IMG/VR virus record: IMGVR_UViG_3300022933_000016
Location: 1 to 29,715 of that record
From: a virus
DNA: 29,715 nt
Strand: one strand, 5' to 3'
Of the stretch, positions 1-29,715 are shown piece after piece. The stretch's first letter is position 1, and each line of letters begins with the position of its first letter. The position numbers were made by a program, and so were the translations under genes. Below the pieces are notes generated by a model. The model had not been told where the DNA came from, did no database searches, and worked only from the letters and a program-made list of their open reading frames with translations.

Positions 1-38
1 CAACAAAATGTAACCCCTTGTATTTAAACGCCCCTAGA

Positions 39-80
39 ACTATCATTTTTCCGCTTACTATCACGCTTCGTTAACTATCA
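39..80. repeat. Three ACTATCA direct repeats (period 17-18 bp)
   Basis: ACTATCA occurs at 39-45, 57-63 and 74-80, so successive copies are 18 and 17 bp apart. The middle copy is followed by GCTTCG, a context repeated at 639-653. Read on the other strand the unit is TGATAGT. This could be an iteron or operator array for a phage regulator. A GTTTACA direct repeat (94-100, 104-110) follows. Confidence 0.5.
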
Positions 81-154
81 CCGTAACGCCTTTGTTTACA
101 ATCGTTTACAGCTCCAAAAGTTTTAATGGTTTTTTAAACCGTTTTACGGCACAA

Positions 155-166
155 ATTGCATTAGCA
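155..166 (-). repeat. 12-bp repeat TGCTAATGCAAT, inverted copy
   Basis: The reverse complement of TGCTAATGCAAT, which also occurs at 442-453 and 517-528. It is the centre of a composite inverted repeat (147-178) formed by two opposing promoter-like half units. The plus-strand half is two bases shorter than the sigma-54 spacing, and the minus-strand half (163-178) is a weak match. Confidence 0.5.
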
Positions 167-204
167 AGAAGCATACCGTAAATTGCATAAGTTGTTGTTT
201 TTTA

Positions 205-220
205 TGGCATATATCTTGCA
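205..220 (+). promoter_or_regulatory. Sigma-54-like -24/-12 element
   Basis: TGGCATATATCTTGCA has the GG and GC dinucleotides at the canonical 12-bp offset. It faces the minus-strand element at 227-242 across a 6-bp gap, so together they form an inverted repeat. Binding by RpoN is inferred from the motif only. Confidence 0.4.
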
Positions 221-226
221 GGGGGA

Positions 227-242
227 TGCAAGGTTCATGCCG
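227..242 (-). promoter_or_regulatory. Sigma-54-like -24/-12 element
   Basis: Reads CGGCATGAACCTTGCA on the minus strand: full -12 box and -24 core, with C instead of T at the first base. Convergent partner of 205-220. Confidence 0.35.
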
Positions 243-379
243 TTATACCAATATCCGTTGTAAGCTCTTGTGTAGCGATTTAATGCCGTATTATATTGGG
301 CATGCTAGGGCATCAAACCAGTTGAGAACGTGGAAACTGAGAGCCTTATAATACAATAACTTAGAGACATTGCTCTATT

Positions 380-394
380 TGATTATCATTATCA
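380..394. promoter_or_regulatory. Fur-box-like site 1
   Basis: TGATTATCATTATCA matches the 7-1-7 Fur consensus (TGATAAT, any base, ATTATCA) at 13 of 14 positions. It lies just left of the minus-strand sigma-54-like element at 405-420. Confidence 0.4.
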
Positions 395-404
395 ATATGG
401 CGTA

Positions 405-420
405 TGCAAGCATCATGCCA
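405..420 (-). promoter_or_regulatory. Sigma-54-like -24/-12 element
   Basis: Minus strand reads TGGCATGATGCTTGCA, a full match to TGGCAy-N5-TTGCA. Transcription would run leftward across Fur-like site 1, an arrangement that could allow iron-dependent repression. Confidence 0.42.
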
Positions 421-441
421 TAGTCGGTATGGTATATATTA

Positions 442-453
442 TGCTAATGCAAT
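442..453 (+). repeat. 12-bp repeat TGCTAATGCAAT
   Basis: Centre of the composite inverted repeat 430-463: a weak plus-strand sigma-54-like half (430-445, TGG then TATGCT) faces a full minus-strand match (448-463). Confidence 0.5.
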
Positions 454-463
454 AATCATGCCA
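448..463 (-). promoter_or_regulatory. Sigma-54-like -24/-12 element
   Basis: Minus strand reads TGGCATGATTATTGCA, a full match. It pairs with the weak plus-strand half at 430-445 across 2 bp. Confidence 0.42.
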
Positions 464-479
464 AACTCGCCCCTTGACT

Positions 480-495
480 TGGCACATATATTGCA
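480..495 (+). promoter_or_regulatory. Sigma-54-like -24/-12 element
   Basis: TGGCACATATATTGCA has a perfect TGGCAC and TTGCA separated by five bases. Confidence 0.45.
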
Positions 496-504
496 TAGTG
501 TATT

Positions 505-520
505 TGGCATGGTATGTGCT
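505..520 (+). promoter_or_regulatory. Weak sigma-54-like element
   Basis: TGGCATGGTATGTGCT has an intact -24 box, but the -12 box is GTGCT instead of TTGCA. The spacing is canonical. It may be only one arm of the palindromic unit 505-538. Confidence 0.25.
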
Positions 521-528
521 AATGCAAT
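517..528 (+). repeat. 12-bp repeat TGCTAATGCAAT
   Basis: Centre of the composite inverted repeat 505-538: a moderate plus-strand half (505-520, TGGCATG then GTGCT) faces a perfect minus-strand match (523-538). Confidence 0.5.
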
Positions 529-538
529 TATCGTGCCA
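523..538 (-). promoter_or_regulatory. Sigma-54-like -24/-12 element (perfect consensus)
   Basis: Minus strand reads TGGCACGATAATTGCA, matching TGGCACG-N4-TTGCA throughout. It is back to back with the plus-strand element at 545-560: their -24 boxes are 6 bp apart, giving a divergent pair. Confidence 0.48.
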
Positions 539-544
539 TATCTG

Positions 545-560
545 TGGCACGTATCTTGCA
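545..560 (+). promoter_or_regulatory. Sigma-54-like -24/-12 element (perfect consensus)
   Basis: TGGCACGTATCTTGCA matches TGGCACG-N4-TTGCA throughout. The Fur-like site at 573-593 begins 13 bp downstream, covering the expected start site. Confidence 0.48.
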
Positions 561-572
561 AGGACGGTCTAT

Positions 573-593
573 TGATATTGATTCTCATTCTCA
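573..593. promoter_or_regulatory. Fur-box-like site 2 (two overlapping 15-mers)
   Basis: The 15-mers at 573-587 (12 of 14) and 579-593 (11 of 14) match the Fur consensus and are offset by 6 bp, the phasing typical of extended Fur operators. Position relative to 545-560 suggests repression, which is inference. Confidence 0.35.
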
Positions 594-614
594 ATATGGA
601 TGCTGACTTGGTAT

Positions 615-635
615 TGATAATGATTCTCATTATCA
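615..635. promoter_or_regulatory. Fur-box-like site 3 (best)
   Basis: The 19-mer at 616-634, GATAATGATTCTCATTATC, matches the classic Fur box at 17 of 19 positions. The 15-mers at 615-629 (13 of 14) and 621-635 (12 of 14) overlap with a 6-bp offset. Confidence 0.45.
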
Positions 636-638
636 AAA

Positions 639-665
639 ACTATCATCGCTTCGCTATTACTATCA
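639..665. repeat. Second ACTATCA cluster
   Basis: ACTATCA is present at 639-645 and 659-665, 20 bp apart, with GCTTCG between them as in the 57-80 copy. It sits between two Fur-like boxes. Confidence 0.45.
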
Positions 666-666
666 T

Positions 667-687
667 TGATATTGATAATCATTCTCA
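667..687. promoter_or_regulatory. Fur-box-like site 4
   Basis: The 19-mer at 668-686 matches the classic Fur box at 17 of 19 positions. The 15-mers at 667-681 (12 of 14) and 673-687 (13 of 14) are offset by 6 bp. It lies 18 bp upstream of the sigma-54-like element at 705-720. Confidence 0.42.
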
Positions 688-704
688 ACTCGCACAATTA
701 TTCT

Positions 705-720
705 TGGCACGCATCTTGCA
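705..720 (+). promoter_or_regulatory. Sigma-54-like -24/-12 element (perfect consensus)
   Basis: TGGCACGCATCTTGCA matches the consensus throughout. It is the plus-strand element nearest the late genes (about 300 bp away). It converges with 726-741 across 5 bp. Confidence 0.47.
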
Positions 721-725
721 TCCCC

Positions 726-741
726 TGCAAGTACCATGCCA
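726..741 (-). promoter_or_regulatory. Sigma-54-like -24/-12 element
   Basis: Minus strand reads TGGCATGGTACTTGCA, a full match. Convergent partner of 705-720. Confidence 0.42.
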
Positions 742-753
742 TGCTTTTTTCTA

Positions 754-769
754 TGCAAGAATCATGCCT
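754..769 (-). promoter_or_regulatory. Sigma-54-like -24/-12 element
   Basis: Minus strand reads AGGCATGATTCTTGCA, differing from the motif only at the first base. It is the right-most member of the array. Confidence 0.38.
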
Positions 770-891
770 TTTCATTTCCGCTCAGAGTCGATGCCGAAAA
801 GTGGGAATTCACAACGCTTCTTCTTAACCCATCCGTAGAACAACACAATTCCCCAAAAAAAAAATAAAATACAAAAACATGTAAAAAGGGG

Positions 892-920
892 TTGCTTATG
901 TCAAGAAAATATGATACAAT
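892..920 (+). promoter_or_regulatory. Sigma-70 promoter with extended -10, facing the late operon
   Basis: TTGCTT (892-897), a 17-bp spacer, and TACAAT (915-920) preceded by TG at 912-913, giving an extended -10. Poly-A tracts at 853-862 could act as an UP-like element. The first gene starts about 100 bp downstream, leaving a long A/T-rich leader. Promoter assignment is from motif and position only. Confidence 0.5.
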
Positions 921-1027
921 CAAAAGTATGTATTAAAACAAAGATTGTTATACCGTCTTTGGGACTGTGTTTAATTTATAAGATTTTTAAAAAAAATTAT
1001 TAACAATATGATCGGAAGGGGGGAAGT

Positions 1028-1474
1028 TTGTCCGAAGCTAAAACAGTCTACGAAACAGGAGCGAGTAGAAGTGCGGATGTGAGAGGGGTGCGATATGACC
1101 TAGTACCACCAGAGGGGATTGAGGCAGTTGCAAAAGCCATGTATGTAGGTTCTATTAATCATGGAGATCACAACTGGAAGAAGGGACTCAAACACTCAGT
1201 CTATATAAACCACGCCTTACGGCACATTAATCTTTACATGCAGGGCAAGAGTGAGGAAGACCACATTGGTCATGCACTCGCTAATCTAATGATGTTGGTT
1301 TGGAATGCCAAACACTTGCCAGAATTTAATGATTTAGGTGTGGATAAGTGGAATGAGGATGAAATAGAGGGATTCAACTATGCGGTTAATGCGCCACCGC
1401 CTAAACGACCAGTAGGTCGTCCTAGAAAGAGCGTGCAAACTATATCAAACATAGAGGAGCAACGTAATGAGTGA
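1028..1474 (+). CDS. DUF5664-type dATP/dGTP diphosphohydrolase-like protein with AT-hook-like tail
   Basis: A 148-residue protein resembling the phage DUF5664 family (N-terminal domain of dATP/dGTP diphosphohydrolases, an all-alpha MazG-like fold). The family pattern is visible: GASRS near 11-15, RYDLVPPEG at 22-30, an H-x-x-NWKKG block at 48-53, NHALRHINLY at 61-70, and EDHIGHALAN at 77-86, whose acidic and His residues would bind metal. The likely role is clearing dNTPs or shaping the nucleotide pool. The C-terminus (126-134, KRPVGRPRK) looks like an AT-hook, which I do not recall as standard here. The start is TTG at 1028, chosen for the GGAAGGGGGG ribosome site just upstream. It is the first gene of the late operon and overlaps the next start. 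Enzyme activity is inferred. Confidence 0.72.
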   Translation: MSEAKTVYETGASRSADVRGVRYDLVPPEGIEAVAKAMYVGSINHGDHNWKKGLKHSVYINHALRHINLYMQGKSEEDHIGHALANLMMLVWNAKHLPEFNDLGVDKWNEDEIEGFNYAVNAPPPKRPVGRPRKSVQTISNIEEQRNE

Positions 1475-1658
1475 ATTAGTAAAGATTGGTGGACTGTGGG
1501 AAGGCAAAGACAAGAATGGTAACAAATACTTCAGTGGTACGTTTACTTATGGTACAAAGTTACTTGTTATGTCTAACTCTTTTAAGGAAAAAGATAATGA
1601 GCCTGACTACATTGTTTACATTACTAAGAAAGAGAAGCAAGAAGATAGAGAAGAGTAA
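1467..1658 (+). CDS. Small conserved phage protein (63 aa)
   Basis: A soluble 63-residue protein. The central part (GGLWEGKDKNGNKYFSG at 8-24, then a hydrophobic strand and PDYIVYI at 46-52) resembles small phage and plasmid proteins with a short beta-rich single-strand-binding-like or DUF736-like fold. That likeness is weak and gives no function. The tail (53-63) is strongly charged. The gene has a good GAGGAG site at 1454-1459 and overlaps the end of the preceding gene by 8 bp, implying coupled translation. Confidence 0.6.
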   Translation: MSELVKIGGLWEGKDKNGNKYFSGTFTYGTKLLVMSNSFKEKDNEPDYIVYITKKEKQEDREE

Positions 1659-1682
1659 CTGTCCTTATAAACTGGAGCCGTC

Positions 1683-1877
1683 ATGTGGGGTCTTATTGGA
1701 GAAGCGTTGGGGTTTGTACGTGAAACCGTTAGTAGAAGGTTTAAAGCACGTAGAGAACGAGAGTGGAAGCAGAATGAAGATGACATACAGGAAGCTATGG
1801 CTTCCAATGATGTTAATGCTATGGCTAATATCTTTAAACGCCTGCGCAGGAAAGGTAATTCTTCTGAAAGAAGGTGA
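1683..1877 (+). CDS. Small basic protein, possible inner-membrane spanin-like partner
   Basis: 64 residues: a short hydrophobic/amphipathic start (MWGLIGEALGFV) followed by an Arg/Lys/Glu-rich helical stretch (about 18-60) likely to be coiled. GGAG at 1674-1677 supports the start. Its last third overlaps, in another frame, the start of a lipoprotein gene (1774), which is the classical Rz/Rz1 layout. The N-terminal hydrophobic stretch is short for a true transmembrane anchor, so the i-spanin call is tentative. Alternatively it is an unrelated small virion-associated peptide. Confidence 0.5.
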   Translation: MWGLIGEALGFVRETVSRRFKARREREWKQNEDDIQEAMASNDVNAMANIFKRLRRKGNSSERR

Positions 1878-1989
1878 AATGTCTGTATTAGACAACGGTA
1901 ACTACTCAGTATCACCTGCTTGGATGGAAGAGAGGTTGTTATTTGAGAACGATATGGTAAAAAGATTACAGGAGTGTAACTCTAATTAA
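1774..1989 (+). CDS. Lipoprotein, Rz1-like outer-membrane spanin candidate
   Basis: 71 residues with a textbook lipoprotein signal: positive N-terminus (MKMTYRK), hydrophobic core (8-20), lipobox LNAC with Cys24. The mature part is about 48 residues and includes a second Cys near the end. I start it at ATG 1774 because GGAAG lies at 1765-1769; ATG 1780 is an alternative. The first 104 bp are embedded out of frame in the gene at 1683-1877, and the holin-like gene follows. This context is what suggests outer-membrane disruption at lysis. The frame is open further upstream to 1486, but that part overlaps other genes and is probably not translated. Confidence 0.58.
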   Translation: MKMTYRKLWLPMMLMLWLISLNACAGKVILLKEGEMSVLDNGNYSVSPAWMEERLLFENDMVKRLQECNSN

Positions 1990-2006
1990 TAATTTGTGAG
2001 GTTAAA

Positions 2007-2198
2007 ATGGTTAAGACTATTGTAGCATTAATCGACAGTTCAATGTCAGGGTACAAAACGTACTGTATTATGGGGCTTGCAATGGGTATGATGGGTTGCC
2101 AGTTCTTTGGGTATCATCAATTCTCATCTGAGGCTTGGGGTATGGTAGGTATTGGGGGTGCTACTACTTGGAAGATGGGTATGGATCGAACAAAGTGA
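2007..2198 (+). CDS. Holin-like small membrane protein
   Basis: 63 residues with two predicted membrane segments (about 18-36 and 43-57) separated by a short loop, and a charged C-terminus. The GYKTY start of the first helix and the glycine-rich second helix resemble the class of small phage holins that begin with a KTY motif. It is expected to permeabilise the inner membrane and time lysis. GTGAGG upstream (1997-2002) gives a good start. Neighbours are the spanin-like pair and a secreted protein, so a lysis cassette is likely. No endolysin is adjacent; the peptidase at 10012 is the only muralytic candidate in the window. Confidence 0.6.
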   Translation: MVKTIVALIDSSMSGYKTYCIMGLAMGMMGCQFFGYHQFSSEAWGMVGIGGATTWKMGMDRTK

Positions 2199-2539
2199 AG
2201 ATATCAGGGGTTCTTCTAGTAGTATGGGTTTTACTGTCCTCTCCTCCAGTACAAGCAGAACCTGTACATAAAATGCTGGGAGAGCCTCTTTTTTCTGAGA
2301 TGGTAGAGTGGGAGTTACACTTTTCTTTAGGGATTGTTGTAACATTCCAAGATGGAATGATGTATTCATACCCTATTCTGTCGCAACGCCCAGTAAAAGA
2401 GTGTACGGAGGTGCAAATAGTACGTGATGAAGTCTATTTAATGAGTGGTAACACTAGGTATATCATAAAATCAAAACCCATGCTTTACCTTAAACCACCT
2501 AATGATTGGGAAATGTATGAACGACAAGATAAAAAGTGA
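2195..2539 (+). CDS. Secreted small phage protein with signal peptide
   Basis: Starts at GTG 2195, overlapping the holin-like stop (GTGA), because this places a clean Sec signal peptide at the N-terminus: KISGVLLVVWVLLSSPPVQA followed by EPVHK. The mature part of about 93 residues has a strand-rich middle (LGIVVTFQDGMMYSYPI) and one Cys. An upstream in-frame ATG (2135) would bury the signal. Function unknown. Export to the periplasm and position in the lysis cassette suggest an envelope role, such as lysis control or superinfection exclusion. Confidence 0.58.
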   Translation: MKISGVLLVVWVLLSSPPVQAEPVHKMLGEPLFSEMVEWELHFSLGIVVTFQDGMMYSYPILSQRPVKECTEVQIVRDEVYLMSGNTRYIIKSKPMLYLKPPNDWEMYERQDKK

Positions 2540-2909
2540 TGAACAGGTTAACCCAGTACCGATGTTCAGTAAGGGTGGACTGGGTGGGCCAGGAAGACCA
2601 AAGAACTCCCTAGGGAGAAACAAACTGGTTAGTGAGGTACTGCATAGACTCAACTTTGATCCTCTAGAAGAGGTGGTTGCTTTGTTCAGAGATGAAGAGA
2701 CACCTCCAAAGGTACGTGCTGATATTGCTTTAAAGGTAATGAGGCTAGTGTACCCAGAAGTTAAACAAATTCACGTTGAGAGTCATAGTGTAGCAAACGC
2801 TATGAACCCTATTGCTGAAGCTATGTTGCAAATTGAAGAGAGGAAAGCAGGATTTGACTATAAAAAAGGTAATCCCAAAGAGCCAATCAAACCTAGTACA
2901 GCTAATTAA
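2517..2909 (+). CDS. Terminase small subunit
   Basis: 130 residues from ATG 2517 (GGGA seven bases upstream; ATG 2502 is also possible). It recognises phage DNA ends and hands them to the large terminase for packaging. The N-terminal GGPGRPKNSLGRNK block (about 24-37) is the basic GRPKG-type motif common in small terminases. A helical segment follows with the phrase PPKVRADIALKVMRLVYPEVKQ split over about 64-85, typical of helix-turn-helix TerS proteins (RADIA.KLL.Y..PK). The large subunit follows directly and overlaps its end. The call rests on motif style and location. Confidence 0.72.
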   Translation: MNDKIKSDEQVNPVPMFSKGGLGGPGRPKNSLGRNKLVSEVLHRLNFDPLEEVVALFRDEETPPKVRADIALKVMRLVYPEVKQIHVESHSVANAMNPIAEAMLQIEERKAGFDYKKGNPKEPIKPSTAN

Positions 2910-4389
2910 GAGTAGGACTTGGCGATTAAACAATCTTTATCACATTAGACCCAAGGAAGGCAGCGCACTCATACCCTTCCGACTTAACTGGGCGCAGTCA
3001 GAACTGTACAATAATATATGGAACAGGGTTATAGTTTTAAAGGCACGCCAGTTAGGGGTGACTACCTTTTTCGCTGTACTCTTCCTAGACGATTGTTTGT
3101 TCAACCCTAATAGAGAAGCAGGGATTATTGCTGATACCAGAGAGAACGCAGAAGAAATCTTCAGAACTAAAGTTAAAGATGTGTTTGACAATGTAGCCAA
3201 AGACATCCCTGCCTTAAAAGACTTAATACACAATACAATTAAACTAGAGAGTGAACAAGGCAAGCGTTTGATCTTCAGTAATGGGTCAGCGTTTCGTGTG
3301 TCCACTTCTATGCGTTCTGGTACACTTTCTCAGTTGCTCATTACTGAGTATGGCAAGATTTGCGCTAAAGAACCAGAGAAGGCTAGAGAGGTAAGGACAG
3401 GTAGTATAGAAACATTGCCTAGAGATGCGTTGTTAGCTATTGAATCAACTGCGATGGGTAACGAGGGTGACTTCTTTGTGAAGTGTCGAGACTCCGAACT
3501 AGATAATTTGTCACGGAAAGAACTCACTACGATGGATTATCGGTTCTTTTTCTTCCCTTGGTACAAGGAAAAAGCATATTCACTGGAGACTTCAGCACCA
3601 ATTCCACCAGATATGCAGACTTACTTCACTAAACAGGAAGAATTACTTAAAATTAAGTTTACAAATGCACAGCAGGCTTGGTACTCTAAGAAGAACGCAG
3701 AGTTAGGAGAAGATGTCAAGAGAGAATACCCAACAACTGCTAAAGAAGCATTTGAACAAAGTATTGAAGGGGCTTACTTAGCTCGACATTTACAAAACGC
3801 TTACAAGGACAATAGAGTTGATGCTATACCGTATATCCGCAGAATACCAGTACACACATGTTGGGATTTGGGTATTAACGATACTACTTGTATTTGGTTT
3901 TTCCAATTGCATCAGGATTGCGTAAGATTTATTGACTACTATGAAAATTCTGACGAGGGTTTGACCCACTATGTGAACCTGCTTAAACAGAAAGATTACA
4001 TATACGGCAAACACCTCGCACCGCATGATATAGAAGTACGAGATTTTACGATTGGTAAGACACGTAAAGAGTTTGCCAGAGAGCAAGGCTTGATATTTGA
4101 AACAGTACCAAGACCTAATGATGTGATGGATAAGATAGAAAGTGTTAGGAATGTATTTCCTCAACTCTATTTTGATGAGAACAAGTGTAGTAGGGGCTTG
4201 ACTTGTCTAAAGAATTATCGTAAAGAATGGGATGACAAAAACGGTTGTTACAAGAATAGACCGTTACACAATTGGGCATCTCATGGGTTTGATGCGTTAG
4301 CAACTGGGACACTGGGCTTTGAAGCAGGGTTTTTAGATGTAACACCAATGCAAGAAACAGCAGTAGCTGGATATGATGTTTTTCAATAG
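2854..4389 (+). CDS. terL: Terminase large subunit (packaging ATPase-nuclease)
   Basis: 511 residues when started at TTG 2854, which follows GAGGAAAG; ATG 2812 gives 525 residues but deepens the overlap with the small subunit. The ATPase half shows a Walker-A-like KARQLGVTT (63-71) after NWAQSELYNNIW, and a Walker-B-like LLITEYGKI (161-169) with the catalytic Glu, followed by the coupling-type phrase EKAREVRTGSIET. The RNase-H-like nuclease half shows WDLGINDTT (337-345), an acidic strand IDYYE, HDIEV, and the final acidic residue in NWASHGFDAL (Asp480). It docks on the portal and translocates DNA into the prohead, then cuts. All expected motifs look intact. Confidence 0.95.
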   Translation: MTIKKVIPKSQSNLVQLIKSRTWRLNNLYHIRPKEGSALIPFRLNWAQSELYNNIWNRVIVLKARQLGVTTFFAVLFLDDCLFNPNREAGIIADTRENAEEIFRTKVKDVFDNVAKDIPALKDLIHNTIKLESEQGKRLIFSNGSAFRVSTSMRSGTLSQLLITEYGKICAKEPEKAREVRTGSIETLPRDALLAIESTAMGNEGDFFVKCRDSELDNLSRKELTTMDYRFFFFPWYKEKAYSLETSAPIPPDMQTYFTKQEELLKIKFTNAQQAWYSKKNAELGEDVKREYPTTAKEAFEQSIEGAYLARHLQNAYKDNRVDAIPYIRRIPVHTCWDLGINDTTCIWFFQLHQDCVRFIDYYENSDEGLTHYVNLLKQKDYIYGKHLAPHDIEVRDFTIGKTRKEFAREQGLIFETVPRPNDVMDKIESVRNVFPQLYFDENKCSRGLTCLKNYRKEWDDKNGCYKNRPLHNWASHGFDALATGTLGFEAGFLDVTPMQETAVAGYDVFQ

Positions 4390-4398
4390 GAGATAGAC

Positions 4399-4710
4399 AT
4401 GGGCGGTAAGGGAGCTATGCCTGCAATGCCTGCGCCAATGGTAGTTGATCCACCAAGTCAAGCGGAATATTTACCGCCAAAGACACCACTACCAGAGCCA
4501 GAAGCAGTTACACAGGCTAAATTAGATGATGAGAAGCGCAGGAAAATGCGAAGATTGGCATCTACAGATACAAGAGAAAACACAATAGTCAACGAAGGTG
4601 GAGCATTAGGGTTAGGTGCTGTAGAAGATGAGAGTCTTAATGCACCCAGCTTGTTTTATGATATGAAAAGGGTAGGCACTAAATCTAATAAAGGACTCTT
4701 ATCAGAGTAA
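4399..4710 (+). CDS. Small proline-rich structural-region protein
   Basis: 103 residues: Met/Gly/Pro-rich start (1-35), a basic patch KRRKMRR at 46-52, then an acidic, probably disordered end. GGAG upstream (4389-4392) supports the start. Small disordered proteins of this type commonly sit between terminase and portal genes in podoviruses and may be minor head or assembly proteins. I do not recognise a defined family. Confidence 0.6.
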   Translation: MGGKGAMPAMPAPMVVDPPSQAEYLPPKTPLPEPEAVTQAKLDDEKRRKMRRLASTDTRENTIVNEGGALGLGAVEDESLNAPSLFYDMKRVGTKSNKGLLSE

Positions 4711-4715
4711 ATACT

Positions 4716-5198
4716 ATGAATAAACTATATCAAGAAGAGTATAACTACTGGGCAAAGAAGCTATTTAGAAACGCAGTCTTTAAAGGGGGTTCTGCACCTG
4801 CGGTTGACTATGGAGCGATTAATAGAGCTAACGCACAACGACAAGCCAAGTTACAAGCAGAACGTGATGAACAATTTAGAGTAGAGGGTATCTCTGATTA
4901 TATAGATTATATGTACGACAACCCAGAACAGGAGCGCAGGAGAAGTGCTACAGGGCAGTTCTTTAACGCAATCAGTCCTGGCAAAACACCTAACCAGTTT
5001 CTCAATTCATATAGAGACAACAAGTCTATTACCCTAGCAGATATCAAGAAAGATTCAGGTAAGTACTTCGACAACCGTACTGCACAAGCCTCTGTAAAAG
5101 AAGGTAGAATCAGACTCGGCAAACGTGCGGATAAACCCAATACAGGTGGTTTATTAGGTTCAGCAGAGGCTGATAAGAAACAACTATTAGGAGCATAA
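4716..5198 (+). CDS. Hypothetical protein between terminase and portal
   Basis: 160 residues, soluble and highly charged. Residues 35-60 form a Gln/Arg/Ala-rich probable helix (RANAQRQAKLQAERDEQF), followed by tyrosine-rich and disordered stretches. No signal or membrane segment. It ends one base before the portal start, so the two are co-transcribed. The role is unknown; a minor head or assembly protein is a guess from position. Confidence 0.6.
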   Translation: MNKLYQEEYNYWAKKLFRNAVFKGGSAPAVDYGAINRANAQRQAKLQAERDEQFRVEGISDYIDYMYDNPEQERRRSATGQFFNAISPGKTPNQFLNSYRDNKSITLADIKKDSGKYFDNRTAQASVKEGRIRLGKRADKPNTGGLLGSAEADKKQLLGA

Positions 5199-5199
5199 T

Positions 5200-6840
5200 A
5201 TGTCTTACGTTCAAGACTTGGTAAGGCGTTATGAAACGCTTAAACAAGATAGAATTCTATGGGAGCCGTTCTTCCGTGATGTACGAGATTACATAAGACC
5301 ACGCAAACAGCAGGTAGACAGTTCACATCATATCAGTGCCGAGAGACACACTAATAAGATGTTTGATTCGTCAGCCCCAGAAGCAAGTCGTTTGATGGCT
5401 ATGTCTATGCAGAATGCGTTAGTCCCACAGTCTGTAGTATGGTTTGGATTATCAATCCCTTCTGGACATGAAGCTGCAATCCTCAACAAAGAACAAAAAG
5501 TCAAGCGTTGGTTTCACGATGTAACACAGAAGATGTTTTACGCTTTCCATGAAAGCAACTTCTATACAGCTATTGGGGAAGCCTTTTTAGATTTTACTTC
5601 CTTTGGGACGATCAACCTATTACTTGAAGAAGATGACCAATACACTGGAAATTTCGGAGGCTTAGTATTTACTTCTATACCAACTGGGCAGTATGTGTTT
5701 GCAGAAGATAAGAGAGGCAAGCCTGATACTGTATTCTGGGAATATGTTTTTACGGCAAGGCAGGCTAAACAAATGTTTGGTCAACGTAAGCTACCAGATA
5801 AAGTTAAGGAAGCCCTTAGAAATAGACCAGATGAAAAGTTTACGTTTGTAAGAGTACTTGTTCCTAGAGATGAATTTAAGTATGGCTCTCAGGATGTAAT
5901 GGATAAGAAGTTTGCGGCTTTAGATATACATTTAGATTCTAAGACAATCTGTAGAGAGAGTGGCTTTGAAGAGTTACCCTATGTTATCGGTAGATTTGAA
6001 AAAGCATCAGGCGAGCTATGGGGCAGAAGTCCTGCTGACATCGCTATGCCTGACATTAAAACAATCAACAAGATCAGGGAATTAGAACTGAAGGGGTTAG
6101 CAACTGCTGTACACCCACCACTCATCGCACCAGATCAAGGGATTATCGGTACGTTCCGAATGACTCCTTCTGCCATTAACTACTCTAGAGAGCCTGAGAG
6201 ATTTAAGTTTTTAAGGTTTGAGGGTAGATTTGATTTGTCTTCTCTGAAAGCTAATGAACTAAAGAAATCTATTAGAGGTATCTTCTTAGCAGATCAACTG
6301 GTCTTACCAGAAAAACTCAACATGACTGCCGAAGAGGTTGCTACTGTAAGAGAGCAGATACAGAAGCTCCTTGGACCAACTGTAGCACGTTTTGAAAGTG
6401 AAGTTCTCACACCATTAATATTGCGTAGTTTTGGCTTATTACAGAGGGCAGGGGCTTTACCGCCACCGCCACCTGAGTTAGCACAACTAGATCAAATAGA
6501 GGTATCTTACGTTGGTCAATTGGCGAAAAACCAAAAAATACAGGACGTTACAAGTATACAGAGATGGCTTGGCGTTGCCTCTAACATGGCATCGTTTTCG
6601 CCTGAAGTGCTTGATAATATTGATGTGGATCAAGCATTACAAATTATTGGTGAAAGGATGGCTGTACCGACTGATATAATGCGGTCTGGAGAAGAGGTTG
6701 CAGAACTTAGACAACAACGTCAGCAACAACTAGAACAACAACAACAACTAGAGCAAGCCGCTACTGTAGCTGAAGGCGCAGGGAAGGTTGCTCCAATGGT
6801 TAAAGCACTAGGAGGTGTGGATGCATTCCCAGTACAATAG
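5200..6840 (+). CDS. Portal protein (head-tail connector, T7 gp8-like)
   Basis: 546 residues, the length of podoviral connector proteins. The N-terminus (VQDLVRRYETLKQDRILWEPFFRD split over 4-27, then YIRPRK) and the following SSAPEASRLMAMSMQNALVPQ region are the family hallmark. The TINKIRELELKGLATAVHPPL phrase (about 287-307) fits the crown/stem segment. The protein forms the dodecameric ring through which DNA enters and leaves, docks the terminase and supports the tail. The C-terminus has a Gln-rich tract (about 505-520) and probably a disordered tail. The following gene begins inside its last codons. Confidence 0.93.
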   Translation: MSYVQDLVRRYETLKQDRILWEPFFRDVRDYIRPRKQQVDSSHHISAERHTNKMFDSSAPEASRLMAMSMQNALVPQSVVWFGLSIPSGHEAAILNKEQKVKRWFHDVTQKMFYAFHESNFYTAIGEAFLDFTSFGTINLLLEEDDQYTGNFGGLVFTSIPTGQYVFAEDKRGKPDTVFWEYVFTARQAKQMFGQRKLPDKVKEALRNRPDEKFTFVRVLVPRDEFKYGSQDVMDKKFAALDIHLDSKTICRESGFEELPYVIGRFEKASGELWGRSPADIAMPDIKTINKIRELELKGLATAVHPPLIAPDQGIIGTFRMTPSAINYSREPERFKFLRFEGRFDLSSLKANELKKSIRGIFLADQLVLPEKLNMTAEEVATVREQIQKLLGPTVARFESEVLTPLILRSFGLLQRAGALPPPPPELAQLDQIEVSYVGQLAKNQKIQDVTSIQRWLGVASNMASFSPEVLDNIDVDQALQIIGERMAVPTDIMRSGEEVAELRQQRQQQLEQQQQLEQAATVAEGAGKVAPMVKALGGVDAFPVQ

Positions 6841-7111
6841 AGAGCTTGATGAAATACAAGAAGCAATCGTCAAAACCTTTTCTGGAGTTTATGGCGAAAA
6901 AGTTTTACAATTTTTGGAGGACATGTATCAGAATCAAGTTTCAGCCGTCCCAGATGATCCATATTCGACTTATTTCAACGAAGGTGGACGAGGGCTTGTC
7001 ATTGGATTAAAAGAGCAAATAAAGGCATACAAAGCCTCAAAACAAAAAAATTTGCATCCTAGTTCGTATAGCGTTCAAGAAAACAAAGACCCTCAGTGGA
7101 GCGAAGGATGA
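6821..7111 (+). CDS. Bbp19-like small phage protein
   Basis: 96 residues from ATG 6821, which has AGGAGG five bases upstream; GTG 6815 would sit inside that site. The pattern F-x-G-V-Y-G-E-K-V-L-x-x-L-E-x-M-Y followed by DPYSTYFNEGGRGLVIGLKEQI matches the Bbp19-like family of podophages, found next to the portal. The fold is a few helices. The role is unknown, perhaps head completion or assembly. It overlaps the portal stop by 20 bp, suggesting coupling. Confidence 0.65.
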   Translation: MHSQYNRELDEIQEAIVKTFSGVYGEKVLQFLEDMYQNQVSAVPDDPYSTYFNEGGRGLVIGLKEQIKAYKASKQKNLHPSSYSVQENKDPQWSEG

Positions 7112-7242
7112 AAAAAGTTGTATACAGTGATTATAAGAAAGCTTATGACCGCTTTTGGGATACCAAGAGTTCTATTAAACCATCTGATATTGAGTTAATG
7201 ATAAATTTAATTAGAGAGCGTTCTAAAAAGCGAAATGCCTGA
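7108..7242 (+). CDS. Very small hypothetical protein (44 aa)
   Basis: A 44-residue basic protein (MKKVVYSDYKKAYDRFW start). The start overlaps the preceding stop as ATGA with GAAGGA just upstream, and the stop overlaps the next gene. These coupled junctions, more than its sequence, support translation. Two short helices are likely. Function unknown. Confidence 0.5.
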   Translation: MKKVVYSDYKKAYDRFWDTKSSIKPSDIELMINLIRERSKKRNA

Positions 7243-7465
7243 TGATTGGGAGTTTGATTGTGATAAGTGTGGGGCATGTTGTAAGGCACTTGGGTGTCCT
7301 GATCTCACAGAAGATAATATGTGTGGAATTTATGACAAGCGACCATTTTTGTGTGACACTAAAAAGATGTTTAATGCAGTACATAGTAAGACAATGACTA
7401 AGCAAGAGTATTTTGATAAGGCAGAAATTGCCTGTAACCAACTAAAGGAGAAGTATAATGACTGA
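7235..7465 (+). CDS. YkgJ-type CxxCxxCC cysteine-cluster protein
   Basis: 76 residues with the zinc/iron-chelating CxxCxxCC signature: Cys9, Cys12, Cys15, Cys16, then Cys21, Cys30 and Cys40 in the phrase MCGIYDKRPFLC. This matches the YkgJ family (PF03692), whose biochemical role is unknown but which probably binds metal. It sits between portal-associated and scaffold genes with overlaps on both sides, so it is made with head proteins. It may assist assembly or handle metal during infection; neither is shown by sequence. Confidence 0.78.
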   Translation: MPDDWEFDCDKCGACCKALGCPDLTEDNMCGIYDKRPFLCDTKKMFNAVHSKTMTKQEYFDKAEIACNQLKEKYND

Positions 7466-8300
7466 AGATGTGACCGTTGAAAGCGATAATCTCATCGAAG
7501 CAGAAGCACCAGTAGCAGACGATACATGGCAAACACAATATTTGTCTGAAGATTTAAAAGAGAACGAAACTCTTGGTAAGTTTAAGGATGTTGGTTCTCT
7601 AGGAACTTCTTATCTAGAGCTACAAAAGATGGTTGGTTCTAGGGATAAAATCCCTACAGAGGACTCAAGCGAAGAAGAAATAAATACATTTTATGGTAAG
7701 TTAGGTAGACCAGAATCTCCTGATAAATATGAGATTAACCTACCTACAGATGGAGGAACAGGTACAGAGTATGACCCAAAGCTATATGGTGATTTTCTAG
7801 ACACCGCTTTTAAGTCTGGGCTTACTAATAAACAAGCACAAGAAGCTATTGATTTTTATTCCAAGATGAATGAGGATACGGATATAAACAATACAGCTTC
7901 TATGCAGCAAGCAAAGGTTAATGCAGAATCTGCACTCAAAAAAGAGTGGGGTGTCAGAGATTATGATAAAAACCTAGCCATGTCTAGACGAGCTTTTAAC
8001 AGGTTCGCAGATGATGACTTACGCACGTTTATCAATGAATCTGGTGTATCAAATAATGTAGCTATGATTAAATTCTTACACCGTATTGGTAAAACTTTTA
8101 GTGATCCTACTATGGGGGGTTCTGGTAAAGAATCTGGTTCTGTAGATTCAGATACAGCTAAAATAGAAATTAGTGCTATGATGAAAGATAAGGGGCATAA
8201 ATATCACGAAGCATTATTTGACCCCTTGAATTCTAAGCACGAAGAGGCTATACAGTATAGAGATCATTTGTATGATCTAGTATATACGGAGGAAGAATGA
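7458..8300 (+). CDS. Capsid scaffolding/assembly protein
   Basis: 280 residues, acidic overall and probably helical, located immediately before the capsid gene as in T7-like phages (gp9). The conserved phrase FYGKLGRPESPDKYEINLP (about 73-91) is typical of podoviral scaffolds, followed by a helical region with KKEWG and an F-N-R-F segment. It should direct prohead assembly and then leave. The good AAAGGAG site (7443-7449) and overlap with the preceding gene support the start. Confidence 0.82.
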   Translation: MTEDVTVESDNLIEAEAPVADDTWQTQYLSEDLKENETLGKFKDVGSLGTSYLELQKMVGSRDKIPTEDSSEEEINTFYGKLGRPESPDKYEINLPTDGGTGTEYDPKLYGDFLDTAFKSGLTNKQAQEAIDFYSKMNEDTDINNTASMQQAKVNAESALKKEWGVRDYDKNLAMSRRAFNRFADDDLRTFINESGVSNNVAMIKFLHRIGKTFSDPTMGGSGKESGSVDSDTAKIEISAMMKDKGHKYHEALFDPLNSKHEEAIQYRDHLYDLVYTEEE

Positions 8301-8542
8301 GCCTCCAAAACGAAAAGATTTTCTGCGCTGATTGTGAAAACTTTACCGTTAAAGATAGACGTATCGAAGGTAGAGACACTCCAGACAGAATTGGGTTTTG
8401 TACACACTATAACACTCAAACCTCAGCGACCACATTTTACGGTGTGTGTCCAGCAGCGAAGCGAATTGTTGTAGCCGTTGCAAAGCCAGCATTAGTGAAG
8501 AAATTAGCCCCCAAACGGACAACTAAATCTTCACGCAAATAG
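8297..8542 (+). CDS. Small four-cysteine (zinc-ribbon-like) protein
   Basis: 81 residues. Cys10, Cys13, Cys35 and Cys51 form a plausible zinc site (CADC, then single cysteines). The C-terminus (about 61-81) is a Lys/Arg-rich tail suggesting nucleic-acid contact. The start overlaps the scaffold stop (ATGA). I know similar small Cys proteins next to capsid genes in marine podophages but not their function. Confidence 0.6.
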   Translation: MSLQNEKIFCADCENFTVKDRRIEGRDTPDRIGFCTHYNTQTSATTFYGVCPAAKRIVVAVAKPALVKKLAPKRTTKSSRK

Positions 8543-8545
8543 AGC

Positions 8546-8566
8546 CTACATAGTGTAGATAACTCT
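8546..8566 (+). terminator. Weak hairpin upstream of the capsid gene
   Basis: CTACA (8546-8550), loop TAG, TGTAG (8554-8558), extended by AGAG (8541-8544) against CTCT (8563-8566) and followed by TTTAATT. It may be a partial terminator or a processing/stability element that raises capsid mRNA. The stem is short, so confidence is low. Confidence 0.25.
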
Positions 8567-8603
8567 TTAATTCCTTAATCTCTTTAAAATAGAGGTAATT
8601 GTT

Positions 8604-9479
8604 ATGAGTACCGAAGTCAATAAAGCGTTTGTCCAGAAGTTTAGGGACAGTTTTATGCACTTGGTACAGCAAAAGGGTTCACGTTTGCGTGAATACGTCC
8701 GTACAAATTCGGATGTAGTGGGTAAGTATGACCACTTTGATCGTCTAGGCAGTACATCTGCACAGAAGATAACGAGTCGTCATAGTGATACACCTCTTAT
8801 TTCTACTCCACATAGTCGTAGACGAGTTAGCATGGAAGATTACAACTGGGCTGACTTAATCGACAAAGCTGACAAAGTACGAATGTTGGCTGATCCTACA
8901 TCTGAATATATGAAAGCAGGTGTATGGGCTATGGGGCGCACTATGGACGATGTTGTCATTAGTGCGATGTTGGGTAATGCTGTTTCTGTTGATGAGAATG
9001 ATTCATCAGCAAATGTAGCTCTCCCATCGGCACAGAAAGTAGCTGTATCAGGTACAACGGATATGAACATTACGAAGTTACGCCAAGCTAAGAAAATCTT
9101 GGATGCTTCTGATGTTGATCCTGATTTACCACGATGTATTGTTATGAAGAGCAACCAATTTTATGATCTCTTAGGAGACTCTGAAATTCAAAGTGCTGAC
9201 TACAATACAGTAAAAGCGTTAGTAGCAGGTGAAATTGATACCTTTATGGGGTTCAAATTTATCCGTTCAGAGCGTTTAACCACCGATTCTAATGGTGATA
9301 CCCAGTGCATTGCTTGGATTCACGATGGAATTGGGCTTAGTATGGGGATGGATGTGAAAACTGAAATCACAGAACGGTCAGACAAAAACTACAGTACGCA
9401 GGTCTATGCCCAGATGTGTCTCGGTGCGGTTCGCATTGAAGATGAGAAGGTTGTAGAGATTGCTTGTACTGATTCGTAA
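8604..9479 (+). CDS. Major capsid protein
   Basis: 291 residues, the right length and place for the podoviral capsid family with an HK97-like fold (Phage_capsid_2 type). Features of that family: MSTEVNKAFVQKFRDSFMHL start, the RLGSTSAQKITSRHSDTPLI segment (about 49-68), and SRRRVSMEDYNWADLIDKAD near 73-92. A variable surface-exposed middle follows, then PRCIVMKSNQFYDLLGD and a final strand ending AVRIEDEKVVEIAC. The 61-bp leader before it is the largest gap in this part of the operon, with AGAGGT as ribosome site. It should be the most abundant virion protein. Confidence 0.9.
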   Translation: MSTEVNKAFVQKFRDSFMHLVQQKGSRLREYVRTNSDVVGKYDHFDRLGSTSAQKITSRHSDTPLISTPHSRRRVSMEDYNWADLIDKADKVRMLADPTSEYMKAGVWAMGRTMDDVVISAMLGNAVSVDENDSSANVALPSAQKVAVSGTTDMNITKLRQAKKILDASDVDPDLPRCIVMKSNQFYDLLGDSEIQSADYNTVKALVAGEIDTFMGFKFIRSERLTTDSNGDTQCIAWIHDGIGLSMGMDVKTEITERSDKNYSTQVYAQMCLGAVRIEDEKVVEIACTDS

Positions 9480-9491
9480 AGGAGGTTTACT

Positions 9492-9956
9492 ATGGCTACT
9501 TATAAAAGTACTGAGTATACCAACGCTACGGACGGTACAGGTGGGAAGAATCAACCTAGCACCAAAGGCAAAGTTTGGTCGAAGTATGCTCATTTTACTG
9601 GGCAGGCTTTATCATCTTCCGATGTTGTACAGGTAATGAAGATTCCTTCTGGAGTACGTGTTTTACCGCAGTCGATGGTCATTATCAGTGATCTTGAAGC
9701 ATCGGCTACTGTAAATGTTGGTTATGCAGCACATACAACCCAAAGTACTGGGGCTGCTGTTGCAATTGATGCAGATGCGTGGATTAGTGCGGTTGCTGCT
9801 GACTCAGCAAGAACTGTTACTAATTTCCATGAAAGTGGAACGCATGATGCAGGATACATAACGACAGGTGAATTGATTTTGACATTTGCTCTAGGGGCTG
9901 GAACGTCTTTAGCTGCGGATACATTTGACTTTCACGTGCAATATGTAGGCGTTTAA
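9492..9956 (+). CDS. Capsid-associated (decoration-type) protein
   Basis: 154 residues, beta-rich and Ala/Thr/Val-rich, with strands such as VVQVMKIPSGVRVLPQSMVI and GELILTFALGAGTS near the end. GGAGG lies 5 bases before the ATG. Proteins of this length and composition directly after the capsid gene in podoviruses are head decoration or cement proteins. That is the inference here; there is no diagnostic motif. The gene is followed by a hairpin terminator, so capsid and decoration genes form a transcription unit end. Confidence 0.6.
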   Translation: MATYKSTEYTNATDGTGGKNQPSTKGKVWSKYAHFTGQALSSSDVVQVMKIPSGVRVLPQSMVIISDLEASATVNVGYAAHTTQSTGAAVAIDADAWISAVAADSARTVTNFHESGTHDAGYITTGELILTFALGAGTSLAADTFDFHVQYVGV

Positions 9957-9963
9957 ATCTGTT

Positions 9964-10001
9964 GAGGTTGGTGGCTTTTCGGAGTCACCGCCTCACTTTT
10001 T
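9964..10001 (+). terminator. Rho-independent terminator after capsid genes
   Basis: GAGG (9964-9967) and GGTGGC (9970-9975) pair with GTCACC (9984-9989) and CCTC (9991-9994), enclosing an 8-nt loop, followed by TTTTT (9997-10001). The stem has one wobble and small bulges. Placed between the decoration gene and the peptidase, it would let the abundant capsid mRNA end while some polymerases read through into tail genes. Confidence 0.65.
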
Positions 10002-10011
10002 AAAGGAACAC

Positions 10012-10380
10012 ATGAACCGTAAAAATCTCACAAGAAATTTCTATGCGGATGAGTTCGATTGCAAATGTGGGTGTCACTTCAATAATATTAATATTGAGTT
10101 AGTTGAGGAGTTACAGAAAGTAAGAGCAGAGTATGGTTGTTCAATGACTGTTTCCAGTGGAACAAGATGCTCGATTTGGAATAAGGCTTGTGGTGGTTCA
10201 GATAATTCATCACATTTAACTGGCTTGGCAGTTGATATTGCCATAGATGATTCTGTGTTAAGACACCGATTCATGCGTACAATTTTAGAGATGGGATGGA
10301 AGCGTGTTGGTATTGCTAAGTCTTTTATCCATCTTGATATAGATTATCATAAAACTAACCCTGTTATCTGGACGTACTGA
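10012..10380 (+). CDS. M15-type peptidase (endolysin or virion-associated D-Ala-D-Ala/L-Ala-D-Glu peptidase)
   Basis: 122 residues matching the peptidase M15_3/M15A fold. The zinc-binding set is visible: His68 and Asp75 in SSHLTGLAVDI, and His107 in FIHLDID with Asp109 adjacent. The SSGTRC phrase (48-53) is the conserved strand before them. It cuts peptide cross-links in peptidoglycan. Lacking a signal peptide, it would need the holin for release if it is the endolysin, or it may be packaged in the tail to aid DNA entry. The position among tail genes, not beside the holin, leaves both open. The stop overlaps the next ATG (TGATG). Four extra cysteines lie near the N-terminus. Confidence 0.85.
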   Translation: MNRKNLTRNFYADEFDCKCGCHFNNINIELVEELQKVRAEYGCSMTVSSGTRCSIWNKACGGSDNSSHLTGLAVDIAIDDSVLRHRFMRTILEMGWKRVGIAKSFIHLDIDYHKTNPVIWTY

Positions 10381-10958
10381 TGTCATCAAAAGTAGATTTA
10401 GCAAATGAAGCATTATTATTGTTAGGGGCTAATACTATTACAGCTTTTACTGACAATGATTCTAATGCTGTATTAGTGAACAGATTTTTCCCTAGTGAAA
10501 GAGATGCTGTATTACGCAGTCATAGATGGAATTGCGCCATTACAACTATTAATCTAGCTTCTTTAACAGCAACACCAATTATAGACTGGGAATTCAAATT
10601 CACACTTCCTACTGATCCTTATTGTTTGAGAGTTTTAGACGTAAGAACGGTTACAGGAGACATTAAACTTGACCATGAGATACAGGGGAGAGAACTACTT
10701 ACAGAGGAATCTACGGTTGACCTAACATACATACAAAGACTAGAGGATACCACCCAATTTGATTCTTTACTGTATCAGGCATTAGTTTTTAGGATGGCTT
10801 GGAAATTAGCATTCCCTATAATGCGTTCTCATACTGTTATGGGACAAATGGGACAAATGTATGAAGCCGTAGTTAGAGAAGCGAGGACTATAGATTCTCA
10901 GGAAGGGACTCCAGAAACTATAGAGACAGGCACACTCTCTGATTTAAGGCTTCGTTAA
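10380..10958 (+). CDS. Tail tubular protein A (T7 gp11-like head-tail adaptor)
   Basis: 192 residues. The start (SKVDLANEALLLLGANTITAF) and RDAVLRSHRWNCAI (about 39-52) are the well-known signature of gp11-type tail adaptor proteins, which form a ring beneath the portal and connect to the nozzle. The PTDPYCLRVLDV phrase (about 77-88) also fits. It overlaps both neighbours by one base, indicating tight coupling. Confidence 0.9.
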   Translation: MSSKVDLANEALLLLGANTITAFTDNDSNAVLVNRFFPSERDAVLRSHRWNCAITTINLASLTATPIIDWEFKFTLPTDPYCLRVLDVRTVTGDIKLDHEIQGRELLTEESTVDLTYIQRLEDTTQFDSLLYQALVFRMAWKLAFPIMRSHTVMGQMGQMYEAVVREARTIDSQEGTPETIETGTLSDLRLR

Positions 10959-13351
10959 TGGCAACCAATAAATACTTTCCTATACAGACAAACTTCACGG
11001 CAGGTCAACTATCACCAAGGTTGCATGGGCGTGTTGATATCAATAAATACAACAACGGTCTAAAAACCCAGAAGAATGCCTATAGTTTACCGCATGGTGG
11101 GGTAGTGCGTAGAGGTGGTTTTCACTATGTTGCTAGAGCAGGTGGGTTTAATACAGCTACAATTACCGTTACAGATGCCGCAAATATTGCAGTAGGTACT
11201 ACTCTTACAATAACACAAATAGACGGCACTACGGTAACGATGACCTCTACCAACAGTGACCCTGCTGGTGCTAATGAATTCTCTGTAGGTGGAAGCCGTA
11301 CAAATGATGACGTAGCAGACAACATCGCTGTTGGATCAGGTGGTGTTTTAGGCATTAACAATTTAACTAATCTCACTGCCCCAAACCCTTCAGCTAATTT
11401 AATTACCGTTACAGATCAATCGTCTGGGCTAGGCACACTTTCAATTGTCAGTTCAGATAACACACGTATAACTGTTGTTAACCCCAGTCAAGCTAAAGTA
11501 AGGTTGGTTAGATTTGAATACAGTGTAACGCAAGCATATATTATAGAGTTTGGCAACCTATACATGCGTTTTTACAAGGACAACGGACAGATATTATCTG
11601 GTTTATCTGCTGTAGAGGTTGTAACACCCTACCTAACGGATGAATTATTTGATATCAATTTTGCTCAATCTGCTGACACTCTTTATATATCTCACCCTAA
11701 TCATGCCCCACGCAAATTAACACGTACCAGTCATACATCATGGACATTGGCTACTGTAACCTTCACAAACAAACCTGTTACATTTGCAGGTGGCACAGGT
11801 GATTATCCTAGGTCTGTAACTTTTTTTGAAGAACGACTATACTGGGCAGGTTCTAATAACAATCCACAAACAATATGGGCTAGTAAATCTGGCGATTTCT
11901 TAAACATGGATGCTGGTACTGGGCTAGATGACGAATCCATTGAATTTACTCTAGCGACAGATGATGTAAATGTAATCTACTGGCTTAAAGCATCTGATGT
12001 GTTATTGATTGGTACGGTAGGAGGGGAATTCAAGCTACATGGTAACGGCAACCCAGTAACACCTTCTAATGTAAGAGTAGTACAGGAAACAAAGTATGGG
12101 TCTAGTAAGGTATCTCCTATTACATCAGGTCGTGCTGTAATATTCAACCAGAGATCTTCAAAGAAACTACGTCAAATGATCTTCGATCTTAACGTAGAAG
12201 GATTTGTAGCTCCAGATTTGACTATTTTAGCTGAAGATATTACTGGAGATGGTATTACTCACATGGCTTATCAACAAGAACCTGATTCTATTGTTTGGGC
12301 GGTGCGTGAGGATGGAGTTCTTATAGGTTTAACCTACCAGAGAGATCAACAGGTTGTTGCTTGGCATCAGCACCCAGTAGGCGGTTATTTTGGAGAAGCT
12401 ACTATTACTGTATCTGATGCAGCTAATATTGCGGTAGGTTCGACCATTACGATTACAAGATCAGATGGTATAGTTTCAACCCTTACTGCAACGAATGATG
12501 ATCCTACAACTGCATTAAAGTTTTCTGTAGGGGGTAGTCGTACAAATAATGACGTAGCGGATAATATAGCAGTAGGTTCTGGGGGTGTGTTAGGAATTAA
12601 CGGTTTAGCTAATTTAACTGCCCCTAATCCATCAGGAGCGGTTATTACAGTAACCGATCAGTCTTTAGGTACTGGCAGATTGTCGATTACAACTTCAGAC
12701 AGCACACGGCTTGCTGTTACCAATCAAGCTGGTGCTATTGTTGAAAGTGTGGCGGTAATTCCATCATCTGATGGTAAGTCAGATCAATTGTGGATCAGTG
12801 TAAAGAAAACTGTTAGTGGTAACACAGTACGATATATAGAGTATTTAGACCCATCAATATTTATAGATTCTGGCTTGTCTTATACTGGTTCTGCTACAAG
12901 CTCATTTTCTGGGTTAGACCATTTAGAGGGTCAAGTTGTCCAAATTGTAGGAGATGGTGCTGTTTATGCCAATAAAATAGTAAGTAGTGGGTCTGTTACC
13001 GTATCTAAGGCTGTTACTACGGCTTATATAGGGTTAGGTTATACATCTGAAATTGTTACACTCCCCCCAGAAGTACCACAGCAAGACGGTTCTTCTTTTG
13101 GTAAGAAAAAAGGTTGGAATAGAATTATATTAAATTTATATCAAACGCTTGGAATATCAGTTAATGGAACTCAACTTGTGTTTAGAACAGGCGGTGATCC
13201 AATGGATTCTGCACCTCCAGTATTTACAGGTCAACACGATATAACGAATCTGGGTTGGAAGGAGAGCGATTCATCAATCACTATTAAACAGGAACAACCG
13301 CTTGGGATGACACTCATCTCTCTTACAGGCGAACTTAATGTTAACGACTAA
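10958..13351 (+). CDS. Tail tubular protein B / tail nozzle (T7 gp12-like) with duplicated insert domain
   Basis: 797 residues. The N-terminus (NFTAGQLSPRLHGRVDINKYNNG..., then PHGGVVRRGGFHYVA) is the hallmark of podoviral nozzle proteins. The core continues with LYISHPNHAPRKL, ERLYWAGSNNNPQTIWAS and SKVSPI-type phrases. It forms the hexameric nozzle that closes the tail and is displaced on infection. Two beta-rich inserts at residues 67-176 and 481-590 are about 70% identical to each other, with the shared block NIAVGSGGVLGIN. They interrupt the conserved nozzle sequence and look like surface domains, perhaps for receptor or polysaccharide contact. Confidence 0.9.
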   Translation: MATNKYFPIQTNFTAGQLSPRLHGRVDINKYNNGLKTQKNAYSLPHGGVVRRGGFHYVARAGGFNTATITVTDAANIAVGTTLTITQIDGTTVTMTSTNSDPAGANEFSVGGSRTNDDVADNIAVGSGGVLGINNLTNLTAPNPSANLITVTDQSSGLGTLSIVSSDNTRITVVNPSQAKVRLVRFEYSVTQAYIIEFGNLYMRFYKDNGQILSGLSAVEVVTPYLTDELFDINFAQSADTLYISHPNHAPRKLTRTSHTSWTLATVTFTNKPVTFAGGTGDYPRSVTFFEERLYWAGSNNNPQTIWASKSGDFLNMDAGTGLDDESIEFTLATDDVNVIYWLKASDVLLIGTVGGEFKLHGNGNPVTPSNVRVVQETKYGSSKVSPITSGRAVIFNQRSSKKLRQMIFDLNVEGFVAPDLTILAEDITGDGITHMAYQQEPDSIVWAVREDGVLIGLTYQRDQQVVAWHQHPVGGYFGEATITVSDAANIAVGSTITITRSDGIVSTLTATNDDPTTALKFSVGGSRTNNDVADNIAVGSGGVLGINGLANLTAPNPSGAVITVTDQSLGTGRLSITTSDSTRLAVTNQAGAIVESVAVIPSSDGKSDQLWISVKKTVSGNTVRYIEYLDPSIFIDSGLSYTGSATSSFSGLDHLEGQVVQIVGDGAVYANKIVSSGSVTVSKAVTTAYIGLGYTSEIVTLPPEVPQQDGSSFGKKKGWNRIILNLYQTLGISVNGTQLVFRTGGDPMDSAPPVFTGQHDITNLGWKESDSSITIKQEQPLGMTLISLTGELNVND
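11156..11482 (+). repeat. Nozzle insert domain, copy 1
   Basis: Codes for residues 67-175 of the nozzle protein. It aligns without gaps to copy 2 at 12398-12727, with most differences at third codon positions or conservative, indicating an old in-gene duplication that has been kept under selection. Confidence 0.8.
12398..12727 (+). repeat. Nozzle insert domain, copy 2
   Basis: Codes for residues 481-590. The strongest shared stretch with copy 1 runs FSVGGSRTN, then DVADNIAVGSGGVLGIN. Confidence 0.8.
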
Positions 13352-13832
13352 AGAAGCACCGTTAAAACAAGTAGGTAAGATTAATATTATACCTTATAAA
13401 CTGAAACACTTTAAACAACTAATTGTCAGACCACACGAAGAAGGCATAAAAGATGCCGTGCTATTATCGGATACAGAATGGGCAAAAGCAATTGGAAAAG
13501 AAGCAGTAGAGGCGTATACAGGCTACATAGATGGCGTAGCGTTTGCCATAGGTGGTTTGAATATATTGTGGCAGGGCGTAGGTGAGGTCTGGGTTATAGG
13601 CTCTCCCACTATCCCATCGCAAAGGTTCTCTTACGTTAAAATAGTTAAGTTCTACTTGAAGTACTTTAGGGAAAAGTATAAATTAAGGCGAGTACAGGCG
13701 CAAGTTATAAAGGATTTTGACATGTTACATAGATTCACCAAGCACTTAGGGTTTAAATACGAAGGTACTCTACATAACTACTGCGGTGGTACGCTAGACA
13801 ACTGTATGTACGCTATATGGGAGGAGAAATAA
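13338..13832 (+). CDS. T7 gp13-like internal virion protein, GNAT-like fold
   Basis: 164 residues, overlapping the nozzle stop by 14 bp. It resembles the acetyltransferase-like gp13 family: substrate-side strands, FAIGGLNILWQGVGEVWVIGSP (about 70-91), a helix with RFSYVKIVKFYLKYF, then HRFTKHLGFKYEGTL, the typical GNAT end (F-x-x-x-L-G-F). In T7 gp13 is needed to assemble the internal core although it is not catalytically active; I infer the same. The position before gp14- to gp16-like genes supports this. Confidence 0.75.
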   Translation: MLTTKEAPLKQVGKINIIPYKLKHFKQLIVRPHEEGIKDAVLLSDTEWAKAIGKEAVEAYTGYIDGVAFAIGGLNILWQGVGEVWVIGSPTIPSQRFSYVKIVKFYLKYFREKYKLRRVQAQVIKDFDMLHRFTKHLGFKYEGTLHNYCGGTLDNCMYAIWEEK

Positions 13833-14638
13833 TGGCTGATCCAGTAACCGCTTCCATTATGGTTGGAGCAGGAGTGGCTAAAGGCGTTGGTGGCTTTAAA
13901 GCAGGTCAAGCCAGTTCCAAAGCCTCACAAGCAACGGCTCAATATAACCAGATGATTACCCAGCTTAATGCTCAGATGGAGCAAGATGCTGGACGTATAG
14001 AGCGAACTATAGGTGAGCGCAACGCTAGTGATGTAGCAGAGCAAGCATCCTATAATGCGTTTTTACTAGAAAGACAGGCTTCGGAAGTCGAAGATCAGAA
14101 CGAGTTTGACTTCTTTGTTGCAGAACGACAATACGATATATTCACATCTGAAAAAAGAGCTAAATGGGGTACTTCTGGGGTTACAATGCAGGGTAGTCCT
14201 GCTGTAGTTGCTTTAGCGGATGCACATGCGGCTGCAATGAACTTGGCTAATATCGAACAGAGAGGGTTACAGGCTGTCAATAGAGTAAACCAAGCCTCTG
14301 AGATGACTAAATATGAAGGTAAGATGCAATATAACAACATGATGCAAACAGCTTACATGAAACAATATGCTTCAGATATACAACGAGCTAACATTATCAA
14401 TCAAGGTAATATGGATTACTACAACAACGCACTTAAATCCTACACAGCACAACAACAAGCTACTTCAGCACTCATTGGTGGTATAGCCGATGGCGTTAGT
14501 GCAGGAGCGCAAGCATACGGTGGGGATTTAGGGAGTCTGTTTAGTAGTGGTGGGGGTACTACTGCAACGGCTTCAGCAGGTGGCAGTGGTAATATACTGA
14601 GTAATTACGGTGCAGGATCAGCATTTAGGGGTGGGTAA
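13832..14638 (+). CDS. T7 gp14-like internal virion (DNA ejection) protein
   Basis: 268 residues from ATG 13832 (AGGAG at 13822-13826; an upstream ATG at 13817 is inside that site's reach and less likely). A Gly/Ala-rich hydrophobic start (ASIMVGAGVAKGVGGFKAG) precedes long Gln/Ala/Glu-rich helices. The phrase KWGTSGVTMQGSPAVV (about 109-124) is typical of gp14-type proteins. A second hydrophobic Gly/Ala segment (about 208-224) is followed by a glycine/serine tail. Such proteins are ejected and form the outer-membrane part of the DNA conduit. Confidence 0.82.
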   Translation: MADPVTASIMVGAGVAKGVGGFKAGQASSKASQATAQYNQMITQLNAQMEQDAGRIERTIGERNASDVAEQASYNAFLLERQASEVEDQNEFDFFVAERQYDIFTSEKRAKWGTSGVTMQGSPAVVALADAHAAAMNLANIEQRGLQAVNRVNQASEMTKYEGKMQYNNMMQTAYMKQYASDIQRANIINQGNMDYYNNALKSYTAQQQATSALIGGIADGVSAGAQAYGGDLGSLFSSGGGTTATASAGGSGNILSNYGAGSAFRGG

Positions 14639-14641
14639 ACT

Positions 14642-17600
14642 ATGACTGTCGGAAAGATATTACAAATTGACTCACAACTGAAGCGTAACGCTGAAGGGAC
14701 TACCCCTGTCTTCGCAGGTGGGGCAGGTAAGATTAATACCAGTGTTCCTAGGCAAATAACGCCTATGATTCAATCATCAGACCTTCTCGCTGGGGCTATG
14801 GTAGCTGATGTAGAAGCTACAGGAGAGTTAGTTAATCTGCTCAAGGTTGGGGCTGAAGTTTATGACAACAATGAAAAAACAAAAAAATACAATGCACAGC
14901 TTGAAATAGAAGGGGATTACAAAAAGTTTAAGATAGACAAACAGAAAGAATTTTCTACAGCTTATACAGCGAAAGACAAAGAGGTAGTTCGTCAATCCTA
15001 TGATGTGGGTGTGGCTAAGTTAAATTCCAAAGTCAAAGGTATGGGTTGGGACAGTTTAAAGGATTTAACATGGGCGCAGAACCTATCTATTGATGGTAGA
15101 TCAACTCTTGCTGAAATGCAGAGCAAAACAAGTCTAGCATTACACAAGGAAACGGTAACAAACTTCACAGTCCAACTAGGGGAGAATGAGAAGGATTTTG
15201 CCAATAAAGCAAATATCGACCCTATACGACACATGGATGATGGCGTTGCTTTATATGAAAAGATATATGACATTGGTGGAATGACCAAACCCCAGTTTTT
15301 GGCAGGAGTTAGAGCCTATAAAAATAAAGTAACTTTGTCTAGAGCTAATCTATTAGCTAGTGATTTTGCTAAAGAGGTTAGTGTCCACGACCTACCAACT
15401 ATGGATGAAATTATAGTGGGGTTACAGAAACGGTTAGGTCTACCGCTTACAAACGATCTATTGGAACAGGCACATGAAACATTCAAGACTTCATTTTTTA
15501 ATGAAATCAAACTTCGTAATCAGGCTAATGCGTATGGTGAAAAGTTGAAAGATTTGGAGTTTTCTGTGTTTAGGCAGACTGTAAACAATGACATAGCTGG
15601 GTACTTGGCTGATAATGTCATGACTAACAAGAGGTGGGACGAAAAAAAGGCACTAGCTAGGACTAAAGGAGATACGAAACTTTTTGGGCAACTGAATCTT
15701 CAGCAAATAGAATGGAATAAGTCTATTGAAGTTGACTCCAGAGTCTTTAATTGGTGGACAACTGGGCAGGGTCAACAGGAGTTATGGAATCCAAAGTTAG
15801 AGTTAAATGAGCATGGTGTATGGGATTTAGAAAAGGTAGTCGAGCATATTAGAAGATCAGATGGTGAGTACAGTCATACAGGGGAAAATACAATACAGGG
15901 TATTCGTACAGCGTTTAAAAAGATGAACGATGCGCTAAAGAGTAAGCGTACAGATGAAAAGCATATTGCAACAGTAACTCATACATGGTTGATTGATAAG
16001 GTGTCTAGAGATACGGCAGGCAAATCGCCACAGGATATGAAAGACTATTACTCTAAGCTATTTAAGATTGATCCTGCTGTTGAAATAAATCAACTCATAT
16101 TAAACCAAATGGGAAGCACGGAAAAATGGGCTGATGCTATGTATAAGTCTAGTGGCGTTTATAGGGATATGGTTCAAGCTATAGAAATCAAGATCAAGGA
16201 TAAAATACAAAGGGACAGGGATCAGGGTGCTGATAATATCTTTAGCTATAAAGGCTTTAACCAACCTTTTGAGAACAAAGATGGTAAAGACGGTTGGGGA
16301 ATTAAATTCAGAAGATTTGTAGAGGGGGAGATGGAAAGGGCATTACATGGCGTAGCCTCACAGCCCACTACACCAAGTCAAGCATCAACAGATATTACCA
16401 ATACTGGGAATAAGTTAAGTCAAGCTACAACAACATTTAATCAGCTAAAAACTGGTTCTACCGTTACTAGCCCTTCTTCTACAAGCTCCGCTAGTGCTTC
16501 CACTAAAGTTCCATTAACGCACGCAACGTTTAGTGATTTAACTACTTTATCAACTGCTAAAACGATCGCTAAGAATAAAAAAGTGCCATTAACAACGGCA
16601 TTACAAGCGTTAGGTAAGAATGGGGGTGATCCTTCTGCTACAGAAAATGATTTAAATAAAGCAAAAATGCAAAATAGCACAAATGCTTTAAACCTCAAGC
16701 CCAGTGGGTATACACCTGCTACTGGTGGTTTTACTAGTAGAACAGATGCGCCACTTGGAGATGGTACAAGTATTTTTGATCGCTTTACTCCTAAGAGTGA
16801 TAATCAATTAACAAAAACATTAGATGATTTAAAACAAGGTATCGCCCCAGAGTGGGATATTGTGAGCGCACCTTTTGTTAATTTATGGGATTCTGTTTTT
16901 GGTGATTCGCCTGATAAGCCTGCGCCTGAGCCAAAAGCTCTAAACGCAGAAGATTGGCGCAATGTTAGCAAAGCGAACCAAGCACAAGCACTTAAAGGGG
17001 TTGTTGACTTAGGTGTTAAAATTAAAGAAGGGGTTACTGGATTAGGAAAGGATGTTGCGGAAACAGTAGGTGCGGTTGCTACTGGTCTTAAGGAAACAGG
17101 AGCTAAGTATGTAAAACACCGTGAGAGCGAATTCGCTAAACTACATGATGGATCAGTAAACCACTTTATAGATGCAAGACTACAGGATATAGGAGTTGGT
17201 AGGGTTGGGGAATTTGGAGAAATCGTTGCAGAGGAGATAGAATCTGATATTAAAACAAGTAGTGAATCTATTATGAACAACCTTGGTTTTCTTGATTTTG
17301 AATTTGATACCCCTAGGTTTACTACAGATATAAAAGGAGGAAAGATACTAGATATACCGCTTGGTGAGCTACCCTCAGATATTGGTGATCTCTGGCAGGA
17401 GGACTACGAAAACAAGATGACTTTTTTATCAGACGTAAGTCTACAATTAAACGAAGAGATGGCTGGAGTTTCTCAAGCTCTGCAAGACGATATGACATTT
17501 TCATTAGGTGAGATTACAACAGGTTTTAGAAAAACAGGAGATGCTTTAACACCATCTATAGGCAAAGACTTTGACCCAAGTGATATAGGCTATAACCCAG

Positions 17601-18100
17601 CACAAAATACAGGAGTAGAAGCCCCTATGTTTGATCCTGCAATGGCTCAACAAATCATTAAACCGATAGTTCAAGAAGTGACTAAATCTATACAAATGTC
17701 TTTATCACCTGAGAGTATAGAACTGCCTGACCGTTTTGAGGCTTTAGACCCAACTGGTAAAGATAAAGCAACTCTTGATTTAGAGTGGTTGGAAAATTGG
17801 GCAGCTGAAAAGAAGAGAGAGAAGGCTAGGCTTGCTCCGTTAAAGGAAGCTAAAGATATAACAAAGGTACAGCATAAGCCTGACACCAAAGATTTTGCTC
17901 ACGAACAAAAGAGGAAGAGGTTTATATTCCTATATAACAAAAATGTAAAGAATATGGGTGCTATTACTGAGTTTACAGATGGATACAGTACGAAAGACCA
18001 CCCAACAAACAGATATAAAAGATTGTCGGCTAAAGAAAAAAGAGAATTTGAAAAATTAATTAAGTATCTTCAAGACAGAGAAATGATACCACAAGGATAA
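14642..18100 (+). CDS. Large internal virion protein (T7 gp15-like position)
   Basis: 1152 residues, longer than T7 gp15 (about 750). Residues 1-560 are helical and charged; a Ser/Thr-rich linker (about 578-625) separates them from a variable second half that ends in a Lys-rich helical tail. No enzymatic motif seen. Order (gp13-, gp14-like, this, then gp16-like) identifies it as an ejected core protein that lines the periplasmic conduit for DNA. The extra length and linker suggest added domains. A good start at ATG 14642 follows a 3-bp gap from the previous gene. Confidence 0.72.
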   Translation: MTVGKILQIDSQLKRNAEGTTPVFAGGAGKINTSVPRQITPMIQSSDLLAGAMVADVEATGELVNLLKVGAEVYDNNEKTKKYNAQLEIEGDYKKFKIDKQKEFSTAYTAKDKEVVRQSYDVGVAKLNSKVKGMGWDSLKDLTWAQNLSIDGRSTLAEMQSKTSLALHKETVTNFTVQLGENEKDFANKANIDPIRHMDDGVALYEKIYDIGGMTKPQFLAGVRAYKNKVTLSRANLLASDFAKEVSVHDLPTMDEIIVGLQKRLGLPLTNDLLEQAHETFKTSFFNEIKLRNQANAYGEKLKDLEFSVFRQTVNNDIAGYLADNVMTNKRWDEKKALARTKGDTKLFGQLNLQQIEWNKSIEVDSRVFNWWTTGQGQQELWNPKLELNEHGVWDLEKVVEHIRRSDGEYSHTGENTIQGIRTAFKKMNDALKSKRTDEKHIATVTHTWLIDKVSRDTAGKSPQDMKDYYSKLFKIDPAVEINQLILNQMGSTEKWADAMYKSSGVYRDMVQAIEIKIKDKIQRDRDQGADNIFSYKGFNQPFENKDGKDGWGIKFRRFVEGEMERALHGVASQPTTPSQASTDITNTGNKLSQATTTFNQLKTGSTVTSPSSTSSASASTKVPLTHATFSDLTTLSTAKTIAKNKKVPLTTALQALGKNGGDPSATENDLNKAKMQNSTNALNLKPSGYTPATGGFTSRTDAPLGDGTSIFDRFTPKSDNQLTKTLDDLKQGIAPEWDIVSAPFVNLWDSVFGDSPDKPAPEPKALNAEDWRNVSKANQAQALKGVVDLGVKIKEGVTGLGKDVAETVGAVATGLKETGAKYVKHRESEFAKLHDGSVNHFIDARLQDIGVGRVGEFGEIVAEEIESDIKTSSESIMNNLGFLDFEFDTPRFTTDIKGGKILDIPLGELPSDIGDLWQEDYENKMTFLSDVSLQLNEEMAGVSQALQDDMTFSLGEITTGFRKTGDALTPSIGKDFDPSDIGYNPAQNTGVEAPMFDPAMAQQIIKPIVQEVTKSIQMSLSPESIELPDRFEALDPTGKDKATLDLEWLENWAAEKKREKARLAPLKEAKDITKVQHKPDTKDFAHEQKRKRFIFLYNKNVKNMGAITEFTDGYSTKDHPTNRYKRLSAKEKREFEKLIKYLQDREMIPQG

Positions 18101-18101
18101 T

Positions 18102-21100
18102 ATGTTAAATCAAGACGAACTAATAAATGGGGAGCAAAACCCTAATACTTTTGCTAAGAATAGCATTGATCGTGCCGACTTAGAATCTAAGCAATTGTCT
18201 TACACAGATCAACCTAGTCATCCTACTACGTTGAGTGAGCGTGAATCTGCGACACCACCATCACCAGAAGAAGCAAGGGAAGAGGGTTGGGTAGATACTT
18301 TTATAGATGGCACATCTGATGCTGTAACAGGTTTAGTCGCAGGTGTAGGTTATGGTATAGACAATATTGCGGAATCTGCCAGCCATCTGCTCAATCATGG
18401 CGCAGGTGCGTTTGGTATGGAGACTCCAGAATATGAGGCTAAATACATTAGTGCCTACATGGATGGATTAAAACGTAAGGGTATGGCAGGTGATGTGGCT
18501 GAATCTATTGGAAAGTTTATGATTGGTTGGATGCCTTGGACTAGAGGTATCGGACTGATGGCAAAAGGTATGCAAGCGTTTGGGGCTACAAAAAAAGTGG
18601 GTTCAGCTTTAGCAGGTGGAACTAGAGCAGGTAGAATCAGTTCTAACTTTATAGCAAGTACTCTTGCAGGTGGAACAGCATTTTCTCCAGATTATCAAAA
18701 TATGGCAAACCATGTTCAAAAAATGGATGGTTACTCTGGAGGTGTAATATCAGAAGCATTTGCCACTAACCCTAATGACCCTAGGTGGAAGAATAGATTG
18801 CGTACTGGCTTGATTGATGGTGGTTTTGGTGCTGTGGCTGATCTAACTCTTGTCCCTCTTTTAAAAGCGATGGGTAAAGGTGTGTCTAGTGTAGCTAAAG
18901 ACCCAGTAGAGCGATTAGTAGATCAATTGCACACTTTTGGCACAATGGCAGGTAATAAAGCTAAGAGTAATCTGAGTTCTGGGAATAGGGGAGTAACCCA
19001 TTTATCAAGACCAGATGGGTCAACTAAATTTGGTCAAGCGGAAGGGAATCAAGCTCAAGCTCAATTTGATGCCTCTATGGTTATGCCTAAAGTTAAAAAG
19101 GGTGGTGAGAACGCTGAGAATGTACTCAGGGCTATGGAGAAAGACGGTAGCCTAACTGCAAAGTTTAATGAGGCTAAAACATTAGAAGAAAAGAGCATAC
19201 TCGCTAATAACATAGCAGAACAACTAGGAAGAAAGAAAAATATGAACCTCGGTAGTGTAGAGGTTGGCAATATCAAATGGAATAAGGGTAAGGGTGGAGG
19301 ATATCACACTACTGTGAATGGTAAAAAATGGTCTATTAAGCAAAATAAAAAAGGTGAATTTATTTTAAAGCAAGGCAAGAACAGGAAGGCTTCATACCCA
19401 ACACTCAATCACGCTAAAGAAAGAATGGCTCAAGAAGCAGGTATTGATCTTAAAAAGACGATACCTAGACGTACACACGAACAACTCTATAAAGAAAGTC
19501 AAAAGTTATATGATGAAGTAGGTTTGGATTCTGATGTGATTAAAAATCTACCTGATAACATGGGGTGGAACGATACCCAGATGTTTGCTTTTGGTAAGTT
19601 AATACAGAACACCCAACTGAACATGATAAATGCGTTGAAAAAACACGCTTCAACTTCTGCTACAGATGCTAGTCATAAACAGTTTGAAGCAGATGCGTTA
19701 TCGGCTATTGCGAACCATGCAGATGCCTTGACATTCTTACAGGGGGCTAAAACAGCCGTAGCCAGAAGTTTTGGGACTTTAAAAGAAGTGAACAAGATGG
19801 TTAACAAAACTATCCATGCTGACCATATAGGCTCTCCAGAAATAGTACAACTCATTAAGGCAAGTAACATAGGTGGTTCTGATATTAACAGAATGACCCA
19901 GATGATCCTACACGCTTACGAAACCAATGGAAGTAAAATGGGTTCAAAAGCTCTTGTTGAAGGATTAGGTAAAAATGAGGGTGGTGGGTGGAATCAGTTT
20001 GTGGAGGCTTGGATTAACCAAGGATTGCTCAGTAATCCTGCTACACACGCTCTGAATACATTTAGTGGTCTAACTAATCTAGTGGGTCATGTTGGTTCAC
20101 AGGTTACAGGGGCTTTTATCAGTAAGTTACCATTTGTAGAGAACAAGATACTCTTTAGTGAGGCTTTTGGCTCTATGTATGGAATGATGGCAGGTCTAAA
20201 CAAGGCTATGAGGCTTTCACTAAGAGCATCTATTACTAACCAACAGGTTGTTACCAAAGGAGCTAAAATAGAAAATCACGGCTTTAAACACCTCGCTTCA
20301 GAACATATTGGTAAAGGTATAGGTGGTGCAGAAGATTTAGCTATAGGACTTGGCGTTGACTTAATTGGTACTCTCAATAGAATTCCTGGCAGGTTTCTAC
20401 TGATGGAAGATGAATTTGTCAAATCCATTGCATACGATACAATGTTACACAGTAAGGCTTGGAAGTATGCTTGGGGTGTTAAGGGTAAAAATAGTGTTCT
20501 GGGTGATAATACAGGGTGGCTTATGACTAGGCAACTCTATAAAGATATTGTTAATGCTCCTAGACAATTTAAAGATGATATGGGTGATTTCCATGCTCAA
20601 GCCCAAGACTTATCTAATTTAGTGACATTCCAGAGAGATGTGGGCAAGATGGTAAACCAATTATCTGGTATTATGCAAGACCATCCATATCTCAAGTTAT
20701 TTGTACCGTTTCTGAAGGTTCTGACTAACATACCTAAATATGTAGTTCAACACAGTCCACTGGGTTTAGGTATGCAGAACGAAGCATTTAAGCAGGGTGG
20801 AACTGCTAGAATGCTGGAAATTGGACGTATGGGTTATGGTACAATGATGATGATGTACGGAGCGCATCTCTACAATAATGGGAATCTTAAAGGTACAGGC
20901 GAAACAGATTTTACTAAAATGATGAACCAGAAAGATTTAGGCACAGATCAAGCCATGTCTTTGAGAGTAGGAGATCAATGGGTTGGTATAGGCAGGATAG
21001 CACCTTTAGTGAACAATTTATCCTTTGGTGCTGACATGGCAAAAGCTATGGATACTTGGCATGAAGACCCAGAGGATTTAGCAGAACTTGTAGGTCAAAT

Positions 21101-21956
21101 GGTAGCATCTGGGCAGAATAACCTTATAAGTGGTACATGGGCGCCAAATTTACACAAACTACTAGGTGTTATAGCAGAACCCAGAGATCAGGGTAAACAA
21201 TGGTCTAGGGCTGTTAATTCATTAGTGGGTACTCTACAACCTGCATTTGTTAGAGCTAAAGAGAAAAGAGATGCCCCTACAATGTCAGAGATGAAATCTC
21301 ATGGTTGGGAGGGTGAAGATATAGGCAAATCACAATATAGTGACCGTAGTAAGCCAATATCCAAATTTATGTCTGTTTCTTCTCATACGACAGATGCTGA
21401 AACTAATATATACCCTAAAGTTAATCTTATAGGAGATGATGTTAAACACCACGATGGGGCAGGAATACTCAACAACCCATTGGTTTCATTCTTGACTTTT
21501 AAGAAGGCAAATGATAACAAGGTACTGAAGCATTTGTTTGGTGGAACTGATTCAAAGACTCAAATGGGCAGACAGGGTAAAGACTTGGATTTGCCTATTA
21601 AACCATTAACCCCCAAGGTGATGGTAGGTAAGTTTGCTTATAAAATGACTCCAGAGGAGTTTTATTTTTATAGTAAAGCCGTTGGTAAAGGGAAAGCCCC
21701 AAATGGTTTAACATTAGTGCAAAATTGGGAGTACATATTTAACTCAGAATTGTATAAAAAGATGCCACCAAAGGAACAGGGTTCGCTGAACGACAGAACA
21801 GATTGGATGATGAATGCCTTTAGCCAGCATAAAAAATATGCGTTACAGAGAACTATTAAGCATTTCCAACTAGAAAATAAAGCAAGAGATGATAAAATCT
21901 ATTTTAATTCGCAAAATAAAGCACTAATAGACAAACGACAGGGACAACCTCAATGA
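18102..21956 (+). CDS. Giant internal virion protein (T7 gp16-like position)
   Basis: 1284 residues, similar in size to T7 gp16 (about 1318). Unlike gp16 I see no N-terminal lytic transglycosylase domain; the N-terminus is disordered and acidic. Hydrophobic, Gly-rich segments lie at about 140-190 (FMIGWMPWTRGIGLMAKGM) and 905-925. The block YLKLFVPFLKVLTNIPKYV followed by HSPLG (about 863-887) resembles a conserved motif in giant phage ejection proteins (PFxxTxxNxxxxxxxxxPL). It is expected to enter the cell with DNA and form the inner-membrane part of the conduit. Peptidoglycan cutting may instead come from the M15 peptidase gene. Confidence 0.75.
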   Translation: MLNQDELINGEQNPNTFAKNSIDRADLESKQLSYTDQPSHPTTLSERESATPPSPEEAREEGWVDTFIDGTSDAVTGLVAGVGYGIDNIAESASHLLNHGAGAFGMETPEYEAKYISAYMDGLKRKGMAGDVAESIGKFMIGWMPWTRGIGLMAKGMQAFGATKKVGSALAGGTRAGRISSNFIASTLAGGTAFSPDYQNMANHVQKMDGYSGGVISEAFATNPNDPRWKNRLRTGLIDGGFGAVADLTLVPLLKAMGKGVSSVAKDPVERLVDQLHTFGTMAGNKAKSNLSSGNRGVTHLSRPDGSTKFGQAEGNQAQAQFDASMVMPKVKKGGENAENVLRAMEKDGSLTAKFNEAKTLEEKSILANNIAEQLGRKKNMNLGSVEVGNIKWNKGKGGGYHTTVNGKKWSIKQNKKGEFILKQGKNRKASYPTLNHAKERMAQEAGIDLKKTIPRRTHEQLYKESQKLYDEVGLDSDVIKNLPDNMGWNDTQMFAFGKLIQNTQLNMINALKKHASTSATDASHKQFEADALSAIANHADALTFLQGAKTAVARSFGTLKEVNKMVNKTIHADHIGSPEIVQLIKASNIGGSDINRMTQMILHAYETNGSKMGSKALVEGLGKNEGGGWNQFVEAWINQGLLSNPATHALNTFSGLTNLVGHVGSQVTGAFISKLPFVENKILFSEAFGSMYGMMAGLNKAMRLSLRASITNQQVVTKGAKIENHGFKHLASEHIGKGIGGAEDLAIGLGVDLIGTLNRIPGRFLLMEDEFVKSIAYDTMLHSKAWKYAWGVKGKNSVLGDNTGWLMTRQLYKDIVNAPRQFKDDMGDFHAQAQDLSNLVTFQRDVGKMVNQLSGIMQDHPYLKLFVPFLKVLTNIPKYVVQHSPLGLGMQNEAFKQGGTARMLEIGRMGYGTMMMMYGAHLYNNGNLKGTGETDFTKMMNQKDLGTDQAMSLRVGDQWVGIGRIAPLVNNLSFGADMAKAMDTWHEDPEDLAELVGQMVASGQNNLISGTWAPNLHKLLGVIAEPRDQGKQWSRAVNSLVGTLQPAFVRAKEKRDAPTMSEMKSHGWEGEDIGKSQYSDRSKPISKFMSVSSHTTDAETNIYPKVNLIGDDVKHHDGAGILNNPLVSFLTFKKANDNKVLKHLFGGTDSKTQMGRQGKDLDLPIKPLTPKVMVGKFAYKMTPEEFYFYSKAVGKGKAPNGLTLVQNWEYIFNSELYKKMPPKEQGSLNDRTDWMMNAFSQHKKYALQRTIKHFQLENKARDDKIYFNSQNKALIDKRQGQPQ

Positions 21957-24019
21957 CCGTATCCACAACCACATCCAAAGTAAGCTACACAGGTAACGGT
22001 AGTACTACAGTATTTGCTTATACCTTCAAGATATTTGCGGATGCAGAAGTTACTGTATATGTAGATAACGTAGTAAAGACACTCACCACACACTATACAG
22101 TATCAGGTGCAGGCACAGCATCAGGTGGTAATGTTACATTTACGGCAGGGAATACACCTGCAAGTAGCACTTCTGTTGTCCTACTACGCAATATCTCTCA
22201 AACACAGGCTACAGATTATGTAGAGAACGACAGTTTCCCTGCGGAAACTCACGAAGCCGCACTCGATAAGCTAACTATGTTGGTACAGGATGTTGAGAAT
22301 GCTGTTACTGGTGATATATTCAGATTTTCAGAGAGTGTAGGTGATGCAGGAACGGTTACTATCACCAAAACGGTTGCCCAGAGAGCTAGTAAAGTACTGG
22401 CATTTGATACCTCTGGTGATCTACAAGCAACACAAGAAATAGGTGTTTATCAAGGTAATTGGGCTACTTCTACAGCCTATGCTATACGTGACCTTATTAA
22501 AGACACCTCTAACAATAACGTATACTTATGTAATACGGTTCATACATCAAGCGGATCGCAACCAATTTCAAGCAACGCAGATGTCGCTAAATGGACTTTA
22601 ATTGTCGATGCTGCCTCTGCTACTACTTCGGCATCTTCGGCATCTTCCTCGGCTTCTACGGCAACGACACAGGCAGGTATTGCAACGGCACAGGCTGTAA
22701 TTGCTACGGCAAAAGCAGTTCTAACAGCTTCGGATGCAGTCGATACAGCAGCAGATGTTGTGTCGGCAGAATCTGCAAAAACAGCAGCAGAAACCGCTTA
22801 CGATAATTTCGATGATCGCTGGCTGGGTGACAAGTCATCCGATCCGAGTGTTGATAATGATGGGGCAACCTTGCTTGACGGAGCAGCTTATTTCAACACC
22901 AGTAATAATGTATTAATGGTCTACGATCTTGGTGGAACAACTTGGAATCGTACTACTCCAACATCAGGAGATCAAACTAATATAAATACTCTGTCTGCTG
23001 CTGCTGTAATAACTGATATGTCAATACTAGCAACTGCTGACATTGTAGCAGACATGGCAATATTAGGTACTGCTGACGTAGTGACCGACATGAGCGTACT
23101 CGCTACTGCTGATGTAGTAACTGATATGAACGTATTAGCAACTGCGGATGTTGTCACAGACATGAATGTTCTTGGTACTGCTGATGTAGTTGCTGACATG
23201 AATACACTCGGTACGGCAGATGTTGTAACAGATATGAATGTCCTTGCGACAGGGGCTAATGTTACCGCTATGGGTTTACTGGGTAATTCTACTACTGTAA
23301 CAAACATGGGACTATTAGGAACTTCAGCGGTAGTAACAGACTTGTCAATTTTAGGAACGGCAGATGTAGTTGCTGACCTAAATACCCTCGGAACTGCTGA
23401 TGTGGTTTCCGACCTAAATACTTTAGGCACGGCAGATGTAGTGAGTGACATGAACACTCTTGGTACTGGGGCTAATGTTACAGCGATGGCAACGTGTGCG
23501 ACTAACGAAGCCTCTATTAACCGTTATTCAGATGAGTATACGATTGCTAGTTCAGCACCGAGTTCTCCGAGTGAAGGTGATCTCTGGTACGACTCAACCA
23601 GCAATGTTCTTAAAGTACATAATGGAAGTACCTTTGTTGCGGTAACTTCAGCTACGGCTGGTATTACTGATGTAGCAGATGACACTACTCCTCAACTTGG
23701 AGGAGATTTAGATTTAAATGGTAACAATATAGACTTTCCAACTACAGCTAACATTTCAGATTGTATTGATGACGACACATTTGGAACTGCTAGTGCTACT
23801 AAGCTAGCAACCTCTGAAAGCATTAAGGCTTATGTGGATGCTATAGAGGCATCAGAGATTACAACGGCTGGCGTAACATTTTCTAATTACAATACGATTT
23901 CTGGTAATACGACAACGACTACAGCATCAACTAAAAATATGTTTTTGATGGGTTCGATTGCAGTAACAGGAACGGCAGTGTGGACAATCGCTGGTAACGG
24001 TGTATTAACAATTCTTTAA
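21953..24019 (+). CDS. Tail fibre protein with T7 gp17-type N-terminal anchor and 12-residue repeats
   Basis: 688 residues. Residues 1-120 match the phage T7 tail-fibre anchor domain (VSYTGNGSTTVFAYTFKIF, then DYVENDSFPAETHEAALDKL), which docks on the tail. An Ala/Ser-rich coiled region (about 220-280) and the phrase FDDRWLGDKSSDPSVDNDG follow. Then come 13 tandem 12-residue repeats (about 354-509) of the type TADVV-x-D-M/L-N-x-L. The C-terminal part contains a LWYDSTSNVLKVHNGS motif, a PQLGGDLDLNGN motif, and a small beta domain. It should be a trimeric fibre; its tip probably uses the following gene products. It overlaps the previous stop (ATGA). Confidence 0.88.
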   Translation: MTVSTTTSKVSYTGNGSTTVFAYTFKIFADAEVTVYVDNVVKTLTTHYTVSGAGTASGGNVTFTAGNTPASSTSVVLLRNISQTQATDYVENDSFPAETHEAALDKLTMLVQDVENAVTGDIFRFSESVGDAGTVTITKTVAQRASKVLAFDTSGDLQATQEIGVYQGNWATSTAYAIRDLIKDTSNNNVYLCNTVHTSSGSQPISSNADVAKWTLIVDAASATTSASSASSSASTATTQAGIATAQAVIATAKAVLTASDAVDTAADVVSAESAKTAAETAYDNFDDRWLGDKSSDPSVDNDGATLLDGAAYFNTSNNVLMVYDLGGTTWNRTTPTSGDQTNINTLSAAAVITDMSILATADIVADMAILGTADVVTDMSVLATADVVTDMNVLATADVVTDMNVLGTADVVADMNTLGTADVVTDMNVLATGANVTAMGLLGNSTTVTNMGLLGTSAVVTDLSILGTADVVADLNTLGTADVVSDLNTLGTADVVSDMNTLGTGANVTAMATCATNEASINRYSDEYTIASSAPSSPSEGDLWYDSTSNVLKVHNGSTFVAVTSATAGITDVADDTTPQLGGDLDLNGNNIDFPTTANISDCIDDDTFGTASATKLATSESIKAYVDAIEASEITTAGVTFSNYNTISGNTTTTTASTKNMFLMGSIAVTGTAVWTIAGNGVLTIL
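23012..23479 (+). repeat. Tandem 36-bp repeats in the tail fibre gene (13 copies)
   Basis: Thirteen units of 12 codons with the pattern (T/A/S)-D-(M/L)-x-x-L-(G/A)-T-A-D-V-V. Copies 7-9 and 13 are diverged (TGANV, NSTTV, TSAVV). Codon choices differ between copies, so the array is maintained at protein level and not by recent duplication. Confidence 0.85.
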
Positions 24020-24029
24020 GGGGTAAATT

Positions 24030-25079
24030 ATGGCTTCTACAATTGTTGTAGATAAATTACAAGCCACTGGCGGTGTGGTTTTCACATTACCTACCGCAGA
24101 TGGTTCGGCAGGACATTTATTAAAAACGAATGGCAGTGCAGTATTAAGTTTTACGGCTGATACGGATACAGGAATATTAAATGTTGTAGAAGATACAAGC
24201 CCTCAGCTTGGTGGCTTTTTAGATGCAAATGGGAATTATATCCAGATGCAAAAGGGTGGCGATATAGCTTCTGCTTCACCTACTGTTATAGATACTGATG
24301 GTGATTACTTTATTTGTACTGGCATAACTGGTTTTAGTGCTATGACGGTAGCTGCTGATCGGCATTTCTTTTTAGAGTTCGCTGGTGCGTTAATCATGAC
24401 TCATGGTGCTGGCACTCTTGATCTTCCATCAGGAGCAAATATAACTACTGCTGCTGGTGATGTAGGTGAATTTGTTTCAACCGCATCTAATGTAGTTACT
24501 TGTGTAAATTATACGAGAGCTACTGGTAAGGCGTTGGTTGCTAGTCATTCTGCTACTATAGGCGTACAAACAATATGGATTCCTGCCCTAGCTATGGTTA
24601 GTCCAACTACAAATGGAGCCGAGGCTGCTGCTGTAGAAACAACGGCAACTCGACCAGAAATGAAAGTTTTAGATTTCGATCATACAACGAGAGAACACGC
24701 ACAATTCTCTGTTGCAATGCCTAAGTCATGGAACGAAGGCACGGTAACAGCAAAGTTTTATTGGACACACGCTACCGCAGTTGCTACCGATGTAATGTGG
24801 GGCATACAGGGAGTAGTTGTTTCCGACAACGATACAATTGATGTGGCATATGGTACAGCCGTAACCGTAACAGATACTTTTCACAATGCAGCCGAAGATT
24901 TAGCTGTAACATCAGCAACAAGTGCTATGACGTTAGGAGGAACCCCAGCCGAAGATGATTTGGCTTATTTCCAAGTATATCGTGATGCTGCTGCTGGCGG
25001 TGATACGACTAACTCTACAGATGCGAGATTGCTAGGAGTTAAAATACTATTCACAACTGATGCGGAGAACGATGACTAA
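24030..25079 (+). CDS. Tail-fibre-associated / adhesin-type protein
   Basis: 349 residues, beta-rich. The start (STIVVDKLQATGG) is the peptide often seen at the N-terminus of marine phage fibre proteins. The phrase PQLGGFLDANGN (about 58-69) recurs from the end of the preceding fibre. The C-terminal half (about 200-349, EMKVLDFDHTTREHAQFSVAMPKSWN split in two phrases) resembles a beta-sandwich receptor-binding or capsid-spike-like domain found in such fibres. Probably a distal fibre subunit that recognises the host surface. The AAGGGG site (24019-24024) supports the start. Confidence 0.65.
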   Translation: MASTIVVDKLQATGGVVFTLPTADGSAGHLLKTNGSAVLSFTADTDTGILNVVEDTSPQLGGFLDANGNYIQMQKGGDIASASPTVIDTDGDYFICTGITGFSAMTVAADRHFFLEFAGALIMTHGAGTLDLPSGANITTAAGDVGEFVSTASNVVTCVNYTRATGKALVASHSATIGVQTIWIPALAMVSPTTNGAEAAAVETTATRPEMKVLDFDHTTREHAQFSVAMPKSWNEGTVTAKFYWTHATAVATDVMWGIQGVVVSDNDTIDVAYGTAVTVTDTFHNAAEDLAVTSATSAMTLGGTPAEDDLAYFQVYRDAAAGGDTTNSTDARLLGVKILFTTDAENDD

Positions 25080-26032
25080 TGGCTAATTTTTATGGATCAT
25101 ATGTAGGATTTGGTGGTAGTGCTGGTGGTGTAGGTCCGCCTTATAATGTTCACTTTCTTATTCAAGGTGGTGGTGGTTCAACTCCATATTCCATTGTTAA
25201 TGGTGCTGGTGCAGGTGGACTGCGAACCTCTTATTCAACAAGTGGCGGTGGGGCATCAGCCGAATCACAAGCAGAACTTAATAAGAATTCAGAATATACA
25301 ATTACAATTGGTGCTGGTGCAACAGGTGTAACAGGCCCAGCTACCAATGTTTCCTCAAATGGTGAAGACTCTTCAATAAGTGGAGGTCTTTTAGTTACCT
25401 TAACTTCACTTGGGGGTGGCGGTTCATCCAATGTTTCAGGGCTGGCAGCTGGCGTGGGTGGAACTGGAGGCTGCGGAGGAGGTGGAAATTCTACCGCTGG
25501 GTCAGGTACGGCAGGGCAAGGATTTGATGGTGCATTAGATGGTGGTTGGCCTATGTCTGGTGGCGGTGGAACGGCTGCCGTAGGCGGTGCAGCAGGTTCT
25601 CCTCGAACTTCTGGTGATGGTGGTGCAGGGACACAAGTAAACATAGATGGCAATAATTACTACTGGGGTGGCGGTGGGGCAGGAACGCTTCATGGCGGTG
25701 GATCGGCTGGATTTGGTGGAATAGGCGGTGGAGGAGGAGGCTCTGCTTATTGTAATTCTGGTCAAACACCTGGAACTGGTGGAGGTTCTGCTATTAACGC
25801 TGGCGGAAATGGAGGGTGTTACACTTATGGTGGGGCAGGAGGTGTAAATTCTGGCGGAGGGGCTGGCGGTGGGGCTGACAACGCACCGAGAGGCGGACAT
25901 GGTGGCTCAGGTTGTATAATTTTAAGGATACCTACTGCGGATGTTGGGACTCCAACAGGGCATGGCAGTTCAACGACTATTGGTTCCGATACCATTATTA
26001 CATGGCTTGGGACTGGAACTTATACAGCTTAA
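25079..26032 (+). CDS. Glycine-rich tail adhesin-like protein
   Basis: 317 residues, very glycine-rich in the middle (about 25-280, many GGGG and GGxGG runs), with the YTITIGAGATG phrase typical of glycine-rich phage fibre domains. Similar poly-glycine-II helical bundles form the exposed loops of T4-like gp38 and related adhesins. The C-terminus (SGCIILRIPTADVG...) is the usual conserved end. A likely role is receptor binding at the fibre tip. It overlaps the preceding stop by one base (TAATG). High GC relative to neighbours comes from GGT/GGA/GGC codons. Confidence 0.7.
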   Translation: MANFYGSYVGFGGSAGGVGPPYNVHFLIQGGGGSTPYSIVNGAGAGGLRTSYSTSGGGASAESQAELNKNSEYTITIGAGATGVTGPATNVSSNGEDSSISGGLLVTLTSLGGGGSSNVSGLAAGVGGTGGCGGGGNSTAGSGTAGQGFDGALDGGWPMSGGGGTAAVGGAAGSPRTSGDGGAGTQVNIDGNNYYWGGGGAGTLHGGGSAGFGGIGGGGGGSAYCNSGQTPGTGGGSAINAGGNGGCYTYGGAGGVNSGGGAGGGADNAPRGGHGGSGCIILRIPTADVGTPTGHGSSTTIGSDTIITWLGTGTYTA

Positions 26033-26043
26033 GGATATTTTAT

Positions 26044-26427
26044 ATGGCACATTTTGCAGAACTTGATGAAAACAATATAGTAAAAAGAGTTCTTGTCGTT
26101 GATAATGCAGTTATCACAAGAGAAGATGGCAAGGAGTACGAGGAAGATGGTGTTAACTATTTGCGTGGTATCTTTGGCAGTTCGACCCTATGGAAGCAAA
26201 CTTCTTACAATGAAAATTTCAGGGTAAATTATGCTGGCAAGGGTATGGGGTACGATTCAGTAAATGATATGTTTTATATAACAGAATGCCCCTTCCCATC
26301 ATGGACTTATAATGGAGAAACTGGGAGGCACGATCCTCCAGTTGAACGACCTATTTGCCCTGACGATAGACCATGTAAGGTTGACTGGAACGAGAGTACA
26401 GAAACTTGGGATGTTATAGATTTATGA
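26044..26427 (+). CDS. Small conserved phage protein downstream of fibres
   Basis: 127 residues from ATG 26044; an upstream ATG at 25912 lies inside the previous gene and is not used. The start MAHFAELDENNIVKRVLVVDN and the later YAGKGMGYDSVNDMFYI, PFPSWTYN phrases are typical of a small family found beside tail fibres in cyanophages and other marine phages. The function is unknown; it could be a fibre accessory or virion protein. It has three or more cysteines near the end. AAGGAT precedes the start. Confidence 0.7.
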   Translation: MAHFAELDENNIVKRVLVVDNAVITREDGKEYEEDGVNYLRGIFGSSTLWKQTSYNENFRVNYAGKGMGYDSVNDMFYITECPFPSWTYNGETGRHDPPVERPICPDDRPCKVDWNESTETWDVIDL

Positions 26428-26933
26428 AAGTAATCGACAACTTCTTGCCAGAAGATGTTTTTTTACAGATACAAGAACTTACAACTGGCTTATATTTCCC
26501 TTGGTATTTTAATAACTGCACCGTTGAAGGTAATTTGCCAGATACTTTAGATTATCAGTTAACGCATAATTTTTACACCTTGGGAGAATATGGACAAGGA
26601 ATAGGTAGTTCGTTTTTTGAAAACATTGAACCGATTATAAAAGAGCTAAACTGTTTTTGCTTGTTGAGAGTCAAGGCGAATTTAAGAACTTTATATAAAG
26701 GATTGCAGAAGCAACAAGGTATTTATTATCACAAGGACTCTGAAGTTGATTGCACCACGGCAATTTTTTATGTGACGACTAACAATGGGTATACGATTTT
26801 TAAAGAGACAGGAGAGAAGGTAGATTGTGTTGCTAATAGATTAGTTAAATTTGATAGCAATTTAGAACACGCAGGGATTAGTGCTAACGATTCAAAACAA
26901 CGCATTGTCATTAACTTTAATTACCTAGAGTAA
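26424..26933 (+). CDS. 2OG-Fe(II) oxygenase-like protein
   Basis: 169 residues from ATG 26424 (overlaps the previous stop as ATGA; an upstream ATG at 26406 is less likely). The double-stranded beta-helix iron site is visible: His103 and Asp105 in YYHKDSE, His149 in LEHAG, and Arg160 in KQRIVINFNY for 2-oxoglutarate binding. The IDNFLPEDVF start is typical of prolyl-hydroxylase-like phage oxygenases. It would hydroxylate a protein or nucleic-acid substrate using O2 and 2-oxoglutarate. Its place after fibre genes suggests a structural-protein substrate or a metabolic role; neither is shown. Confidence 0.78.
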   Translation: MKVIDNFLPEDVFLQIQELTTGLYFPWYFNNCTVEGNLPDTLDYQLTHNFYTLGEYGQGIGSSFFENIEPIIKELNCFCLLRVKANLRTLYKGLQKQQGIYYHKDSEVDCTTAIFYVTTNNGYTIFKETGEKVDCVANRLVKFDSNLEHAGISANDSKQRIVINFNYLE

Positions 26934-26939
26934 ATACAA

Positions 26940-27011
26940 ATGATTAAACTATTTTTATACATAGTATTACTAATCGGTGGAATGTATTTTCTTCTCCCAT
27001 CGCAATACTAG
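26940..27011 (+). CDS. Mini membrane peptide (23 aa)
   Basis: A single hydrophobic helix (IKLFLYIVLLIGGMYFLL) with almost nothing else. It starts 6 bp after the oxygenase stop and ends just before the AGGAGG of the next gene. Short, so possibly not translated, but it fits the pattern of the cluster that follows. Confidence 0.4.
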   Translation: MIKLFLYIVLLIGGMYFLLPSQY

Positions 27012-27018
27012 GAGGTAA

Positions 27019-27150
27019 ATGGTAAAAACTATTGGCTTGATTTTATTTATAGCGCACATGATCGGATGCAACAGTGCAATTATAGGTTACTTGGTAGGGG
27101 CTACAACAAGCGATACAAAATTAGTTAGACAATTACAGGTGGGGCAATAA
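27019..27150 (+). CDS. Small lipoprotein-like peptide (43 aa)
   Basis: 43 residues: Lys near the start, hydrophobic core (IGLILFIAHMIG) and Cys17, a near-lipobox (MIGC). A strong GGAGG lies at 27011-27015. Stop overlaps the next start (TAATG). Could be an o-spanin-type or other small outer-membrane lipoprotein. Confidence 0.5.
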   Translation: MVKTIGLILFIAHMIGCNSAIIGYLVGATTSDTKLVRQLQVGQ

Positions 27151-27263
27151 TGGACGTACTAGATATTTGGAATGACTTGGGATACATAGAAGGGTTTTTG
27201 TTTTCGTTATGGATAGGACTTATGTATTGGGGTAAGTGTTGGGTTGATGCCAAATTTAAGTGA
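27150..27263 (+). CDS. Small single-span membrane peptide (37 aa)
   Basis: 37 residues with one aromatic-rich membrane segment (about 14-28, GFLFSLWIGLMYWG) between an acidic N-terminus and a basic C-terminus. It overlaps the previous stop by one base and the next start by 17 bp. Function unknown. Confidence 0.45.
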   Translation: MDVLDIWNDLGYIEGFLFSLWIGLMYWGKCWVDAKFK

Positions 27264-27360
27264 AGTATTATTGCAGAACATCAGCAAGAAGCTGGATAAG
27301 TTGCTTGAACTGGTCAGGGAATTAATCAGGGTTCTCGGAAACAGGATAAAGAAAGAATGA
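27247..27360 (+). CDS. Small amphipathic coiled-coil peptide (37 aa)
   Basis: 37 residues, a leucine-heptad helix (LLQNISKKLDKLLELVREL) with a basic end. Its stop overlaps the next ATG (ATGA). It begins inside the previous gene, in a different frame. No known family. Confidence 0.45.
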   Translation: MPNLSEVLLQNISKKLDKLLELVRELIRVLGNRIKKE

Positions 27361-27494
27361 AATTCACATTAAGTCTATTACTGTTAACTCAGGTTGGTTG
27401 TTCTTTCGTAGTCACTACAGCAGGGTCTTTCATTGGTAATCTTGGTGCTGACATTGTGGAAGAAAAAATGAAAGAATCTAAAAAGGAAAAGTAA
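27357..27494 (+). CDS. Small lipoprotein-like protein (45 aa)
   Basis: 45 residues: Lys2, hydrophobic core LSLLLLTQVG, then Cys15 as probable lipidation site (QVGC, an imperfect lipobox). The mature part ends in a Lys/Glu-rich helix. It abuts the next gene without a gap. A second candidate for an outer-membrane lysis lipoprotein in the window. Confidence 0.5.
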   Translation: MKFTLSLLLLTQVGCSFVVTTAGSFIGNLGADIVEEKMKESKKEK

Positions 27495-27758
27495 ATGTCA
27501 GATGAACAGGGTGGCTTAAAGGAATTTATAAATGACAAGTTCAACTCACACGAAGACTTAGAGGCGTTACGCTTTAAGAGAATAGATGAGTTGTTAACCC
27601 AGTTCGGTAAGGAAGTAGACTCTAATGAGGATACAATCAAACGTGTACATACACGTGTTGACCGTATAGATACTAGAATTAAAACCGTACAGGGTATGGG
27701 AACAGCAGTAGCAACTGCGTTAGGTGCTATAGCGGCTTGGCTTGGTATGAGTAAATGA
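27495..27758 (+). CDS. Coiled-coil protein with C-terminal membrane anchor (XhlA/holin-accessory-like)
   Basis: 87 residues: acidic/basic coiled coil (about 15-65, including a repeated heptad-like RVHTRVDRIDTRIKTV) followed by one membrane helix at 67-84 (GMGTAVATALGAIAAWLG). This is the architecture of hemolysin-XhlA-like and some spanin- or holin-associated phage proteins. With the preceding lipoproteins it suggests a second lysis or envelope module. The family call is by architecture only. Confidence 0.58.
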   Translation: MSDEQGGLKEFINDKFNSHEDLEALRFKRIDELLTQFGKEVDSNEDTIKRVHTRVDRIDTRIKTVQGMGTAVATALGAIAAWLGMSK

Positions 27759-27759
27759 T

Positions 27760-28026
27760 ATGGCTAAGAAGAAAAAGATTCCTCTATTCAAGCAGAAGCA
27801 AAAGATTGTAGAGATACAATGGCTGGATGCTCAAGGCGAAGATGATTGGGAATACTTATCAGAAATAGATAAAACAGCTATGTATATTCGGACAGTAGGA
27901 TTTTACTTAGATGAAACAGACGAAGAAATTATAGTGTGTCGATCTCTATCTTCAGATAAAGGATTAGAGGGCAGATTTCACATACCTAAAGCCTGTATAC
28001 AGAAGATGCGCCCAATTAATCTATAG
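27760..28026 (+). CDS. Small conserved phage protein (88 aa)
   Basis: 88 residues: Lys-rich start (MAKKKKIPLFKQKQK), then a beta-rich core with WLDAQGEDDWEYLSE and MYIRTVGFYLDETDEEIIVC, ending in FHIPKACIQKMRPI. The pattern (W-x-D-A, then RTVG-x-L-x-E-x-D, then IPK) is common in small proteins of marine and other phages. Function is not known. It has no membrane segment. Confidence 0.6.
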   Translation: MAKKKKIPLFKQKQKIVEIQWLDAQGEDDWEYLSEIDKTAMYIRTVGFYLDETDEEIIVCRSLSSDKGLEGRFHIPKACIQKMRPINL

Positions 28027-28079
28027 AGTGTCAACAGTGTCGGTGTTGTTTTCTAGGTATCTGCCAGAAAAAAAAGAAA

Positions 28080-28265
28080 ATGTGGTTACTATTAGCTATA
28101 ACTTTGAACGCAGGGGGTGTACAACACGTAGAGATTCTCGCTATTACATATTCAGAAAAAGAGTGTACAGAACAACAGAGCCACGCAATATCCCAATCAC
28201 CGCCAGAGAATATGAGGTTAGGTTGTCTGGCACTAAAAGGAGTTACTAATGCCAAGGGATTATAG
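28080..28265 (+). CDS. Small secreted two-cysteine protein
   Basis: 61 residues: hydrophobic N-terminus (MWLLLAITLNAGGVQ) resembling a short signal peptide, then HVEILAITYSEKECTEQQ and LGCLALKG, giving two cysteines that could form a disulphide. I recall similar short phage proteins with the WLLL start, E-C and GC spacing. It overlaps the HNH gene by 17 bp. A competing frame (28028-28249, GTG start) ends exactly at the HNH start but encodes an unnatural Arg/Tyr-rich chain, so I prefer this one. The ribosome site is only an A-rich tract. Confidence 0.5.
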   Translation: MWLLLAITLNAGGVQHVEILAITYSEKECTEQQSHAISQSPPENMRLGCLALKGVTNAKGL

Positions 28266-28461
28266 GAAAGAATATGATAACTACCAAGGTAAACCCACTC
28301 AGATTAAAAGGAGAGCTTCACGTAATACAGCTAGGAGAAAGGTCTTAAAGGGTAAGAAGAGTACTAAGGATGTAGATCATAAAGACCGTAACCCTATGAA
28401 CAACAGTAGAAAAAATTTAAGATTGGTCGCCAAAGGGCGAAATAGAAGCCGAAATGCCTGA
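28249..28461 (+). CDS. Small HNH-type nuclease-like protein
   Basis: 70 residues, strongly basic. RASRNTARRKVLKGKK (22-37) and VDHKDRNPMNNSRKNLRLV (42-60) are the conserved parts of a very common small phage HNH-like family (R-x-x-RN-x-ARR ... DH ... SNLRVV ... NR). His44 with Asp43 and the NN/N residues would form the ββα-metal site. The AAAAGGAG site (28234-28241) is strong. In related phages such proteins are linked to packaging or nicking; role here is inferred. It is the last rightward gene. Confidence 0.75.
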   Translation: MPRDYRKEYDNYQGKPTQIKRRASRNTARRKVLKGKKSTKDVDHKDRNPMNNSRKNLRLVAKGRNRSRNA

Positions 28462-28507
28462 CCCTAGGCAAACCCTTGCGGTTAGGTAAAAAGTCGAAGC
28501 ATTCGGC
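28448..28507. terminator. Structured convergent junction, possible bidirectional terminator
   Basis: An inverted repeat GCCGAAATGC (28448-28457) / GCATTCGGC (28499-28507), with one bulge, encloses an inner hairpin made of GCAA (28468-28471) and TTGC (28476-28479) flanked by ACC and GGT. It sits where the rightward late operon meets the leftward genes. No T-tract is obvious, so the terminator call is weak. Confidence 0.3.
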
Positions 28508-28532
28508 ATCTGAGGCTGTTAAATCGGCATCT
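28504..28532. repeat. Direct repeat CGGCATCTG
   Basis: CGGCATCTG at 28504-28512 and 28524-28532, each followed shortly by GAGG. The second copy lies in the last codons of the minus-strand gene. Confidence 0.4.
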
Positions 28533-29082
28533 GGTGAGGTTGTTTGAGCCGATTTTGAGGTACTTTCCAAACGAAAGGTCTATCTTTATAACCAAAGTCT
28601 GTTAAGTATTCATCTTTCATTCCATCTATCCCCTGTACCCACCCATGTATAAGACAGGTATATGATTCTTTTCTTATTACTTCTACTAAAGCGTAGTAAT
28701 GCTCTTTTGAATCTTTAGTCCTGATAATTAAATCTCTATTCTTATTACTACCTACTGTACGAACTTGCCAGTTAGCACCTACATCAGCATCTTTAAAAGT
28801 ATTAACAGTCATAGGAAAGTATGAATCTGTAGCTTTTGCAAACGCTAACTCACCTAATACACCGTACAAATTATCGTGTAAGTCACGACCCTGATACCCA
28901 AATCTATCCTTTAAGCCTTTTCTCATAGATTCTGTATGTCTTAACCCAGATATATGTACCGCAACTGACACCTCATACCACTCTAGTTTAACAGTTATCG
29001 GCTTGCTTCCGTACTCTATTATCTCTGTAGGCTTGTTCTCTACTGGAAATATTTTGTTGAGTTCCTTGACAACAATCGCCAT
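28519..29082 (-). CDS. Conserved phage protein, possible PD-(D/E)XK-like nuclease
   Basis: 187 residues. Central region shows GVLGELAFAKATD (74-86) with Glu78, then FKDADVGANWQVRT (96-109) with Asp98/Asp100 and QVR, then DLIIRTKDSKEHYYALVEV. I recall this as a conserved phage family with GE-A ... DVG-x-QVRT ... L(V/I)R. The layout of E, D and Q-x-R mimics a PD-(D/E)XK core in which the usual E-x-K is replaced, so catalysis is doubtful. The C-terminus ends in a VPQNRLKQP motif. It is read leftward with the next two genes and overlaps the zinc-ribbon gene by 95 bp if the ATG at 29082 is correct. Confidence 0.62.
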   Translation of the reverse strand: MAIVVKELNKIFPVENKPTEIIEYGSKPITVKLEWYEVSVAVHISGLRHTESMRKGLKDRFGYQGRDLHDNLYGVLGELAFAKATDSYFPMTVNTFKDADVGANWQVRTVGSNKNRDLIIRTKDSKEHYYALVEVIRKESYTCLIHGWVQGIDGMKDEYLTDFGYKDRPFVWKVPQNRLKQPHQMPI

Positions 29083-29164
29083 CTAACATCCTCCCACATT
29101 TAGCGCATTGATAATGACCATGTACTTCTACTTCCTCACTACACCCACATACCACACAATCCAT
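28988..29164 (-). CDS. Small zinc-ribbon protein
   Basis: 58 residues: Cys3, Cys6 and Cys8 (MDCVVCGC), VHGHYQCAKCGRM with Cys20 and Cys23, and Cys31-Cys32 (DCCQG). The pattern C-x2-CG ... V-x-VHGH-x-QC-x2-CG ... CC-x-G matches small zinc-ribbon proteins widespread in phages. It starts one base after the stop of the upstream nuclease gene. Its 3' third runs in another frame over the start of the following gene, so either that gene starts later or the overlap is real. Confidence 0.62.
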   Translation of the reverse strand: MDCVVCGCSEEVEVHGHYQCAKCGRMLDGDCCQGTQQNISSREQAYRDNRVRKQADNC

Positions 29165-29165
29165 A

Positions 29166-29654
29166 TTATTTCTCCATGTGAATATCTATACTGCCTTTTG
29201 ATATTGTTTTAAATTTTGTGCCAACCTTGTCTACAAGCATGATATCAGTTAATATATCAATTGGTACTGTAACGAAAGAGTTATTTCTAGCTCTAATCAC
29301 ATTAGAACACTTAAACTGCCAGATTATATGGTCGAATGGCACTCTACACTCCCAATACTTCCAATGACTTTGCCTGTATATCAATATAGGGGTAGCATTG
29401 ATAAGTTGGTCATGCAAAGCCTCTGCTTGAGACACTGCCTGATCCCACCATGTATCAACAAGTGCCTGAGTCACCTTCCTGTATAGTTTAACTTCGATGA
29501 CATAGGTTAAGTCCCCTAGTGTAACTATAATGTCGCACCCACCATCTCTTGAAGCCCCTAGTTCTCTGGTAACATCCACATTAAGAGCTTCAGTTAATAG
29601 CTTGCAGACTTCTCTCTCACCACGCTGTCCCTTATCTCTACTTGCTTTACCCAT
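29166..29654 (-). CDS. PD-(D/E)XK endonuclease-like (Holliday-junction-resolvase-like) protein
   Basis: 162 residues. The start SRDKGQRGEREVCKLL with Glu13/Glu15, then GASRDGGCDIIV with Asp41, then YVIEVKLYRK with Glu54 and Lys56 gives the full E...D...ExK core of the PD-(D/E)XK superfamily, close to phage resolvase-like nucleases. It would cleave branched or other DNA during replication or recombination. A good AAGGGGAAG site lies upstream on the minus strand (about 29658-29666). It leads a leftward group with the zinc-ribbon and DVG/QVR genes, probably the end of the early module. Confidence 0.8.
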   Translation of the reverse strand: MGKASRDKGQRGEREVCKLLTEALNVDVTRELGASRDGGCDIIVTLGDLTYVIEVKLYRKVTQALVDTWWDQAVSQAEALHDQLINATPILIYRQSHWKYWECRVPFDHIIWQFKCSNVIRARNNSFVTVPIDILTDIMLVDKVGTKFKTISKGSIDIHMEK

Positions 29655-29689
29655 AGCTTCCCCTTCACAGTCAGTAATAATTGCTGTAG

Positions 29690-29707
29690 ACCCCCTTTTT
29701 AGGGGGT
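29690..29707. other. Short G/C hairpin at the window edge
   Basis: ACCCCC (29690-29695), loop TTTTTA, GGGGGT (29702-29707). It lies about 35 bp upstream of the leftward nuclease gene. It could terminate an upstream gene beyond the window or act in the nuclease leader; the loop, not the flank, carries the T-run. Confidence 0.3.
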
Positions 29708-29715
29708 GCTAGAGC

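Follow-up and report, generated by a model that had tools for sequence, protein, structure and literature searches.

A two-strand array of sigma-54-type elements and Fur boxes in a phage non-coding region, a possible DNA decoy for host regulators

The window (the whole stretch of 29,715 nucleotides that was analysed) is a virus contig whose portal, capsid, and tail proteins match PHROGs. Its structural proteins show a remote similarity to those of SAR11 podoviruses, e.g., HTVC010P, and the nearest relatives are SAR11 phages (31–35% for the portal protein and about 50–55% for the capsid). No close named relatives were found by DNA comparison. An array of sigma-54-like sites occupies the gap to the left of the first rightward gene, and the GC skew turns at this region. 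In the sister contig L008, the other side of the array is occupied by leftward genes, one of which encodes a YqaJ-type recombinase. The right side of the region in the window is composed as follows:

787..810, plus strand: GTCGATGCCGAAAAGTGGGAATTC, a block adjoining the array on its right and conserved in relatives with and without an array
892..920, plus strand: predicted position of the sigma-70 promoter of the rightward genes (TTGCTT-N17-TACAAT), read by eye and below the scan threshold in the window
1028..1474, plus strand: gene for a protein with a dATP/dGTP diphosphohydrolase N-terminal domain (PF18909); it is the first rightward gene and bounds the array region on the right

Between the array and the rightward genes, the relatives that include this stretch have retained CCCCGAAAA..GGGAATT as such or in a closely similar form. 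A strong sigma-70 promoter is predicted at the same position in the sisters L042 and L044 (TTGACT/TTGACA-N17-TATAAT/TACAAT), and L008 has a sigma-70-like promoter in the leftward direction at 4893–4865. The array would thus probably not be required for basic promoter activity on either flank.

The sites of the array are listed below; the matrix scores refer to the Salmonella promoter matrix described further on.

205..220, plus strand: sigma-54-like site TGGCATATATCTTGCA, exact; left arm of the tail-to-tail pair 205–242
227..242, minus strand: sigma-54-like site CGGCATGAACCTTGCA, one change; right arm of the pair 205–242
405..420, minus strand: sigma-54-like site TGGCATGATGCTTGCA, exact; matrix score 19.7 (median of real promoters 19.8)
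448..463, minus strand: sigma-54-like site TGGCATGATTATTGCA, exact; matrix score 21.7
480..495, plus strand: sigma-54-like site TGGCACATATATTGCA, exact; matrix score 18.0
505..520, plus strand: sigma-54-like site TGGCATGGTATGTGCT, variant -12 box; left arm of the tail-to-tail pair 505–538; matrix score 17.6
523..538, minus strand: sigma-54-like site TGGCACGATAATTGCA, exact; right arm of the pair 505–538; matrix score 22.6
545..560, plus strand: sigma-54-like site TGGCACGTATCTTGCA, exact; matrix score 19.4
705..720, plus strand: sigma-54-like site TGGCACGCATCTTGCA, exact; left arm of the tail-to-tail pair 705–741; matrix score 18.9
726..741, minus strand: sigma-54-like site TGGCATGGTACTTGCA, exact; right arm of the pair 705–741
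754..769, minus strand: sigma-54-like site AGGCATGATTCTTGCA, one change

The original prediction, made from this DNA alone, had described eight full matches to TGGCAy-N5-TTGCA and two sites with one change (227–242 and 754–769, both on the minus strand) in a non-coding region. The pattern scan of the window returned all eight at the coordinates and on the strands given, and both one-change sites are real. The eight exact matches all lie within 205–769, with no others in the 29,715 bases, while 100 dinucleotide shuffles of the window gave a mean of 0.03 exact matches and a maximum of 1. The region was also called non-coding rightly in substance. It contains a 144-aa frame (404–838), which shows only 32% identity to a frame of the sister L045 although the underlying DNA is shared. 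A coding origin of this frame was rejected, as it has no Pfam match and the weak identity tracks the repeats.

A weight matrix was derived from 26 Salmonella promoters of sigma-54 with ChIP support (PMC3844500) and applied to the window. Seven window sites reached the 10th percentile of the real promoters by this matrix. All seven lie in 403–722 and none was found in 1001–29715, whereas the first-order Markov controls of the array held on average 0.01 promoter-grade sites. The correlation with the Salmonella promoter profile at the positions outside the anchoring was 0.71. The motif was also learned in nine related contigs with TGGCA as the sole anchor. In these contigs, TGG[CT]A is followed by TTGC at a single distance in 46 copies and at any other distance in two copies at most. 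The learned motif has Y6 in 100%, G/A7 in 90%, T12 in 95%, and T13, G14, C15, and W16 (A/T) in 100% of the copies. Meanwhile, in other phage lineages, when TGGCAY alone was demanded of the third elements found with pairs, N5-TTGC continued in 166 of 193 (0–1 at the neighbouring spacings), with G7 in 74%.

The sigma-54 -24/-12 identity claimed originally is thus strongly supported by the spacing, the full motif profile, and the Salmonella matrix. The spacing is the most strictly kept feature in the family and in other lineages, and therefore the situation that would speak against sigma-54, namely relatives that keep the palindromic arms and lose the GG/GC spacing, is excluded. Judging from the sequences, we conclude that the array sites are very probably elements of the sigma-54 type, predicted to bind this factor.

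The recurrence of the design was examined in uncultured viral contigs using the pair pattern TGGCAY-N5-TTGC, gap, GCAA-N5-RTGCCA. Such tail-to-tail pairs were found in at least 120 stretches of viral contigs; the spacers one base shorter or longer gave 6 and 1 stretches, respectively, and the contigs concerned hold no sigma-54 site. A pair with a third element was found at least 120 times in the viral contigs versus 11 times in 257 Gb of bacterial and archaeal genomes, which does not give an exact enrichment, as the viral figure is a lower bound and the size of the viral collection in bases is not stated. The pair arrays seen in bacterial genome contigs are few and come mostly from four contigs of one Deltaproteobacteria MAG (L264, L266, L268, and L271), with L270 in addition; they may belong to a phage, a repeat element, or chromosomal regulation.

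The contigs with sites fall into 64 protein-sharing groups, which is an upper bound on the number of lineages, with the genomes examined in part. In 25 of these groups, the sites form clusters of six or more. The array groups include relatives of Caulobacter phage RW as well as remote relatives of Roseobacter podoviruses, and the proteins adjoining the arrays are not widely shared among groups apart from terminase-like ones. Whole-record scans of 28 phage records gave 204 exact sites versus 2 for the reversed pattern. The same scans gave no sites in two SAR11 phages of the same broad group; to our knowledge, SAR11 hosts are without RpoN. Among cultured phages, PaGz-1 (P. aeruginosa PAO1), XD2, ventosus, UAVern, and Bitten have a conserved pair in the same intergenic slot, NoPa (P. 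putida KT2440) has this pair in a weakened form, and KoPa-4 has lost one arm. Some cultured phages carry one pair and one or two single sites only, and Vibrio phage D260 carries a small array. A composite palindrome query returned few named phages only (Vibrio phages D260, D254, and D51, and a spurious RNA phage).

The literature searched, with few subscription journals and no bioRxiv in it, does not describe phage genomes with arrays of sigma-54 sites or with decoys for regulators. In this respect, the initial remark that no described phage has this layout agrees with the literature, but the layout is not unique, since it recurs in many phages. As far as this literature goes, the anatomy of the array is new.

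It should be noted that two-strand repeat arrays in a non-coding gap also look like iterons or operators. The sites might therefore belong to another protein of the phage or host, e.g., a replication initiator or a phage repressor, and merely resemble sigma-54 sites; the DnaA boxes near some arrays (see below) and the turn of the GC skew at the region speak for this. We consider it quite improbable in view of the full sigma-54 profile including W16, Y6, and G/A7, the strict spacing, and the presence of the same pair design in phages of RpoN-bearing Pseudomonas hosts. No protein beyond terminases stands next to the arrays across lineages. Iterons are group-specific repeats with a cognate initiator; here, in genomes examined in part, one motif was found across the 64 protein-sharing groups, and only terminase-like neighbours were shared.

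The geometry of the pairs is narrow: 140 of the 149 distinct pairs have 3–7 bp between the inner boxes, with 0–14 bp allowed in the search. With such a strict gap, two holoenzymes would hardly be able to occupy one pair together. The face-to-face design may stop any transcript escaping or may act as a two-way promoter. As face-to-face pairs are inverted repeats, they could in principle reflect a nucleic acid structure (a hairpin, terminator, RNA element, or packaging site) instead of protein sites. However, the spacers of the two pair arms are less complementary than their column composition predicts (0.34 versus 0.50 and 0.17 versus 0.32 at the first two positions), so hairpins seem to be avoided, and many sites are unpaired or head to head. 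The array has no Rfam match. A hairpin or terminator was rejected on account of this anti-correlation of the arms and the Rfam result, and the structural explanation as a whole is largely refuted.

Besides the sigma-54 sites, the same stretch of the window contains three strong Fur boxes and a weaker one, which had been overlooked originally:

381..399, minus strand: weaker Fur-box-like sequence, 4 mismatches to the 19-mer, with GATAATGATAATC on the minus strand
574..592, plus strand: predicted Fur box GATATTGATTCTCATTCTC, 3 mismatches
616..634, plus strand: predicted Fur box GATAATGATTCTCATTATC, 1 mismatch
668..686, plus strand: predicted Fur box GATATTGATAATCATTCTC, 2 mismatches

Three matches to the 19-bp Fur palindrome GATAATGATNATCATTATC with no more than three mismatches are to be compared with an expectation of 0.02 for the whole window. 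With one to three changes from the 19-mer, the boxes are like known Fur boxes; unlike them, three to four are found in about 300 bp among sigma-54 sites, with no obvious promoter beneath. Fur boxes were seen in relatives as well as in the window, and no NtrC box was found in the window. The Fur-box-like 24-mer at window 664–687 is matched between genes in about 140 T5-like Salmonella/Escherichia phages; in the one such phage looked at (L278:1501–1524), it lies just upstream of a small gene. Another motif, ACTATCAt/ACTATCAC, is repeated at 45–75 and 638–667 of the window, so that it flanks the array and also sits inside it, and it is common to the sisters L002, L008, and L045.

The phage contigs were scanned for the boxes of other regulators, the near-array sequence making up about a tenth of the sequence scanned. 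With at most one mismatch, 26 NtrC boxes were found near arrays versus 3 elsewhere (0.2 for shuffled half-sites). The Fur core was found 12 times near arrays, in 7 lineages (0.6 for shuffled half-sites), and the DnaA box 47 times (1.1 for shuffled half-sites). The enrichment of LexA boxes near arrays is weak, as shuffled half-sites score as well, and no enrichment near arrays was observed for CRP, FNR, ArgR, PurR, TrpR, and MetJ boxes. The NtrC enrichment at two mismatches was discarded, since it is confounded by the array letters and a control palindrome was enriched too. Some lineages have perfect NtrC boxes on the upstream side of sigma-54 sites, and part of these boxes are located between -66 and -150 relative to the inferred starts. 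Within about 320 bp, L159 combines a sigma-54 pair and a Fur-like box with seven perfect NtrC boxes.

Several neighbourhoods of this kind were recorded. Non-coding regions of the Caulobacter phage RW relatives (L159:700–1250, L084:2480–3100, L087:1–360, and L177:1870–2250) have perfect NtrC boxes, sigma-54 pairs, and Fur-like boxes, together with a lac-operator-like palindrome GTGAGCGCTCAC. Clusters of the exact DnaA box (TTATCCACA) adjoin sigma-54 arrays in L202:1013–1090, L148:2548–2633, L079:9082–9141, and L286 near 2080–2150, where they are possibly origins or DnaA decoys. LexA-like boxes (CTGTATAAAATTACAG and similar) are present on both sides of a seven-site sigma-54 array in L179:1844–2303, L203, and L219. 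In the Pseudomonas phages L287:500–740, L288:480–720, and L290:480–720, repeated AACTGGACAGTTTTT and TTAGCA..GCTA-type motifs stand beside the sigma-54 pair.

Two explanations of the array had been offered originally, a bank of activator-dependent promoters for the left and right genes and a decoy array. The decoy fits better, and the promoter bank fits less, as the sites have no orientation, the phages have no activator gene, a separate sigma-70 promoter exists, and the boxes of other regulators are mixed in. In the promoter scheme, host enhancer-binding proteins (e.g., NtrC) would drive two-way sigma-54 transcription of phage genes from the face-to-face pairs, with nitrogen or stress tuning and iron control by Fur. 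The arrays are indeed often placed between divergent operons (62 loci between divergent genes, 23 tandem, and 8 convergent), where paired sites would transcribe both ways, and the GC of the -12 box is kept as in real promoters. Meanwhile, 165 sites point towards the nearer gene and 181 away from it, and the outermost sites of the arrays behave similarly (48 towards and 64 away). A sigma-54 activator gene was found in none of 26 array phages and a sigma-54 gene in none of 27; the window itself is devoid of an NtrC box. The rightward genes of the relatives have their own sigma-70 promoter, and so do the leftward ones in L008. In addition, ten or more sites far exceed the need of a promoter, and sisters swap the array for unrelated repeats in the same slot. 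In other lineages, perfect NtrC boxes combined with sigma-54 pairs resemble nitrogen promoters, some at promoter-like distances, and so the promoter explanation, unlikely as we consider it, keeps a sizeable minority of the probability and is the chief alternative to the decoy.

The position between divergent modules would also suit a silent roadblock or insulator, in which parked sigma-54 holoenzymes would keep the early module apart from the late one and prevent read-through or cross-talk between promoters. The paired sites are free of hairpins, and sigma-54 is known to repress some sigma-70 promoters (PMC4551910). Nevertheless, the flanking transcription runs away from the array, which leaves little read-through to stop, some arrays are in tandem contexts, and the Fur, NtrC, and DnaA boxes are not explained by it. 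We give this explanation a low probability.

The contents of the slot change among relatives. When the window was compared with L045, the left sites aligned one to one, while the right part swapped Fur boxes and sigma-54 sites. More distant relatives have unrelated palindromic repeats in the same slot. In L036:4719–4920, L062:3504–3706, and L023:250–460, the slot holds arrays of a palindrome about YGTCA-N6-TGACG (e.g., CGTCAATGATTTGACG), and in L005:5218–5546 it holds TGCCTCATTTTGAGGCA twice exactly along with two partial copies. This turnover fits a slot that is a cassette with contents tracking the host, the repeats of these relatives being matched to no regulator. On a wider scale, we tentatively propose, with somewhat less than even odds, that many unrelated phages carry swappable non-coding sponge cassettes of consensus operators (for sigma-54, variously for NtrC, Fur, and DnaA, and perhaps for LexA), the contents of which follow the host. 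Such cassettes would act against the host without any protein, by sequestering several of its global regulators together.

For the region of the window, the reading that we prefer, with a probability of about one half, is that of a DNA decoy that would sequester sigma-54 and other host regulators to the benefit of the phage. It is based on the design of the sites and their recurrence, on the fact that the phages lack activators and the sites lack orientation towards genes, and on the enrichment of NtrC, Fur, and DnaA boxes near arrays. As in a decoy locus, clustered consensus sites lie in non-coding DNA and are unlinked to a promoter. The weakest point of the decoy reading is that a pure decoy need not favour such closely spaced pairs. 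Moreover, one pair with one or two single sites, as in some cultured phages, would suffice for titration only at a high genome copy number; the arrays are mostly between divergent genes, where promoters belong too; and in some lineages NtrC boxes lie at promoter-like distances upstream of the sigma-54 sites.

According to the proposed mechanism, every copy of the genome would bring in three to four Fur boxes along with about eleven sigma-54 sites of high affinity. During replication of the phage DNA, the sites would come to outnumber the few sigma-54 molecules of the host and would compete for its Fur. With tens of genome copies, an infected cell would contain several hundred sites for sigma-54; the number of sigma-54 molecules in E. 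coli is on the order of 100. The factor or its holoenzyme would be parked in closed complexes, which would remain silent as they are not acted on by an activator and many of the sites are face to face. The sigma-54 regulon of the host (the phage-shock response, flagella and surface structures, and nitrogen stress) would thereby lose its sigma factor, and Fur-repressed host genes would be released. The phage would probably benefit in that the host loses its PspF-driven phage-shock response as well as the sigma-54-dependent surface structures used as phage receptors.

Several published findings form the background of the decoy reading. Sigma-54 is able to sit repressively on DNA (PMC4551910), and E. 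coli regulators are titrated by tens to hundreds of decoy copies (PMC7826281). The roles of this factor include the phage-shock response (PMC3844500) and the cell exterior (PMC3162934), and a mutation of rpoN in P. aeruginosa led to phage resistance (PMC11877940). No anti-sigma factor is known for sigma-54 (PMC3861889), and a DNA decoy would therefore be a fitting tool.

The elements of the array share with sigma-54 -24/-12 promoter elements the TGGCAYR-N4-TTGCW consensus, the spacing, and the tolerated variants. They differ in forming arrays of up to about ten sites on both strands, often face to face 3–7 bp apart, which are not oriented to genes and occur in phages without activator genes. 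The datA locus of E. coli, a non-coding cluster of DnaA boxes thought to hold a host regulator, resembles them in its clustered consensus boxes, and some of the array regions hold DnaA clusters too. Unlike datA, the arrays are located on phage genomes and are directed at sigma-54, Fur, and NtrC, with titration here only proposed. T4 AsiA and T7 Gp2 are phage anti-sigma proteins acting against sigma-70 or RNAP. Host transcription would similarly be disabled by the array, through occupation of a sigma factor or the polymerase, but in the form of DNA against sigma-54 rather than a protein against sigma-70 or RNAP. Synthetic transcription-factor decoys also titrate a regulator by multi-copy consensus sites (PMC7826281), whereas the phage arrays are natural, viral, and aimed at a sigma factor.

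Phage takeover has been studied almost wholly via proteins. If the arrays prove to be promoters after all, control of so many phages by sigma-54 would still be new with respect to the literature searched. If the decoy reading is true, disarming of sigma-54 by DNA only would represent a new class of host-takeover element, one that escapes gene-based annotation and yet can be read from the sequence alone. The conserved pairs in cultured phages make this a testable prediction in laboratory Pseudomonas strains, and, if it holds, the infection by marine phages would be linked to the nitrogen and iron regulation of their hosts.
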